This document shows positions 1 to 64,000 of a stretch of 64,000 bases of DNA, piece by piece. The position numbers and the translations under genes were made by a program. The DNA is taken from positions 62,001-126,000 of the forward strand of contig JAUIHW010000007.1 of assembly GCA_030431775.1 (NCBI GenBank). Direction: 5' to 3'. The notes beneath the pieces are model-generated. The model had not been told where the DNA came from. It saw only the letters and a list, made by a program, of their open reading frames with translations, and searched no databases. The DNA is from Gammaproteobacteria bacterium. GTDB lineage: Bacteria > Pseudomonadota > Gammaproteobacteria > Pseudomonadales > JAUIET01. Within the stretch, counting starts at the first letter, position 1; every line of letters starts with the position of its first letter.

Positions 1-9
1 GCGCGCTTT

Positions 10-1335
10 TCAGGGGTTTTCGATCACGCGCAAAAGTGCGCCGACCTTGTCCCGAATTTCCTGCCACTCTTCATCGACGGTGGAGTCCAGGACGATGCCG
101 CCACCGCCCCAGCAATAGACTGTGTCCTTGTCGCAGACGACGGTTCGAATCAGAATATTGCTGTCCAAACGCCGGTTGCAGCTGAGGTAGAACACTGAAC
201 CGCAGTACGCGCTGCGTCGGTGACTTTCCAATTCGACAATGATTTCCATGGCCCGCCGTTTCGGCGCCCCGGTGATGGACCCGCCGGGAAACACGGCTGC
301 TAACAGGTCGAGCGCGTCCCGGTCCTCGCGCAGCTGGCCTGTTATTGAGCTCACCAGATGATGGATGGAAGCGAACGACTGCAGTTCAAACAGTTCGGGT
401 ACGGAGATACTGCCAGGCACACATACCTTGCCAAAGTCGTTTCGCAACAGATCAACAATCATCAGGTTCTCCGCACGGTTTTTCTCGCTGGCGCGCAGGG
501 CCTCCGCACTCGCATGATCCTCTTGCGGGTCAGCGCGACGCGGCGCTGTGCCCTTGATTGGCTGGGTGAGCACGGATTGCCCGATGACTTGTACGAAACG
601 TTCTGGCGACAGGCACAGCGTCTGTTGTCGGCTACCTGTGAAATAAGCCGAGAAGGGCGCGGCTGTGTGTTCGCGTAAACGGGTATACAAAGCTTCAGGA
701 GCGCCTTTGAAGGTGGCCTCGAAGCGCTGAGAATAATTGATTTGGTAACAGTCGCCATCAAGAATGTACTCGTGAATACGCTGGATAGCGTCCCGGTAAT
801 TGATGCGGCTCTGGGAAAGCTGGACTTCGGATGCCTGCCAGCCAGGGAGATGCTGTTGCGCATCGAGGCCGCGTAAAAGCCGTTGCACAATGGCCTGTGA
901 TTCGTCGGCTGGTATTTGGCTGATGAAATCGCAGCGCTTAAGCCCATGGTCCTGAATGATCGCCCAGGGGTAATAGCCGGCCTCGGCCAGCGGCATGGCC
1001 GGGCCATCCTGGCTACCGGGTTCCAGACCTTCCAGCGCCAGGCCAAATTCATAGCTGAGCAGGCCGATCAGCCCGCCACAGAATGGCAGTTCGTTAAAAA
1101 TGCTGGCCTGGCCTGCTGCTTGCCAGGTGGCTCTCAGTCTGGCCAGAAAGTTACTGGCTTCATCGGCATCTTCGCAGCTCAGCCAGCGGCTCGGGTTGGC
1201 TGCCAGAATGTCATAACGACCGCGTTCGCTGCCGTTGCTGTCCAGCCACACAGGATGCTTCATGGCCCGCAGCGACGAGAAATAGCGCTCGCTGTCAGCG
1301 TGGTAGGGCAACTGTTGACGATAGGCTTGAAACAA
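10..1335 (-). CDS. pabB: Aminodeoxychorismate synthase component I
   Basis: PabB makes 4-amino-4-deoxychorismate from chorismate and ammonia, the first step of p-aminobenzoate and folate synthesis in the cytoplasm. The 441-residue protein has the chorismate-binding fold of the TrpE/PabB family. A PIKGT motif (Lys261) marks aminodeoxychorismate synthases, where anthranilate synthases have PIAGT. A FPGGSITGAPK motif lies further on and a glycine-rich CWGGGGIVLDS segment near the C-terminus. The start is a TTG at 1333-1335 without a clear ribosome site. It is kept because the first 25 residues (LPYHADSERYFSSL) align in type with other PabB N-termini; the next ATG (1263) would remove them. It is transcribed away from the propionyl-CoA genes. 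The amidotransferase partner PabA is not in the window. Confidence 0.93.
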   Translation of the reverse strand: MFQAYRQQLPYHADSERYFSSLRAMKHPVWLDSNGSERGRYDILAANPSRWLSCEDADEASNFLARLRATWQAAGQASIFNELPFCGGLIGLLSYEFGLALEGLEPGSQDGPAMPLAEAGYYPWAIIQDHGLKRCDFISQIPADESQAIVQRLLRGLDAQQHLPGWQASEVQLSQSRINYRDAIQRIHEYILDGDCYQINYSQRFEATFKGAPEALYTRLREHTAAPFSAYFTGSRQQTLCLSPERFVQVIGQSVLTQPIKGTAPRRADPQEDHASAEALRASEKNRAENLMIVDLLRNDFGKVCVPGSISVPELFELQSFASIHHLVSSITGQLREDRDALDLLAAVFPGGSITGAPKRRAMEIIVELESHRRSAYCGSVFYLSCNRRLDSNILIRTVVCDKDTVYCWGGGGIVLDSTVDEEWQEIRDKVGALLRVIENP

Positions 1336-1404
1336 TGGAATCCCGGAAAAAGCAAACGATACTTAGCGGATTGTAACCTAGGACCTAGTTGGGCAAGGTA
1401 TTGA

Positions 1405-1433
1405 TTGACAAGAAAAAAACCACCTACTATTGT
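1405..1433 (+). promoter_or_regulatory. Candidate sigma-70 promoter of the propionyl-CoA operon
   Basis: A perfect -35 hexamer TTGACA (1405-1410) is followed after 17 nt by TATTGT (1428-1433), which matches 4 of 6 bases of the -10 consensus. This would give a leader of about 110 nt before the start codon at 1553. It lies in the 217-nt gap between the divergent pabB and carboxylase genes. No transcript evidence exists. Confidence 0.5.
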
Positions 1434-1552
1434 AACCCACCGGCGATCTGGGCGAACACTGCCCAGCACGATAGCCAACTAAGCCTCTTCATCCACCACG
1501 GTGTACATAACGATAGTGTGCGCCACACAGTTCAACAGAAAAAAGGTGAGCC

Positions 1553-3280
1553 ATGGCAAAAGCCGACTCGATCAACCCTGCACTACACAACCCTTTTGCC
1601 GAAGCCGAAGACCTCAAGTTTTCCGTACCTGGCCAGATTGATGAGACGCCCGGCTTGTACGAGGAAAACCTGCGTCAGGGTTATGAGCTTCAGCAGCGGC
1701 CGGCACAAGCTGCCGGCGTTGCGAATATTCGCAAGCAACACCAGAAAGGCAGGATGACCATCTGGGAACGGATCAAGGTTCTAACCGATGAACCGCCGAC
1801 GGTATTGTTTCAGAATTGGGGCGAGAACCTGGACGGCGCATCGCTGGTCACCGCGATTATCAAAGTGGAAGGTCGCGATGTGGCATTGTACGGCCACGAC
1901 TTTACAGTTCGCGCCGGTTCCATGGATGCCACGAATGGCAAAAAGCTGGCACGACTTTTTGAACTTGCGGGCAAACGGCGCATCCCGCTGATCGGCTTGA
2001 ATGACAGCGCTGGCGCCTATGTGCCTGCTGGTGTGGGCGGGCTGGATGGCTATGCCGAGGCTTTCACGGCGCTGCGCAAAATATCCGGCGTGGTGCCAAG
2101 CATTATGTGCATGTTCGGGTTTAATGCCGGTGGCGGTTCTTATCTGCCCAGGCAGGGCAGTTTCTTGATTCAGCCGAACAATACCTTTTTTGGCCTTACC
2201 GGGCCGGGTGTCGTCAAGTCGGTGTTAGGCGAGGACGTGACCCCGGACGAACTCGGTGGCCCGGGCGTGCATAGCCAGAGTGGGGTAACGGATTTTGTCG
2301 TGGAAGATGAAGTCAGTGCTTTGAAGCACGTGGTGACACTATTGCGTTATCTACCTGACAACAACGCTGAGCTGGCACGCTATCAGAGCACCTCAGACCC
2401 AATGGACCGGAAAACCTGGGACATCGACTTACTCCTTCGCAAGGCTTTCAATTCGCCGAGCGGTTTCAATACGCCACTTGATATCAGCATTATTATTCAA
2501 CAGGTCTGTGACCACGGGGACTACCTGGAAGTGCAGCCTGACCGGGCACGCAATACCGTGACTGCGCTCGGCCGCTTAGGAGGCAATGTGGTTGGCTTTG
2601 TAGGCAATAACAGCGCAGTGGCGTCCGGGCAGATTGATATTGACGCCGCCTATAAAAATGCCCGTTTTATCCGCTTCTGCAATTTATACAATATTCCGAT
2701 GATCTTTCTGGAAGATACCACCGGCTTTTTGCCTGGTAGAGAGCAGGAATCTCGGGGAATCGTGCAGGCGGGTCGCGCTATGCTGGATGCGATTATTGAC
2801 CTGCGTACGCCGCGCTTTCTGGTGTTGGTGCGAAATGCGTTTGGCGGTGCATATGCGTCCTATAACAATTATCCAACAGGCGCGGATTTTGTGATCGCGT
2901 TGCCTTCAACACGGGCGGCCGTGATGGGGCCGGCCGGCGTGGAGTTTGTCTATAAGGATGAGCTTCGAGCAATACGCGGTTCGGTGAAAGAGCGTATTGA
3001 AAAGGAAACAGCACGCCTCAAGAAAAAAGGGACCCGCGCCGCTGAAGCCGCCAAGCAGGCGAGCGAAACGGTTGCACTTTGGGTAAAAGAGCAGGAGTTG
3101 TTGCTGAATCAGCGTTATGAGAAAGAACTCATGAACCCTAATGAAGGGCTGAGTCTTGGCTCGATATCACAAATTGTCATGCCGTCCGATCTTCGCAAAG
3201 TGTTGGCTGAGAATATGCGCTTTCATTTGCAGCATTATGAAGCAGCCCCGTTGCAAGCCGTGCAACGGGAATTTCACTAA
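1553..3280 (+). CDS. Biotin-dependent acyl-CoA carboxylase, carboxyltransferase (beta) subunit
   Basis: This 575-residue protein has the two-lobed crotonase-like carboxyltransferase fold of propionyl/acetyl-CoA carboxylase beta subunits. The N-lobe holds [17 protein letters not shown] and a [11 protein letters not shown] stretch; the C-lobe holds [28 protein letters not shown] and [16 protein letters not shown]. It should transfer the carboxyl group from carboxybiotin to an acyl-CoA. Propionyl-CoA is the likely substrate because methylmalonyl-CoA mutase and its chaperone follow in the same operon. The length is somewhat above the usual 510-540 residues, with a charged helical insert (around residues 470-505). 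The ATG is preceded by AAAAAAGGTGAG. The partner biotin carboxylase/BCCP gene starts 30 nt downstream. Confidence 0.9.
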
Positions 3281-3310
3281 TCGCAACAGGCTGGAAGGTA
3301 GAGAATAGCA

Positions 3311-6199
3311 GTGAAAAATCATCAGGAATCATACCTAAATAACCCTCTTATTCACGCCGATCGGCGTCTGTCCAGGTCTGACTCTGCCTGGGTTCGCAGC
3401 TTCAGTTGCGAAGCGGCTCGGCCGCTGATTATCTGTCGTGGTCCCATCCGCAAGGAAGCGATGGATGTCTTTTCAGAAATGGGTATTACCGACTTTGGAA
3501 TTTTGTTATCCGAGAAAGACTCGATTGTGTACCGTCATGCGTTGGCACCGGAGCTGCGGGTTATGTCCGACCCTGCACATATTCACAGAGTACCAGACTA
3601 CACCGGTGCTACCCGGGAAGAGCGCAAACAGCGGATAGAGCAGATAATCGCGATCGCCAAGGCCAATAACTACGACTCGATTTTCGCCGGTTACGGCTTT
3701 ATGGCGGAAGACGAAGAAATGGTGGCGGCCATGGAAAATGCCGGCTTGATTTTTATTGGCCCATGTTCCAAGACAGTTCATGGTGCCGGTCTCAAAGATG
3801 AGGCGAAGCGGACCGCGCTCGCGGTCGGTGTTAGCGTTACGCCGGGCGTGGACAATGTCACTGCGCTCACATTGCTGCATAAATGCAAGGACCTTAACGG
3901 CCTTAAACAACTTGCAAAGAGCCATAAGCTGGCTGTTTCATCTGGCGTGCTGAACGATCCGGACCTGACTTTAGAGGAAAAAGCGGATGCGGTATTGGCG
4001 GCCTCTTATGCCAAAGGGGTTGATATTTACACCATTGAGGAAATGTCAGAACAAATAGAGCGCAGTGTTACTGATATGTACACGCGTTTTCCCAAAAACC
4101 GCATTCGTATGAAAGCGATTGGCGGCGGTGGCGGCAAAGGGCAGCGCATACTGGCGGCGCCGGACAGTTTTTCTGCCAAGTCCGCTGCGCAGCGAATCAG
4201 GCAGGCGGCAACAAAAGCACCCGGTTTGGTCAGGGAAATTCTGAACGAAGTTAAGGCAACTGGCGTTGGGGACAACAAGAACATCCTGATAGAACTGAAC
4301 ATCGAAACCACCCGTCACCAGGAAATACAGGTGATCGGTAATGGTGAATGGAGCCTTGCGCTGGGGGCTCGCGACTGTTCATTGCAAATGCACGAGCAGA
4401 AGCTGCTTGAGGTATCTGTCACCAGTGAAACTCTGGAAGAAAGCCTGGAAGCGGCCAGGCTCCAGGGAGCGCACAAAGCGGAAATCACCACGCTTGCCCA
4501 AGATGTGAAAACTCTGCAGGCCATGGAGGAAGAGGCCGAACGTTTCGGTACCGCCGTTGGTTTGGATTCCGTATCAACATTTGAATGCATTGTTGATCGC
4601 GATCAGCACTTTTTTATGGAGATGAACACCCGAATTCAGGTCGAACACCGGGTGACCGAGCTGTGTTATGCGTTGAGCTTCGTAAACCCGGAAAACGAAT
4701 CTGAGCAATTCGTGGTTACCTCATTGGTTGAAGCCATGGTGTTGCTGGCATTTCACAAGCGCCGTCTTCCAAGACCGCACCGGGTTCGCCGCCTCAATGC
4801 GTCCGTCGAGGCTCGACTGAACGCGACTAACCAGGCGCTTGCGCCTCATGCCGGCGGTGTTATCCATTCATGGACCGACCCTGTTGACGATGAGGTCCGT
4901 GATGATCAGGGTATTTGTCTCCACAATCCTGACACTAATGTATTTATGAAATACACCTTAGCCGGCGCCTATGACAGCAATATCGCGTTGATATTGACTC
5001 ACGGTGAGGACCGTCTGGACAGCTATCGCAGGCTGGCCCATATTCTTGGGCACATGAAGTTGCGTGGGCAGGACCTGGCAACCAATCTTGAGTTTCATTA
5101 TGGCCTGGTAAATTGGTTTATCGGCAATAATATAAATGCCCGTCCTACAACCCAGTTCATACAACCTTATCTGACGGCGGTTGGGCTGCTGAAACAACAG
5201 TCCAATCAAATCGACCTGGAGCTTTGCTACCAAATGCTCGGGCAGCACCTTCAGAAGGATGCAACCGACAGTGAACAGGCTCGGGCAATGCAAAGCGCGC
5301 TGGCCGCGAAACAGACTTTGCTGATTCGTCCGATGAGTATTTTGCTGGACCAGCCGCATATCCTAAGTGGCTGGTTGTCTGCTAATAAGGAAAGCTTCGC
5401 GCAGGCCAAGCGCGGCAAGAAAAAAGGCTCTGTCGGTATTGAATGGCAGCGCAACCCATTTGAGGTGCTGGCAGATCTTTACGATTTTCTGAACATGGCT
5501 TTCGCGCCGGGTCGCGCCCCGGCGAATATGATTTGGGACCATGACCAGCAGGTGTTGCAGGAAGGCCTGGCATTTTATGCTGAATTGGCGACCCGTCTGA
5601 AAACCGACGATTTCGCGGATATGTGTGCCATGCTTGCCGACGACGCCGCACCCAAAGGTATCAAACGCGGGCAATGGCAGCAATGTCGAGAGGCACACGC
5701 TGGTTTCCAGGCTGGCTTGCAGTTGCTGAACATTCTGCCAATCATGGCCTTTAACACTGGGTTTTTCGACCTGAAAGTTAATAATGACCTGAGCATAGCC
5801 ATTCCGGAAAAGCTCACCGACCGTGAGCTTCAGGCAGAAATGAATCGCGTACTAGTGCCACCGCCGCGAGCCAGTTCGGATGAGATTCTGGCCGCAAGCG
5901 GTGGTATGTACTACTCGCGCGAAGCGCCGGATATGCCGCAATTTGTTCAACCAGGAGATCACTTTGAACAGGGAGATCCCCTGTACATTGTTGAAGTCAT
6001 GAAAATGTTCAATAAGGTGCTTGCGCCATTCTCTGGAACCATTGACGAGGTGTTGATCGATACCGACGGTGTCATCATCAGCAAGGGGCAAGCAGTGTTT
6101 AAAATCACTCCGGATGAGAAGATCGAACAGGAAACTCCTGAGCAGGCCCTGGCACGCAGCCAGAAAGCCGGTCAGCTGTTTATCGACAGTTTGCAGTAA
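3311..6199 (+). CDS. Long biotin carboxylase/biotin carboxyl carrier (alpha) subunit
   Basis: At 962 residues this is much longer than usual propionyl-CoA carboxylase alpha subunits (about 660). The N-terminal half is an ATP-grasp biotin carboxylase: GYGFMAEDEEM, a glycine-rich KAIGGGGGKGQRIL, and MEMNTRIQVEH. An insert of about 90 residues (roughly 175-265) lies between the PreATP-grasp part and the glycine-rich loop. A long, mostly helical middle region (about 560-860) is unassigned. The C-terminal lipoyl/biotinyl domain carries EVMKMF, with the biotinylated lysine at 898. The start is GTG at 3311. It should carboxylate biotin with bicarbonate and ATP and pass the carboxyl group to the product of the gene at 1553. 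The neighbours favour propionyl-CoA, but the substrate is inferred. Confidence 0.87.
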   Translation: MKNHQESYLNNPLIHADRRLSRSDSAWVRSFSCEAARPLIICRGPIRKEAMDVFSEMGITDFGILLSEKDSIVYRHALAPELRVMSDPAHIHRVPDYTGATREERKQRIEQIIAIAKANNYDSIFAGYGFMAEDEEMVAAMENAGLIFIGPCSKTVHGAGLKDEAKRTALAVGVSVTPGVDNVTALTLLHKCKDLNGLKQLAKSHKLAVSSGVLNDPDLTLEEKADAVLAASYAKGVDIYTIEEMSEQIERSVTDMYTRFPKNRIRMKAIGGGGGKGQRILAAPDSFSAKSAAQRIRQAATKAPGLVREILNEVKATGVGDNKNILIELNIETTRHQEIQVIGNGEWSLALGARDCSLQMHEQKLLEVSVTSETLEESLEAARLQGAHKAEITTLAQDVKTLQAMEEEAERFGTAVGLDSVSTFECIVDRDQHFFMEMNTRIQVEHRVTELCYALSFVNPENESEQFVVTSLVEAMVLLAFHKRRLPRPHRVRRLNASVEARLNATNQALAPHAGGVIHSWTDPVDDEVRDDQGICLHNPDTNVFMKYTLAGAYDSNIALILTHGEDRLDSYRRLAHILGHMKLRGQDLATNLEFHYGLVNWFIGNNINARPTTQFIQPYLTAVGLLKQQSNQIDLELCYQMLGQHLQKDATDSEQARAMQSALAAKQTLLIRPMSILLDQPHILSGWLSANKESFAQAKRGKKKGSVGIEWQRNPFEVLADLYDFLNMAFAPGRAPANMIWDHDQQVLQEGLAFYAELATRLKTDDFADMCAMLADDAAPKGIKRGQWQQCREAHAGFQAGLQLLNILPIMAFNTGFFDLKVNNDLSIAIPEKLTDRELQAEMNRVLVPPPRASSDEILAASGGMYYSREAPDMPQFVQPGDHFEQGDPLYIVEVMKMFNKVLAPFSGTIDEVLIDTDGVIISKGQAVFKITPDEKIEQETPEQALARSQKAGQLFIDSLQ

Positions 6200-6232
6200 T
6201 TCACCGAGTGAGCACAGAAAGGGCAGCGATTT

Positions 6233-8377
6233 ATGAGCAAATCACACAGTGATCCCCTAACACAGTGGACAGAACTAGCGACCAGGCAGCTTAAAGGTAA
6301 GCCGCCAGAATCACTGAATTGGCAGACTCCCGAAGGCATTGAGCTGAAAGCGCTGTACACCAGTGCTGACCTGGCCTCGGTTGAACATGCTGACAGTCTA
6401 CCCGGACTGCCGCCATACATTCGTGGTCCTCAGGCTACGATGTACGCTGGAAGACCATGGACAATTCGGCAATACGCCGGTTTTTCCACCGCTGAGGAAT
6501 CTAATGCCTTTTATCGTCAGGCACTGGCTGCAGGTGGGCAGGGCATTTCAGTGGCGTTCGACCTGGCCACGCACCGTGGGTATGACTCCGATCATCCCCG
6601 GGTGCAGGGTGATGTTGGCAAGGCCGGCGTGGCGATCGATTCGGTTGAAGACATGAAAGTGTTGTTCGATGGTATTCCGCTGGATAAGGTGTCCGTGTCG
6701 ATGACCATGAATGGCGCGGTGTTGCCGGTGTTAGCGGGATATATCGTTGCCGCTGAAGAGCAGGGTGTGGAGCAGGCGGAGTTAAGCGGAACCATTCAGA
6801 ACGATATTCTGAAAGAATTTATGGTGCGAAACACCTACATATATCCCCCTGCGCCATCCATGCGGATTATCGGAGACATCATCTCCTATTGCTCCAGTCA
6901 TTTACCCAAATTCAACACCATCTCAATTTCCGGCTACCACATGCAGGAGGCTGGCGCGGATGCTGCACTCGAACTGGCCTACACGCTGGCCGATGGGAAA
7001 GAGTACATAAAAACCGCGCTTGCGGCCGGTTTGGGCATCGATGACTTTGCCCCCAGGCTGAGCTTTTTCTGGGGCATCAGCATGAATTTCTATATGGAAA
7101 TTGCCAAGTTACGGGCTGCGCGCCTACTCTGGACGGAAATTGTTGCGGAGTTCGAACCGCAAAATCCCAAGTCCAGTATGTTGCGCACCCACTCGCAAAC
7201 GTCGGGATGGTCCCTGACTGAGCAGGACCCTTACAATAACATAGTCCGTACCACGATCGAGGCAATGGCTGCGGTCTTTGGTGGTACACAGTCTTTGCAC
7301 ACTAACGCTTTGGATGAGGCTATAGCGCTGCCCAGCGAGTTCGCCGCCAGGATCGCACGCAACACCCAACTGATCATTCAGGAAGAAACCGGGATCACCA
7401 ATGTGATTGACCCGTGGGGTGGCTCGTACATGATGGAGTCACTGACCCAGGCGATTGCCGAACGCGCCCGCGAATTGATCGCTGAAATTGATGAGCAAGG
7501 TGGCATGGCCAAGGCCATTGAAACCGGAATGCCGAAACTGCGCATCGAGGAAGCCGCTGCACGCAAGCAGGCCCGAATTGATCGGGGAGAAGACGTTATT
7601 GTTGGGGTTAATAAGTACCAGCTGGACGAAGATGATCAGGTGGATATCCTGGAGATAGATAACGATGCGGTTCGTGAGGCGCAAATAACGGGGCTGAAAT
7701 CAATTCGTGCACAGCGCGATGAAAGCGCTGTCAACGCTGCACTGGCCAGGCTGACTAAAAGCGCAGAAAGCGGAGAAGGTAACCTTCTCGAACTGGCGGT
7801 TCAGGCCTGCCGTTTGCGGGCTACGGTGGGTGAAATCTCAGCAGCCATGGAAGAATCCTTTGGCCGATTCAAGGCAACAGCGCAGACCGTGTCCGGAGTA
7901 TACGGCGATGCATACCGCGACGATGAGGGCTGGGGCATGATCAGCAAGGATATTGAGGCGTTTATCGCTGAACACGGGCGGCGTCCAAGAATGTTGGTGT
8001 GCAAGATGGGCCAGGATGGCCATGACCGCGGTGCCAAGGTTATCGCAACAGCATTTGCCGATGTGGGTTTTGATATCGACCTGTCACCAATGTTTTCCAC
8101 ACCAGAGGAAGTGGCCCGTCAGGCCATTGAAAATGATGTGCATGCCGTGGGTGTGTCGTCGCAGGCTGCCGGACACAAAACGCTGGTTCCTGAATTGATC
8201 AAACAACTGGAAGCACAGGGAGCCGGCGACATTATCGTGATTGCTGGCGGCGTGATTCCAAAGCAGGACTATGAATTTTTGTATTCGGCTGGTGTGAAAG
8301 GCATATTTGGCCCGGGGACCCAAATTCCCGTTGCGGCTCGCGATGTGCTGGCGGCCATCAACTCAGCCACCGGGTAG
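6233..8377 (+). CDS. scpA: Methylmalonyl-CoA mutase, adenosylcobalamin-dependent
   Basis: It interconverts methylmalonyl-CoA and succinyl-CoA, feeding propionate-derived carbon into the TCA cycle. The 714 residues cover the full catalytic TIM-barrel domain ([49 protein letters not shown]) and the C-terminal cobalamin-binding domain with [12 protein letters not shown]. His597 of that DxHxxG motif is the expected lower axial ligand of B12. No separate small subunit is present, as in the single-polypeptide ScpA type. It begins 33 nt after the carboxylase alpha gene and ends 8 nt before the MeaB gene. A methylmalonyl-CoA epimerase is not visible in the window and must be elsewhere if the pathway is complete. 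Confidence 0.95.
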
Positions 8378-8385
8378 CGTTTGGC

Positions 8386-9339
8386 ATGGAACTGGCTAAT
8401 GCGTTGCGTGGTGGAAATCGCCGCGCATTGGCGAAAGCCATAACCCTGGTGGAAAGCTCAAAACCTGAGCATATCGACCAGGCGCAGAACATCCTCGAAC
8501 AGTTGTTGCCGTATACAGGGAATAGCTTCCGGCTGGGTATTACCGGTGTGCCAGGGGTAGGAAAATCAAGTTTTATTGAAGTATTTGGCCTGTATTTACT
8601 TAGCCAGGGAAAGCGGGTTGCTGTTCTTGCGGTGGATCCCAGTTCCCCGCTCGCCGGCGGTAGTATTCTCGGCGACAAAACCCGCATGGAGACCTTGTCC
8701 AGACAGTCAGACGCTTTCATTCGGCCGTCGCCTGCGGCAGGCGCCTTAGGTGGAGTGGCCAATAAAACCCGGGAAACAATGCTGTTGTGCGAGGCCGCCG
8801 GTTACGATGTAATTGTTGTTGAAACCGTTGGGGTAGGGCAGTCAGAACACCAGGTGGCCCAGATGGTAGATTTCTTTCTGGTATTGATGCTTCCCAATGC
8901 TGGCGACGAGCTGCAGGGTATAAAGCGCGGCATCATGGAGCTTGCCGATGCGTTGCTTGTGAACAAAGCCGATGGCGACAGCCTTGGCATGGCTGCCCAA
9001 ACTCAGGCCCATTACCAAAGTGCGCTCCAGTTTTTAAGCCGCCGCGAATTCTGGACGCCTCAGGTGATGACCTGTTCGGCACTTGAGAACCGAGGGATAG
9101 ATTCGATCTGGGAGATGCTCTGCCAATACCGCGACGCGGCCCAGGCCGAACAACATTGGGCGCGGCGCCGAGCCCGGCAAAACACAGAGTGGCTGAGAAG
9201 CCTGGTGCATGAATTATTGGAACAGCGCCTCAATAGAAACCCGGAAATCAAAGCCCGTCGCCCTGAGCTTGAGCGTCAGGTCGCGGCCGGCGAAACAACC
9301 GCTTATAAAGCGGCCCAGGCTTTGTTGGCTTTACTCTGA
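8386..9339 (+). CDS. meaB: Methylmalonyl-CoA mutase-associated GTPase MeaB (ArgK family)
   Basis: MeaB is a G3E-family GTPase that guards methylmalonyl-CoA mutase, gating cofactor loading and protecting against inactivation. The 317 residues show a Walker A GVPGVGKS (54-61), VDPSSPLAGGSILGDKTRM, ETVGVGQSE as the switch/Walker B region, and the NKAD guanine-specificity motif. This matches the length and order of the family. The start codon is 8 nt after the mutase stop, so translation is probably coupled. It is the last gene of the plus-strand propionyl-CoA operon and ends 20 nt from the convergent ppsR. No clear terminator hairpin is seen between them. Confidence 0.94.
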   Translation: MELANALRGGNRRALAKAITLVESSKPEHIDQAQNILEQLLPYTGNSFRLGITGVPGVGKSSFIEVFGLYLLSQGKRVAVLAVDPSSPLAGGSILGDKTRMETLSRQSDAFIRPSPAAGALGGVANKTRETMLLCEAAGYDVIVVETVGVGQSEHQVAQMVDFFLVLMLPNAGDELQGIKRGIMELADALLVNKADGDSLGMAAQTQAHYQSALQFLSRREFWTPQVMTCSALENRGIDSIWEMLCQYRDAAQAEQHWARRRARQNTEWLRSLVHELLEQRLNRNPEIKARRPELERQVAAGETTAYKAAQALLALL

Positions 9340-9359
9340 GCAAAGACGCACGCTTCGCC

Positions 9360-10190
9360 TTAATACTCCGTTTGGTCCCGGCGAGTAATGCCCGACACGG
9401 CGAGTATCCTCCCGGCAATTTCCTCTATGGACAGATGGGTCGTGTTCAATGAAGAAATACGGTTGCGGGCAAACAGGCTTTCAGCAAGCCTGATTTCTTC
9501 TTCGCAGCAATTCAACGAAGCATAGCGACTGTTTGGACGCCGCTCCTGGCGAATGGCGGCCAGCCGCTCGGCATTAATGTTCAAGCCGAACAGCTTGCTT
9601 TTGTACGGCTGTAAAGCGCGTGGCAGGCGCATGTCATTAAGATCTTCATCGGTGAGCGGATAATTGGCAACGTACAATCCGTATTGCAACGCCATGTAAA
9701 TACTGGTTGGCGTTTTCCCGCTGCGCGACACACCGATCAATACAACATCCGCCTTTTCATAGTTTGAAGCGTGCCGGCCATCGTCGTTATCAATGGCATA
9801 GTGGACAGCGTTGATCCTGGAGTTATACGCAGCGTCGTGGGCGACAGAGTGTCCACGTCCCACGGTAAAGTTGGACTCGGTCTGCAGCTCTTGTTCGAGA
9901 GGTGCCAGATAACTGGAAAATACGTCCACCATAAAGCAGTTGCTTTCCGCCAGTTTTTCTCTGATTTCAGGTTTGATGATCGTTTCAAACACCACGGGAC
10001 GGTAAGCACTAACAGCAGCCACCTGATTGATCTCATTCACCGCGTATTCAGCACGTTCCAGTGAGTCTATGTAGCGCAATACCCGGGTGTCGAACTCGAT
10101 TTGGTCGAAATGTGCCAACAGGCTGCGGCCAAGAGTCTCGGCCGTAACCCCGGTACTGTCTGAGACGAAAAAAGCGCTGCGCTTGTCCAT
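9360..10190 (-). CDS. ppsR: PEP synthase regulatory protein (kinase/pyrophosphorylase)
   Basis: PpsR switches PEP synthase off by ADP-dependent threonine phosphorylation and on by phosphate-dependent dephosphorylation. The 276 residues have the DUF299 family features: N-terminal FVSDSTGVTAETLG, HSVAHD in the middle, and a P-loop GVSRSGKT (153-160) followed by PTSIYMA and an NYPL segment. The ATG at 10190 is preferred over one three codons upstream because it aligns with the usual MKRxAFF start. It is divergent from ppsA, its target, across about 110 nt, so the two can be co-regulated. Confidence 0.93.
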   Translation of the reverse strand: MDKRSAFFVSDSTGVTAETLGRSLLAHFDQIEFDTRVLRYIDSLERAEYAVNEINQVAAVSAYRPVVFETIIKPEIREKLAESNCFMVDVFSSYLAPLEQELQTESNFTVGRGHSVAHDAAYNSRINAVHYAIDNDDGRHASNYEKADVVLIGVSRSGKTPTSIYMALQYGLYVANYPLTDEDLNDMRLPRALQPYKSKLFGLNINAERLAAIRQERRPNSRYASLNCCEEEIRLAESLFARNRISSLNTTHLSIEEIAGRILAVSGITRRDQTEY

Positions 10191-10299
10191 AACCCACATT
10201 TAGCATGAATAGTGAGTTTATTTTACGCTAACGGGCTGGGATTCGTAGCAAATTCCATTATTATTGCGCCTTTTGATCAGCGCCTGATTTGGGGGAATT

Positions 10300-12678
10300 T
10301 TGAACGACTACGTAATCTGGTTTGACCAGCTGGGTATGGCGGACGTTGAGCGGGTAGGTGGCAAGAACGCTTCGTTGGGAGAAATGATCAGCCAATTGTC
10401 AGGGGCTGGCGTTTCCGTGCCGAATGGCTTTGCAACGACTGCCAGGGCTTACCGAGACTTTATCGAACAGTCCGGGCTGGCAAGCGCGATCAGCGCGGAA
10501 CTCAAATCCTTGGACGTTGAAAACGTTGACGCTCTCGCCGCATGCGGACAGCGCATTCGAGAACAGATTGTGAACGCCAGCATGCCGGCAGCGCTGCTCG
10601 ATGCCGTTACAGAGGCTTATCATATCTTATGCGGAGATTTGTCGGACATGGCAGTGGCCGTGCGCTCTTCAGCGACCGCCGAAGATCTTCCAGATGCATC
10701 ATTCGCCGGTCAACAGGAAACCTTCCTGAATGTTCGTGGTCTTGACAGGGTGTTGCATTCTATCCGTGAAGTATTCGCCTCGCTTTATAATGATCGTGCC
10801 ATTTCCTACCGTGTACACCAGGGCTTCGAACATGACACGGTTGCACTCTCCGCGGGCATTCAGCGCATGGTTCGAAGTGAAACCGGCGCCAGCGGAGTCA
10901 TGTTCACGCTGGATACTGAATCCGGCTTCGATGGGGTGGTATTTATCACGTCATCGTATGGGCTTGGGGAAACGGTTGTTCAGGGCGCGGTAAACCCGGA
11001 TGAGTTTTACGTACGCAAACAGGGCCTGGGCGACAACAAGCCCAGTATTTTGCGCCGCAATATTGGCAGCAAGCGGATCAAGATGGTCTATGCCGACGCA
11101 AAGTCGGAGGCCACGGTAGAGACCGTCGATGTGTCCGCTGAGCAAAGGCAGAGTTTTTCCATCTCTGATGATGATGTTCATGCTCTCGCCAGGCAGGCCT
11201 TGATCATAGAACAGCATTACGGCCGGCCCATGGATATTGAGTGGGCTAAAGACGGCGATGACCAGCAAATATACATTGTTCAGGCTCGTCCCGAAACTGT
11301 TAAAAGCCGTTCGCATGCCGCTCATATAGAGCGTTATATGCTGGCAAAGCGTGGTCCCGTGCTGTGCGAAGGTCGCAGTATCGGTCAGAAGATTGGCAGT
11401 GGCCAGGTGAGGGTTGTAAGTGGTGTGGAGGCCATGAATGAGGTTCAGCAGGGCGATGTACTGGTCACCGATATGACCGACCCTGACTGGGAACCCGTGA
11501 TGAAGCGTGCAGCGGCGATTGTCACCAATCGCGGTGGTCGAACCTGTCACGCTGCAATTATTGCCCGGGAGCTCGGTATACCGGCCGTGGTGGGTTGCGG
11601 TAACGCTACCGAGGTCTTGGCTGGCGCGGCTGAAGTCACCGTTTCCTGTGCCGAAGGCGATACCGGAATGGTGTATCAGGGCTTGCTTGACTTTGAGGTG
11701 CAGTCGAGCAACGTCGACAATATGCCTGACCTGCCTTTCAAGCTAATGATGAATGTCGGTAATCCCGATCGGGCATTCGACTTCGCACAGCTGCCAAGCG
11801 ATGGTGTTGGGCTTGCCCGGCTTGAGTTTATTATCAATCGTATGATCGGGGTACACCCCAAAGCCCTGCTTGGCATGGATTCATTGCCACAGGATATTCG
11901 CGAGAAAGTTGCCCAGCGAATACACGGCTATTCGTCCCCACGTGAGTTTTTTGTCGCCAAGCTGGTAGAAGGCGTGGCAACCATAGCGGCTGCTTTCTAT
12001 CCGAAAAAAGTGATTGTCCGTCTGTCAGATTTCAAATCCAACGAATACGCCCATTTGATTGGTGGCGGGCAGTTTGAGCCGGATGAAGAAAACCCCATGC
12101 TGGGTTTTCGGGGCGCCTCGCGGTATGTCGCCAATTCATTTCGGGACTGCTTTGCGATGGAGTGTGAAGCCATGCGGCGCGTACGCAATGACATGGCACT
12201 CACTAACGTTGAGATCATGGTGCCATTTGTGCGAACCCTCGGAGAGGCCAAGCAGGTCAGTCAGTTACTTGAAGAACATGGGCTGAAACGTGGCGAAAAT
12301 GGCCTGCGAGTGATCATGATGTGTGAGTTGCCGGCCAATGCTCTGTTAGCCGATCGATTTCTAGAGTATTTTGACGGTTTTTCGATAGGTTCGAACGATC
12401 TGACCCAATTGTCGTTGGGTCTGGATCGTGATTCCGGTTTAGTCGCACACCTGTTTGATGAGCGTAACGATGCTGTTAAAGCCTTATTGAAAATGGCAAT
12501 AGATGCCTGCAAACGGGCAGGCAAGTATGTTGGTATATGCGGGCAGGGGCCTTCTGATCACCCGGATCTTGCGCAATGGCTCGTGGAGCAGGGAATTGAC
12601 AGTGTTTCGCTGAACCCGGATACCGTCATTGAAACCTGGTTGTTTCTCAGTGAGCTAAGCCAAAGTTCGCCCGAATAA
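10300..12678 (+). CDS. ppsA: Phosphoenolpyruvate synthase
   Basis: PEP synthase converts pyruvate, ATP and water to PEP, AMP and phosphate, the entry to gluconeogenesis. The 792 residues equal the E. coli enzyme in length. Domains in order: N-terminal ATP-binding domain ([32 protein letters not shown]), the swivelling phosphohistidine domain with [11 protein letters not shown] (catalytic His417), and the C-terminal PEP/pyruvate TIM barrel ([39 protein letters not shown]). Translation starts at a TTG right after GGGGGAATT; the following residues [10 protein letters not shown] match the family N-terminus, so this start is well supported. The 3' end overlaps the convergent glutamate-ligase-like gene by 32 nt. 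Confidence 0.96.
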
Positions 12679-13612
12679 AAGCCAGCCTTTGTGCCAGATC
12701 AAGCTGTGCCGGTGGCTTGCCGACGGGGAGGAAATCTTTTTCAATCCGTCGCAGGCGCTGCAAAAGGCCTACTCCATTGGCGATCTGAATGTTCAGGCCG
12801 GGACGCGCATTCAATTCCAGCATCAGTGGGCCGCGGCTGTCATCAATTACAATATCCACACCCAGATAGCCAAGTCCTGTCATTTCGTAGCAGCGTGCTG
12901 ACAATTCCAAAATGTCATCCCAAAACGGCAGTTGCAGGCCGCTCAACGGGTTTCCGGTGTCGGGGTGAGTCAGTGTTATGTCATTGAACCAGACACCTTG
13001 TTGAGTAACTCCACTCACAACGTCCACGCCAGCTCCGATTGCGCCCTGGTGCAAATTGGCCTTACCTTGAGACTGGCGAGTAGGTAGGCGTAGCATCGCC
13101 ATTACCGGGAAACCACAGAACACGATCACACGAACGTCGGGCACGCCCTGATAGGCAATTTTTTCAAAAACGGTGGAGGGTCGAATGCGCTCCTCAACGA
13201 GAATCACATCGCGATGGCCACCCAGGCTGAACAGTCCTGCCAGAATATTGGAGCAGTGATGTTGCAGCTCACGCTCGGTGATAGCCAGTCCACTGGTTTT
13301 AATATAGCGGCCGTTGTGTGATGCCTGTATCACAATGATGCCATCGCCTCCGGCGCCCTGTGCCGGCTTGATCACAAAGTCGGAGTAAGGCGATAGAATT
13401 TCGGCAATTCGTTTTGCGGCTGAATCGGAATCGACATGGGTAATCAGGCCGGGTACTGAGACCCCGTGCTCGATGGCAAGATGCTTGGTTTTGAGTTTGT
13501 CGTCAACCAGCGGATACATTCGCCGGTCGTTGTAGCGCAGCACATAGTTCGCATTTCTTGCGTTGATGGACAGCACGCCCTGGCGACGCAATTGATTAAT
13601 CCTGTTGAACAT
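12647..13612 (-). CDS. Alpha-L-glutamate ligase-like protein (RimK-related ATP-grasp)
   Basis: A 321-residue ATP-grasp protein of the RimK-related group: [18 protein letters not shown] is the ATP-binding lysine/glycine loop, VILVEERI and [11 protein letters not shown] follow, and [17 protein letters not shown] supplies metal ligands near the C-terminus. RimK itself adds glutamates to ribosomal protein S6; this subgroup has no established substrate. It starts 2 nt after the stop of the inactive-transglutaminase membrane gene, with which it is commonly paired in proteobacteria. Literature on Pseudomonas links such pairs to osmotic-stress tolerance together with a retropepsin-like protease, but I recall this without being able to check it. 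An amino-acid or peptide ligase acting at the inner face of the membrane is an inference. Confidence 0.85.
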
Positions 13613-13614
13613 GG

Positions 13615-15135
13615 CTATTTCGCCAACGCCTTAAAACGCATCAGCTCGGACAGTCGATACCCGCTGTAGCGACCGATCATCAGCATTAACGCAATACAGA
13701 CAAGAGTAATGCCTGGAAACGCGAACACCAGATGCTGCAAAATAGTAATGTTGATAATGGCATAGGTAATGGATGCAGCTACCAGGCTGCCAAGGCCTGT
13801 GGTAATAGCTTCTGCGGCGCCTCGTTCTTCCCAGATTATTGACATCCGCTCAATTGCCATGGTCAGAATTACCATGGGAAACAGGGCAACCGACAAGCCG
13901 CGGTCCATGCCAAGTTTATGTCCCAGAATGCTGATAACCCCCATACAGCAAACAACAACGGTCAAGATAACGGCCATTCTTGGTACCAGTAATAGCCGCA
14001 ATTGTTCGAGATAAAAGCGGACCAGCAAGCCGATGGAGGTAACCAGAGTAAACAGAAAAATGCCCCATACAAGCTGGGTTTCGCGAAAGGCCAGGGCAAT
14101 CAGTACTGGCGTGAAGGTGCCAAAGGTAACCAGGCCAATGAAACTTCGAAGAAAAAGAATGACCAGTACCCCTAAAGGCACGGTCAACAAAGTTTGATAT
14201 ACGATCTGGGTTTGCACGGGCAGGCTGGACAAGGAAAACTCGCTGAAAGCAGAAGGTTTGCCACGTGCCCTGATGCGAGCCAAGCGCACGGCATTGACCA
14301 CATCCTTTGAGATGCTGAAAGACAGTTCCGGATTGCGGACACCATTGGCGGTGAATACCGCATCGTCGCCCTGCCACCAGGGCAACATATCATCCGGTAA
14401 ACCCTCATCGCCGTTATTGATGTCGAAATACAGCCATTGCTCTCCGTTGTAACATCGAATCCAGATTCGCGGAGCAACATTAACTCCCTCTTTGAGCGGT
14501 ACGGCATGAATTATCTGTGCGGGTATATGAGCGTGTGACAACAGGCGAACCAGTACTGAAGCGCGACCGGTTTCTGAAACGGCTTTATCGAGAAGCAGTT
14601 GTGCATTGTTGTTGCTGTTGTCACTGAGTGTACGAATTGCCAGGGTAACAAAGGTATGGATGTCAGCCGTTTTGGAGCGGATTTCCTGAGTTAGCGACTC
14701 GGCTGCCAGCTCTTCAATTGCGGTGCTGAAACGATTTTTCTGAGTGTAGGTTGGCCCCGGCCGCTTGGCCTGTTGCGGGTCGGTACGCCTGGCCAGTGAT
14801 ACTGTGTAATACAGGGATTCTCGCCCTTGCGGAGTTCGAATTGACCAGATTACCTTACGGTTCTCGTCTTCCTGTTCGATCTTCATGCCATAGCCGTCTG
14901 CAACAAAGCGTTCATGCAAGGACTGAAAGTTCTCCTTGAACTCAGGGATGTACATAGACAACTTGGCCGGGCGGTTTCTCGCGTCGTAGCTGAGATTGGC
15001 TTCTATTGTCCAGATTTCTTCCTGAGCGTCTGGCGTAAACGGCACTCCAAGAAAAACATGTTGGTAGTACGTCAGGCCTGCACCACTTAACAGCAGCAGT
15101 GCGACCAGAATATGGAGATGGTATCGATTGCTCAA
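13615..15135 (-). CDS. Inactive transglutaminase fused to seven transmembrane helices
   Basis: This 506-residue membrane protein has an N-terminal signal anchor (about 6-24), a periplasmic transglutaminase-like domain (about 170-260, containing LVRLLSHAHIPAQIIHAVPL), and then a run of hydrophobic helices from about residue 310 to 490. The Cys-His-Asp catalytic triad expected of active transglutaminases is not apparent, which matches the family description of an inactive domain fused to 7TM. Translation starts at TTG (15133-15135) behind AAGGA at 5-nt spacing. It is 10 nt downstream of the DUF7931-like gene and 2 nt upstream of the ATP-grasp ligase-like gene, so it lies inside one operon. Its function is not known to me. 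Confidence 0.83.
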   Translation of the reverse strand: MSNRYHLHILVALLLLSGAGLTYYQHVFLGVPFTPDAQEEIWTIEANLSYDARNRPAKLSMYIPEFKENFQSLHERFVADGYGMKIEQEDENRKVIWSIRTPQGRESLYYTVSLARRTDPQQAKRPGPTYTQKNRFSTAIEELAAESLTQEIRSKTADIHTFVTLAIRTLSDNSNNNAQLLLDKAVSETGRASVLVRLLSHAHIPAQIIHAVPLKEGVNVAPRIWIRCYNGEQWLYFDINNGDEGLPDDMLPWWQGDDAVFTANGVRNPELSFSISKDVVNAVRLARIRARGKPSAFSEFSLSSLPVQTQIVYQTLLTVPLGVLVILFLRSFIGLVTFGTFTPVLIALAFRETQLVWGIFLFTLVTSIGLLVRFYLEQLRLLLVPRMAVILTVVVCCMGVISILGHKLGMDRGLSVALFPMVILTMAIERMSIIWEERGAAEAITTGLGSLVAASITYAIINITILQHLVFAFPGITLVCIALMLMIGRYSGYRLSELMRFKALAK

Positions 15136-15145
15136 GATGTTCCTT

Positions 15146-15631
15146 TTACAGTGTCAATTGGCGAAGCTCTGGATGAGACTGCGCACGTTGCCAGAGGTAG
15201 TCAAAGTGTTCCAGGCGTGGAAGGACGTCGGCTGGCGTGTCCGGATCAAACCAGGCCAGCATCTCCTGCTGCGATTTACGGAAAACCAGACCATTGCGAT
15301 CGGCCAGCAAATAGTCTGCTTTGAAGCGGTCGGGCGGCTCGCTGAGCACCCGAATCGAACACAGGCTGGACAGATTGCGGGCCAATTCAACCAATGGATT
15401 GGTTTTTCCTCGCGACACTCCATCCAAGCTGGTCAGGATACGCGCCTGCGCCTGCCGATTAGCGCGTAACATTGAAGACAGCGCCTCCACCAATTCCGGG
15501 GCACCGCAAATTTCCGCTTCAAGAGTGGGCGCATACAGCCGGATGACCCGGGTGGCATTGCTCACCAAAGTTGTGGCCGCTTGCTGGTAGCCGCCCGGAA
15601 AACTCACTTCGCAGGCTTGGTCAAAGTTCAT
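15146..15631 (-). CDS. DUF7931-like protein, probable phospholipase-D-like fold, no catalytic motif
   Basis: About 161 residues from the ATG at 15631, which overlaps the end of roxA by 11 nt. The protein resembles the domain that in pseudomonads is fused to or placed beside GNAT acetyltransferases (here compared with DUF7931): an N-terminal RVIRLYAPTLEAEICG strand-helix, LVELARNL, then SIRVLSEPP and KADYLLADRNGLVFRK, ending in a FDYLWQRAQ helix. The alternation suggests a phospholipase-D-like fold, but no HxK motif is present, so enzymatic activity is doubtful. It lies between RoxA and the inactive-transglutaminase protein in a tightly packed operon. Function unknown. Confidence 0.72.
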   Translation of the reverse strand: MNFDQACEVSFPGGYQQAATTLVSNATRVIRLYAPTLEAEICGAPELVEALSSMLRANRQAQARILTSLDGVSRGKTNPLVELARNLSSLCSIRVLSEPPDRFKADYLLADRNGLVFRKSQQEMLAWFDPDTPADVLPRLEHFDYLWQRAQSHPELRQLTL

Positions 15632-16816
15632 GTTCTTCAATCTCCCAGGCACCGTTGGCAATTACCAGACGCAATAACTCCCGGTTGCTGTGGCATTGTC
15701 GCTCAGCTGGGTTTTCGCAATGCTCTCTCAACTGAGAGTTTTGCACAAATTTACTCTCGCACAAAATATCCACCCAATCAGGATCAACCCCGGGCAGTTG
15801 CCGCTTTTCGCCATTGCAGTATACCGTGTGCAGGCCACCAACACAGGCGTAACACAGTCTTGCGCTGGTACTGCGGCGCAACCCACTGATCAAGGCCTGA
15901 TTCTCCTCAAACCATTGCCAGTCGGGCCGAAAGTTGACTGCTGGGGGCTGGCGTTGCTCCGGTAATTCAGTTTGCAGCAGGCCGAGTGTGTCCGCGAGTA
16001 GCTGGTGGTCGCTGCAGAGCTGGCTGAGCTCGTGGCTAATCCGGGCAATATCCTGTTCGCTGATAATTGATTTTACGCCGCCTCCGGAGTGTGCCTGGTA
16101 GGTGCCAGGGCTGCATTGAAATCGCTGCCACTCTGACAGCTGTTGTTCCGCCTGGTATGCCCATTCTCCAATGAACTCGCGGTAACTGGGCGCTCGAAAA
16201 CCGACTGAATAGGTCAGACTTGCTTCATCGGCGATGCCCCAGTGGGCAAGCCCCGGAGGCAGGTAGAGGATATCACCTTGCGAAAGCGTGTATTCCTGTT
16301 GTTGGGAAAACTGGTTTATCAGCTGCTGGCCATCGACTTGCCGGACCGCTGTTTTCTGATCACATTGTTGGCCGATCTTCCAGCGGCGACAGCCGACCCC
16401 CTGGATCAGAAAGACGTCATAGTGGTCGTAATGTGGGCCAACACTGCCACCGGGAGTGGCAAAGCTAACCATGATGTCTTCAAAGCGCCACGCGGGTATG
16501 AAGGAAAACGCATCACGAAGTTCCAGTAACTCGGGAACAAAGTCTTCAACCGCTTGAACCAGCAGCGTGGAATGGCTGTCGGGCAGGCCTAGCAGCCGGT
16601 CATCTGTAAAGGGTCCGTGCTCTACCGTAAAGTCTGGACCATAAACGATTCGGCTGCAGGCATCCTCCATCGTTGCAAGGCCCGCCAGGTCATTCGCATC
16701 CAATGGGTCGTCGAAGTCTCTGAGTGCGGCCGGTAGCAGCAGCGCTTGTTGTTGCCAGAAATCCCGCAGAAATGCCTGCTGTTTCTGGCGGCTGTCAAGC
16801 CCATGCAGCACGGGCA

Positions 16817-16817
<1 letters not shown>
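15621..16817 (-). CDS. roxA: Ribosomal protein L16 arginine 3-hydroxylase (JmjC/cupin oxygenase)
   Basis: A 398-residue member of the ROX/YcfD family of Fe(II)- and 2-oxoglutarate-dependent oxygenases, which in E. coli hydroxylate an arginine of ribosomal protein L16. The metal ligands are visible: His129 and Asp131 in GPHYDHYDVFLIQG and His192 in PPGLAHWG. RRWKIG and GDILYLPPG are typical of the cupin barrel; a helical dimerisation region and winged-helix tail follow, giving the normal length. The ATG overlaps the purB stop by 1 nt (TAATG), so translation is probably coupled. Oxygen-dependent ribosome modification is known for the family; L16 as substrate here is inferred. Confidence 0.9.
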
Positions 16818-18223
<1,406 letters not shown>

Positions 18224-18841
18224 TTAAAGGTTGAGTTGGGCCAGCGCTTCCTGGTGGTAAGCACCGCGATTCATGATCAGTCGAAGGCGTGAGCCGCCCA
18301 TTGAGCGCCAGATTCGTACGGCCCTTACTGCACACAACAACACGGCTCGAATACAATTGGCTGTGTGCTCATCCTGCAAGTGCTGCATATTACCTTTTAC
18401 ATGAATGCGATATTTGAGAGTGCTCAAGGTGTCCTGGTAGATACCGGCAATGCTGTCGGCCAGGGCGTGGCTGTCTGACTCAAAGTGTGCGCTTCGATAA
18501 TGTGCATGATCCAGTCGGCTGCGAATAATCTGCAGCATGTTTTTATTTGCGCTAAGTTTGCGCTCCAAATGAATCAAGGCAACGGCATAATGCAATACGT
18601 TTTGGTTGGCTTCGTTCGAGTTGCGACGCTCCAGCAAGTTGATCAATACGCGTAAACCCGGTTCGAGTGCGCTGGTGTCACCAAACGCATCGTTGGCATC
18701 GTCGTACTCGAAAATAAACAATTGGCGCAAACAAAACTCCAGCTCGCGAACGTCAACGCTACCACTCTGGGCAAGCTGGTCGACCAGGCGGCAATGTTGG
18801 AGCAGGGCAGCAATTGCCAGCGCCTGTTGCTGAATATTCAT
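18224..18841 (-). CDS. hflD: High frequency lysogenization protein HflD homologue
   Basis: A 205-residue all-helical protein in the position always occupied by hflD, between mnmA and purB. Recognisable stretches are [17 protein letters not shown] near the N-terminus and [22 protein letters not shown] near the C-terminus. In E. coli HflD is a membrane-peripheral protein that binds the lambda CII activator; its host role is unclear. The ATG at 18841 overlaps the mnmA stop by 4 nt (ATGA), which decides the start against an in-frame ATG 20 codons upstream inside mnmA. Confidence 0.9.
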
Positions 18842-19959
18842 AGCGCGTCTGCCAATTTCAATTCGGTATCGGCAGCTTCGATGACTCCGCCGCCCAGGCA
18901 AACCTCGCCCGAATAGAAAACGCAGGACTGGCCAGGAGTGATGGCTCGCTGTGCGTCTTCAAAGGTAACCCGGTATCCGCTGCCTTCGCGCTCAAGTACG
19001 CAGTCCTGGTCCGCTTGTCGGTAACGGGTTTTGGCCATGCAATGCAGCGGTAACTCGGGACTGGCGCTGTTGACCCAATGTATTTTGCTGATATGGCAGC
19101 TGGATGAGTATAGTGCATTGTGCTGATTGCCCTGCACAACTATCAGGACGTTATTGGCTAAGTCTTTTGCCGCAACATACCAGGGTTCATCCGAGCTGCC
19201 GCGCCGCCCGCCAATCCTCAGGCCCTGGCGTTGGCCGATTGTATGAAACATCAGGCCATTATGAGTGCCCAGCAACTCACCGTCCACGCTTCTTATTTCA
19301 CCCGGCTGCGCGGGTAAGTATTGTTCCAGAAAGTCAGCAAAGCGCCGCTCACCAATAAAGCAGATACCTGTGCTGTCTTTTTTGTCGTGGGTAATCAGGC
19401 CAAGCTCACGGGCCAGTTCGCGTACTTCCTCTTTGTGCAACTCGCCAACTGGAAACAGACTTTCGCTAAGCTGGTGTTCTGCCACAGCGTGCAGGAAATA
19501 GCTTTGATCCTTGCTATGGTCCAGACCTTTAAGCAGACGCGTTTGTCCTGCTTTCTGCTCACAGCGCGCATAGTGTCCGGTTGCTATTTTGTCAGCACCC
19601 AGTGAACGGGCATGCTCTAGAAAAGCTTTAAACTTTATCTCCTTGTTGCACAGAATGTCCGGGTTAGGGGTTCGTCCGGCCCGATACTCGTCAAGAAAGT
19701 GGGCAAAGACTCTGTCCCAGTATTGTTGAGAGAAGCTGACAGTATGAAGCTTGATACCTAATGATTGGGCGACATGAGCGGCGTCAGCCAGATCCCGCAT
19801 GGCTGTGCAGTACTCGGTACCGTCATCGTCATCCCAGTTTTTCATGAACAGGCCTTCAACCGTATATCCCTGCTGCTGCAGCAGATAGGCTGCGACCGAG
19901 GAGTCCACGCCGCCGGACATACCAACAACAATGTTGCCGTGTTTTGGGATTGCCGTCAT
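18838..19959 (-). CDS. mnmA: tRNA-specific 2-thiouridylase
   Basis: MnmA thiolates U34 of tRNA-Lys, tRNA-Glu and tRNA-Gln using sulfur relayed by the Tus proteins. The 373-residue sequence has the PP-loop SGGVDSS (15-21) for ATP, the first catalytic cysteine in [10 protein letters not shown] (Cys104), and the second in [12 protein letters not shown] (Cys200). TGHYAR and [14 protein letters not shown] are also present. It is the second gene of nudJ-mnmA-hflD-purB and starts about 30 nt after nudJ. The TusBCDE relay genes, which in pseudomonads sit after cysG, are not in this window. Confidence 0.96.
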
Positions 19960-19989
19960 TACGAAATTAGGCGCCTGTCAGTCAAGGTT

Positions 19990-20457
19990 TCAGGAGTTTG
20001 GCGTGTGAATAACTGGTGGCGAAGCGACAACGGATAAGTCGAAGCGTTGCCCGGCCAAATAGGCATCCAGTGTCTGGATGACCAGTAAGCTGCGCATTTT
20101 ATCACGCTGCGCCCTGAGTTCATCTTCGCTGAGCCACTCCACAGCCAAAATATCCGGGTCGAGTTCGGCATCGGGTTGTTCTCGTAGCGGCCTGGCTTCA
20201 AAAGCCACCCGGCAAAAAGTTTCAGCATGCTCATTGCTGCTAAGAAACATCCCAATCACTGCAGTGGGCGCTACGTGCCAGCCGGTTTCCTCCAGGGTTT
20301 CCCGGATTGCGGCTTCCAGCAGGCTTTCACCGGGCTCCCAGTGCCCGGCTGGCTGGTTGAGGACGTCGCGGCCATGATCAGTTTCCCTGACCATAAGAAA
20401 GCGGCCATCCCTGGCTACTACGGTCGCGACAGTCAGGTGGACATTCGGAATATTCAA
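19990..20457 (-). CDS. nudJ: Nudix hydrolase NudJ (phosphatase NudJ)
   Basis: NudJ hydrolyses nucleoside tri- and diphosphates and, in E. coli, the thiamine precursor HMP-PP. The Nudix box is complete: GHWEPGESLLEAAIRETLEETGW, of the form G-x5-E-x7-RExxEExGW, at about residues 36-58. I chose the TTG at 20455-20457, which sits 4 nt after a perfect AGGAGG. It gives a 155-residue protein beginning LNIPNVHLTVATVVA, as in the family. The ATG further upstream would add 39 residues unlike the family and run into the icd promoter region. It heads the nudJ-mnmA-hflD-purB cluster and is divergent from icd. Confidence 0.92.
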   Translation of the reverse strand: MNIPNVHLTVATVVARDGRFLMVRETDHGRDVLNQPAGHWEPGESLLEAAIRETLEETGWHVAPTAVIGMFLSSNEHAETFCRVAFEARPLREQPDAELDPDILAVEWLSEDELRAQRDKMRSLLVIQTLDAYLAGQRFDLSVVASPPVIHTPNS

Positions 20458-20575
20458 TCGGCCTCCTGGCAAGTGATTATTGTGGCTTGATGGGACGCCG
20501 TCAAAATCAAATTCCTCGAGCGAGATGATATACTTGTGCGCTTTGCACCGCTTCACAAACCTCTGGAGTACCACA

Positions 20576-21829
20576 ATGGCTTACAAGCATATCAAGATCC
20601 CTGCCAATGGCGAAAAAATTACCCTTAATGAAGACTTCTCATTGAATGTTCCCGACAAACCCATTATTCCCTATATCGAGGGAGATGGCATTGGAGTTGA
20701 CATATCACCTGTGATGCTGGCCGTTGTTGATGCAGCGGTGGAGAAGGCTTACGGCGGCCAGCGACAGATAGTCTGGATGGAAGTCTTTAATGGAGAAAAG
20801 GCGGCCGAACTGTATGACGGTGACTGGTTTCCTGAAGAAACTCTGGACGCTATCCGTGAATACGTTGTCGCCATTAAAGGGCCTCTGACCACACCGGTTG
20901 GCGGCGGGTTTCGGTCTTTGAATGTTGCGTTGCGACAGGAAATGGACCTGTTCGTTTGCCAGCGCCCAGTGAAATGGTTTGAGGGCGTGCCGTCACCGGT
21001 GACTGAACCGCACAAAACCAATATGGTCATTTTTAGAGAGAACTCCGAAGACATTTATGCGGGCATTGAGTGGAAAGCTGACAGCGATGAAGCCAATAAG
21101 GTGATCAAGTTTCTGCGCGAGGAAATGGGCGTTCAGAAGATTCGTTTCCCCGAGGGCTGTGGCATCGGTGTGAAACCGGTGTCCAAAGAAGGCACCACCC
21201 GCCTGGTCAGAAAGGCCATTCAGTATGCTATTGACGAGGATCTGCCGTCTGTCACCCTGGTGCACAAAGGCAATATCATGAAGTTCACCGAGGGAGCCTT
21301 CAAAGACTGGGGGTATGAGGCGGCACAACAGTATTTTGGTGCTGAGTTGCTCGACGGCGGCCCCTGGTGCACCCTGAAGAACCCGAAAACAGGTAATGAT
21401 ATTATTATTAAGGATGTCATTGCTGATGCCATGCTGCAACAGGTGTTATTGCGTCCTGACGAGTACAGCGTAATCGCCACTTTGAACCTGAACGGTGATT
21501 ATCTGTCAGATGCTCTGGCTGCCCAGGTAGGTGGCATTGGTATTGCACCAGGCGCTAATCTCAGTGATGAAGTCGCGCTGTTTGAGGCCACTCATGGAAC
21601 CGCGCCAAAGTACGCCGGCCAGGATAAGGTCAACCCGGGATCACTGATACTGTCCGCCGAAATGATGCTTCGTCATTTGGGCTGGAAGGAAGCCGCCGAC
21701 CTTATTATCAGTGGCATGGAAGGTGCCATTAAGGCGCGAACAGTGACCTACGACTTCGAACGCCTCATGGAAGGTGCCAAACTGTTGAAGTGCTCAGAGT
21801 TTGGACAGGCTGTGGTCGAGCATATGTAA
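20576..21829 (+). CDS. icd: NADP-dependent isocitrate dehydrogenase
   Basis: Oxidative decarboxylation of isocitrate to 2-oxoglutarate in the TCA cycle. The 417 residues match the E. coli-type dimeric enzyme (416). Signatures are [17 protein letters not shown], the phosphorylatable-serine/substrate loop region [30 protein letters not shown], and [17 protein letters not shown] with the metal aspartates. The Ser in GGGFRSLNV is where AceK would phosphorylate in organisms with that control. The ATG at 20576 is preceded by GGAG with 7-nt spacing. A possible -10 (TATACT, 20529-20534) lies upstream, but its -35 is weak. Confidence 0.96.
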
Positions 21830-21839
21830 AGGTAAGCAC

Positions 21840-21864
21840 GCCCGGGTGCCGCTGGCACCTGGGC
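21840..21864. terminator. GC-rich hairpin between convergent icd and cspD
   Basis: Arms GCCCGGGTGCC and GGCACCTGGGC (one G-T pair) are separated by a 3-nt loop, placed 11 nt after the icd stop. There is no uridine run on either side, so intrinsic termination is uncertain. Confidence 0.4.
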
Positions 21865-21870
21865 TGCGAG

Positions 21871-22185
21871 TCACGCCGGCTCTTCTTCAAGCTGCTGGGT
21901 CGGCTCCCGGGTGGCGTCCTGCGAAGCCGCGGTGGCTTCTGGTGTTTCAGTAGGCGATAATGCCTGCTGTCCATCAGAGCCTGCTACCGGAGAGATATTA
22001 ACAGCATGCAATCCCTTTGGGCCGTCTTCAGTGTCGAAAGAAACACTTTGTCCGGCCTTCAGGGTTTTGTAGCCGTCCATGACAATGGCAGAATAGTGGG
22101 CGAAAATATCGCCGCTGTCGTCTTCCGGGAGGATGAAGCCATAGCCTTTGGCGTTGTTGAACCACTTTACGACACCTTTTTGCAT
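21871..22185 (-). CDS. cspD: Cold-shock domain protein with acidic tail, CspD-like
   Basis: Residues 1-67 form a cold-shock domain with RNP1-type KGYGFI and RNP2-type DIFAHYSAI motifs; such proteins bind single-stranded DNA or RNA. Gene position next to clpS-clpA is that of cspD, whose E. coli product is a replication inhibitor made in stationary phase. This version is 104 residues, against about 74 for E. coli CspD. The extra roughly 35 residues are disordered-looking and rich in Pro, Glu, Thr, Ala and Gln, ending EEEPA. AAAGGAAAAG upstream of the ATG is the likely ribosome site. The gene is convergent with icd and divergent from clpS. Confidence 0.88.
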   Translation of the reverse strand: MQKGVVKWFNNAKGYGFILPEDDSGDIFAHYSAIVMDGYKTLKAGQSVSFDTEDGPKGLHAVNISPVAGSDGQQALSPTETPEATAASQDATREPTQQLEEEPA

Positions 22186-22357
22186 GGTATCTTTTCCTTT
22201 AAGAATCTTGCCTAAATACTTGTAGGCCTTTATTTTTTTAGTTTCTGAACCAGCATTCTAATTCCCAGGGGAATCAGTAGCTTAGCGTCCTGGCACGTGT
22301 TCAGGTTGCATTGTTTAACAGGCAAGGGGTTGTAGTCAAGTCGTGTTGCCACCACGT

Positions 22358-22363
22358 TATAAT
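22358..22363 (+). promoter_or_regulatory. Candidate -10 element of clpS-clpA
   Basis: A perfect TATAAT at 22358-22363, 50 nt before the clpS start codon, inside the 227-nt cspD/clpS divergent region. No good -35 hexamer is seen at 16-18 nt, so the promoter may need an activator. The rest of that intergenic region shows nothing I can name. Confidence 0.35.
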
Positions 22364-22412
22364 GAGACTCCGGTAACATTCTCAAGTTCTGCATTGAAAA
22401 AGAGCTCCTCAC

Positions 22413-22787
22413 ATGGGTGATTTCCATAAAGTTCGGCTAAGGTTAAGTAACGGGGACGATAATGACGGCTTCCCTGATTTCGACAGTGATCTGGCGATTG
22501 AAGAGGCCCGCCCCGCACTAAAAAAGCCACCGCTGTATAAGGTGGTTCTGATGAACGACGATTACACCCCGATGGAGTTCGTTGTTCACGTATTGGAGCG
22601 GTTTTTCCACTTAGGTCGGGAGCAAGCGACTCAAATTATGCTGACGGTTCATACCAAGGGAAAGGCAGTTTGTGGCGTTTTCACCCGCGATGTAGCAGAA
22701 ACAAAGGCAAGCCAGGTCAATCATTACGCTCGTGAGAACGAACACCCTTTGCTCTGTGAAATTGAAGTGGCAGATGACCAGGATTGA
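22413..22787 (+). CDS. clpS: ATP-dependent Clp protease adaptor ClpS
   Basis: ClpS binds N-end-rule substrates and delivers them to ClpAP. The 124 residues have a flexible N-terminal extension followed by the core: [23 protein letters not shown] with the NDD motif that lines the N-degron pocket, and [18 protein letters not shown]. Clients would be proteins with N-terminal Leu, Phe, Trp or Tyr, which the bpt and aat products at 25.4-26.9 kb create. It is followed by clpA after 20 nt in the standard order. Confidence 0.96.
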
Positions 22788-22807
22788 GACGTTGAGGTAG
22801 CATCTGA

Positions 22808-25075
22808 ATGTTGAGCAAAGATCTTGAGAACACGCTGAACGACGCTTTTCGTGAAGCGCGGTCAAAACGTCATGAATTCATGACGGTTGAGCACCTGCTG
22901 TTGGCACTGTTGGACAACAGTGTTGCAGCCGATGTGTTGTTGGCTTGCGGTATTGATATGCCCAAGCTTCGTGACGAATTGGATGACTTTGTCGACTCAA
23001 CGACCCCAATTATTCCGGAAGAAGCGGAAGACCGGGAAACCCAGCCGACTTTGGGCTTTCAGCGCGTGCTGCAGCGCGCAGTTTTCCATGTCCAGTCCTC
23101 AGGTAAAAAGGAAGTGTCCGGTGCCAATGTTCTGGTCGCAATCTTTTCTGAACAGGAAAGCCAGGCCGTTTATTTTCTTAAACAGCAGCGAGTGGCTCGC
23201 ATTGATGTAGTCAACTACATTTCGCACGGCATTTCCAAGGTGTCGGGGCAGAATGAATCCATGATGGATCAGGAAGCGGCTGGCCAGGACGAAGAGCTGA
23301 CGGCGGGTGAGCAACAACAAAGCAGCCTGGAAAGGTTTGCTCTGGATTTGAATGTGGAAGCCAAAGCCGGGCGCATTGACCCACTGGTTGGGCGCAGCTA
23401 TGAGGTTGAACGGGTGGCGCAAATTCTGGCCCGCCGACGAAAAAACAATCCACTGTTGGTCGGTGAGTCCGGAGTGGGTAAAACCGCTATTGCAGAGGGC
23501 CTGGCAAAGCAAATTGTCGATGGCGAAGTACCGGATGTGCTCAAGGACAGTATCGTCTATTCACTCGACATGGGTGCGCTTCTGGCGGGCACCAAGTACC
23601 GTGGTGATTTTGAGAAGAGATTCAAAGCCTTATTGGGTGAACTTAAAAAGCAGGAAGAGGCTATCCTGTTCATTGATGAGATACACACCATCATCGGGGC
23701 CGGTGCGGCTTCCGGTGGTGTGATGGATGCGTCTAACTTGCTGAAACCGATTCTGGCCAGCGGTAATTTGCGCTGCATCGGTTCAACAACATTTCAGGAA
23801 TTTCGCGGAATTTTTGAAAAAGACCGTGCTTTGACCCGTCGATTCCAGAAGGTGGACGTCCCCGAGCCCAGCGTGGATGAGACCTATGCGATTCTAAAAG
23901 GGCTTAAATCGCGCTTTGAGGAGCATCACGGCTTGCGTTACACCCACAAAGCGTTGCGGGCGGCAGCCGAGCTGGCGGAACGCTACATTAACGACCGGTT
24001 CCTGCCAGACAAGGCCATTGATGTCATCGATGAAGCCGGTGCTCATCAGCAGTTGTTACCCGAGGCGAAACGCAAGAAAACCATTGGCGTGCATGAAGTT
24101 GAAGCCATCGTGGCGCAGATCGCCCGAATTCCGACCAAAAGTGTGTCAAGCTCTGACAAAAAAGCGCTCGCCAATCTGGACGACGACCTTAAACGGGTGG
24201 TGTTTGGCCAGGACAAGGCGATTGAAGCCCTGGCAACTGCCATCAAGCTGTCGCGCGCGGGGCTGAACTCCCCGGACAAGCCGATTGGCTCGTTCCTGTT
24301 TGCCGGCCCAACTGGTGTTGGTAAAACGGAAGTCTCCCAGCAGCTTGCGAAAATAATGGGCCTGGAACTGGTGCGCTTCGATATGTCTGAATACATGGAG
24401 CGACACACGGTGTCCCGCCTGATAGGCGCTCCTCCTGGCTACGTCGGTTTCGACCAGGGCGGCCTGTTGACCGACGCCGTGACCAAAAACCCGCACTGCG
24501 TGGTTTTGCTGGACGAAATCGAGAAAGCGCACCCGGAGGTTTTCAATTTATTGCTGCAGGTTATGGATCACGGCACCCTGACTGACAACAACGGCCGGCC
24601 GGCGGACTTCCGTAATGTTGTGCTGATCATGACCACCAATGCTGGTGCCGAGGCCCTAAGCCGAAATACCATTGGCTTTGTGCAGCAGGATCACAGCTCC
24701 GACGGTATGGAAGCGTTGAAACGCATGTTTACACCGGAGTTCCGTAACCGTTTGGATGCGGTCATCCAGTTTGACTCGCTGCCCGAAGAGGTTGTACTGA
24801 CGGTTGTCGATAAATTCCTGTTTCAGCTGCAAACTCAGCTGGATGAGAAAAAAGTTTTACTGGAGGTGGACGATAGCGCCCGGCGTTGGTTGGTTTCTGA
24901 AGGTTACGACAAGAATATGGGCGCTCGGCCGATGGCTCGGGTCATTCAGGAAAACATCAAGAAGCCGCTGGCTGAAGCGGTATTGTTCGGTGAGCTGTCC
25001 AGCCATGGTGGGACAGTGCATGTGACTGTCAAGGATGGCAAGCTCAGCCTTGAATTCGAGGCCACCGACGGCTAA
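22808..25075 (+). CDS. clpA: ATP-dependent Clp protease ATP-binding subunit ClpA
   Basis: ClpA is the hexameric AAA+ unfoldase that feeds ClpP. The 755 residues show the N-terminal Clp-N repeats (about 1-145), AAA module D1 with Walker [14 protein letters not shown] and Walker [15 protein letters not shown], and module D2 with [13 protein letters not shown] and [15 protein letters not shown], then the C-terminal D2-small domain. Length and organisation match E. coli ClpA (758). It is in an operon with clpS and convergent with infA, 8 nt apart. ClpP is not in the window. Confidence 0.97.
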
Positions 25076-25083
25076 GCGATTGT

Positions 25084-25302
25084 CTAGCGCTCCCGATAGG
25101 TAATGCGCCCTTTGCTCAGGTCGTAAGGCGTTAACTCAACTTTGACCTTGTCTCCGGTCAGAATTCGGATGTAGTTCTTGCGCATCTTCCCAGAAATATG
25201 GGCAGTCACTACGTGGCCGTTTTCCAGCTTCACGCGGAAGGTGGTGTTCGGCAAGGTGTCGATTACCTCGCCATCCATTTCAATGTTGTCTTCTTTTGCC
25301 AT
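25084..25302 (-). CDS. infA: Translation initiation factor IF-1
   Basis: A 72-residue OB-fold protein ([44 protein letters not shown]) that binds the 30S A-site during initiation. Length equals E. coli IF-1. It is convergent with clpA (8 nt gap) and follows bpt by 129 nt. No tRNA gene is present beside it, unlike the tRNA-Ser next to infA in some enterobacteria. Confidence 0.97.
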
Positions 25303-25431
25303 ATTGGCTTTGTAAAACCTGCGTTCTGTCTAGCGGCGGCGAATTTTGCCGCAAATTAATGGAATAAGCAAAGGTTTCCGGGTTTAAGCCCGAGGTATCT
25401 GCTATTTTCAACGAACTAACCGGACAGGGCA

Positions 25432-26139
25432 CTAGTTCAACAATACCCAGTCATCATTCACATACAATTCCAATGGACGGTATTGGGACTTGTAGCTCAT
25501 TTTGGGGCATTGCTTTATCCAATACCCGAGATAAAGCGCGGGTAACTGCAGTTGTCGCGCGTATTCAATTTGCCACAGAATGGCTAAGGCCCCCAGGCTG
25601 CGTTTCGACTCGTCGGGGTCGAAAAATGTGTACACGGCGGACAGGCCGTTCTCCATCACGTCCAGCACAGCGACAGCCAGCGGACGTTCATTGTCTTCAA
25701 AGACCACAAAACGGGTGGATTCCCAGGCACAATTCAGGAAAGAGTCGTATTGGTCTTGTGACGGCGGGTACATATCGCCTTCCCTATGGCGCGCGGCGAT
25801 ATAGCGCTCATACAAGTCAAAATAGCAGTCAGCGGAAATATCGGAGAGCTGGCGGATGTGCAGATCTGCATTGCGCCTAAGAATGCGCCGCTGCTGACGG
25901 TTGGGCTCGAACAATGCGACCGGTATCCGCGCTGGGATGCAGGCCTGGCAGTCTTTACAATGTGGCCGATACAGGTGAGTGCCGCTGCGACGAAAGCCAA
26001 GCTCGGAAAGACGTGCATAGGCACTGCCATCGATGTCCGCACTCGGATCAACAAACAGTGTGGTGGCTTCCTGATCCTCAAGATAAGAACACTCATGGGG
26101 ATAGGTTGCGAAAATTTTTAGTTTTGACAGTACCGTCAC
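25432..26139 (-). CDS. bpt: Aspartate/glutamate leucyltransferase (bacterial protein transferase)
   Basis: Bpt attaches leucine from Leu-tRNA to proteins with N-terminal Asp or Glu, making N-degrons for ClpS/ClpAP. The 235 residues start with a conserved ATYPHECSYLEDQEA segment, then GFRRSGTHLYRPHCKDCQACIPARIPV, with a clustered set of cysteines, and YTFFDPDESKRSLGALAILWQI in the GNAT-like core. The start is GTG at 26139 without a strong ribosome site. It follows aat by 24 nt, and both act in the same pathway. Confidence 0.94.
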   Translation of the reverse strand: MTVLSKLKIFATYPHECSYLEDQEATTLFVDPSADIDGSAYARLSELGFRRSGTHLYRPHCKDCQACIPARIPVALFEPNRQQRRILRRNADLHIRQLSDISADCYFDLYERYIAARHREGDMYPPSQDQYDSFLNCAWESTRFVVFEDNERPLAVAVLDVMENGLSAVYTFFDPDESKRSLGALAILWQIEYARQLQLPALYLGYWIKQCPKMSYKSQYRPLELYVNDDWVLLN

Positions 26140-26163
26140 GGATCGATCGCCCTGGCGACTTGC

Positions 26164-26880
26164 TCATTGATTGAGCAAATCCTCAGTGCCCAATGATATC
26201 GACCAAGCGCCGATTTGGCCACCGTCGTTCACAAAGCGTGTGAGATAGTGCGCAAATTGTGAGCGGCTGATCATCTGCGCGCCCAGGCTGCGCAGGTGAG
26301 GGTTATCGACCTGGCAGTCGATGATTGCAAAATCATGTCGGTTCAAGTGGTGGCACAGCGCTACCAAGGCCACTTTGGACGCGTCGGGGCGCAGGGAAAA
26401 CATGGATTCGCCAAAAAAAACCCGGCCGAGTGCCAGCCCATAAGATCCTCCGCACAACACATCGCCATCCCAGACTTCAATGCTGTGGGCAATGCCACGC
26501 GCGTGCAGTTCATTGTACGCCGCGATCATCGCTGGGGTTATCCAGGTGCCATCGCTATGCGCCCGCGGAGCTGCGCAGGCGCGAATGACACGATCGAAGG
26601 CCCGATCGGCGCTGACCTGAAATCGCCTGCTGCGCAGGGTTTTGCGCAGTGACCTGGAAAGGTGGAGGTTGGAGGGAAACAGAACGCAGCGTGGGTCCGG
26701 TGACCACCAGAGAATGGGTTGACCCTCCTCGTACCACGGGAACACGCCATTCTGGTAAGCGATTAGCAGCCGCTCACAGCTCAAATCACCACCAATCGCC
26801 AACAAACCATTCGGTTCTTCGAGCGCGCTGGACAAGGGAGGGAAGCTGTAGTCAGACTTGGCCAGCCAAGGTACATTCAT
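26164..26880 (-). CDS. aat: Leucyl/phenylalanyl-tRNA-protein transferase
   Basis: Aat adds Leu or Phe to proteins with N-terminal Lys or Arg, creating ClpS-recognised N-degrons. The 238-residue protein begins [15 protein letters not shown], followed by [40 protein letters not shown], a hallmark stretch, and [12 protein letters not shown] and [20 protein letters not shown]. The ATG at 26880 is chosen because these are the usual first residues; an in-frame ATG 39 codons upstream would reach into the ftsK promoter region. Divergent from ftsK. Confidence 0.95.
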
Positions 26881-26960
26881 AACGTGAATTGTTGCCTTAA
26901 TGCGCCCAGAGAGCGGTGTTAAGCTCGATTTCCTAAATATAGCAGAATGCCGTTTTTTCC

Positions 26961-29258
26961 ATGAATACTGACACCAGAGTTGCGCACCACTGGGCACGTG
27001 AGGGCGTGTTTATCGGCTTGCTGGCGGTTGGCCTGTATTTATTGCTCGCATTGGCAAGTTTTGACCCGGCCGACCCAGGGTGGTCTCAGACTGGTGGCCC
27101 TGGTCCTGTTCGCAATGCCATGGGCGCCAGTGGGGCCTGGTTTGCCGATGTGTTGTTTTCCTTGTTCGGTGTCATGGCCTACTTGTTTCCAGGCATGCTA
27201 TTTCTGCGCAGTTGGCTGATTTTTCGCGATAAGGATGATGAATTCGCCCTGGAGTGGGTGACCTTGATTATTCGAGTGATTGGCTTCGTGCTGGTCATGG
27301 TCAGCGCCACCTGTCTGGTTGGCTTGAATGTGCAATCTCAGAGTGTTCTTCCATTTGGCCAGGGAGGCGTGCTTGGCCGCGAACTGGCTGAGGTTTCCAT
27401 GAGCGCATTCAATCTGCTTGGCAGTCGAGTCATCATGCTGGCCGTGGGTTTATTCGGCTTAACGGTTTTTACCGACATCTCATGGCTGCAACTGATGGAT
27501 CGGGTTGGGATTAAAGTGCTCAATACCAGCAGCCTCGTATGGGGTCAGCTGCAACACTGGCAAGACCTCTGGAATGATCGCCGCTTGGTTCAGGAAGCGG
27601 TTCAACAGCGGCAAACCAAGGTGGAAGAGCGTCTGGAACAGCGCAAGGACCGGCCGGCCCCAAGAATTGAACCACTGGCCAGCCCGCCGGAAACCGGTGA
27701 GCGTCTGCAGAAAGAGAAGCAAGGTAAACTTTTTGAAAGCACCGGCTCTGGAGAACTGCCACCGTTGGCACTGCTCGATGAGGCGCAGCCACAGGATCGC
27801 AAAGGTTATTCGGAAGAATCCTTGCAGGCGCTGTCCAAGCTTCTGGAGCTGAAACTAAATGATTTTGGAATTCAGGCAGAAGTGGTTGCGGTCTATCCCG
27901 GGCCAGTGATTACGCGCTTTGAAATTCAGCCAGCTGCCGGTACCAAAGCCAGTCGGATCAGCAATCTTGCCAGAGATCTGGCGCGCTCCCTGGCGGTCAT
28001 CAGCGTCCGAGTCGTTGAAGTGATTCCGGGTAAGTCTGTGGTTGGTATCGAGATTCCAAATGAAGATCGCGAAGTGGTTTTCCTGCGTGAAGTTCTTAGT
28101 TCCAAAGCCTACGAAAGCTCACGATCTCCAGTCAGTATTGCATTGGGCCATGATATTTCCGGTGAACCGGTTGTCGTTGACCTGGCGAAAATGCCCCACC
28201 TGCTGGTGGCAGGAACCACCGGGTCCGGTAAGTCTGTCGGCGTTAATGCCATGCTGCTCAGTATGTTGTACAAAGCCGGACCGGATCAGGTGCGGCTGCT
28301 GATGGTCGATCCGAAAATGCTGGAGTTGTCGGTTTACGATGGTATTCCGCATTTGCTGACTCCCGTCATTACTGACATGAAGGAAGCCGCCAACGGCTTA
28401 CGTTGGTGCGTGGCCGAAATGGAACGGCGTTATAAGCTTATGGCCTCTCTGGGTGTGCGGAACTTAGCCGGTTATAACAAAAAAGTCAGTGACGCCATTG
28501 CTGCCGGCTCACCATTGACCGACCCGGCCTGGAAACCCGACCCGCTGCAGGCCGAGGAAGAGCAGCAAGCGCCCGAGTTGGAACACCTGCCCTTGATTGT
28601 GGTCGTGATCGACGAATTCGCCGACATGATGATGATTGTGGGCAAGAAGGTAGAGCAATTGATCGCACGCATAGCGCAAAAGGCGAGGGCTGCCGGGATC
28701 CATCTCATCCTCGCTACTCAGCGCCCGTCGGTTGATGTCATAACCGGACTCATCAAAGCCAATGTTCCGACCCGAATCGCTTTTCAGGTATCAAGTAAAG
28801 TTGATTCGCGCACCATACTCGATCAGGGAGGCGGCGAACAGCTGCTCGGGCACGGTGATATGCTCTACCTGCCTCCTGGCAGTGGGGTGCCTGTCAGGGT
28901 GCACGGCGCCTTTGTTGCCGATGAAGAAGTACACCGGGTAGTCAGCGATTGGAAGCAGCGTGGTGAACCCAATTACATTGAAGGGCTGCTGGAAGAAAGT
29001 TCGGCCGGTTCGGACGCCGTTGCCGGCTTGGCTGGCATTGATCAATCAGATGAAGAATCTGACCCTCTATATGATGAAGCTGTAGCCTTTGTTACCGAAT
29101 CCCGCAAAGCATCGATATCTTCAGTTCAGCGGAAGCTTAGAATTGGTTACAATCGCGCCGCAAGAATGATTGAAACCATGGAGTCAGCCGGTGTTGTTTC
29201 GGAAATGGGTAGTAACGGAAATCGGGAAGTGTTGGCGCCTGCCCCCCCCAAAGACTAA
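26961..29258 (+). CDS. ftsK: DNA translocase FtsK
   Basis: FtsK moves chromosome termini through the septum and activates XerCD recombination at dif. The 765 residues have an N-terminal membrane domain with about four helices (roughly 15-175), a short charged linker (about 210-275), the RecA-like motor with Walker [13 protein letters not shown] and Walker [14 protein letters not shown], and the C-terminal gamma winged-helix domain ([33 protein letters not shown]) that reads KOPS. The linker is far shorter than in E. coli FtsK (1329 residues) and like Pseudomonas and SpoIIIE forms. Its 3' end overlaps the possible start region of lolA. Confidence 0.96.
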
Positions 29259-29889
29259 TCGTGGTACGTGGCTTGCAGCAATTCTTGTTCTGCTGTTACA
29301 AGGTGCCGGTGTTGCTTTGGCGGAGAACTCCAACGCAGCTCAAGAACTGCAAGAGGCTATTGCTGGTCTCAATACCTACCAAGCCAGATTCCATCAGACC
29401 GTCCGTGATGAGACGGATCAGATTCTGCATGAGTCTACCGGATTTGTGCAGCTGCAGCGTCCTGAGAAGATGTACTGGCGCAGTGAGCAACCTTTCCAGT
29501 CTGTGACGGTCAGTAGCGACCAGGTGTTATGGCACTATGACATTGACCTTGAGCAGGTAAGTCGGAGCAAGCTAACGGAGGATGTTAGTGAGACGCCCGC
29601 TCTGATTCTCAGTGGTGATCCGGAAACTCTTAAGCAACATTTTACGGTCAGCAAACAAGCACCCGGCAAGAACAGCTTCCATTTGCTACCATTATCTGCA
29701 AGCAGTGTGTTTACCAGCCTGCGATTCAGCTTTGACCCCGAGGGGCAGCTTCATAGTATGGAGATTGTGGATTCGCTTGGGCAAACAACCTCTATAAATT
29801 TCACCGATATTCTGCTGAACAAACCGCTGGATGAGTCCCTGTTTATTTTTCAGGTACCTGACGGTGTAGACCTGATTGACAATGGCTGA
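29170..29889 (+). CDS. lolA: Outer-membrane lipoprotein carrier protein LolA
   Basis: LolA carries lipoproteins through the periplasm to LolB. A signal peptide is visible ([19 protein letters not shown] before ENSN), then [50 protein letters not shown] and a C-terminal region of the right size. The start is uncertain. The only in-frame ATG is at 29170, 89 nt inside ftsK, which would put 35 residues before the hydrophobic core. In-frame GTG and TTG codons follow at 29191 and 29194. The overlap includes a run of eight cytosines at 29242-29249. It overlaps the start of rarA at its 3' end. Confidence 0.87.
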
Positions 29890-31219
29890 CGCTCTGGAGG
29901 CCTCAGAGCCGCTGGCCTCGGCGCTGCGTCCGCGAACGGTTGATGAATTTGTCGGTCAGTCACACATTTTGGGGCCAAATAAGCCTTTGCGTCGCTCCAT
30001 TGAAGCCGGCAGATTGCATTCCATGCTGTTTTGGGGCCCGCCTGGGGTGGGCAAAACAACGCTCGCAAATATTGTTGCCGCCCACAGTAATGCAGCGCTC
30101 GAGTACCTGTCGGCGGTAATGGCCGGAGTAAAAGACATTCGGGCCGCAGTGGAGCGTGCACAGCAGCGTCTGGCGAGCACCCAACAGTCAACCATTCTGT
30201 TTGTCGATGAAGTGCATCGCTTTAATAAGGCCCAGCAGGACGCATTTCTGCCATTTGTTGAAGACGGCACTATCACTTTCCTTGGGGCAACCACGGAAAA
30301 CCCTTCCTTTGAATTAAACAACGCTTTGTTGTCACGTAGCCGGCTGTACGTGCTGCGCCCGCTCTCTGATACAGAGCTTGCAGAAATACTGCACCGAGCC
30401 TTGAACAAATTGGGGCCACATTATGAGCTTGAGAGCAGTGCGCTGGACTGTTTGGTGGCGCACGCCGACGGTGATGCGCGGCGGGTGCTTAATCTGCTTG
30501 AACTGGCGCTGCAACTGCTTGAAGAAGGCGAATCTTGCGTGGGCCTCACTCACGTAGAAACTGTAGTGCAGGACCGCTGGCGCCGCTTCGATAAGGGAGG
30601 CGATGCTTTTTATGAGCAGATTTCAGCTCTGCATAAAGCGGTACGTGGCAGCTCGCCTGATGCGGCGCTGTATTGGTTTCAGCGCATGCTTGATGGCGGG
30701 TGCGACCCGAGTTACATCGCCCGACGCATGCTACGTATGGCCAGTGAAGACATCGGCAATGCTGACCCTCGCGCACTATCTCTGACTCTGGATGCGTGGC
30801 AGGCATTTGAACGCCTCGGAAGCCCGGAAGGTGAATTGTCGCTGGCACAAGCACTTTTGTATTTGGCGTGCGCGCCAAAAAGCAATGCGGTGTATCAGGC
30901 ATTCAATAAGAGCCTGGAGGAAGTGCGCGGCAGTCCATCCTATGATGTTCCACTACATCTCAGAAATGCGGCTACCAGGCTCACCAAAAGCATGGGCTAT
31001 GGCGCAGAGTATCGCTATGCGCACGATGAGGAAGGCGCATTCGCGGCTGGGGAAAGTTACTTCCCGGAAGAAACCGCCGGAACAAGATATTATTTTCCCA
31101 GCGACCGGGGCTTAGAGCAAAAAATTTCGGCAAAGTTAGAGTATTTGCGCAAGCTAGATTCGACCAGCTCGCAGCAGCGCTATGCAGTCACACATAGCAA
31201 GGAAGGTGACAGGAAATGA
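29882..31219 (+). CDS. rarA: Replication-associated recombination protein A (AAA+ ATPase)
   Basis: RarA (MgsA) is a clamp-loader-like AAA+ ATPase that acts at stalled replication forks. The roughly 445-residue protein shows LRPRTVDEFVGQSHILG, Walker A GPPGVGKTT, Walker B ILFVDEVHRFNKAQQDAFLP, sensor motif GATTENPSFELN, and the C-terminal MgsA domain (GSSPDAALYWFQRMLDGG, RRMLRMASEDIGNADP). The ATG at 29882 is used; a TTG two codons earlier is possible. It overlaps lolA by 8 nt and crcB by 4 nt, as part of an ftsK-lolA-rarA-crcB-serS-cysG transcription unit. Confidence 0.95.
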   Translation: MADALEASEPLASALRPRTVDEFVGQSHILGPNKPLRRSIEAGRLHSMLFWGPPGVGKTTLANIVAAHSNAALEYLSAVMAGVKDIRAAVERAQQRLASTQQSTILFVDEVHRFNKAQQDAFLPFVEDGTITFLGATTENPSFELNNALLSRSRLYVLRPLSDTELAEILHRALNKLGPHYELESSALDCLVAHADGDARRVLNLLELALQLLEEGESCVGLTHVETVVQDRWRRFDKGGDAFYEQISALHKAVRGSSPDAALYWFQRMLDGGCDPSYIARRMLRMASEDIGNADPRALSLTLDAWQAFERLGSPEGELSLAQALLYLACAPKSNAVYQAFNKSLEEVRGSPSYDVPLHLRNAATRLTKSMGYGAEYRYAHDEEGAFAAGESYFPEETAGTRYYFPSDRGLEQKISAKLEYLRKLDSTSSQQRYAVTHSKEGDRK

Positions 31220-31596
31220 CTTTGCTTTGGGTTGCTCTCGGGGGCGCGCTTGGTGCAGTACTGCGGTATCTGGCCATGTCGGCTACTCAACAAAAATTGG
31301 CTTACTCGGCGTGGGCCGCACCGTTGTCGACCTTGTTAGTGAATGTGTTCGGTTCTTTCCTGTTGGGCGCGCTGTATGTGGTGCTTCATGATAAAATTGG
31401 CCTGGAGTCCCAATGGCGCCACTTGCTCAGTGTTGGTTTTCTGGGTGCCTTTACCACATTTTCAACCTTTTCACTTGATGCCGTGCACTTATTGGAAGCT
31501 GGCCACTATTTGAATGCAGCAGGCTACATTACTGCCAGCGTCGGCTTATGTATTGTTGCCTGTTGGCTGGCAATGCAAGTCGTTCGAATACTTTAG
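31216..31596 (+). CDS. crcB: Fluoride ion channel CrcB/Fluc
   Basis: A 126-residue inner-membrane protein with four hydrophobic segments that exports toxic fluoride as a dual-topology dimer. Family motifs are GGALGAVLRYLA, NVFGSFLLGALY and GFLGAFTTFSTFSLD, the last holding the phenylalanine/threonine track of the pore. The ATG overlaps the rarA stop (ATGA). No fluoride riboswitch is possible immediately upstream because the gene is embedded in coding sequence, so expression here appears tied to the operon. Confidence 0.94.
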   Translation: MTLLWVALGGALGAVLRYLAMSATQQKLAYSAWAAPLSTLLVNVFGSFLLGALYVVLHDKIGLESQWRHLLSVGFLGAFTTFSTFSLDAVHLLEAGHYLNAAGYITASVGLCIVACWLAMQVVRIL

Positions 31597-31608
31597 GAAG
31601 AATACAGA

Positions 31609-32919
31609 ATGCTGGATGAGAAGTTATTACGTCGGGATATTCATCACGTCGCGGAACAGATGCGTCGACGTGGCATTGAGTTAGACGTTGTTGCCTTTAA
31701 CGAGTTGGAAGCTCACCGTAAGGATCTTGATATAAGACTCCAGGCGCTGCAGGCTGAGCGTAATGCGGCTGCCAAGAAGATCGGTGAATTAATAAAAGGT
31801 GGCATGGCCGTGGAAGAGGCGAAAAAGCAGCAAGCTGAGCAGCAGAAGAGCCTTGAGCAACAGCTTGAAAGCGTAAAAAAACAGCAGGCTGACGTGCGGC
31901 TGCAGCTTGATGAGTTGCTGCTGTCACTGCCGAATATTCCAGCATCTGATGTTCCCGATGGTGACGACGAATCGGCTAATCTGGAGTTGTTGCGTTGGGG
32001 GCAACCGAAAAATTTTGAGTTTGCCGCCAAAGATCACGTTGATCTGGGTGAGCGTAACGGCTTGCTGGACTTTGAGCTTGGAAGCAAGATTACCGGCAGT
32101 CGATTCGTTGTCATGCGTCGCGACGTCGCCCGACTCCATAGAGCATTAATTCAATTCATGCTCGACCTGCACATTAATGAGCATGGCTATGAAGAGGTTT
32201 ACGTGCCGTTCATGGTAAACACAGCCTCAATGACCGGCACCGGCCAACTGCCCAAATTCGCTGAAGACAGTTTCTCTTTGGCCACCGATTCTGGAACAGA
32301 ATTTTATCTGATCCCGACGGCTGAAGTGCCTGTGACCAATATTGTTCGTGACACCATTATTGCAAGCCAGGACAACCCCGACCTTGGTGAATTGCCTCTG
32401 CGCTTTGTTTGTCACAGCCCGTGTTTTCGCAGCGAGGCAGGGAGTTACGGGCGCGATACCCGCGGTATGATTCGGCAACATCAGTTTGAAAAAGTCGAGT
32501 TGGTTCAGATCGTTCGCCCAGACGAGTCCCCACAAGCCCATGAAGAGCTGACAGGCCACGCAGAAAAGGTTCTGCAGTTGTTGGAACTGCCTTATCGAAA
32601 AGTGAGTCTTTGCACTGGTGATCTTGGTTTTAGTGCACAGAAAACCTATGATCTGGAAGTGTGGCTGCCGGGGCAGCAAGCGTATCGTGAGATATCGTCC
32701 TGCAGTAATTTTGCAGACTATCAGGCCCGCCGTTTGCACGCCCGTTGGCGAAATCCGACAAGCAACAAGCCTGAATTGGTTCACACTCTGAATGGCTCCG
32801 GTCTGGCCATAGGTCGTACTCTGGTTGCTGTGCTAGAGAATTATCAAAACGCAGACGGCACGATCTCTGTGCCGGAAAGCCTTCGCCCCTATCTGGGCGG
32901 GCGGGAATCTCTGCTTTAG
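31609..32919 (+). CDS. serS: Seryl-tRNA synthetase
   Basis: Class II aminoacyl-tRNA synthetase charging tRNA-Ser and tRNA-Sec. The 436 residues have the N-terminal antiparallel coiled coil for tRNA binding (about 30-105, rich in Gln/Lys/Glu), motif 2 [26 protein letters not shown], and motif 3 [19 protein letters not shown]. The length is normal for the family. It begins 12 nt after crcB. Its TAG stop shares a base with the GTG start of cysG. Confidence 0.97.
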
Positions 32920-34346
32920 TGCATCTACCACTGGCATTCAAACTAACTGGGCGCCACTGTTTGCTGGTGGGTTGTCGTGAAGAGGCGGTACGCAAGGCGC
33001 GCCTTTTACGCAAAGCTGAGGCGAAAATTCAATTACTTGCACCGGCTCCAAGTACTGACCACATCGCGTTGGAATTGCAGCAGATCGTCGCCGATTCTGG
33101 CGGCCAGATAGCGCTGGCTGCGAAGGACATTGCAGCGCAGTTTGCCGGTTTGTTGCAACCGGCCGTGCTGTGCGTTATTGCCAGCGACGAGCTGAAGCAG
33201 CAATTGGGGGAATTGGTGGCTATCTGCCGCGAACGCAAGTGCCCAGTGAATGTGGTTGATCAGCCTGAGTTTTGCGATTTCACGTTTCCGGCCCTGGTAG
33301 ATCGCTCGCCACTAAGTGTCGCGATCAGTAGCAGTGGCACGGCACCCGTGCTGGCGCGGCAGTTACGGGCCACTATTGAAGCAATGTTGCCCGCTCAGCT
33401 CGGAGAGTTAGCCCGCTTCGCCTACAGCTTCCGCTCTTCGGTCGCAGAGAAGTTAAAGGACGGAAAGCAACGGCGCCGTTTTTGGGAGGCTTTTTTCAAC
33501 GGCCCCGTTGCGTCGATGATTTACCAGGGAAATCAAGCGAAGGCCACTGACATTGCCAATGCCTTGTTGCAGGACTGCGGGCAAGCGATAGGCGAAGTGT
33601 ATCTGGTAGGCGCTGGGCCTGGGGACCCGGAACTCTTGACCTTGCAGGCTTTGCGTTTGCTTCAGCACGCCGATGTTATCGTATACGATCGATTGATTAA
33701 CAAAAAGCTGCTTGATTACGCTCGGCGCGATGCAAAACTGCTGTACGTTGGAAAAGCTCGAGACTCGCACACAGTACCTCAGGAGGGTATAAACACCCTC
33801 TTACTTGAGTATGCCCGGTCCGGTAACAGAGTGTTGCGATTGAAAGGCGGGGATCCTTTTACTTTTGGCCGCGGTGGGGAAGAAATAGAACAGCTCGCGG
33901 CGGCTGGAATACCCTTTAAAGTAGTCCCCGGGGTTACTGCCGCCAGTGGCTGCGCAAGCTATGCAGGTATTCCACTCACTCACAGAGACTATGCGCAGTC
34001 TGTGCAGTTCGTAACCGGCCATTTGAAAGATGGCGCTTTGGATCTGGCCTGGCCAAAGTTGGTACAAACCAGACAAACCCTGGTGATTTACATGGGAGTA
34101 CATGCACTCGAACAGATCCAGCGCGAACTGATTACCAATGGCCTTGCCCAAAGCACCCCGGTTGCAATCATTGAGCAGGGCACAAACCCTCAGCAGCGAG
34201 TCGTTACAGGTGAACTGGCTCTGCTCAAAGAGCTGGCAGAGCAACATAACATTCATCCTCCAAGTATCGTCATCGTTGGTGATGTGGTGAAATTACACAA
34301 AAAATTAGCATGGTATGCACCGGACAAACAGGCCGGCCTTAAGTAG
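32919..34346 (+). CDS. cysG: Siroheme synthase CysG (fused dehydrogenase/ferrochelatase and methyltransferase)
   Basis: CysG makes siroheme from uroporphyrinogen III for sulfite and nitrite reductases. The N-terminal part (1-210) has the NAD-binding [14 protein letters not shown] and the [19 protein letters not shown] stretch of precorrin-2 dehydrogenase/ferrochelatase. The C-terminal part has the SUMT motifs [36 protein letters not shown] and [22 protein letters not shown]. Start is GTG at 32919, overlapping the serS stop by one base (TAGTG), so coupling is likely. At 475 residues it is slightly longer than E. coli CysG (457). Confidence 0.95.
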
Positions 34347-34418
34347 GCTGGCCATTGGCCGTTAAGCATTAAAAGGATCCACCCTGGGAGTCACGCAGTA
34401 CCCACTACTTGCGAGGCA

Positions 34419-34637
34419 ATGATGATCAATTTTCCCATTTTTAACTCGATACGAAGTATCAGAGAGAACAATAGGGCCAGAAAAGCCGACAAGCTAAAAG
34501 CCGGAAAGGAAACGGCCAAGGTCGCCCAACAGAAAGCGGTTAAACGGGTAGAGCCACAACAGCGTGCAAAGAGAGACGGCGCTGAAGCGCAAGGGCAGGG
34601 TAAAAATAAAGCCCGCTTTGTTGACGTCGAAGTATAA
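34419..34637 (+). CDS. Small basic protein of unknown function
   Basis: A 72-residue reading frame between cysG and gor. The first dozen residues are hydrophobic (INFPIFNSIRSI); the remainder is strongly charged and rich in Lys, Arg, Gln and Ala (RKADKLKAGKETAKVAQQKAV), likely helical or disordered. GAGG lies just upstream, spaced better for the second ATG (34422) than the first. I do not recognise the family. It might be a genuine small nucleic-acid-binding or membrane-attached protein, or a chance frame. Confidence 0.45.
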   Translation: MMINFPIFNSIRSIRENNRARKADKLKAGKETAKVAQQKAVKRVEPQQRAKRDGAEAQGQGKNKARFVDVEV

Positions 34638-34736
34638 GCCGACGTAGCGACCGCTATCTTACCGAACAGTCCCGCCCGGAGCGCATCATCCGGCGTTATA
34701 ATGGCGAGGTAGAGAGGAATAGGTAAGGTGCGCGGA

Positions 34737-36092
34737 ATGCTTGACTATGATCTGTTTGTTATTGGTGCCGGCTCTGGCGGAGTGAGAGCGGCACGCATGG
34801 CGGCCGCCGCTGGCGCTAAGGTGGCAGTAGCAGAAGAACGTTACCTCGGGGGCACCTGTGTGAATGTCGGCTGTGTTCCCAAGAAGCTGTTTGTTTATGC
34901 TTCACACTTTGCCGAAGAGTTCGAAGCCGCAGCGGGCTATGGTTGGGATGTTTCCAGCAGCCGTATGGACTGGGCAACCTTACGCGATAACAAGACTGCA
35001 GAAATAGAACGTTTGAATGGCATATACAAGAGCTTACTTGACGATGCCGGGGTCGACATTATCGAAGGGCGGGCCACTGTCGTTGATAGCCATACTGTTG
35101 AAGTGGGCGGTAAGCAATGGCGATGCGAGCGACTTTTGCTCGCCATGGGAGGTTGGCCCGACGTCCCGAGCTTCCCTGGATCTGAATTCGTAATCGACTC
35201 CAATCATGTATTTTTTTTAAATGAACTGCCACGCAATCCGGTAGTGGTTGGCGGAGGCTATATTGCCGTTGAATTTGCAGGAATATTCAATGGACTGGGC
35301 AGTAATACGACGCTTGTTTATCGCGGCTCGAAAATACTCAAGCGCTTTGATCAGGATCTTGGGGGCCACGTTGCCGATGAGATGCGCAATAAGGGCATTC
35401 ATTTGCGTCTGGAATCTGAAGTAGCGTCGATTACAAAGCTCGCGGATAACGACTTTGCACTGCAATTGAAAAGCGGAGAAATCATCTCCTGTGATTGTGT
35501 TATGTACGCGACGGGCAGGCGGCCGTTACTGCTCGAAGCCGGTGTCGACAAACTGGGCCTGGAGCTGGATAACAAAGGCAAAATCCTGGTGAACGACAGT
35601 TTTGAAACTTCGGTTCCTGGCGTTCACGCGCTTGGAGACTTGATTGATACTCCCGAGTTAACGCCGGTTGCCATTGCCGAAGCGATGGTGTTTGTTGACC
35701 GGGTGTATCGGGATTCGGATCGGACATTGGATTATAACGACATTCCAACAGCGGTTTTCTGCCAGCCGAATATTGGTACGGTCGGTTTGACCGAGCAGGA
35801 CGCGCGTGCCCAGTATGGGAAAATCGATATCTACAAATCGCACTTCAGGCCGCTGAAGAATACCCTGAGCGGTAACCCCGAAAGAACGTTCATGAAATTG
35901 GTGGTGGATCAGGCCAGCGATCGGGTTGTCGGGGTTCACATGGTCGGCCCGGAGGCCGGCGAGATCATCCAGGGTATGGGAGTTGCGTTGAAGGCGGGTG
36001 CAACCAAGGCCGATTTTGATGAAACCATTGGTATTCACCCAACTTCCGCCGAAGAGTTCGTCACCATGAGGCAAAAAGCTGTTAATGATTGA
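34737..36092 (+). CDS. gor: Glutathione-disulfide reductase
   Basis: Flavoenzyme reducing GSSG with NADPH. The 451 residues include the FAD-binding GAGSGGVRAARMAAAAGAKV, the redox disulfide in GGTCVNVGCVPKK, the NADPH-binding VVGGGYIAVEFAGIFNGLG with Arg-bearing strand after it, and the dimer-interface HPTSAEEFVTM with the catalytic His. The residue pattern is that of Gor rather than lipoamide or mercuric reductase. The ATG at 34737 lies 8 nt after AAGG; a GTG three codons upstream is possible. It overlaps the following sulfatase gene by 8 nt. Confidence 0.93.
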   Translation: MLDYDLFVIGAGSGGVRAARMAAAAGAKVAVAEERYLGGTCVNVGCVPKKLFVYASHFAEEFEAAAGYGWDVSSSRMDWATLRDNKTAEIERLNGIYKSLLDDAGVDIIEGRATVVDSHTVEVGGKQWRCERLLLAMGGWPDVPSFPGSEFVIDSNHVFFLNELPRNPVVVGGGYIAVEFAGIFNGLGSNTTLVYRGSKILKRFDQDLGGHVADEMRNKGIHLRLESEVASITKLADNDFALQLKSGEIISCDCVMYATGRRPLLLEAGVDKLGLELDNKGKILVNDSFETSVPGVHALGDLIDTPELTPVAIAEAMVFVDRVYRDSDRTLDYNDIPTAVFCQPNIGTVGLTEQDARAQYGKIDIYKSHFRPLKNTLSGNPERTFMKLVVDQASDRVVGVHMVGPEAGEIIQGMGVALKAGATKADFDETIGIHPTSAEEFVTMRQKAVND

Positions 36093-37716
36093 ACAATACT
36101 CTTTTACACGGCTTATCGTCGCGACTCTATTGCTAAGCTTTGCGGTATTCGCCAGTGGCGAAAACCGCCAGCCCAACGTCATCATATTCCTGGCCGATGA
36201 TCTTGGCTGGAATGATGTCGGCTATCACGGCGGAGACATCGATACCCCGGCGCTTGATCGGCTGGCCCGGGAAGGGATGCAATTGGACCGCTTCTACACC
36301 ACGCCTATTTGCTCACCCACTCGCGCCGCACTAATGACCGGGCGGAACCCGATGCGACTGGGTATCGCCTATGGTGTAATCATGGCCTGGGATACGATTG
36401 GCGTCCATCCCGAAGAGCATTTTATGCCAGAGAGCTTCTTAGCAGCGGGCTACCAGACGGCCATGGTTGGCAAGTGGCACCTGGGTCACGCACAACAGAC
36501 TTATCATCCCAACCAGCGCGGTTTTGAGCACTTCTACGGCCATCTGCACACCGAGGTAGGTTTCTATCCACCTTTTGCCAACCAGGGGGGTAAAGACTTC
36601 CAGGTAAATGGCAAATCCATTGATGCAGAGGGCTACGAAACCTTTTTGTTGGCTGATGAGGCAAGCCGTTACATTAAACAGCGCGACCCCAATAAACCAT
36701 TCTTCCTGTACATGCCATTTATTGCCCCCCATACGCCCTTGGACGCACCTCAGGAATTGCAGGACAAATATCAGGACATAAACACTGACCTAAAGCCTGC
36801 GCGCAGTGCGCAGACAGATGGCACACGACGTATGGCCAAGATTTTGATGCAGAAGAGCGCGCGCCCGATGTATGCTGCGGTCGTGGACGCCATGGATCAG
36901 GCGGTCATGCAGGTACTCAATACATTGGACGAAGAAAACCTCACTGACGATACGATCGTACTGTTTTTCAGTGATAACGGCGGTGCTGCCTATTCAGTTG
37001 GTGGTGCTGACAATCATCCCCTGCGAGGAGGGAAGGGTGAGACTTTTGAGGGCGGTATCCGGGTCATATCGCTGCTTCGCTGGCCTGGCCAAATTAAAGC
37101 AGGTTCAACGCTCAAGCAGATCATGACGGTCATGGATGTTTTTCCAACGCTGACAGAAGCGGCCGGTATACCTCGTGGAGACGGTTTCCCACTGGATGGC
37201 AGGAATATGTGGCCGGCGATTTCGCAAGGCAAACGGATCGCTGTCGAAGAGCCGCTGTTTTTTGCCTCCGAAACGCCCATATACGGGCACTTCAACCTGA
37301 CAGTATTCGACGATGAATGGAAGCTGGTTCAGGAAATTGAGCAGGACCAGTTGACGACAACGGTGACCAACCACCTGTTTCGAATTGCTGAAGATCCGTT
37401 TGAATTTGATAACCTGGCGCCCCAGCACCCCGACGTTGTGCAACGCCTGGCTGAGCGGATACGGGACTGGCGTGCCTTGTACCCCATCAATGGCACCCGG
37501 TCTCAGCTGGTTCCGCCGCCGGGCTGGCGGGCGCCGCTCGACTGGGCGAGCTATCCCAGGCCAATTGAAACACTGCAAAGCCAATCAGCGCCGGGCATGG
37601 CGCCGACGCCAACCATCAATAGGGTATTGGATATGCAACATGGCGAGCGCGGCCGGCTGGTCTATGATTGTGAATCACGGTGGTATTTGGGTGGGCTGTG
37701 CACACGTAACAGATAG
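36085..37716 (+). CDS. Exported arylsulfatase-type sulfatase
   Basis: A 543-residue sulfatase of the alkaline-phosphatase superfamily. An N-terminal hydrophobic signal (about 8-24, FASG/ENRQ cleavage likely) indicates export. LADDLGWNDVGYHG gives metal-binding Asp38 and Asp39. ICSPTRAALMTGR contains Cys76 in a CxPxR motif, the site converted to formylglycine. VGKWHLGH and FFSDNGGA add further active-site residues. The substrate is unknown: sulfate esters of polysaccharides, steroids or aryl compounds are all possible. The gene overlaps gor by 8 nt, so it may be coupled to it. A formylglycine-generating enzyme is not in the window. Confidence 0.9.
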   Translation: MIEQYSFTRLIVATLLLSFAVFASGENRQPNVIIFLADDLGWNDVGYHGGDIDTPALDRLAREGMQLDRFYTTPICSPTRAALMTGRNPMRLGIAYGVIMAWDTIGVHPEEHFMPESFLAAGYQTAMVGKWHLGHAQQTYHPNQRGFEHFYGHLHTEVGFYPPFANQGGKDFQVNGKSIDAEGYETFLLADEASRYIKQRDPNKPFFLYMPFIAPHTPLDAPQELQDKYQDINTDLKPARSAQTDGTRRMAKILMQKSARPMYAAVVDAMDQAVMQVLNTLDEENLTDDTIVLFFSDNGGAAYSVGGADNHPLRGGKGETFEGGIRVISLLRWPGQIKAGSTLKQIMTVMDVFPTLTEAAGIPRGDGFPLDGRNMWPAISQGKRIAVEEPLFFASETPIYGHFNLTVFDDEWKLVQEIEQDQLTTTVTNHLFRIAEDPFEFDNLAPQHPDVVQRLAERIRDWRALYPINGTRSQLVPPPGWRAPLDWASYPRPIETLQSQSAPGMAPTPTINRVLDMQHGERGRLVYDCESRWYLGGLCTRNR

Positions 37717-37754
37717 AGCAGAGCCTGGACAAACTCGACAGCAAGAGGTTAACG

Positions 37755-38078
37755 ATGTCTGATTGGAAAACGTTCAAACTCGAGGAACTCATTAAGAAGG
37801 TTGAGGGCGACGAGCCCCGCATCCATGAATTTCTAAAAGCGCCGGGAATGAGTTGTGCCGTCTATCATTTGCCGCGCGGTTGCAAGGACATGCAAAGCCC
37901 GCATGCAGAAGATGAGATCTATATTGTATTAAAAGGAAGTGCACGCCTGAGCGTCAACGATGAGGAACAAAGCGTTGGGCCTGGCACTGTTCTATTCGTT
38001 AAGGCCAATACTCAGCATTCATTCTTTGATATTGATGAAGATTTGACAGTGTTGGCCTTGTTTGGGCCGCAAGGTTAA
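37755..38078 (+). CDS. Cupin-domain protein
   Basis: A 107-residue single-domain cupin (Cupin_2 type). Motif 1 is visible as SPHAEDEIYIVLKGSARL and motif 2 as GTVLFVKANTQHSFFDI; the His-Glu-His residues could bind a metal. No signal peptide, so cytoplasmic. The catalytic role, if any, cannot be told. It follows the sulfatase by 38 nt on the same strand and precedes a bidirectional terminator. Confidence 0.82.
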   Translation: MSDWKTFKLEELIKKVEGDEPRIHEFLKAPGMSCAVYHLPRGCKDMQSPHAEDEIYIVLKGSARLSVNDEEQSVGPGTVLFVKANTQHSFFDIDEDLTVLALFGPQG

Positions 38079-38091
38079 TGACGCGCTAAAA

Positions 38092-38121
38092 AAATGGCGC
38101 AACTTGAGCGTTGCGCCATTT
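38092..38121. terminator. Bidirectional intrinsic terminator between cupin gene and ompW
   Basis: A 12-bp perfect stem (AAATGGCGCAAC / GTTGCGCCATTT) with a 6-nt loop. It has an A-run to the left (TAAAAAAATGG) and a T-run to the right, so it can terminate transcription from both the plus-strand cupin gene and the minus-strand ompW. Confidence 0.8.
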
Positions 38122-38175
38122 GTTACGGTAAGCAGGTGACTCCCGGTTTCTAGAGGGAGAGCGGGCTTACTCCAT

Positions 38176-38898
38176 TCAGAACTTATATCCTAAATTTATT
38201 TGCCACACCAATGGGTCTATCTCAATGTTATCCACAGTGATGGTATCTCCCAGTGCAGAAGTAAAAGTAGCGTCGGTCTCAATGTCTATCCAACGTATAG
38301 AGGCGTTGACATGCCAGTTGTCATTTACTGAAAGATCAGCACCTAGCTGAAATGCCACCCCAAACGAATTGTCAGCATCAAGCTCCAGTGGTACAGGGCC
38401 ACCTGCTCCCGCCAAGTCACCGGTAAGCGCCTCCAGTGCCGGGTCCACGTCGGTATCGAACATGATGGTGTAGTTCAAGCCTGCGCCCAGGTAAGGTTGA
38501 AACGCCGAGTTGCTTCCCCCCCATGGGTAATATACGACTGAAAGAGTAGGTGGAAGGTGATGAGTCTCTCCAGCAGGAACGCTGAGCCCGGCTGAAAAAC
38601 CATCGAGGTTTGCCGTTACTTTGTGCTTGAACGGTGTGGCTGCCAACAGCTCTAATCCGAGTTTACTCGATAGCATGTAGTTGATGGTTAAACCAAGCTG
38701 GCTGTTGTTATCAAGTTCGGCTTCCGTGCCGGCAATCGGCTCAACTCCCAACGCTGGTATAGCAATACCATCACTCGACTCGTTGGGAGCTACCGTAGCA
38801 ATACCTGCACGAACAAAAATATCACCGGCTTCATACGCCAAGCTCATGCTGCTGCAAACGGCACAAACCACCGCAGTTACAAGATTTCTAAAGGCCAT
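38176..38898 (-). CDS. ompW: OmpW-family outer-membrane protein
   Basis: A 240-residue protein with a signal peptide (MAFRNLVTAVVCAVCSSMSLA) and an eight-stranded beta-barrel pattern. Typical OmpW features are AYEAGDIFVRAGIATVAPN at the mature N-terminus, GLELLAATPFKH, PPTLSVVYYPWG, FQPYLGAGLNYT and a terminal GYKF, the C-terminal aromatic signature for BAM assembly. OmpW forms a hydrophobic channel for small molecules and responds to oxygen and stress in several gammaproteobacteria. Two FNR-like boxes lie upstream at 39013-39026 and 39063-39076. Confidence 0.92.
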   Translation of the reverse strand: MAFRNLVTAVVCAVCSSMSLAYEAGDIFVRAGIATVAPNESSDGIAIPALGVEPIAGTEAELDNNSQLGLTINYMLSSKLGLELLAATPFKHKVTANLDGFSAGLSVPAGETHHLPPTLSVVYYPWGGSNSAFQPYLGAGLNYTIMFDTDVDPALEALTGDLAGAGGPVPLELDADNSFGVAFQLGADLSVNDNWHVNASIRWIDIETDATFTSALGDTITVDNIEIDPLVWQINLGYKF

Positions 38899-39012
38899 TT
38901 CCTAACTCCTTAATAATATTCGACCGTAAAAGCGTTGCCTCAATCCCGATGAACCGCGTTTACCTGAAAAGAATCAACACCATTATTTCAGCACCCAGTC
39001 GCCAACGTCGAC

Positions 39013-39026
39013 TTGACTGAGATCAA
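39013..39026. promoter_or_regulatory. FNR/Anr-like box, ompW-proximal
   Basis: TTGAC-TGAG-ATCAA matches the FNR/Anr consensus TTGAT-N4-ATCAA at 9 of 10 defined bases. Its centre is 122 bp upstream of the ompW start codon and about 35 bp from a candidate -10, near the class II activator geometry (about -41 to -45). Confidence 0.55.
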
Positions 39027-39062
39027 ACGGCGGATATGGGCTGAAGCGAAATTCGGGCGGAC

Positions 39063-39076
39063 TTGATCCAGGTCAA
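39063..39076. promoter_or_regulatory. FNR/Anr-like box, distal
   Basis: TTGAT-CCAG-GTCAA matches the FNR/Anr consensus at 9 of 10 defined bases. It lies exactly 50 bp from the other FNR-like box, on nearly the same helix face. Confidence 0.5.
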
Positions 39077-39145
39077 TAAGAGTGCGCTGTTCACGAATCG
39101 AACGGTTGATTCTTATGTGATCAATCAGCAATGGGCAATCCTCTG

Positions 39146-39167
39146 GAGTGTGATCTTGCTCACACTC
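39146..39167. promoter_or_regulatory. CRP/Vfr binding site candidate upstream of fimV
   Basis: A perfect inverted repeat with arms GAGTGTGA and TCACACTC around TCTTGC. The core TGTGATCTTGCTCACA has both TGTGA and TCACA half-sites at the standard 6-bp spacing and matches 14 of 16 bases of the CRP ideal core. It lies 123 bp upstream of the fimV start codon. Confidence 0.65.
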
Positions 39168-39289
39168 ACAGTGCGAATTGCTGTGGAGAAACTCTGCTGC
39201 ACTGTCGATACTGAAAGTGAGAAGCACTGCTTAGCGGTTCGAAGTCGTGCGATAAAGAAAATATGACGCGTTTGCATTAGGAGCCACAC

Positions 39290-41839
39290 ATGCCGCGAAA
39301 TACGCTACCCGCTATCGGATTGAGCGGGCTTTTGTTGAGTAGCCAGCTATCAGCCCTGGAATTGGGTAACATCAGGATTTTATCTGCCGAGGGCGAACCC
39401 TTTAAAGCTGACATCGAGCTTTACGAAGTCGGGGATCTGCGCCCACTGGATATTGCTGTCAAGCTGGCCAGTGAGAGCGAGTACAAAATGGCTCAGCTGC
39501 CACGCGCCAGCTTCCTTGAACAACTTCAATATGAAATCATTCTGAATGGTCGTGACGGCGGCGTCATCCACGTCAGTAGCCCGGAGGCAGTGGCAGAAGA
39601 AGAGTGGCAATTACTGATCGATACCCGCTGGCCGAGTGGGCGACAGCTTAAGCAATACCTGGTTAAGGAAGAGCAGCGCAGTTTTAGTGAAGAAAACGCT
39701 GTATTTGTGCAAGAACAGACAATCGCGGACGCGGAGCAGCAGGCTGATGAGTTAGCCGACGCAGCCGGAGATACGCAGACGGCAACGGTTGACGACCTGG
39801 ATGCCATGGTGGCGCCACAGGCCGATGCCGCGCTTGCTGATAATAGCGAACAAACTCGTGAAGCAGTGGACAGCGTCGAGCAAGAGGCCGCCGCCGCATT
39901 ACCAATACCGCAGGCTCCGCTTGACACAGCATTACCGGAGGAAGCGCCGATAGTGCGTGACGAAGAGGAAGCACTGGCCGCCGAAGAGCCTCTGGTGTCC
40001 GATGGCGATCTGATGGACGACGACGATGAGTTGGCTGCAGAGGCTTCGCCGCAGGCGACACTTGTGACAGAAGAAAACGTGACCGATAGCGCGCCGGAAG
40101 TTTGGGATACCCAGGCCGCTGGCTATGATCCGGACAGCTACACAACAGTGCGCGGTGACGCTTTATGGCGAATAGCCAGCCGCTACAAGCCGTCGGAAGA
40201 CATCAGTATTTATCAGGCACTGTTGGCATTTCAGCAGCTGAACCCCGACGCTTTTGTTGACAATAATGTGAATCGCATGAAAACCGGCGCGGTGCTTCGC
40301 ATCCCTAGCGAGACGGACATCCTGTCCAACAGCTTTAGTGCAGCTCGCAGCGAGATAGTGGCGCAGATCGAGAGCTGGGAGGCTGAGAAGGGCATTCAGC
40401 GGCAAATCGACGCCCGTCCTCAAGCGACCCAAGTCGCTGACGTTGCAACATCGGATACGAATGCATCATTGCTGCTGAGCACTGACACGGGCTCTGGTAT
40501 GCAAACCGCACAGATCGACGATACCCAGGCCCAGGTTGATCAGCTGCGTGATCGTCTGGAAACTGCATTGAGTGAACTCGACAAGGCGCAGCGGATGAGC
40601 GCCGCTTTGAGCGACGAAGTGGTTGAAAAAGATGCTCTGGTGCAAGAGCTCCGTAATCAACTGGAAGTCGTCAATGCGCAGCTCGCTGAATTGCAGGCGC
40701 GCTTTTCCGAAGGAACAGATCAGCCGAACCTAGAGCCCGAAGAGCAGGAACCGGCGCCCAGCTTGGATGAGCCCGCTGAAGACCTGGCAGCGCTGGACTC
40801 GGATGCAGAAATTTTCGACGAGTCCGCCGATCCTGCTGCGGAACTTGCTGGCGACCCGGAGCTAGAGTTTGTGCCAGCGGACGAAGCTGCTACACCACCG
40901 TCAGTTGAAACGTCATCAGCCACCGATGAGCCCATTGCAGAAGCCTCATCTGAGGGCAGTGGCAACAACTGGTGGATGATAGCCGGTGGCGCAGGAATTT
41001 TAGGTGCACTGGCTTACTTCCTGTTGGGGCGACGTCGCACCAGTGACATGGATGAGCTGGATGAACACCCAACGCAAGCCAGAGAACAGTATGAAGACGC
41101 CGGCCACGAACAGGATGCAAGCGATGATCCTGTCGCGTCAGCCGCTGAAACAGCTTCAGAAGAAGAATTTGAAACGGACGCAAGCGGCTTGATCGAGGAG
41201 GAGCTGTCGCCATCTGAGGAGGAGCTGGAAATCACCGATCCACTGCGGGAAGCTGATATCTACTTGGCTTACGGGCGTTTTGCAGAAGCCGCCGACCTGC
41301 TTGAGAATGCACTGCAGGACGCACCGGAAGACAGCGAATTGCTGGAAAAGCTGAAAGAGGTGCATTTGCGGGCAGGTGATAACGAAGAGGTTGAACGAAC
41401 CAGCCAGCGGCTTGCCGCCATCAGTGCGGGGGGCAGTGTCAGTGCGGAGGACAGCGACCAATCGGTCTCGCAGGAGCCGAACTCTGAAGAATGGACTGAT
41501 CCCTTGGCTGATTTGGAGCTGGATCTTGGTGAGACAGAATCCTACCTGTCTGAAGAAAGTCAGGATGAGCTGGACGAGATGCTCGAAGAGTTTGAAACCA
41601 TTGGTGAAGAAAGCCCCGCTGACCTGAATAGTGATGGCGACAATGGTACCGCCGTGCTGGAACGCGATGAGAGTTTCAATGTTCTGGAAGAATACGATGT
41701 ATCCATGTTCACTGCCCAGCATCTACTGGACAAGGGCGATGACGAGAACGCCAGAGTGGTTCTGGAGTCACTGATCAGTCAGGGGACTGCACTGGAGAAA
41801 CAGCAGGCCAGAGAATTGCTGCGGTCACTGGACGGCTGA
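39290..41839 (+). CDS. fimV: FimV/HubP-family polar landmark protein
   Basis: An 849-residue inner-membrane protein. It has a signal peptide (to about ALEL), the conserved FimV N-terminal beta domain (LGNIRILSAEGEPFKADIEL to about residue 125), an acidic Glu/Ala/Asp-rich stretch, a LysM domain for peptidoglycan (about 283-345, YTTVRGDALWRIASRY), a coiled coil (about 410-475), one membrane helix (about 560-580, WWMIAGGAGILGALAYFLL), and an acidic cytoplasmic part with TPR-like helices (EADIYLAYGRFAEAADLLENAL). It ends in the FimV C-terminal motif (MFTAQHLLDKGDDENARVVLE). FimV/HubP organises cell poles, type IV pili and, in P. aeruginosa, cAMP signalling. A CRP/Vfr-like site lies upstream. Confidence 0.92.
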   Translation: MPRNTLPAIGLSGLLLSSQLSALELGNIRILSAEGEPFKADIELYEVGDLRPLDIAVKLASESEYKMAQLPRASFLEQLQYEIILNGRDGGVIHVSSPEAVAEEEWQLLIDTRWPSGRQLKQYLVKEEQRSFSEENAVFVQEQTIADAEQQADELADAAGDTQTATVDDLDAMVAPQADAALADNSEQTREAVDSVEQEAAAALPIPQAPLDTALPEEAPIVRDEEEALAAEEPLVSDGDLMDDDDELAAEASPQATLVTEENVTDSAPEVWDTQAAGYDPDSYTTVRGDALWRIASRYKPSEDISIYQALLAFQQLNPDAFVDNNVNRMKTGAVLRIPSETDILSNSFSAARSEIVAQIESWEAEKGIQRQIDARPQATQVADVATSDTNASLLLSTDTGSGMQTAQIDDTQAQVDQLRDRLETALSELDKAQRMSAALSDEVVEKDALVQELRNQLEVVNAQLAELQARFSEGTDQPNLEPEEQEPAPSLDEPAEDLAALDSDAEIFDESADPAAELAGDPELEFVPADEAATPPSVETSSATDEPIAEASSEGSGNNWWMIAGGAGILGALAYFLLGRRRTSDMDELDEHPTQAREQYEDAGHEQDASDDPVASAAETASEEEFETDASGLIEEELSPSEEELEITDPLREADIYLAYGRFAEAADLLENALQDAPEDSELLEKLKEVHLRAGDNEEVERTSQRLAAISAGGSVSAEDSDQSVSQEPNSEEWTDPLADLELDLGETESYLSEESQDELDEMLEEFETIGEESPADLNSDGDNGTAVLERDESFNVLEEYDVSMFTAQHLLDKGDDENARVVLESLISQGTALEKQQARELLRSLDG

Positions 41840-41845
41840 TCGATT

Positions 41846-41862
41846 GGGCGCTCGACGCGCCC
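41846..41862. terminator. Short GC hairpin between convergent fimV and prc
   Basis: Stem GGGCGC / GCGCCC with a 5-nt loop, 7 nt after the fimV stop. No T-run follows on either strand, so function as a terminator is uncertain. Confidence 0.35.
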
Positions 41863-41889
41863 GCTGCATCAAAGCAGGCCGATAGAGCG

Positions 41890-44046
41890 CTAGTGAAGAG
41901 ACCGCATGGGAGGGAAATTACTAACGACCTTCTCGAATACAAAACTGGAGTCCAGCAGAATTTGCCCTGCTTCCTGCACCAGAGGATCGAGATCGTCGTT
42001 ATCGCCGGCGCTGGCGTCAGCGGTTTGGCTGCTGTCTACATCAAGCGGCTCTTCTGGTTCATCCAAGACCGCCAATGGTTCCAGCCCCTTCATTTTTCGG
42101 CGTTTGTTCTCAAGGGCCAGCTGAGCCGCCTTGTCAGCAGCACGTTGTTCACGACGCTGCATTTCATTCAGTGAAACCAGAGTACGGTTGCGGTTTTCAT
42201 TTAACAGCTCTATTTGTTCTCGCAAATATACGAAGTCCGGATCGTCTTTTGTGCGTTCGGTATGGCGCTGCCTGAGCTTAGGCAGTGAATCCTGCACAGG
42301 GTAGTAGTGTATGTGGTTGATTTCATGAATGGTATCCCATCCAAGTGCAGCATCCAGCGCACTTTCTCCGACCTGTTCAGGGTCGTATAGCTCCGGAAAA
42401 GTGATGTCGGGTATGACTCCCCGGTGTTGGGTGCTGTCACCGGATACCCGATAAAACTTGGATTCAGTCAGTTTTAGCTGCCCCTCAGTCAACTCAGTGA
42501 GAGATTGCACAGTACCTTTACCGAATGAGCGGCCACCGAGAATCAAACCACGACCATAATCCTGAATAGCAGCGGCGAAAATCTCAGAAGCGGATGCGCT
42601 CAGACGGTTGATCATTACAGCAAGTGGCCCCGTATAATAAGCGCCTCGATAGCTGAAGGTGGGTTCACGATCGACTCGGGAATTAGCGTGTCTGATCTGT
42701 ACCGTTGGTCCAGAGTCGATAAACAGCCGGGTGAGGGCGTTGGCTTCAAACAGCGAGCCACCGCCGTTGTCACGCAGATCAACAACAATCCCGGCTACAC
42801 CCTGTGCTTCCAGCTCTCTAATAAGCCGCTGCACATCACGAGTGGTACTGCGATAATTCGGATCGCCCCGCCGCCTGGCCTGAAAGTCGATATAGAAAGT
42901 TGGAATGTCGATGACCCCAACTTTATAGAGCTCATCATTCTGCACCAGCTCAATGATCCGGCTTTGAGCCGATTGTTCCTCGAGCTTCACTTTGTTGCGC
43001 ACTATAGTGATGGTTTTGCGGGCCTCATCGGTAATTGCGTTCGCTGGTATCAGTTCCAATCGTACCTTGGTACCTTTTGGTCCCCGTATCAGTTCAACAA
43101 CTTCATCGAGACGCCAGCCAACCACGTCCACCATTTTTTCGGAGTCACCCTGACCAACGGCAATGATTTTATCCGCTGGCTGCAGCACACCGTGTTTGTC
43201 AGCAGGGCCCGCGGCTACCAATCTGACTACTTTGGTATATTCCTCTTCCCGTTGCAGCACTGCCCCAATGCCTTCCAGCGACAAGCTCATATTAATGTTG
43301 AAATTTTCAGAGTTCCTGGGGGACAGGTAACTGGTGTGCGGATCGTATAACTGCGCAAGAGAGTTCACAAACACCTGGAAAACATCCTGGCTGTTCATCT
43401 GTTCAAGTCTGAGTATCTGGTTACGAAACCGCTTGGCCAATACTTCCTCAATCTCCGCATTGCTTTTGTCAGCGAGCTTAAGATTGAGCGCACTGGCTTT
43501 GATTCGTTTGTACCAAAGCTCATCGGCCGCTTCAGCGTCTGCCGGCCAGGGAAGTTTGGCTCGATCAGTTTCCAGAGTTTCATCTTTGCTGTAATCGAAG
43601 TTGCCGATCAGATCAGGTAATTGAGCCAGGTTCTTTTCCAGGCGTTTGATCAGTCGCGACTGGTAGCGATTGAAGATCACGAGGCCAGCTTGCAGATCAC
43701 CTTTTTTCAGTTGGTCATCAAGAGTATTGCGATATTTTTCAAACTCATTCAAATCCTGTTGAGTGAAGAAGCTTTTTCCAGGATCGAGGTTTTGGATGTA
43801 CTCATCAAGCAGTTCCGAGGACAACTCATCCCCGAACTCGACGTCCTTATAGTGGTACCGGCTCAGCCGTTGCACTACCTCTCTGGCTGTGCGCTGCTGG
43901 TTCTCGCTGAACTGTATGGCCGATAGTTGATAGGCGGTACCCGCCTGGCTCAGAAGCAGCGTTAATACGACCGCTGCGGTACGTTTTAGTAAAGAGTTAA
44001 TGTGCCCGTTCTCCACTACGCCACAACAGCCCTTATTGTAGCTCAA
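41890..44046 (-). CDS. prc: Tail-specific periplasmic protease Prc (C-terminal processing peptidase)
   Basis: A 718-residue S41 peptidase that degrades or trims periplasmic proteins from their C-termini, including lipoproteins and, in E. coli, peptidoglycan hydrolase MepS. It has a hydrophobic N-terminal signal (about 22-40), an N-terminal helical domain (DPGKSFFTQQDLNEFEKY), a PDZ domain (SLEGIGAVLQREEEYTKVVRLVAAGPADKHG) and the protease core with DLRDNGGGSL and LSASASEIFAAAIQDYGRG. The Ser-Lys dyad is at about residues 485 and 510, the lysine being in GRSFGKGT. A C-terminal helical domain rich in Arg/Glu follows. Length is slightly above E. coli Prc (682). Convergent with fimV. Confidence 0.94.
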   Translation of the reverse strand: MSYNKGCCGVVENGHINSLLKRTAAVVLTLLLSQAGTAYQLSAIQFSENQQRTAREVVQRLSRYHYKDVEFGDELSSELLDEYIQNLDPGKSFFTQQDLNEFEKYRNTLDDQLKKGDLQAGLVIFNRYQSRLIKRLEKNLAQLPDLIGNFDYSKDETLETDRAKLPWPADAEAADELWYKRIKASALNLKLADKSNAEIEEVLAKRFRNQILRLEQMNSQDVFQVFVNSLAQLYDPHTSYLSPRNSENFNINMSLSLEGIGAVLQREEEYTKVVRLVAAGPADKHGVLQPADKIIAVGQGDSEKMVDVVGWRLDEVVELIRGPKGTKVRLELIPANAITDEARKTITIVRNKVKLEEQSAQSRIIELVQNDELYKVGVIDIPTFYIDFQARRRGDPNYRSTTRDVQRLIRELEAQGVAGIVVDLRDNGGGSLFEANALTRLFIDSGPTVQIRHANSRVDREPTFSYRGAYYTGPLAVMINRLSASASEIFAAAIQDYGRGLILGGRSFGKGTVQSLTELTEGQLKLTESKFYRVSGDSTQHRGVIPDITFPELYDPEQVGESALDAALGWDTIHEINHIHYYPVQDSLPKLRQRHTERTKDDPDFVYLREQIELLNENRNRTLVSLNEMQRREQRAADKAAQLALENKRRKMKGLEPLAVLDEPEEPLDVDSSQTADASAGDNDDLDPLVQEAGQILLDSSFVFEKVVSNFPPMRSLH

Positions 44047-44075
44047 ACTCTGTCCAACTCACAGCGATGAACGGT

Positions 44076-44102
44076 CCAGGCCCAGTCCAGTGACGGGCCT
44101 GG
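44076..44102. terminator. Hairpin downstream of mscL, between mscL and prc
   Basis: Perfect 8-bp stem CCAGGCCC / GGGCCTGG with an 11-nt loop, just beyond the mscL stop. No uridine run is seen on the minus strand, so it may be an RNA-end stabiliser rather than a strong intrinsic terminator. Confidence 0.45.
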
Positions 44103-44109
44103 CGCGTGT

Positions 44110-44514
44110 CTACTGCTTGGATAAAAGGTCCCTAATTTCAGTCAGCAATTGCTCTTCTTTGCTTGGTTCGGGTGGCGCTTCCTCAGCGGCTTCCTCTTCT
44201 TCTTTTTTCATGCTGTTCATGGCCTTGATCACCATGAAGATCGCAAAAGCGACGATCAGAAAATCGAAGACATTCTGCAAGAAGGCGCCGTAGTTCAAAG
44301 TCACGGCTTCAGCCTCTCCGGCGGCCTCTTTTAGAGTAACGGCCAGCTGACTGAAGTCGACACCACCGACCAGAATACCGATCGGAGGCATTATCACATC
44401 GGCAACGAAGGACGACACAATTTTGCCGAACGCGCCACCAATAACGATACCGACTGCCATATCAATGACATTTCCGCGCATCGCAAATTCTTTGAATTCA
44501 CTCATCATGCTCAT
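44110..44514 (-). CDS. mscL: Large-conductance mechanosensitive channel MscL
   Basis: A 134-residue inner-membrane channel that opens under osmotic downshock. It begins [33 protein letters not shown], the amphipathic N-helix and pore-lining TM1, followed by [16 protein letters not shown], a periplasmic loop, TM2 ([15 protein letters not shown]), and the charged cytoplasmic helix with an Glu/Pro-rich linker. The ATG at 44514 lies 6 nt after AAGGAG. An ATG 15 codons upstream is less likely. Confidence 0.95.
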
Positions 44515-44720
44515 GCTTTTCTCCTTAATAGTTTTTGTAGCATTCAAAACCGCGAGCATTGCAGCTCAATCCTTGGGTAAAAGCAACTGTGAAGCGGTAA
44601 TGAAATGTAAAACACTTGTGAGATTGACTGAAAAGTGTTCGATTCTGGCCGCAAACCTGCAGCGCGACGCACGATTCATTGCCAATACATGCGCTACACT
44701 GTAAGCACTGGGCGCGGAAT

Positions 44721-44726
44721 TATAAT
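44721..44726 (+). promoter_or_regulatory. Candidate -10 element of ugd
   Basis: A perfect TATAAT 34 nt before the ugd start. The best -35 at 16-nt spacing is CTGTAA (3 of 6). It lies in the 245-nt mscL/ugd divergent gap, which otherwise shows no gene. Confidence 0.45.
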
Positions 44727-44759
44727 CCGGCCTGTCAAGAACGTTAGTGGAAGCTCCGT

Positions 44760-46064
44760 ATGAATGTGGTCATGATTGGTGCAGGCTATGTCGGCCTGGT
44801 CTCCGGGTGTTGTTTTTCTGAATTTGGCGCCAACGTATGTTGCGTTGATGTGAACGAAGAACGGGTGGCAAGCCTTGGGCGTGGTGAGATTCCAATTTAC
44901 GAGCCCGGGTTGGATGCGCTCGTGGCAAAAAACGTTGAAGCAGGGCGCTTGCGGTTCACGACGGCCATCGAGTCAGCAATACCGGACGCCGACATTATTT
45001 TTATTGCCGTGGGCACGCCAACCCGCCGTGGTGATGGTCACGCAGACCTGTCTTATGTTTATGAAGCGGCCCGCAATATTGCGCCTCTGCTCAAAGACTA
45101 CACGGTGATTGTTAATAAATCGACTGTACCCGTTGGCACGGCTCGGCAAGTGAAGAGAATTATTGCAGAAACCAACCCGCAGGCTGAATTTGATGTCGCA
45201 TCCAACCCAGAATTCCTGCGCGAAGGCGCAGCGATTGCCGACTTTATGCGGCCTGACCGAGTGGTGCTGGGCGTGGAATCTGAACGCGCGGAAAAGCTGC
45301 TGCGAGAATTGTACCGCCCGATTAACCTGATTGAGGCGCCAATTCTGTGTACAGGTCTGGAAAGTGCCGAGCTGACCAAGTATGCGGCCAATGCCTTTCT
45401 GGCAACCAAAATCAGTTTTATTAATGAAATTTCCGCCCTGTGTGAAAGCGTCGGTGCCGACGTACATGCGGTCGCCAAGGGCATGGGGCTGGATGGCCGC
45501 ATTGGTCGCAAATTCTTGCACCCGGGCCCGGGTTATGGAGGCTCCTGTTTCCCGAAAGATACCACCGCCCTGATCCGCATTGCCCAGGAGAATGATATTT
45601 CCCTGCGCATTGTTGAAGCCGTGATTGATGTCAACGACGCGCAAAAGGCGCGCATGGTCAACAAGATCAAGACCATGTTTAATAACGACCTTGCCGGAAA
45701 AACCATCGCGGTGTTTGGTTTGACCTTTAAACCGGAAACCGATGATATGCGCGAGTCGCCATCAATTGCGATTCTCCCGCCCTTGATGGATAAAGGGGTT
45801 AAAGTTCGGGCTCATGACCCCAAGGGCATTGAACAGGCCCGCAGTCTGCTGCCTGAGACAGTGGAATATTTCGATGATGCCTATGAGGCCGCGAAAGGGG
45901 CGGACGCAATCGTACTGATGACCGAGTGGAACCAGTATCGTTCCTTGGATCTGCCACGTTTGCTCAATGATATGAAAGACAATTACTTTATTGATCTGCG
46001 TAATGTCTATGAGCCGAAACGCATGGTCGACAAGGGCTTCCGTTACACCTCAGTGGGCCGCTAA
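44760..46064 (+). CDS. ugd: UDP-glucose 6-dehydrogenase
   Basis: Oxidises UDP-glucose to UDP-glucuronate for capsule, exopolysaccharide or lipid A modification. The 434 residues have the N-terminal NAD-binding MIGAGYVGLVSGCCFSEFG, IYEPGLD, VGTPTRRGDGHADLSYV, STVPVGTARQ and the catalytic Cys263 in GPGYGGSCFPKDT. The C-terminal UDP-binding domain begins near GKTIAVFGLTFKPETDDMRESPS. No glycosyltransferase or capsule genes flank it, so the end product is unclear. It overlaps the convergent nucleotidyltransferase gene by 15 nt. Confidence 0.95.
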   Translation: MNVVMIGAGYVGLVSGCCFSEFGANVCCVDVNEERVASLGRGEIPIYEPGLDALVAKNVEAGRLRFTTAIESAIPDADIIFIAVGTPTRRGDGHADLSYVYEAARNIAPLLKDYTVIVNKSTVPVGTARQVKRIIAETNPQAEFDVASNPEFLREGAAIADFMRPDRVVLGVESERAEKLLRELYRPINLIEAPILCTGLESAELTKYAANAFLATKISFINEISALCESVGADVHAVAKGMGLDGRIGRKFLHPGPGYGGSCFPKDTTALIRIAQENDISLRIVEAVIDVNDAQKARMVNKIKTMFNNDLAGKTIAVFGLTFKPETDDMRESPSIAILPPLMDKGVKVRAHDPKGIEQARSLLPETVEYFDDAYEAAKGADAIVLMTEWNQYRSLDLPRLLNDMKDNYFIDLRNVYEPKRMVDKGFRYTSVGR

Positions 46065-46628
46065 ATCGGCTGGAATATCAATGTCCCGAACAATGGCGGG
46101 GTCATCCAGCGCAAGCTGCGTAACGCTATTGGCCCGCTCAGCCAATAAGCTTTTAGCCCCGCTATCACCCTGTAAACGCTGCAGTTCCGGGATAAATTCC
46201 CGACTGAATAGCCTGGGATGCCCGGCTTGACCAAGATAGCTCGGAACCACAATTCCTCCGCTCTCTGCCGACTCCAAAATACGCTCCACACTGGCCGATT
46301 GAATGTACGGCATGTCGGCCAAGGCGATCAGCACAAATGGCGCTGTGCTGGCCGCAACACCGCTTGCAATGGAGTGACCCATGCCCAGGGGGCTGAGAGC
46401 GGACTCAATAATCTGCAGGTTTGGGTCCCGATTGCGAAACAGTTCAGTTTCTCCGCGGCCAACCACTAGAATGACTGGCAAATCACAAGCCCGGTAAACC
46501 TGAAGAGACCGCTCCCAAACCCTGCCGCCACCCGCCAAAGTGGCGAACCGCTTGTCGGCTGGGCCGAAGCGCTGGCTGCGACCCGCCGCTAACAGGACAA
46601 CCTGCGCCTTTGCTGCGGTATTGGGCAT
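46050..46628 (-). CDS. MobA/MocA-like nucleotidyltransferase
   Basis: A 192-residue NTP-transferase-domain protein. LLAAGRSQRFGPADKRFATL is the nucleotide-binding signature, and LIALADMPYIQS holds the metal-binding aspartate; GHPRLFSREFIPELQRLQGDSGAKSLL is typical of the MocA/MobA group that adds CMP or GMP to molybdopterin. The alternative is another sugar or cofactor nucleotidyltransferase. A molybdenum-cofactor role fits the modABC genes 7 kb away, but no other moa/mob/xdh genes are in the window. It overlaps ugd by 15 nt at the 3' end. Confidence 0.75.
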   Translation of the reverse strand: MPNTAAKAQVVLLAAGRSQRFGPADKRFATLAGGGRVWERSLQVYRACDLPVILVVGRGETELFRNRDPNLQIIESALSPLGMGHSIASGVAASTAPFVLIALADMPYIQSASVERILESAESGGIVVPSYLGQAGHPRLFSREFIPELQRLQGDSGAKSLLAERANSVTQLALDDPAIVRDIDIPADLAAH

Positions 46629-46801
46629 GCTCGGACTACCTCGTTGCCAACGGCAGAGTACCTCTCATGGTTTATTGTATCCATTCATCGCGGCTTCGCC
46701 ACCTGTCGACAGTGCTTTGAACAATCGTGGCTCGCGCACCGTCTAAGGCCTCGATTATCTTCCAGGGTTAGTACCGCACTGCTCAGCGCCGGGTTCTTCC
46801 G

Positions 46802-48907
46802 CTAAAACTGCAAGCGAAGACCCAACTCAACGGTTCTTCCAGGCCGTGGAGCAAACTCTTTCACCAGTGAGGTATGGTTGCGCTGTTCCTCGTCGCCGAG
46901 GTTACGGCCCTGCAGAAACAACTCCACATCAGTATCGTAGGCGCTGAAGCTGTAGCCAAGATATGCGCGCAAATCGTTGTAGCTGCTGGTCGCCAACTCA
47001 AGCTCGGAGGTATCCGTTTGTGAATCCACATACAGATAGTCCAGGTCAAAAATAACAGGACCCTGCTCATAGGAAACCCCGAAGCCAAACCGCATGGGCG
47101 GCAGTAATGGAACATTATCGTTCCCAGGTACATCCTGCAGGTCGGCCGTAATCCAGTCATAGCGGCCGTTAAACCACAGAGCACCGCCTTCCCATTCAAC
47201 AGCGAGCAATCGAGCGCTAAAGTCGAGTCCTGTGTACACGGCATCCTCTTGTGTAAACACAGCAACTGGCAGCTCGTCTTCCTCAGCACCTGTCCCTTGC
47301 TGATAAATATAATCCTCGAAACGATTATGGTACAAGGTGGCTTCCAATCTGGCTCGTTGAGTACGGTAAGTGAGGGTTGCAGCAAAATTAATTGCCTGCT
47401 CTTCGTCCAGAGTTTCGTCACCAACTTCAAAGCGCTGGGTAGCTAGGTGTGCGCCGTTTGAATATAACTCTTCGCCAGTGGGTGCCCGGGTTGAAAAACC
47501 GCTGTGCAATGCCAGCGAAAATCGTTCTCCAAACGGCAGCAAAACGCCGGCTGAAACGGAGAACACATCGAAATCTCGATCCGCAGAGGCAGCATCGGAC
47601 GGTTGGTAATCAACGCGCTCAATGCGGGCACCCAGCTCGACTGTGCCAGTATTTGCCAGAGACCTTTCACCGACCCAGAACAGGCCAATACTGTCGCTAT
47701 CCACCGGTTGCAAGAAAGCTTCTTCACCAAGCGCCTCGAATTCACGTCCGGTCACCTGCACGCCGAGTGCACCGCGCCATTCACCCCAGGGTTCGTGAAC
47801 AAGTTCACCTCGAAACTCGAAGGCTTTGTTAGCAAAATCGGTTGCAACCTCTCCGTTAGGCTCTATTTCCTGGTGCTCGTAATCGTTATAACCCAGGCGT
47901 AAATTCATCGAGGCGAAGCCGGCAAACGGGTTTTCAAGTCCAAACTCCAGGTCAATGCGGGTTTGCTCAACATCCAGCACAGGTTGACCTTCTTCCTCTT
48001 CATGCTCGTGTTCTTCTTCGCCTTCCTCTTCTTCATCATGCTCTTCTTCATGACCATGACCGTGCCCACCGGGTAAACCATATTCGGAGCTTAAATGACT
48101 GATAGCGAGGCCGTAGAAGCCGGAATCAGTGACATAGCTGGTACCAAATGCGAAACCGCTGGATTCAAGCTGGCTGCCTGGCAAAGTGTCCCGAACCTCC
48201 TCTTCTTCCTCGTGATGCTCGTCGCCTTCCTCTTCCTCATCATGCTCCTCTTCTTCCAGCTCTTCGAGTGCGCGCAGTCGGCTGGACTCGGCAAAGCCAG
48301 GAATATCATAGGGATCGGCGTCGCGACCTATGGCGTCCAAATGAAACGCCCAGGAACCCGTGCCACCGCTCAGCTGAACAGCCCCTTGGCGTTGATCTGC
48401 GTTATCTGCGGCTCGCAGTTCCACCTTACCATTCAGTGCTTCCGGTACCGCATGCGGTATGCGTCCTGTGTGCACATCAACCACTCCACCAATGGCGCCA
48501 GAGCCGTACAAAAGAGTGCTGGGTCCTTTCAATATTTCAATGCGCTCGGCCAGGAAGGACTCTACCGTTACCGCATGATCAGCGCTGTTCACCGAGACAT
48601 CCATCGTGCCAATGCGGTCTTCCAAAACTCTGACTCGCGGACCGCCAAGCCCATGAATTACTGGACGTCCCACTGCAGTGCCATAGGAGGCATTGTGGAC
48701 CCCTGGAATGCGCTCTGTCGTTTCGGCGATGTTGTTGCCGAGCGCCCGATGCAGTGCCTCCTTTTCCAGTACCGCAGCGGGCTGGGTGATGCCCTCTGAG
48801 GACAGTGGGTGGCCTAAAACAATGATTTCTTCCAATACTTGAGGGGCTTCCTGTGCGCCAATGGCGACACTCCACGCCAGAGGCGCGATAACAAATACAG
48901 TACGCAT
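46802..48907 (-). CDS. TonB-dependent receptor, ZnuD-like, with His/Glu-rich loops
   Basis: A 701-residue outer-membrane receptor. It has a signal peptide (to about GAQEA), a plug domain with EEIIVLGHPL (TonB-box region), RPVIHGLGGPRVRVLEDRIGTMDVS and ERIEILKGPSTLLYGSGAIGGVVDV, and a barrel ending in LGLRLQF. This plug sequence is the ZnuD type, implicated in zinc uptake. Two long low-complexity segments occur where surface loops are expected: about residues 212-239 (Glu/His/Asp) and about 281-307 (GHGHGH, then Glu/His). Such loops bind zinc in known ZnuD proteins. It lies 81 nt downstream of a small exported protein gene on the same strand. Confidence 0.88.
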   Translation of the reverse strand: MRTVFVIAPLAWSVAIGAQEAPQVLEEIIVLGHPLSSEGITQPAAVLEKEALHRALGNNIAETTERIPGVHNASYGTAVGRPVIHGLGGPRVRVLEDRIGTMDVSVNSADHAVTVESFLAERIEILKGPSTLLYGSGAIGGVVDVHTGRIPHAVPEALNGKVELRAADNADQRQGAVQLSGGTGSWAFHLDAIGRDADPYDIPGFAESSRLRALEELEEEEHDEEEEGDEHHEEEEEVRDTLPGSQLESSGFAFGTSYVTDSGFYGLAISHLSSEYGLPGGHGHGHEEEHDEEEEGEEEHEHEEEEGQPVLDVEQTRIDLEFGLENPFAGFASMNLRLGYNDYEHQEIEPNGEVATDFANKAFEFRGELVHEPWGEWRGALGVQVTGREFEALGEEAFLQPVDSDSIGLFWVGERSLANTGTVELGARIERVDYQPSDAASADRDFDVFSVSAGVLLPFGERFSLALHSGFSTRAPTGEELYSNGAHLATQRFEVGDETLDEEQAINFAATLTYRTQRARLEATLYHNRFEDYIYQQGTGAEEDELPVAVFTQEDAVYTGLDFSARLLAVEWEGGALWFNGRYDWITADLQDVPGNDNVPLLPPMRFGFGVSYEQGPVIFDLDYLYVDSQTDTSELELATSSYNDLRAYLGYSFSAYDTDVELFLQGRNLGDEEQRNHTSLVKEFAPRPGRTVELGLRLQF

Positions 48908-48924
48908 TACTACACTCCAATCAC

Positions 48925-48989
48925 AAACAATAAACGGATAACTTCGGTCACTGCTGGTCAGCAGCGACTCTAACGATGGTTTATTGTTT
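48925..48989. repeat. 11-bp inverted repeat upstream of the ZnuD-like gene
   Basis: AAACAATAAAC (48925-48935) and GTTTATTGTTT (48979-48989) are perfect inverted copies 43 nt apart in the gap between the small exported protein gene and the receptor gene. A second small inverted repeat, CTGCTG-GT-CAGCAG (48951-48964), lies between them. Could be an operator pair or RNA structure; no Zur-type consensus is evident. Confidence 0.45.
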
Positions 48990-49312
48990 TATCGTGGTGG
49001 AGCTCGGCAGGGAGGAAGGGTTGCGCTGTTGCCAGTGACCGCTTGCGCTGTGACCTGGCGAACTGCACAATGGCTGAATGGTTTTAGGGCAAACGGTTGG
49101 TCACTGGTATTGAGTGCGCCGTTTTCCAATGCGCCATTGGCACAAAAGCCACAGTCCAGGTAAGAATAATGTAGGTCGCCGGCATCGGAGAACGAAGCAT
49201 CATGAGTGTGCAGCGCAGATGCGGTGCCAGAGACCAACAGCGCGAACAGCAAACCGAAAGTCGCTGGGAGACTCCGGTACTGATGATGTCGAGAAATAGG
49301 CTTCATCTGCAA
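48989..49312 (-). CDS. Small exported His/Cys-containing protein
   Basis: A 107-residue protein with a hydrophobic signal sequence (about 17-33, FGLLFALLVSGTASA). The mature part starts LHTHDASFSDAGDLHYS, followed by LDCGFCANGA (CxxC) and SHCAVRQ near the end. Histidines and three cysteines suggest metal or redox binding; the layout resembles the small DUF2946-like exported proteins found beside TonB receptors, though I cannot confirm membership. The start could be the ATG two codons later (49306). It lies upstream of, and probably in an operon with, the ZnuD-like receptor. Confidence 0.68.
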   Translation of the reverse strand: MQMKPISRHHQYRSLPATFGLLFALLVSGTASALHTHDASFSDAGDLHYSYLDCGFCANGALENGALNTSDQPFALKPFSHCAVRQVTAQAVTGNSATLPPCRAPPR

Positions 49313-49418
49313 TGCATTGGTGCAGGGCTGTTAAGCCCCTGACCGTCCAGAAGTTAGCATGCAGACCTGGGCTTGTAAAGACCTGGGTATTGAGTTGCTT
49401 TCAGGGACAACGCTCAGG

Positions 49419-50429
49419 CTACAAAATATCCGACAGCAATATACCGACTCCGAAGCGTTCGACGTTGGCGTTATAGTCAATCAGACTCTCGCCATAGCCA
49501 TTAAAATATTGCGCGAAGCCACGAATACCTCGCCACAGTGGAAAAGTGTAATCGAGTTGCACAGCGCCGCGATTGTCCGCGCGCAAGTTATTGCGCAACA
49601 TAAGGCTGAACTCCTGATCATAACGGCGATACAGAGTCGTCAGTTCAAAGTGGCCCATAAACTTTTCAAGGTCTGGATTATCGTCGCCATCTGCATCCAG
49701 CGGGTCTTCCTTGTCACCTTCGGGGATTCGCCACCACGGCTTCAGACTGAATACCCAGCGGTTCTTCTCCCACATGAAATTGGCGTAAATCCGGTTCCAA
49801 CTCCTGGAAAGGCTGCCACCTCGGCCATTTGACTGGTGGCTGATGCCGAGCTGCATGACGTTGGCGTTTAAACCAAAAGGTCGCCAATCAATAGGGGCGG
49901 TCCAGAAAATTTCAGGCTCGTAATTAGTTTCTCGAAATGGCGCTGATATATCGCTGTTGAAGGCCTGCCAGAACGACAGCCCGGTAAAGCCGAAATGAAT
50001 GCTGTCGTCCTTGAGGAACAAATCATTGACAATATTGAATTTCAGGCTTAATTGAAACTTGATTTCACTGGACTTAAGGTCGGCGTCTTCAGGAAACTCA
50101 GCGAGTGCTCCGGTGTACGGGTCTTCGTTGGGGTCACCAAGGTAGGAGATTGGCATCAGGTAGTTGCGGCGGTGCGGTGTGAGAATGGAGCGAATGCCCG
50201 ACACGGCCCTCTCTCGTTGCATTCGCTGCAGAACCAGAGATTCGTCGAGCGCATCCGCTTTAGTTAGGCACTGCTCCCTCAGTTCGGCGACCGTGGTCAG
50301 ACCATCCGCTGTTTTCACTGCCTTAAGCATACAGGCGTCATCGACCGCACCGGCCAATGCCTCAGCATTGGCAGAGCCTGCTGCCAGCACCAGTAACGAT
50401 AAAAGCCCTGCAGCAACGAGGCTATGCAT
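49419..50429 (-). CDS. pldA: Outer-membrane phospholipase A (PldA)
   Basis: PldA hydrolyses phospholipids that flip to the outer leaflet. The 336-residue protein has a signal peptide (MHSLVAAGLLSLLVLAAGSANA), an N-terminal extension of about 60 residues with two cysteines, then the beta-barrel with YLMPISYLGDPNEDPY and the catalytic stretch GISHQSNGRGGSLSRSWNR. By spacing with E. coli OMPLA (His142, Ser144, Asn156), the catalytic residues are His198, Ser200 and Asn212. The barrel ends GVGILLSDIL. The ATG at 50429 overlaps the sulfotransferase stop by 8 nt, which decides the start. Confidence 0.93.
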   Translation of the reverse strand: MHSLVAAGLLSLLVLAAGSANAEALAGAVDDACMLKAVKTADGLTTVAELREQCLTKADALDESLVLQRMQRERAVSGIRSILTPHRRNYLMPISYLGDPNEDPYTGALAEFPEDADLKSSEIKFQLSLKFNIVNDLFLKDDSIHFGFTGLSFWQAFNSDISAPFRETNYEPEIFWTAPIDWRPFGLNANVMQLGISHQSNGRGGSLSRSWNRIYANFMWEKNRWVFSLKPWWRIPEGDKEDPLDADGDDNPDLEKFMGHFELTTLYRRYDQEFSLMLRNNLRADNRGAVQLDYTFPLWRGIRGFAQYFNGYGESLIDYNANVERFGVGILLSDIL

Positions 50430-51609
50430 GATCCAGCCTGGGTTTAATGAACTGATTAAAGTATTCGCCGTATTGGTCACGAATGCCCTGTTCAGAGAGA
50501 CCATACTCCTCCAGAGTGTATTCATGCGTCGGCCGGTCTTCGCGTTTGTTTGCCTCCCGGTGCTCCTGCATGGCCAAATGGGCTTCTGGAGTCAATTGCA
50601 TGCCGAGGAATTGATACAGAGCTTCGATGACAGCAAAGGGCTGTTTGACGGAATCTTCAAACCAGACATCATAGAACTGCTCATTTCGCTGTTGTCGGAT
50701 GACCAGTGTGTTGCGCATGCCTTCAGCAAACAGGTTTGACCATTCATTCGCGACGGCGATTTTATCGACTGTGTCCGAGCAGGTGATCCACAAGTTGTAC
50801 ATCATGCTGGTCACCGACGGCACGGAAAGCGCGGGGTCGCGGTGCGTGGCAATAATCTGTGCATCTGGAAACACCGTCAGCAATTCACCCATGAAATGCA
50901 GGTGATGCGGTGCCTTCAGCAGCCAGCGTTGTGCGTTTTCGCCACGTTGTTTCTTCTGCCACTGCAGACATTGCAATAATCGGTACAGGTAGTGGTAGGC
51001 CGGAAGATTGTCATTGCTGCCAACAAATTGGGTGTAGCTGGGTACGTTCATGTAAGCATTCGGAACATAGCTGTAAAAGCTGTGTTCCAGCAACATGATT
51101 TCCTCATCGGCACCCTTCGGGTCCATCGGGTGGATGGCAGCGATTTCCGGGTTGGCCTCCAGCAAGGCGTCGACCTCGGCAGTTGCTTCTATGAGGCGCT
51201 GGTCCGCCACGTTTGGCTCCCAATCCATATATGGTGCTGGATTGCGCACTTCAAACCAAAGCGGGGCAAAAAAACGATTATCGTTTGCCAGAATACGGTG
51301 CAACATGGTGGTCCCGGTGCGGGCCAGTCCGACAATAATTGCCGGTGCCAGCACAATCTCCTCCAGAATTTCCGGGTGCCGTTGAATCCACGCTTCAAGC
51401 CGCAGGCGATTTTTGAGAATATTCAGCAGGCGCTGTACCTGGGTGGAGCGACCGGCCTCATTCAGTTTGGCCTCGTTGTTCATCGCTTTCACCAAAACGG
51501 CAAATGCCGGGCGAAAATTAGGGTCACCAAAATTGTCCAGGCCGGTTTGCCGGACGGCCTCAGCCAACAGGCTGTCACAATCTAATTGTAAAGAATTAAT
51601 TTCTTTCAT
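50422..51609 (-). CDS. Sulfotransferase-family protein
   Basis: A 395-residue cytoplasmic protein with the PAPS-binding P-loop-like motif IIVGLARTGTTMLHRIL (94-101 core), then FEVRNPAPYMDWEP, and a second conserved part WLLKAPHHLHFMGELLTVFPDAQIIATHRDP that supplies the 3'-phosphate-binding Arg/Ser region. It would transfer sulfate from PAPS to a hydroxyl; the acceptor is unknown. It is 23 nt downstream of the DUF1214 gene and overlaps pldA by 8 nt, so all three are probably one transcript. Confidence 0.87.
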   Translation of the reverse strand: MKEINSLQLDCDSLLAEAVRQTGLDNFGDPNFRPAFAVLVKAMNNEAKLNEAGRSTQVQRLLNILKNRLRLEAWIQRHPEILEEIVLAPAIIVGLARTGTTMLHRILANDNRFFAPLWFEVRNPAPYMDWEPNVADQRLIEATAEVDALLEANPEIAAIHPMDPKGADEEIMLLEHSFYSYVPNAYMNVPSYTQFVGSNDNLPAYHYLYRLLQCLQWQKKQRGENAQRWLLKAPHHLHFMGELLTVFPDAQIIATHRDPALSVPSVTSMMYNLWITCSDTVDKIAVANEWSNLFAEGMRNTLVIRQQRNEQFYDVWFEDSVKQPFAVIEALYQFLGMQLTPEAHLAMQEHREANKREDRPTHEYTLEEYGLSEQGIRDQYGEYFNQFIKPRLDHA

Positions 51610-51632
51610 TTCAGTAGGTTAGTTGATTAATA

Positions 51633-52724
51633 TTATCTGTTTTCTAGCTTAATCACGTCACAATTCACTGGGAATTGCCCCGCTTCCTGCAACTCGATCC
51701 AACGCCATAACATGCCACCCTGGTCATGGCCGCAGGTCTCAATCCAATTGGGGTACTGGTTTCCGGGGTCGCGATGTGCAACCAACAAGGTAACCGAGCC
51801 ATCTTCGTTGTGCGCAGCGGTGTGCTGGTTAAATGACACAGTATGATAGCGATAATCCAACGACTCCATCCAATAATTGGACAGCTGGAAATTCCAGGTC
51901 GTGCACCTGGGAATACGCGGGGCGTGAATCCGCAGTGCTTCGTCCGGCGCCAGTTTCCAGTAGCTTTGCAGGTAGTGGATGCTGGCATCCCCTCCCGCGC
52001 GCTGACACTTCTCCTGATCGTCGTAGGGTAGTTGGTTAATATGCTTTGAATAGTTCTGCATCCAGCCAGCGAACAGTGCGGCCGTACCGTTTACAAATTC
52101 AGCGCTCGCAGCCAACCGCTGCATAAACTCTGCCGGCACCAGCTGGTCACTGCCCTGGGGATTCAGGCACTCGATCTCATAGCTGGCCGGCACTTCAGTT
52201 TCTCGGTCGTTAAAGGTTTGGCGTACGATTAGGCTGTTGCTGTGCTCGGTCATCGGTAGCCAGTTTTTGGTTTGCGGTGTTCGGCTCACCAGAATCTCAA
52301 AGCGCCCATCGGCGTCAATTTCCAGGTCAGCCGCCTCTAGCTGGCCCGTTGGCTCCATGGTGCCAGTGGTCTGGTAGCCACCGGCCTTGGTACCAAAACT
52401 CATGTAGTGTACCGTTCCGCGGTGGCCGCGAATGCGGTAATCCAAGCGCCCATCCAGGTTGGCATTGTGGTAAATGTTGTCGGGGTTGTCGTTACCGATT
52501 TTAATGGTCTCGTTAGCCAACTGGAAAAACCGGGGATAGCTGGGGTTAGCGGACTCCACCTGACTTTCCAGACCAGCACGCAGTACGCGAGTTAAATAAC
52601 GAAAGCCTTCCGCTCGGTTAAAGGCGTCCTGCGGTGATGAACTGTGCTGAATGATTTCGCCAGCTTCTTTCAGGCGGTCGCAAAAGTCGTTCCAACTCTG
52701 CACCAATTCTTGCTCTTCGTTCAT
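51633..52724 (-). CDS. DUF1214-domain protein
   Basis: A 363-residue protein without signal peptide. The C-terminal portion (PRCTTWNFQLSNYWMESLDYR, VAHRDPGNQYPNWIETCGHDQGGMLWRW) is typical of DUF1214, a family of unknown biochemical role; an N-terminal helical part (WNDFCDRLKEAGEIIQ) precedes a beta-rich middle. The ATG at 52724 is chosen; more upstream in-frame codons would run through the divergent SDR gene. It heads the minus-strand operon with the sulfotransferase and pldA, and is divergent from the SDR gene. Confidence 0.8.
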   Translation of the reverse strand: MNEEQELVQSWNDFCDRLKEAGEIIQHSSSPQDAFNRAEGFRYLTRVLRAGLESQVESANPSYPRFFQLANETIKIGNDNPDNIYHNANLDGRLDYRIRGHRGTVHYMSFGTKAGGYQTTGTMEPTGQLEAADLEIDADGRFEILVSRTPQTKNWLPMTEHSNSLIVRQTFNDRETEVPASYEIECLNPQGSDQLVPAEFMQRLAASAEFVNGTAALFAGWMQNYSKHINQLPYDDQEKCQRAGGDASIHYLQSYWKLAPDEALRIHAPRIPRCTTWNFQLSNYWMESLDYRYHTVSFNQHTAAHNEDGSVTLLVAHRDPGNQYPNWIETCGHDQGGMLWRWIELQEAGQFPVNCDVIKLENR

Positions 52725-52818
52725 GGTGTTGACGCTGATGTGTTTGTTGGCGCATTGTAGCAGCCGCCAGCCGGTTGTATTGCTAGCAAACCGGCAAAAT
52801 TGTATGACGGAGACGACA

Positions 52819-53598
52819 ATGAAGAAGGCGGGCATACCCAATTTTTCCACTGACTTAAGCGGCCGGGTTGCACTGGTGACTGGGGCTACTTCTGGCTTGG
52901 GCGAGCGCTTTGCACACGTGCTGGCGGCGTGTGGCGCTTCGGTGGCTGCTGTTGGTCGACGTGCCGAGAAACTGGCCGACCTGGCGCAAGGCATTCGTGA
53001 TGCCGGTGGCGTCTGCGAACCGATAACAATGGATGTTTCCGACCGAACGCAAATCCGTGACGGTCTGCAACGCATTCAATCTCTTCTCGGAACCGTGGAC
53101 ATCCTGATCAATAATGCCGGCATTGTTGATGCCAGGCACGCTACCAAAATTGACGACGAGCTATTTGACCGGGTGATGAACACCAATCTGGAAGGCCCGT
53201 GGTTTTTGGCCTGTGGTGTGGCCGAGCGATTGATGCAGGAAAAGAAACCCGGGCGGATAGTCAATATCTCGTCGATAGCCGCGTTCAATACGCAAGCGGG
53301 CATGCCGCAAGCTCTGTATGTCACGACCAAGGGCGCGATTGTGCGCATGACCGAAGCGATGGCGGTCGAATGGGCGAAATTCAATATCAATGTCAATGCC
53401 ATCGCCCCGGGCACTTTCCGCTCGGAGATGGTGGACGGCATGCTTGAGCGGGTGGGGGACATCAGTCAGTATTTTCCCCGCCAGCGAATTTGCGAACCGG
53501 AGGAGATGGACAGCACGCTTTTGTTTCTGGTGTCACCTTCCTCCGCATGCGTCACTGGAACCTGCATCAAAATTGATGATGGCCAATTGGGGCGTTAG
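52819..53598 (+). CDS. Short-chain dehydrogenase/reductase
   Basis: A 259-residue classical SDR. The NAD(P)-binding TGATSGLG motif is at 21-28, NNAG at 98-101, and the catalytic Ser152, Tyr167 and Lys171 are in NISSIAAF...YVTTKGA. The ARRRAEKL-like region after strand 2 (GRRAEKLADL) favours NADP. The ATG at 52819 follows GGAG with 6-nt spacing; one five codons upstream (52804) is also possible. It is divergent from the DUF1214-sulfotransferase-pldA operon, with 94 nt between them, so it may share their control. Its substrate is unknown. Confidence 0.88.
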   Translation: MKKAGIPNFSTDLSGRVALVTGATSGLGERFAHVLAACGASVAAVGRRAEKLADLAQGIRDAGGVCEPITMDVSDRTQIRDGLQRIQSLLGTVDILINNAGIVDARHATKIDDELFDRVMNTNLEGPWFLACGVAERLMQEKKPGRIVNISSIAAFNTQAGMPQALYVTTKGAIVRMTEAMAVEWAKFNINVNAIAPGTFRSEMVDGMLERVGDISQYFPRQRICEPEEMDSTLLFLVSPSSACVTGTCIKIDDGQLGR

Positions 53599-53609
53599 CG
53601 GAATGGTTT

Positions 53610-54728
53610 TCAGCGCACTAACGCAGCCGATTTGATCTGTGCCCACACGCGCTTTCCTGGGTGCAGAGAAAGCTGATTGACAGAGCGCCTGGTGAGCCTG
53701 GCAATGAAATATTCCCGGCCGGCTTTCAGGCGCACCAGAGTAACGGCCGACTGTTGATTGTTTGTGGCGATCTCATCCACTACTGCCGCGACCCGATTCA
53801 GAATGCTACTGTCCTGCTGTAGTGACAATGTCAGACTAACATCACGAGCCAGGATTCGCAGACGGACTGTACTGCCCAAGGGCTCGTCATTGTCCTGGGT
53901 CCACAGTTCACCGCCATCAAAACCGACCCGAATGAGCCGCCAGTCTTGCTCGCGCTCAATGACGGTTGCCTGCACAATGACACCGGGTTCATCACCAGGC
54001 AGCAACGGCAGGTCGAGACGGGAGAATATGTTGGCTGGCAGACCTTCATCAACTACCCGACCCTTATCAAGCAGAATGACATGGTCGGCCAGACGAGCTA
54101 TTTCTTCAACCGAGTGACTGACATAGATAATCGGCGTGTTGTAACTGGCGTGTAATTCCTCAAGATAGGGGAGAATGTCGCGCTTGCGCTCATTGTCCAG
54201 TGAGGCGAGTGGTTCATCCATTAACAGAACTTCCGGATTGACCATAATAGCCCGTGCAATTGCAACGCGCTGTCGCTCACCACCGGATAACTCGTGTGGA
54301 TATCGATGTAAAAAAGGTGTGATATCGAGCAAGGATGCAATCCGCTGTTGTTGCGCAGGATCCGGCTGCCCGGAAGCTCTTTTACGTGCAAAATCGAGAT
54401 TGCGCTGCACGCTAAGGTGTTCAAATAGGCTGGCTTCCTGAAAGACATAGCCGATAGGGCGCTGATGAGTGGGCAGTTGATAATGCTGGTCCTGCCAAAT
54501 CTTGCCTTTGACAATAAGCTTTCCTGGCTGAGCCTGTTCCAGACCCGCGATACAGCGAAGCAGGCTGGTCTTGCCTGAACCGGAAGGCCCGAACACGCCG
54601 GTAATTCCTTTGCCCGGTATGGTCAGATCCACATCGAGCTGAAACGCAGAACCGTAATCCAATTGCAGCCTGGCTTGAATGGGAGCTTGCCCGCGATCGT
54701 TCAATGTATTGCTCAACGACTCGGCCAT
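53610..54728 (-). CDS. modC: Molybdate ABC transporter ATP-binding protein
   Basis: A 372-residue ABC ATPase: Walker A GPSGSGKTS, Q-loop FQEAS, signature LSGGERQRVAIARA, Walker B VLLMDEPLASLD, switch His in IYVSHSVEE. A C-terminal regulatory extension follows with molybdate/tungstate-binding (TOBE/Mop-like) sequence (about 295-365, with VVDEIATNNQQSAVTLVRLKAG and ARLTRRSVNQLSLHPGKRVWAQIKSAALV). It overlaps modB by 16 nt, and its 3' end is 11 nt from the convergent SDR gene. Confidence 0.95.
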   Translation of the reverse strand: MAESLSNTLNDRGQAPIQARLQLDYGSAFQLDVDLTIPGKGITGVFGPSGSGKTSLLRCIAGLEQAQPGKLIVKGKIWQDQHYQLPTHQRPIGYVFQEASLFEHLSVQRNLDFARKRASGQPDPAQQQRIASLLDITPFLHRYPHELSGGERQRVAIARAIMVNPEVLLMDEPLASLDNERKRDILPYLEELHASYNTPIIYVSHSVEEIARLADHVILLDKGRVVDEGLPANIFSRLDLPLLPGDEPGVIVQATVIEREQDWRLIRVGFDGGELWTQDNDEPLGSTVRLRILARDVSLTLSLQQDSSILNRVAAVVDEIATNNQQSAVTLVRLKAGREYFIARLTRRSVNQLSLHPGKRVWAQIKSAALVR

Positions 54729-55405
54729 AGACTGGCAGTTGACCGGCTTTGAACAGAGTACAGACCGAGCAGTATCAGAAAGGAGAAAACCAACATAATC
54801 GCAGCCAGGGAATGCGCGTTGGCATATTGCAAAGCTTCAACATGGTCATAAATTTCAACCGAAACCACCCGCGTTTCGCCGGGAATACTGCCGCCAATCA
54901 TCAACACCACACCGAATTCTCCAATGGTGTGAGCAAAGCCTAGCACGGCAGCTGTCACATAACCGCCACGGCTCAAAGGCAGAACCACGGTAATGAAGCG
55001 GTCCAGCGGGCCAGCGCGTAAGGTTGCGGCAACTTCAAGCGGGCGTTTCCCCAATGCAAGAAATGCATTCTGTAGCGGTTGAACTACAAAAGGCATGGAA
55101 TAGAGCAGGGAAGCAATCACCAGGCCGGTAAATGTGAAGGGCAGGGTTCCCAGCCCCAACCAAGTGGTAATTTCCCCGATAAAGCCCTGCGGACCCATGG
55201 CGACCAGCAGATAAAACCCCAGCACGGTGGGTGGCAATACCAGCGGCAGCGCGACCACGGCATTGACCGTTCCGCGCCAGCTTGATCGAGTGGTTGCTAA
55301 CCACCAGGCCAGCGGCGTGCAGAGTACCAGCAGTATTACGGTGACTGTTCCAGCCAGTTTCAGGCTCAGTACTATCGCTGCGAGATCGGTATCTGATAAG
55401 GTCAT
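54713..55405 (-). CDS. modB: Molybdate ABC transporter permease
   Basis: A 230-residue inner-membrane permease with five to six hydrophobic helices. The EAA-type cytoplasmic loop that contacts ModC is EVAATLRAGPLDRFITVVLPLSRGG, and PLVLPPTVLGFYLLVAMG is characteristic of ModB. It overlaps modA by 4 nt and modC by 16 nt, forming a compact modABC operon. Confidence 0.95.
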   Translation of the reverse strand: MTLSDTDLAAIVLSLKLAGTVTVILLVLCTPLAWWLATTRSSWRGTVNAVVALPLVLPPTVLGFYLLVAMGPQGFIGEITTWLGLGTLPFTFTGLVIASLLYSMPFVVQPLQNAFLALGKRPLEVAATLRAGPLDRFITVVLPLSRGGYVTAAVLGFAHTIGEFGVVLMIGGSIPGETRVVSVEIYDHVEALQYANAHSLAAIMLVFSFLILLGLYSVQSRSTASLWPSR

Positions 55406-56211
55406 TGTTGCTGTATGCCGCTGTGGCTGGGTGCGCGGTAACCATGAGCCTCCATAATACGGGCCGCACGCTCACTGCGCACAAAGGTGAGAAACTCCCT
55501 GGCGGCATCGGAGTCTGCCGCATGGGCCAGCAACACGGCGTCCTGACGGATAGTGCGATGTAGCGTTGCAGGAACCCGCCATATACTTTGGGCCGCAACG
55601 GACTCCAGGGGGGTCAACTGCGACAGGGCCACAAATCCAAGATCAGCATTGCCGCTTGCAACAAACTGAAAGGTTTGGGCAATATTCTCACCCAGGACCC
55701 GCTTCGAGCGGGTCTGCTCGAGCAAGCCCAGGTTTTGCAGGACATCATCAGCTGCTGTGCCATACGGTGCGAACCGCGGGTTGGCAAGTGCCAGGCGCTG
55801 AAACTCACCGGTTAACAGCAGTTCTTTTACCGAAGTGCCGGCTGGTTTGCTGCCTGACCAGAGCAGCAGGGCACCCAGTGCATAGGTAAACCGGGTGCCA
55901 GACTGCGCCAGACCCCGCTGTTCCAGAGCCAGCGGTTTTTCCTGGTCGGCGGAGAAAAACAGGTCGAAGGGAGCGCCATGGACGATTTGTGCGTACAGTT
56001 TGCCGGAAGAACCCAGACTTACCGTCAGTGTGTAAGCGCTGTCCTCTGAAAACTGCTCTGCCAGCACTTTCATAGGCCGAGCAAAGTTTGCAGCCACAGC
56101 CACCCGGATATCCGCAGCCTGTGCCAGCAGGCTGGTCGGCAACAGGATGACAGTAAGCAGAAAACACGCGCGTTTTAACACAGCAGATCTCGATGACTCA
56201 GCAAAACACAT
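55402..56211 (-). CDS. modA: Molybdate ABC transporter substrate-binding protein
   Basis: A 269-residue periplasmic binding protein with a signal peptide (about 14-32, ending LLAQA). The mature part begins ADIRVAVAANFARPMKVLAEQF, followed by LTVSLGSSGKLYAQIVHGAPFDLFFSAD, the serine-containing oxyanion-binding loop, and NPRFAPYGTAADDVL, NADLGFVALSQL. The ATG at 56211 is chosen because it places the signal sequence correctly; longer in-frame starts run into the divergent TonB receptor. It is the first gene of modABC and lies 159 nt from that divergent receptor. Confidence 0.93.
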   Translation of the reverse strand: MCFAESSRSAVLKRACFLLTVILLPTSLLAQAADIRVAVAANFARPMKVLAEQFSEDSAYTLTVSLGSSGKLYAQIVHGAPFDLFFSADQEKPLALEQRGLAQSGTRFTYALGALLLWSGSKPAGTSVKELLLTGEFQRLALANPRFAPYGTAADDVLQNLGLLEQTRSKRVLGENIAQTFQFVASGNADLGFVALSQLTPLESVAAQSIWRVPATLHRTIRQDAVLLAHAADSDAAREFLTFVRSERAARIMEAHGYRAPSHSGIQQQ

Positions 56212-56291
56212 AGTGTCTCGTAAGCTGTTTATTGTGGCAACAAATGTTGGACCGCTGCGTTGAGTTTGTGAGCACCGACATGGTACTGCAC

Positions 56292-56308
56292 TGCGACAAT
56301 ATGTCGCA
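56292..56308. promoter_or_regulatory. Palindromic operator candidate in modA/TonB-receptor gap
   Basis: TGCGACA-ATA-TGTCGCA has 7-bp perfect inverted arms. It is 81 bp from the modA start and 63 bp from the receptor start, close to a candidate -10 for the receptor (TAAAAT, 56331-56336). It does not match the E. coli ModE consensus I know. A shared regulator of both transcripts is an inference. Confidence 0.5.
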
Positions 56309-56370
56309 TTCCATCCACTGACGCATTCTTTAAAATTGAGAGCTTTAGCTGTAATTGATGGGGAAATTCT

Positions 56371-58440
56371 ATGCGATGGATGGCAGCAATCTTGACACCG
56401 CTGATAACGCTCTGTGCACACGCTGAGCATGACCACAGCAGTGTTGAGGAAGTACTGGTGCATGGCATGCGCCCGATCGGACTACAACCCCTGCAGCTGG
56501 CCGATACTCTGCAAGCCGCGGCTGACAGCGCTGAACTTTTGAAGAAAGCACCTGGCGCCAATGTTAATCGCAATGGTCCGCTAACCGGCATCGCACAGTA
56601 CCGCGGACTATTTGGTGACCGGATCAGTGTGCGTCTGGACGGCGCACCGGTGTTGACCGGTGGGCCGAATGCCATGGATGCACCCTTATCCTATGCCTCC
56701 CCAGGTTTACTGAAAGGGTTGACCGTTCACCGCGGTTTAGCCCCGGTTGATGTGGCGCAGGAAAGCCTTGGCGGGCATATTGAAGCCAGCCTGAACCGCG
56801 GTGATTTTCAACGCGAAGAGCAGGGCGTATTGCGCGGTTTTGTCGATTCGGGCTACACCGCTAATGGTGACCGTCTGGCCAGCAACCTGCAACTCGTGGC
56901 GGCAAATGAGCAACACAAAGTGGCATTGGTTGCGGCGCATGAAGAGGGTAATGATGTCGAGGCCGGAAATGATGTGAAGCTTGCGGGAACCCATTACCAG
57001 CGTGACCGTTTCGATCTGAGCTACGCCTGGCACAGTGGTCCCAGCAACGGCGAACTGTTTGTGGGCCGCCTGGACACTCGAGACAGCGGTACCCCGGCAT
57101 TACCCATGGACATCCAGTTCATAGAAACCGACATGGCTGGGATTCGACTTGGCCACGAACTGGAAGGTCTGCGACTGACCGCCCGGCTCAACTGGGCGGA
57201 TGTAGAACATGTCATGGATAATTTCAGCTTTCGCCAGGCGCCAGCCAGTATGATGCGTTTCCGCTCTACGCTTGCGACAGGCGATTCCGTGAACTGGGCC
57301 GTGCAGGCCAGGTGGTCCAAATTGCCCGGACAGCTTACGCTTGGCCATGATGGTCGCTATGAAGGCCACAGTGCGACCATCAGCAACCCTAACAGTGCAG
57401 CATTTGAAATCCTTAATTTCAACAATGCGCAGCGCAGGGGCCTGGGCCTTTTTCTCAACTGGCAAGGTGATATTGCCGATTGGCAGTTACAAAGCGGAGT
57501 GCGCTGGAACCATATTGCCTTGACCAGCGATCCCGTCGCAGCCAGTGGCATGATGGGTATGATGGGCGAGCTCGCAGGCGGCATTGCCCAGCGTTTTAAT
57601 TCCAACGATTTGGACCGCGATTACAGTACGTTTGATGTGGTTATCAAGGCGGTAAGGGCGCTCAACGAGCAGCTGACGCTGCAGTTTGATCTGGGGCAAA
57701 AAAATCGTGCGCCTTCTTATCAGGAACGCTATCTCTGGTTGCCGATGCCGGCAACCGCTGGCCTCGCTGATGGGCGCAGTTATTTGGGCAACCTGTCGCT
57801 CAGTGCGGAAACCGCCCGCGAGATCAATCTTGGCCTGAGCTGGAGCGGAGACAATTTTAGTTTTGAACCGCAGCTTTTTTACCGCCGAATTGACGATTAC
57901 ATCCAGGGCGTGCCCGCCAGTGAAGCGGCGGCCAATCAGCTAAGCCAAATGATGAGTGGTAATAGCGCGTTGCTGTTCGATAACGTCGATGCAGAAATGT
58001 TTGGTGTTGATGCAGCGGCGAATTATCGAATCAATGAGAGTTGGGCGCTCAGCAGCGTGTGGAGTTATGTGCGCGGCAAGCGACGCGATGGAAGTGACAA
58101 CCTGTATCGCATTGCCCCGCCCAATCTTCGCCTGGCATTGCATTATGAGTTCACGCGCGGTGGTGCAATGCTGGAGACGGTGCTGGTTTCCCGACAAAGC
58201 AAGGTGTCTGAATTTAACCAGGAGCAGGAAAGTCCGGGTTATGGGCTACTGAACCTCGCCGCAAACTGGGCACCCACACCGCACTGGGAGCTGCGTGCCG
58301 GAGTGCGTAACTTGCTTGACAAACAGTATGCTGACCACCTGGCTGCCTATAATCGCAACGGTTTCAGTGACATCGCAACCGGCGAACGGCTCGCAGGCCT
58401 CGGCCGCGAAGGCTATGTAGCGGTGCAATATCAGTGGTAA
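56371..58440 (+). CDS. TonB-dependent receptor (metal or oxyanion uptake candidate)
   Basis: A 689-residue outer-membrane receptor. The signal peptide is MRWMAAILTPLITLCAHA, followed by EHDHSSVEEVLVHG (TonB-box region), a plug with QYRGLFGDRISVRLDGAPVLTGGPNAMDAPLSY and GLAPVDVAQESLGGHIEASL, and a barrel ending in EGYVAVQYQW. The MDAPLSY region and YADHLAAYNRNGF near the end recall copper receptors of the OprC/NosA type, and Met-rich stretches occur (ASGMMGMMGELAGG near 394-402, QMMSGNS). Its position, divergent from modABC across one operator-like palindrome, also allows a molybdenum-complex substrate. The substrate is undecided. The ATG follows GGGGAAATTCT. Confidence 0.85.
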   Translation: MRWMAAILTPLITLCAHAEHDHSSVEEVLVHGMRPIGLQPLQLADTLQAAADSAELLKKAPGANVNRNGPLTGIAQYRGLFGDRISVRLDGAPVLTGGPNAMDAPLSYASPGLLKGLTVHRGLAPVDVAQESLGGHIEASLNRGDFQREEQGVLRGFVDSGYTANGDRLASNLQLVAANEQHKVALVAAHEEGNDVEAGNDVKLAGTHYQRDRFDLSYAWHSGPSNGELFVGRLDTRDSGTPALPMDIQFIETDMAGIRLGHELEGLRLTARLNWADVEHVMDNFSFRQAPASMMRFRSTLATGDSVNWAVQARWSKLPGQLTLGHDGRYEGHSATISNPNSAAFEILNFNNAQRRGLGLFLNWQGDIADWQLQSGVRWNHIALTSDPVAASGMMGMMGELAGGIAQRFNSNDLDRDYSTFDVVIKAVRALNEQLTLQFDLGQKNRAPSYQERYLWLPMPATAGLADGRSYLGNLSLSAETAREINLGLSWSGDNFSFEPQLFYRRIDDYIQGVPASEAAANQLSQMMSGNSALLFDNVDAEMFGVDAAANYRINESWALSSVWSYVRGKRRDGSDNLYRIAPPNLRLALHYEFTRGGAMLETVLVSRQSKVSEFNQEQESPGYGLLNLAANWAPTPHWELRAGVRNLLDKQYADHLAAYNRNGFSDIATGERLAGLGREGYVAVQYQW

Positions 58441-58482
58441 GAAACAGCTTCTGCTAAACCAACAGCTGCTACTATAGGTTCC

Positions 58483-59757
58483 ATGCACAGCATGGCTCAA
58501 TATGGTACCGCTCCACATGGCGGCTTTTCGGCTGAAAGGGAAAACCTGTATCGTCTGATTCTGATCAGAATCCTGGTACTTTGTGGGCAGGGCGTTGCCT
58601 TGTTCTATTTCACCAAGGTCCAGCCTTTGGGTTTGCCATTGGCTGCACTGTTGCTGGTATTGCTGATTTACGCGCTGTTGACCCTGCTAACCTGGGCGCG
58701 CATTCATTTTAGCGCTCAAATTACCAGCCTTGAGTTCTTTGCGCACCTCCTGGTTGATATAGTATTTTTTTCAACAATCCTGTACCTGAGCGGCGGCGCG
58801 TCCAATCCATTTATTTCTTACTACCTCATTCCTATTAGTATCGCCGCCATCGCATTGCCAAGGCTCCTGAGTGCGGCCACTACCGTTTGTTCTTTGCTGG
58901 CGTATACCTTGCTGTTGAAATTCTTTGTGCCCATCCCTGAGCTGGCACCAGCGCATCATGGCAGCGAAATTGGCCTGCATGTTCTCGGAATGTGGGTAAA
59001 CTTCGCGCTCAGCGCGGCCATAATCACCTATTTTGTCAGCCAGATGGCCGCCACGGTTCGCCGCCAACAGCGCGAACTGGCGTTACAACACGAAGACCAG
59101 CTGCGGAACGAACAATTGCTGGCAATTGGCACGCTGGCCGCTGGTACGGCGCACGAACTGGGGACACCATTGAACACAATGAAACTGGTGGTTGATGATC
59201 TGAGCAGCGGTGAACGCTTGGAGAAAACCGACCTGGATACGCTACAGCACCAGTTGGATCATTGTCGCGAAACCTTGCAGCAGTTGGTGGAAACTGCCCG
59301 TCAAAGTAATGAACGCAACCATTCGGAGCAGAACGTGCGGGTTTACTTTGAGCAATTGATTGAACGCTGGCGGCTGCTGCGCCCGGAGGTGCAGGCGACT
59401 GTTCGCCTGGGCACGACATTGCAGGATGCTCACGCCAGTTTTCATCCCACGATTGCACAGTCACTTATGAACCTCCTGAACAATGCCGGCGATGCCGCCC
59501 GCGACTGTGTGAGCATAGACATCGATAGCAGTACCACGGAAGTACAGATGTTGATCCGCGATGATGGGCCCGGTTTGGACCCAGCCTTGAGCGATGCCAT
59601 TGGCACACCATTTACCAGCGGTAAGTCGAATGGCCTTGGCCTGGGGCTGTTTCTGTCGCAAACCACGCTGAGCCGCTACGGCGGCACGGTTCGCCTGCAA
59701 AACGCCGCAGGCGGCGGCACCCTCACCACAGTATGCCTGCCCTTATGCGATACCTGA
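58483..59757 (+). CDS. regB: Redox-sensing histidine kinase, RegB/PrrB/RoxS family
   Basis: A 424-residue inner-membrane kinase. Six hydrophobic segments (about 24-188) are followed by the quinone-responsive GGASNPF box at 104-110, the H-box LAAGTAHELGTPLNTM with His224, and the redox cysteine Cys261 in HQLDHCRETL, equivalent in position to the RegB redox Cys. N and G boxes SLMNLLNNAGDAARD and DDGPGLDPAL, GKSNGLGLGLFLSQ complete it. RegB lowers phosphorylation of RegA under oxidising conditions. It begins 42 nt after the TonB receptor and overlaps regA by 25 nt. No sco/senC gene is beside it. Confidence 0.9.
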   Translation: MHSMAQYGTAPHGGFSAERENLYRLILIRILVLCGQGVALFYFTKVQPLGLPLAALLLVLLIYALLTLLTWARIHFSAQITSLEFFAHLLVDIVFFSTILYLSGGASNPFISYYLIPISIAAIALPRLLSAATTVCSLLAYTLLLKFFVPIPELAPAHHGSEIGLHVLGMWVNFALSAAIITYFVSQMAATVRRQQRELALQHEDQLRNEQLLAIGTLAAGTAHELGTPLNTMKLVVDDLSSGERLEKTDLDTLQHQLDHCRETLQQLVETARQSNERNHSEQNVRVYFEQLIERWRLLRPEVQATVRLGTTLQDAHASFHPTIAQSLMNLLNNAGDAARDCVSIDIDSSTTEVQMLIRDDGPGLDPALSDAIGTPFTSGKSNGLGLGLFLSQTTLSRYGGTVRLQNAAGGGTLTTVCLPLCDT

Positions 59758-60269
59758 TAATCGATGACGACAGCGTCTTTGCGGCAACCTTGGCCAGGGC
59801 GTTCGAACGCAGAGGCCACGACGCAGCCACTGCGGAAAACTTAAGTGAAGCGCTGCACTGGCTTGCAGAGTTTCAGCCAGATCGCATCGTGCTCGACCTA
59901 AAGCTGGGTTCTGAATCAGGACTGTCGGTGCTCAGAAAGCTGCTCGATCAGAAGCAGGACGCCCAGATTCTGATGCTGACCGCGTATTCCAGTATACCGA
60001 CTGCGGTGGAAGCCATTAAATTGGGCGCGCGCAATTACTTGTGTAAACCGGCTTCGGCTCAAGAAATTATAGCGGCCTTCGATAATCGCACACCTGATGA
60101 GGCAATACCGTTGCAAAAACAGCCCACCAGCGTTAATCGGGTGGAATGGGAACACATACAGCGCGTGCTACAACAGCACGACGGCAATGTGTCGGCAACG
60201 GCCAGGGCGCTTGGTATGCATCGACGCACTTTGCAACGCAAGCTTCAGAAACGGCCGGTAAAGCATTGA
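59733..60269 (+). CDS. regA: Response regulator, RegA/PrrA/RoxR family
   Basis: A 178-residue response regulator. The receiver has acidic pocket LIIDDDSV, phosphoacceptor Asp55 in RIVLDLKLGSESG, Thr in MLTAYSS and Lys in YLCKPAS. The C-terminal Fis-type helix-turn-helix VEWEHIQRVLQQHDGNVSATARALGMHRRTLQRKL is nearly the signature of RegA/ActR/PrrA. It overlaps regB; an ATG at 59745, four codons in, is also possible. RegA family members control respiration, carbon and nitrogen metabolism. It is the last gene before the transposon. Confidence 0.92.
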   Translation: MPALMRYLIIDDDSVFAATLARAFERRGHDAATAENLSEALHWLAEFQPDRIVLDLKLGSESGLSVLRKLLDQKQDAQILMLTAYSSIPTAVEAIKLGARNYLCKPASAQEIIAAFDNRTPDEAIPLQKQPTSVNRVEWEHIQRVLQQHDGNVSATARALGMHRRTLQRKLQKRPVKH

Positions 60270-60361
60270 GGCGAGCATTGAGCTTTGATCAGGAAGAGAG
60301 TTCGCCGCTGGTCACTTTATTTAACATAATATATATTATGCGCAGTTAGGACGGTCATGCC
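60270..60361. other. Short non-coding stretch between regA and the Tn3-family element
   Basis: Ninety-two nt without a gene. It contains an AT-rich perfect 16-bp palindrome, CATAATATATATTATG (60325-60340). The last five bases before the element (ATGCC) do not match those after it (TTATT). Confidence 0.6.
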
Positions 60362-60402
60362 GGGGTCCACTAACATTCCATCCGGATTTTGACGGCGGGA
60401 GC
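60362..60402 (+). repeat. Left 41-bp terminal inverted repeat of the Tn3-family element
   Basis: Begins GGGGTCCACTAACATT and ends GACGGCGGGAGC. It matches the reverse complement of 63611-63651 at 37 of 41 positions; the inner 24 bp are identical. Confidence 0.92.
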
Positions 60403-60470
60403 GGTCGAAAAACTCTTTTAAAATCAACGATCTAAAATGGGCGCTATTAGGTTTGCCAATAATATCAATG

Positions 60471-60491
60471 CGCCAATACACTTTCTTAAAG
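60471..60491 (+). repeat. Left subterminal 21-bp inverted repeat
   Basis: Starts CGCCAATACACTTTC. It is the exact reverse complement of 63522-63542. It lies 68 nt inside the left terminal repeat, the same distance as on the right side. Confidence 0.9.
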
Positions 60492-60581
60492 TCATTTCGA
60501 GATGGTGCTCTTTTCTGCCTCTCCGCGCCGAAAGGGCCATAATGCTTCGTCCCACAGGACAAACGGTGACGGAGGCTCGCA

Positions 60582-63500
60582 ATGGTTCCACACTGGCAAA
60601 CCCCCTACCTCGGCATACGCACCCTCCCCCGCCTGACCGGCTGGGAGATTGATCACTTCTTCACGCTGGAGATCGAGGAGCGAGACGAAATCCGCTCCCG
60701 TTTTCGCGGCATCAATCGGCTCGGCGTTGCCTTGCAGCTCTGTTTCCTTCGCTTGACGGGCTGTCCACTTGATGGCGTACGAATTTTGCCGAGCGAACTA
60801 CTTTCCCATGTGGGCAGGCAACTCGACATCGAAATTCCTACTATCGCTTCCGTGCGGGCGCTCTACCGGCGAAAACGCACACGGTACGATCATCAGCAAT
60901 GGGCCATGGCCAGGCTGGGATTCTCACCATTGACGGCTGGCCGACGGCGCGTGCTCATTACCCGATTAAAACAACAGGCGCGATCCACCGGTGAAGTTGA
61001 TGCCCTTATCGAATATGCCCGCCGCTGGCTCTTCGACCAGCGCATCATCATCCCAAGCAAGCGTAGTCTCAAGGAGCTCTCGGCGCGTATTCTGGTTGAA
61101 GCGGAATATGCGCTGTATCAGGAAGCCCTCGAGGTTATTCCGGAACCCGTATGCGCGAAATGGCTGGATGCATTGTATGAGGTGAACTCCAAATATGATA
61201 TCCAGTTGATCGACTGGTTGAAGACACCACCTGGCAAACGGTCAAAGAGCAACCTGAATGAGCTGTTCGATAAAATCGAGGCACTGCAGGCATTGGAGGT
61301 CCACTGTCACACTCTCCCCTTCCCGCTGGAACGGCAGCGATTCTATGCCTCCCGGATGCGCCGACGGTTTCCGCAACGTTTCAGGTCGATTTCTCCGGCC
61401 AGACGGACACTTGAGTTGACCTGCTTTCTCCGTGTGACATTGATGGATCTGGTGGACGTTGCCATCTTGCAAGTGGAAAAACGTATCAGCGAGCTGTGGT
61501 CTGGGGCCAGGCAGGTGGCCGAACGCAGGCAATATGAGAAATCGCAAGGTCACCGGGCAACATTGGACGACATTCATCGCACCCTGCATGATCCGGAACT
61601 GAGTGATCGCCAGGCTCGGCGTGCGGCCTGTGACCTGATCGACCCACTGGTGGAACACAAACCACTGCCGCGAGCGGCACTGACCCGGGAAGCGCTATCA
61701 GAAGAGCCCAATATACGGCCGTTGTTGCGCCGTCTACTTACACTCGACTTTGAGGCGGACCCCGATCATCCCAGCTGGCGTGCCTTGAACGCGTTGCGCG
61801 ACCTTTATGAGAAGGGTGAGAAAGAACTGCCAGAGGCACTGGACATTCCGATCCCTGGTCGCTGGGAATCGTTGGTGCAGGATCCGGAGAATCGGCAGCG
61901 CGCACTTCGAGCATTTGAGGCTGCCACCCTGCACGGCCTTCGCCGCGGCCTGAAGAATTGTGCCATCTCCGTCGATTACAGCTTTGGGTATCGCGGCCGC
62001 GATTCCATGCTAATGCCATTAGACGAATGGCAGAAGAATCGCGGTAAGTACTACAGGGCCCTCGGCCTCCCGCAATCGCCGACAAAATTCCTCGAAGAAC
62101 TGAAGGCCCAGGTGCAAACTGGGTTGAACGCGTTGGATCAGGCGATTCAGGAACAAGAGATAGAGATTGTCGATGATGGCATCTATGTCCCGAAGATCGT
62201 TCGTGAATCCCGTCCACCCGGTACTCGTAAAACCGCCAGAGCCTGGATTAATGAAATCGGACCGATTCAATTCCCCAATCTCCTGCTGGAGTTGGACAGC
62301 CACACACGGTTCAGTTGGCAGCTATTGGGAGGTCCGCCAACAAGCGAACGCAACCTGCTTGCATTGTATGGCGCCCTGATCGCCCAGGGCAGCGAATTGA
62401 GTGCTGCACGGGTAGCCCTGATGATGCCCGGTATTCCGATCAAAGATATCCAGCAAGCCATGCAATTACTGGAGGAAGAAGGAGTCCTTCAGAAAGCCAA
62501 TGGCGTGGTACTGGAGTTCCTTCGTCGACATGACATCGTGAATCACTGGGGGAATGGATCCTTTGCTTCCTCAGACATGATTGCCCTCGAAGTATCCCGC
62601 CACCTGTGGCAGGCACGACAAGACCCACGACGGCGAACCCCTTCTGTGGGCAGTTACGTCCATGTGCTGGACCAATGGGGCATCAGCTACGATCAGCCGA
62701 TCGTGCTAAATGAGCGGGAAGCCGGCCCAGCCATCGAGGGCGCGATTCGTTCACCCGGTTCCAAAATCGAAGCGGTGGCCGTGGACACCAAGGGCCATAC
62801 GCATTTTGCTTCGGGGCTGTCGAAGGTGCTCGGGCTGGATCTCTATCCGCGCCTGCGGAAATTGAAGTACCAAAAACTGTTCGTTCCGCGGGGTGTCGAT
62901 GTCCCCAAATCCCTCAAGCCCATCATAGGCCCAACTGTTTCTCTGAAAGCCATCGAGCGGGACTGGGATGAATTTGTCAGGCTGGCCGCCTCCATCCAAT
63001 TTGGTTGGTGTTCTGCGACGATGGCCCTTCGCCGTTATGGATCCGCCGCCCAGGGTGAACCCCTGCATGGTGCCGGCGTCGCGCTGGGCAAATTGGCTTT
63101 GACCGGCTACTTGTGTGATTACCTGGCCAACCCAGAGTTCCGCCGCGAAGTCCTTCGCATCCTCAGTCACGGTGAATCCGTACACACTTTACAGCGAGCC
63201 ATTCATCATGGACGTCCTGTACCCAAGCGTGGTCGGCGACCGGAAGAACTGGCCGCCACCTCCGGTGCCCTGGCACTGCTCACCAATATCACGATGGCCT
63301 GGAACACGCACCATATGGATCGCGTACACAAGGAGTGGCAACGCAAAGAGCCTGAAAGAATCGGTACGGACATGATCAAGCACATTACGCCCGTGCGCTT
63401 CGAGCACATCAATTTCCGCGGGGTGTTTGCTTTTCACGTCGGGCCCTACCGGGACCGACTCTTCAGCACACCGCGTAAGGGCAAGCACCAGGCGGCCTGA
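60582..63500 (+). CDS. tnpA: Tn3-family transposase TnpA
   Basis: A 972-residue DDE transposase that catalyses replicative transposition. The N-terminal DNA-binding part (WEIDHFFTLEIEERDEIRSRFRGINRLGVALQL) is the DUF4158-type domain of the family. The C-terminal catalytic part includes AVAVDTKGHTHFASGLSKVLGLDLYPRLRKLK with the expected aspartate region, HGESVHTLQRAIHHG and NTHHMDRV near the final acidic residue. It appears full length and intact. The ATG follows GGAGG by 6 nt. It is the only gene in the element. Confidence 0.94.
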   Translation: MVPHWQTPYLGIRTLPRLTGWEIDHFFTLEIEERDEIRSRFRGINRLGVALQLCFLRLTGCPLDGVRILPSELLSHVGRQLDIEIPTIASVRALYRRKRTRYDHQQWAMARLGFSPLTAGRRRVLITRLKQQARSTGEVDALIEYARRWLFDQRIIIPSKRSLKELSARILVEAEYALYQEALEVIPEPVCAKWLDALYEVNSKYDIQLIDWLKTPPGKRSKSNLNELFDKIEALQALEVHCHTLPFPLERQRFYASRMRRRFPQRFRSISPARRTLELTCFLRVTLMDLVDVAILQVEKRISELWSGARQVAERRQYEKSQGHRATLDDIHRTLHDPELSDRQARRAACDLIDPLVEHKPLPRAALTREALSEEPNIRPLLRRLLTLDFEADPDHPSWRALNALRDLYEKGEKELPEALDIPIPGRWESLVQDPENRQRALRAFEAATLHGLRRGLKNCAISVDYSFGYRGRDSMLMPLDEWQKNRGKYYRALGLPQSPTKFLEELKAQVQTGLNALDQAIQEQEIEIVDDGIYVPKIVRESRPPGTRKTARAWINEIGPIQFPNLLLELDSHTRFSWQLLGGPPTSERNLLALYGALIAQGSELSAARVALMMPGIPIKDIQQAMQLLEEEGVLQKANGVVLEFLRRHDIVNHWGNGSFASSDMIALEVSRHLWQARQDPRRRTPSVGSYVHVLDQWGISYDQPIVLNEREAGPAIEGAIRSPGSKIEAVAVDTKGHTHFASGLSKVLGLDLYPRLRKLKYQKLFVPRGVDVPKSLKPIIGPTVSLKAIERDWDEFVRLAASIQFGWCSATMALRRYGSAAQGEPLHGAGVALGKLALTGYLCDYLANPEFRREVLRILSHGESVHTLQRAIHHGRPVPKRGRRPEELAATSGALALLTNITMAWNTHHMDRVHKEWQRKEPERIGTDMIKHITPVRFEHINFRGVFAFHVGPYRDRLFSTPRKGKHQAA

Positions 63501-63521
63501 AACGGGCTATTCGAGAAACAG

Positions 63522-63542
63522 CTTTAAGAAAGTGTATTGGCG
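63522..63542 (-). repeat. Right subterminal 21-bp inverted repeat
   Basis: Perfect inverted partner of 60471-60491, between the tnpA stop and the right terminal repeat, 68 nt from the latter. Confidence 0.9.
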
Positions 63543-63610
63543 GGCTGATTATAAAGGAGATTCAATCTAGCTGGATTGTAACCGACTGATATTACAGAGG
63601 ATTTCTGACA

Positions 63611-63651
63611 GCTCCCGCCGTCAAAATCCGGATGAAATGCTGGTGTACCCC
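63611..63651 (-). repeat. Right 41-bp terminal inverted repeat of the Tn3-family element
   Basis: Reads GCTCCCGCCGTC inward-out to GTGTACCCC. Four mismatches against the left repeat, all in the outer 17 bp. It directly abuts an IS66-family tnpB remnant. Confidence 0.92.
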
Positions 63652-63773
63652 TTATTGTGCGCAATGCTCCCGGCGGCAAGAAGGAACTGAACTGGACCCA
63701 ACTGAAGTTGCTGCTCGACGGCATCGAAATCAAAAAATCCCGCCAGTACAAGCGATATTCCCACCCCATGTAA
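63652..63773 (+). pseudogene. tnpB: IS66-family TnpB, 3' remnant
   Basis: In frame from 63654 the sequence reads IVRNAPGGKKELNWTQLKLL and continues to a TAA at 63771-63773, ending YSHPM. The ELNWTQLKLLLDGI stretch corresponds to the LTxxQLxxLLDGI C-terminus of IS66 TnpB proteins. The upstream part is cut off exactly at the right end of the Tn3-family element. Confidence 0.8.
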
Positions 63774-63798
63774 GGCGGGCTGGGGTAAACTACAGGCC

Positions 63799-64000
63799 AT
63801 GTCTACCGCCGCCTCCAGTCCCGCCAGTACCGCCGATTCTGCGGCATTGGTGCACGCTTTAGCTGCGGAAAACGCCCAGCTGAAACGCCAGCTCGCCTGG
63901 TTCAAGGAGCAGCTGTTTGGCAGCAAATCCGAGAAGCGGGTGATCGAGAACCCGGAGCAGCCCTTGCTCACCGGCCTGATGGGCGAGCCGGTAAAGCCCC
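63799..64000 (+). CDS. tnpC: IS66-family transposase, N-terminal part (runs off the window)
   Basis: The first 67 codons are visible. After a Ser/Ala-rich start comes ALAAENAQLKRQLAWFKEQLFG followed by SKSEKR, the leucine-zipper-like N-terminal signature of IS66 transposases. The DDE core lies beyond the window end, so whether the gene is intact is unknown. Confidence 0.88.
   Translation, partial: MSTAASSPASTADSAALVHALAAENAQLKRQLAWFKEQLFGSKSEKRVIENPEQPLLTGLMGEPVKP

Follow-up and report, generated by a model that had tools for sequence, protein, structure and literature searches.

A probable Cu(I)-type copper receptor gene joined to regB and regA behind a predicted RegA operator

A TonB-dependent receptor gene lies back to back with modABC in a 64,000-nucleotide stretch of gammaproteobacterial DNA (the window, that is, the whole stretch which we have analyzed), and an inverted repeat is found between them. 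Which substrate does this receptor carry, and which system controls it? The initial annotation placed the receptor and modA on opposite strands, 159 nt apart. Our coordinates agree: The gap covers positions 56212-56370, and the modA ATG is at 56211 on the minus strand. The identity of the molybdate genes was also correct, ModA, ModB, and ModC all exceeding their NCBIfam cut-offs. The receptor gene is directly followed, in the same orientation, by two genes which the annotation did not include, regB and regA (Table 1). Their presence changes the reading of the locus. From its sequence, we consider it likely that the locus is an operon which encodes RegBA together with a copper receptor of the Cu(I) type, and that a RegA operator controls it.

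Table 1. Features of the receptor locus, in window coordinates.
Feature	Position	Strand	Details
OprC-like TonB-dependent receptor, 689 aa	56371..58440	+	copper-site motif G98-x3-M102 + H280-x-M282
regB, RegB/PrrB/ActS-type redox sensor histidine kinase	58483..59757	+	NF033792, 223 bits; 42 nt past receptor stop
regA, RegA/PrrA/ActR-type response regulator	59733..60269	+	NF033791, 178 bits; 25-nt overlap with regB
Palindrome TGCGACA-ATA-TGTCGCA, predicted RegA operator	56292..56308		62 nt 5' of receptor ATG
modA, periplasmic molybdate-binding protein	55402..56211	-	TIGR01256, 197 bits, above cut-off
modB permease, neighbour	54713..55405	-	TIGR02141, 233 bits, above cut-off
modC ATPase, neighbour	53610..54728	-	TIGR02142, 409 bits, above cut-off

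A scan for sigma-70 promoters found none in the 159-nt gap. About 90 nt past the regA stop there is a Tn3-family transposase (PF01526, 972 aa; window 60362-63651), and the inverted ends of the Tn3 element (60362-60426 and 63587-63651) are 80% complementary. The window also contains a second TonB-dependent receptor (46802-48907, minus strand), followed by a MobA-like NTP transferase (46050-46628, minus strand, PF12804).

The locus has been compared with 195 related genomes, 21 orthologous receptor loci, and 80 named loci of relatives. A narrower alignment served as the pattern for relatives, the broad alignment being without a usable stretch; a single-protein scan of the genome contigs found no relatives. 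Of the 80 named loci, 28 have regBA next to the receptor, and almost all of the closest relatives (Porticoccaceae/SAR92 group, SAR92-like HTCC2207) are among them, although these and the other co-occurrence counts take in related, non-independent genomes, so their certainty is overstated. Cultured relatives with this operon include HTCC2207 and Aestuariicella albida. In other families, more distantly related OprC-like receptors also have regBA adjacent or close by. In a genome of the same genus, regBA is divergent from the receptor, with a single palindrome between them. In two others (G049 and G006), both of them RegA-positive, regBA comes first in the regBA-receptor cluster, and an exact palindrome is found 5' of regB. 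The Woeseiaceae loci have neither a receptor-adjacent regBA nor the palindrome. The conserved unit is receptor-regB-regA.

The place of modABC is a different matter. A TonB-dependent importer of molybdate or a molybdophore, placed under common control with modABC by the shared palindrome, would explain the divergent adjacency and the common intergenic palindrome, and modABC is also found about 1 kb from a distant receptor (locus L053, 24% identity). The initial annotation had proposed such a TonB-energised molybdenum route, which finds no support in the relatives: The receptor-modABC pair is present neither in the orthologous loci (0 of 21) nor in the named ones (0 of 80), and the palindrome appears in only 1 of the 29 modA promoters of relatives with up to 2 mismatches, which is equal to background. 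Even in the genome of the same genus, about 25 kb of a single contig separates modA from the receptor. No molybdate unit with conserved linkage or a shared site is found, and we reject molybdenum co-regulation from the gene order and the modA promoters. Moreover, the invariant Met/His site and the OprC fold of the receptor suit a soft metal, not an oxyanion. We regard a molybdenum importer as highly improbable, and modABC is judged to be an accidental neighbour outside the conserved unit. In the host genome, the shared palindrome may affect modABC as a local accident of gene order. Inspection by eye recognised no ModE site in the 159-nt gap.

RegB contains the quinone-site motif GGASNPF, the H-box HELGTPL, and Cys261, which we take to correspond to the redox Cys of R. 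capsulatus. The family features (GGxxNPF, the H-box His, and the redox Cys) are all present, and G104, G105, N108, H224, and C261 do not vary across 51 RegBs. RegA has the domains of its family, a PF00072 receiver and a PF02954 Fis-type HTH. Its best PDB match is 3rqi, with a near-identical HTH, which also matches that of PrrA (1umq). A genome search found no other full-length RegA-type gene in the host, whose genome encodes cbb3- and aa3-type haem-copper oxidases. Both proteins fall below the curated NCBIfam cut-offs (223 against 350 bits for RegB, 178 against 250 bits for RegA), so we have labelled them RegBA-type. The RegA cut-off is passed by 0 of the 195 genomes and may be tuned to other lineages.

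The initial annotation described the palindrome as a strong, operator-like inverted repeat. It is indeed a perfect 7+7 repeat with a 3-nt spacer. Taken alone it is not strong: When the window was shuffled 100 times, 3 of the shuffles yielded an equal number of hits at up to 3 mismatches. It is through conservation that chance is exceeded, and its operator-like character is strongly supported by its presence upstream of the receptors of relatives. Of 60 OprC-like receptor genes, 41 have it in their upstream DNA when up to 2 mismatches over 12 positions are allowed; in 460-bp windows taken at random from these loci, it is found in 170 of 2400 cases (7%). All 27 named loci with an adjacent regBA and readable upstream DNA have it. 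The flanks outside the 12 scored positions are also conserved, with a T before in 58 of 63 cases and an A after in 62 of 63. The presence of the site follows that of RegA: It is found upstream of the receptor, at the same threshold, in 39 of 52 cases in genomes with a full-length RegA and in 2 of 8 in genomes without it. The two exceptions, G032 (a draft of 390 contigs) and G124, retain a weaker site, yet RegA was undetected.

The palindrome agrees with the consensus of RegA/PrrA/RegR binding sites, with one mismatch to each of the boxes quoted in PMC5506826. It matches 14 of the 15 positions of the RegR box GNGRCRTTNNGNCGC, and the mismatch to the PrrA box, YSCGGC(5)GWCRMA, is among the specified positions. 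Random 159-nt stretches of the window match as well in 0.6% (RegR box) and 2% (PrrA box) of cases. On this sequence evidence, the palindrome is most likely the DNA switch of RegB/RegA, and RegA would be expected to occupy sites with the predicted operator pattern TGCGACANNNTGTCRCA. In the host genome the palindrome of Table 1 is the one intergenic exact copy. Host sites with at most 1 mismatch are not commoner than those of the control (19 against 22), and no RegA box was found 5' of the host ccoN and coxB.

Exact palindromes are abundant in the 195 genomes: 65 sites, against 3 for a reversed-pattern control. Targets were assigned when a gene start lies within 450 bp. The most frequent are regB (17), a Met-rich outer-membrane protein (13), and OprC-like receptors (12), followed by two other groups of TonB receptors (7 and 3). 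Smaller numbers correspond to nosR, coxB (aa3 oxidase), ccoN (cbb3 oxidase), and MbnP, with 2 each, and to nosZ and copC, with 1 each; 13 of the 65 sites have no recognised target class. Since the oxidases, nosR, nosZ, copC, MbnP, and the Met-rich protein are among them, the predicted targets share a theme of copper and respiration. Such targets are consistent with a RegA-type protein: In Bradyrhizobium, nos and copCAB are under the control of RegR, which binds to the promoter of nosR (PMC4064962), and RegA regulates nos in R. capsulatus (PMC5359404).

The Met-rich outer-membrane protein forms a family with the motif SHAPIGVMGDHTHxxGEWMFSYRYM and a weak PF13557 match. Its 13 loci with an exact palindrome, often divergent from regB, include L308:2547-3575, L283:1454-2527, and L304:2600-3652, with 10 more. 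It is probably copper-related. The two further TonB receptor groups behind the palindrome (L285, L287, L291, L307, L269, and L296 in one, L302, L305, and L262 in the other) are candidates for other copper or copper-chelate receptors.

Could the palindrome belong to another, copper-responsive regulator, RegBA being a co-regulated target which travels with the receptor? Among the recognised targets of the exact palindrome, nearly all have a connection with copper, and many genomes have the palindrome 5' of a receptor which is not beside regBA, as this explanation would predict. We nevertheless find it unlikely: The site matches both the RegR box and the PrrA box, including their 5-nt spacing, regB itself has it upstream in 17 cases, it is mostly missing from genomes which have no full-length RegA, and a search of the conserved neighbourhoods found no candidate copper regulator.

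A second doubt concerns the substrate. The closest relative of the receptor, as judged from sequence, predicted fold, and metal site, is the copper importer OprC. OprC is its best PDB match by sequence (phmmer E 1e-25; profile E 4e-61) and by fold (Foldseek E 2e-41). The AlphaFold2 model of the receptor (mean pLDDT 88) superimposes on OprC with a VIA Z of 40.5 and an rmsd of 2.1 over 606 residues, the next family being ZnuD (Z 35.8). Both the OprC-type fold and full-length similarity are therefore present in the model and the alignment. The score against TIGR01778 TonB-copper, 200 bits (E 6.2e-59), is below the curated cut-off of 472 bits. The copper ligands of OprC are Cys143, Met147, His323, and Met325 (PMC8610252), which align to Gly98, Met102, His280, and Met282 of the receptor. 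The CxxxM-HxM site of OprC thus becomes GxxxM-HxM; M102, H280, and M282 are kept in 52 of 52 relatives and G98 in 51. Because of this Gly at the Cys position, we have classified the receptor by its sequence as OprC-like, not as OprC. In OprC, the C143A mutation abolishes Cu(II) binding and retains that of Ag(I), which is read as Cu(I) (PMC8610252). Since the Cu(II)-binding Cys is replaced by Gly, a reasonable guess, by analogy with this mutant, is that the substrate is Cu(I) or a Cu(I) complex.

The missing Cys ligand and the score below the TonB-copper cut-off might also be expected of a redox-regulated receptor which is not an OprC-type ionic importer and takes chelated copper, another metal, or a haem ligand; in fact, copper TonB-dependent transporters can take chelates, as described for CrtA of B. 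pertussis (PMC12914433). We rate this as quite unlikely, in view of the clear preference for OprC by sequence and fold and of the three invariant Met and His residues. The copper alternative, which the initial annotation had raised against its own molybdenum proposal, is backed by the sequence and the fold, by the conserved site of Met and His residues, and by the other targets of the palindrome. The receptor is most likely, to judge from these comparisons, a copper importer made together with RegB/RegA.

Conserved copper genes were not found around other receptor orthologues; only ExbB/ExbD/TonB-type operons were, in four loci. In these (L046, L048, L050, and L051) the orthologue is followed by a coiled-coil protein of about 260 aa and by ExbB/ExbD/TonB/TPR-like genes, and in L050 it is preceded by ABC-transporter genes. 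Some of these orthologues carry a Cys at the place of the OprC Cys (TCANSMD).

A copper receptor joined to RegBA suggests the following mechanism. The receptor, regB, and regA would form one operon. RegB would sense the redox state of the quinone pool or of the respiratory chain and phosphorylate RegA, and RegA~P would bind the palindrome 5' of the receptor and activate the operon, and with it, by autoregulation, its own gene. The receptor would use TonB energy to move copper, most probably as Cu(I) or in a complex of it, across the outer membrane, and the imported copper would supply haem-copper oxidases. In P. aeruginosa, RoxSR is active in the absence of haem-copper oxidases (PMC5436846), which fits such a loop: Failing oxidases call for copper. 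The bacterium may in this way tie copper uptake to the state of respiration. A wider proposal, which we offer tentatively and consider rather doubtful, is that RegBA of these Pseudomonadales is a controller of copper supply without a metal sensor. Under copper shortage, unmetallated terminal oxidases (and N2O reductase) would lead to a reduced quinone pool, and RegB would turn on RegA. By way of a single palindromic operator, RegA would then raise copper enzymes together with the receptors for copper and its handling in the periplasm.

Little is known of how Gram-negative bacteria determine when copper should be taken up through the outer membrane. Sites of the RegA type are difficult to predict, and A. 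ferrooxidans yielded no usable motif (PMC5506826). A clean palindrome with consistent copper and respiratory targets makes it possible to test directly whether copper uptake is set by a redox system, as opposed to a metal sensor. Our analysis also names a Cys-less OprC-like subfamily, which may be built for Cu(I). A limited literature search found no paper which links OprC, or a TonB copper receptor, to RegBA or RoxSR, which is no proof of novelty.

Several known systems may be compared with this locus. The ModABC transporter is complete and next door, and unlike the conserved unit it lacks, in relatives, both the adjacency and the palindrome at modA. OprC of Pseudomonas aeruginosa and NosA of P. 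stutzeri share with the receptor the fold, full-length similarity, the Met and His ligands, and Met-rich loops. The receptor differs in its low identity to them (21-24%), in the Gly at the place of the Cu(II)-essential Cys143 (51 of 52), in its score below the TIGR01778 cut-off, and in its linkage to regBA. CrtA of Bordetella pertussis and PA0434 of P. aeruginosa are copper TonB-dependent transporters which serve haem-copper oxidases (PMC12914433). The proposed task is the same, copper for respiratory oxidases, whereas these proteins cluster apart from OprC in the network of the authors, who describe copper control by CruR and do not mention RegBA (PMC12914433). A further parallel is found in the family formed by RegB/RegA, PrrB/PrrA, ActS/ActR, RegS/RegR, and RoxS/RoxR, which have in common GGxxNPF, the HELGTPL H-box, the invariant Cys, and the RegA HTH. 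The box GCGAC-N5-GTCGC is also shared, as are targets which include cbb3 oxidase, nos, and copC. Unlike those systems, the one described here shares its operon with a probable copper receptor of the outer membrane, and its predicted site is a near-perfect palindrome, often the sole exact copy in the genome, while RegA sites elsewhere are degenerate.
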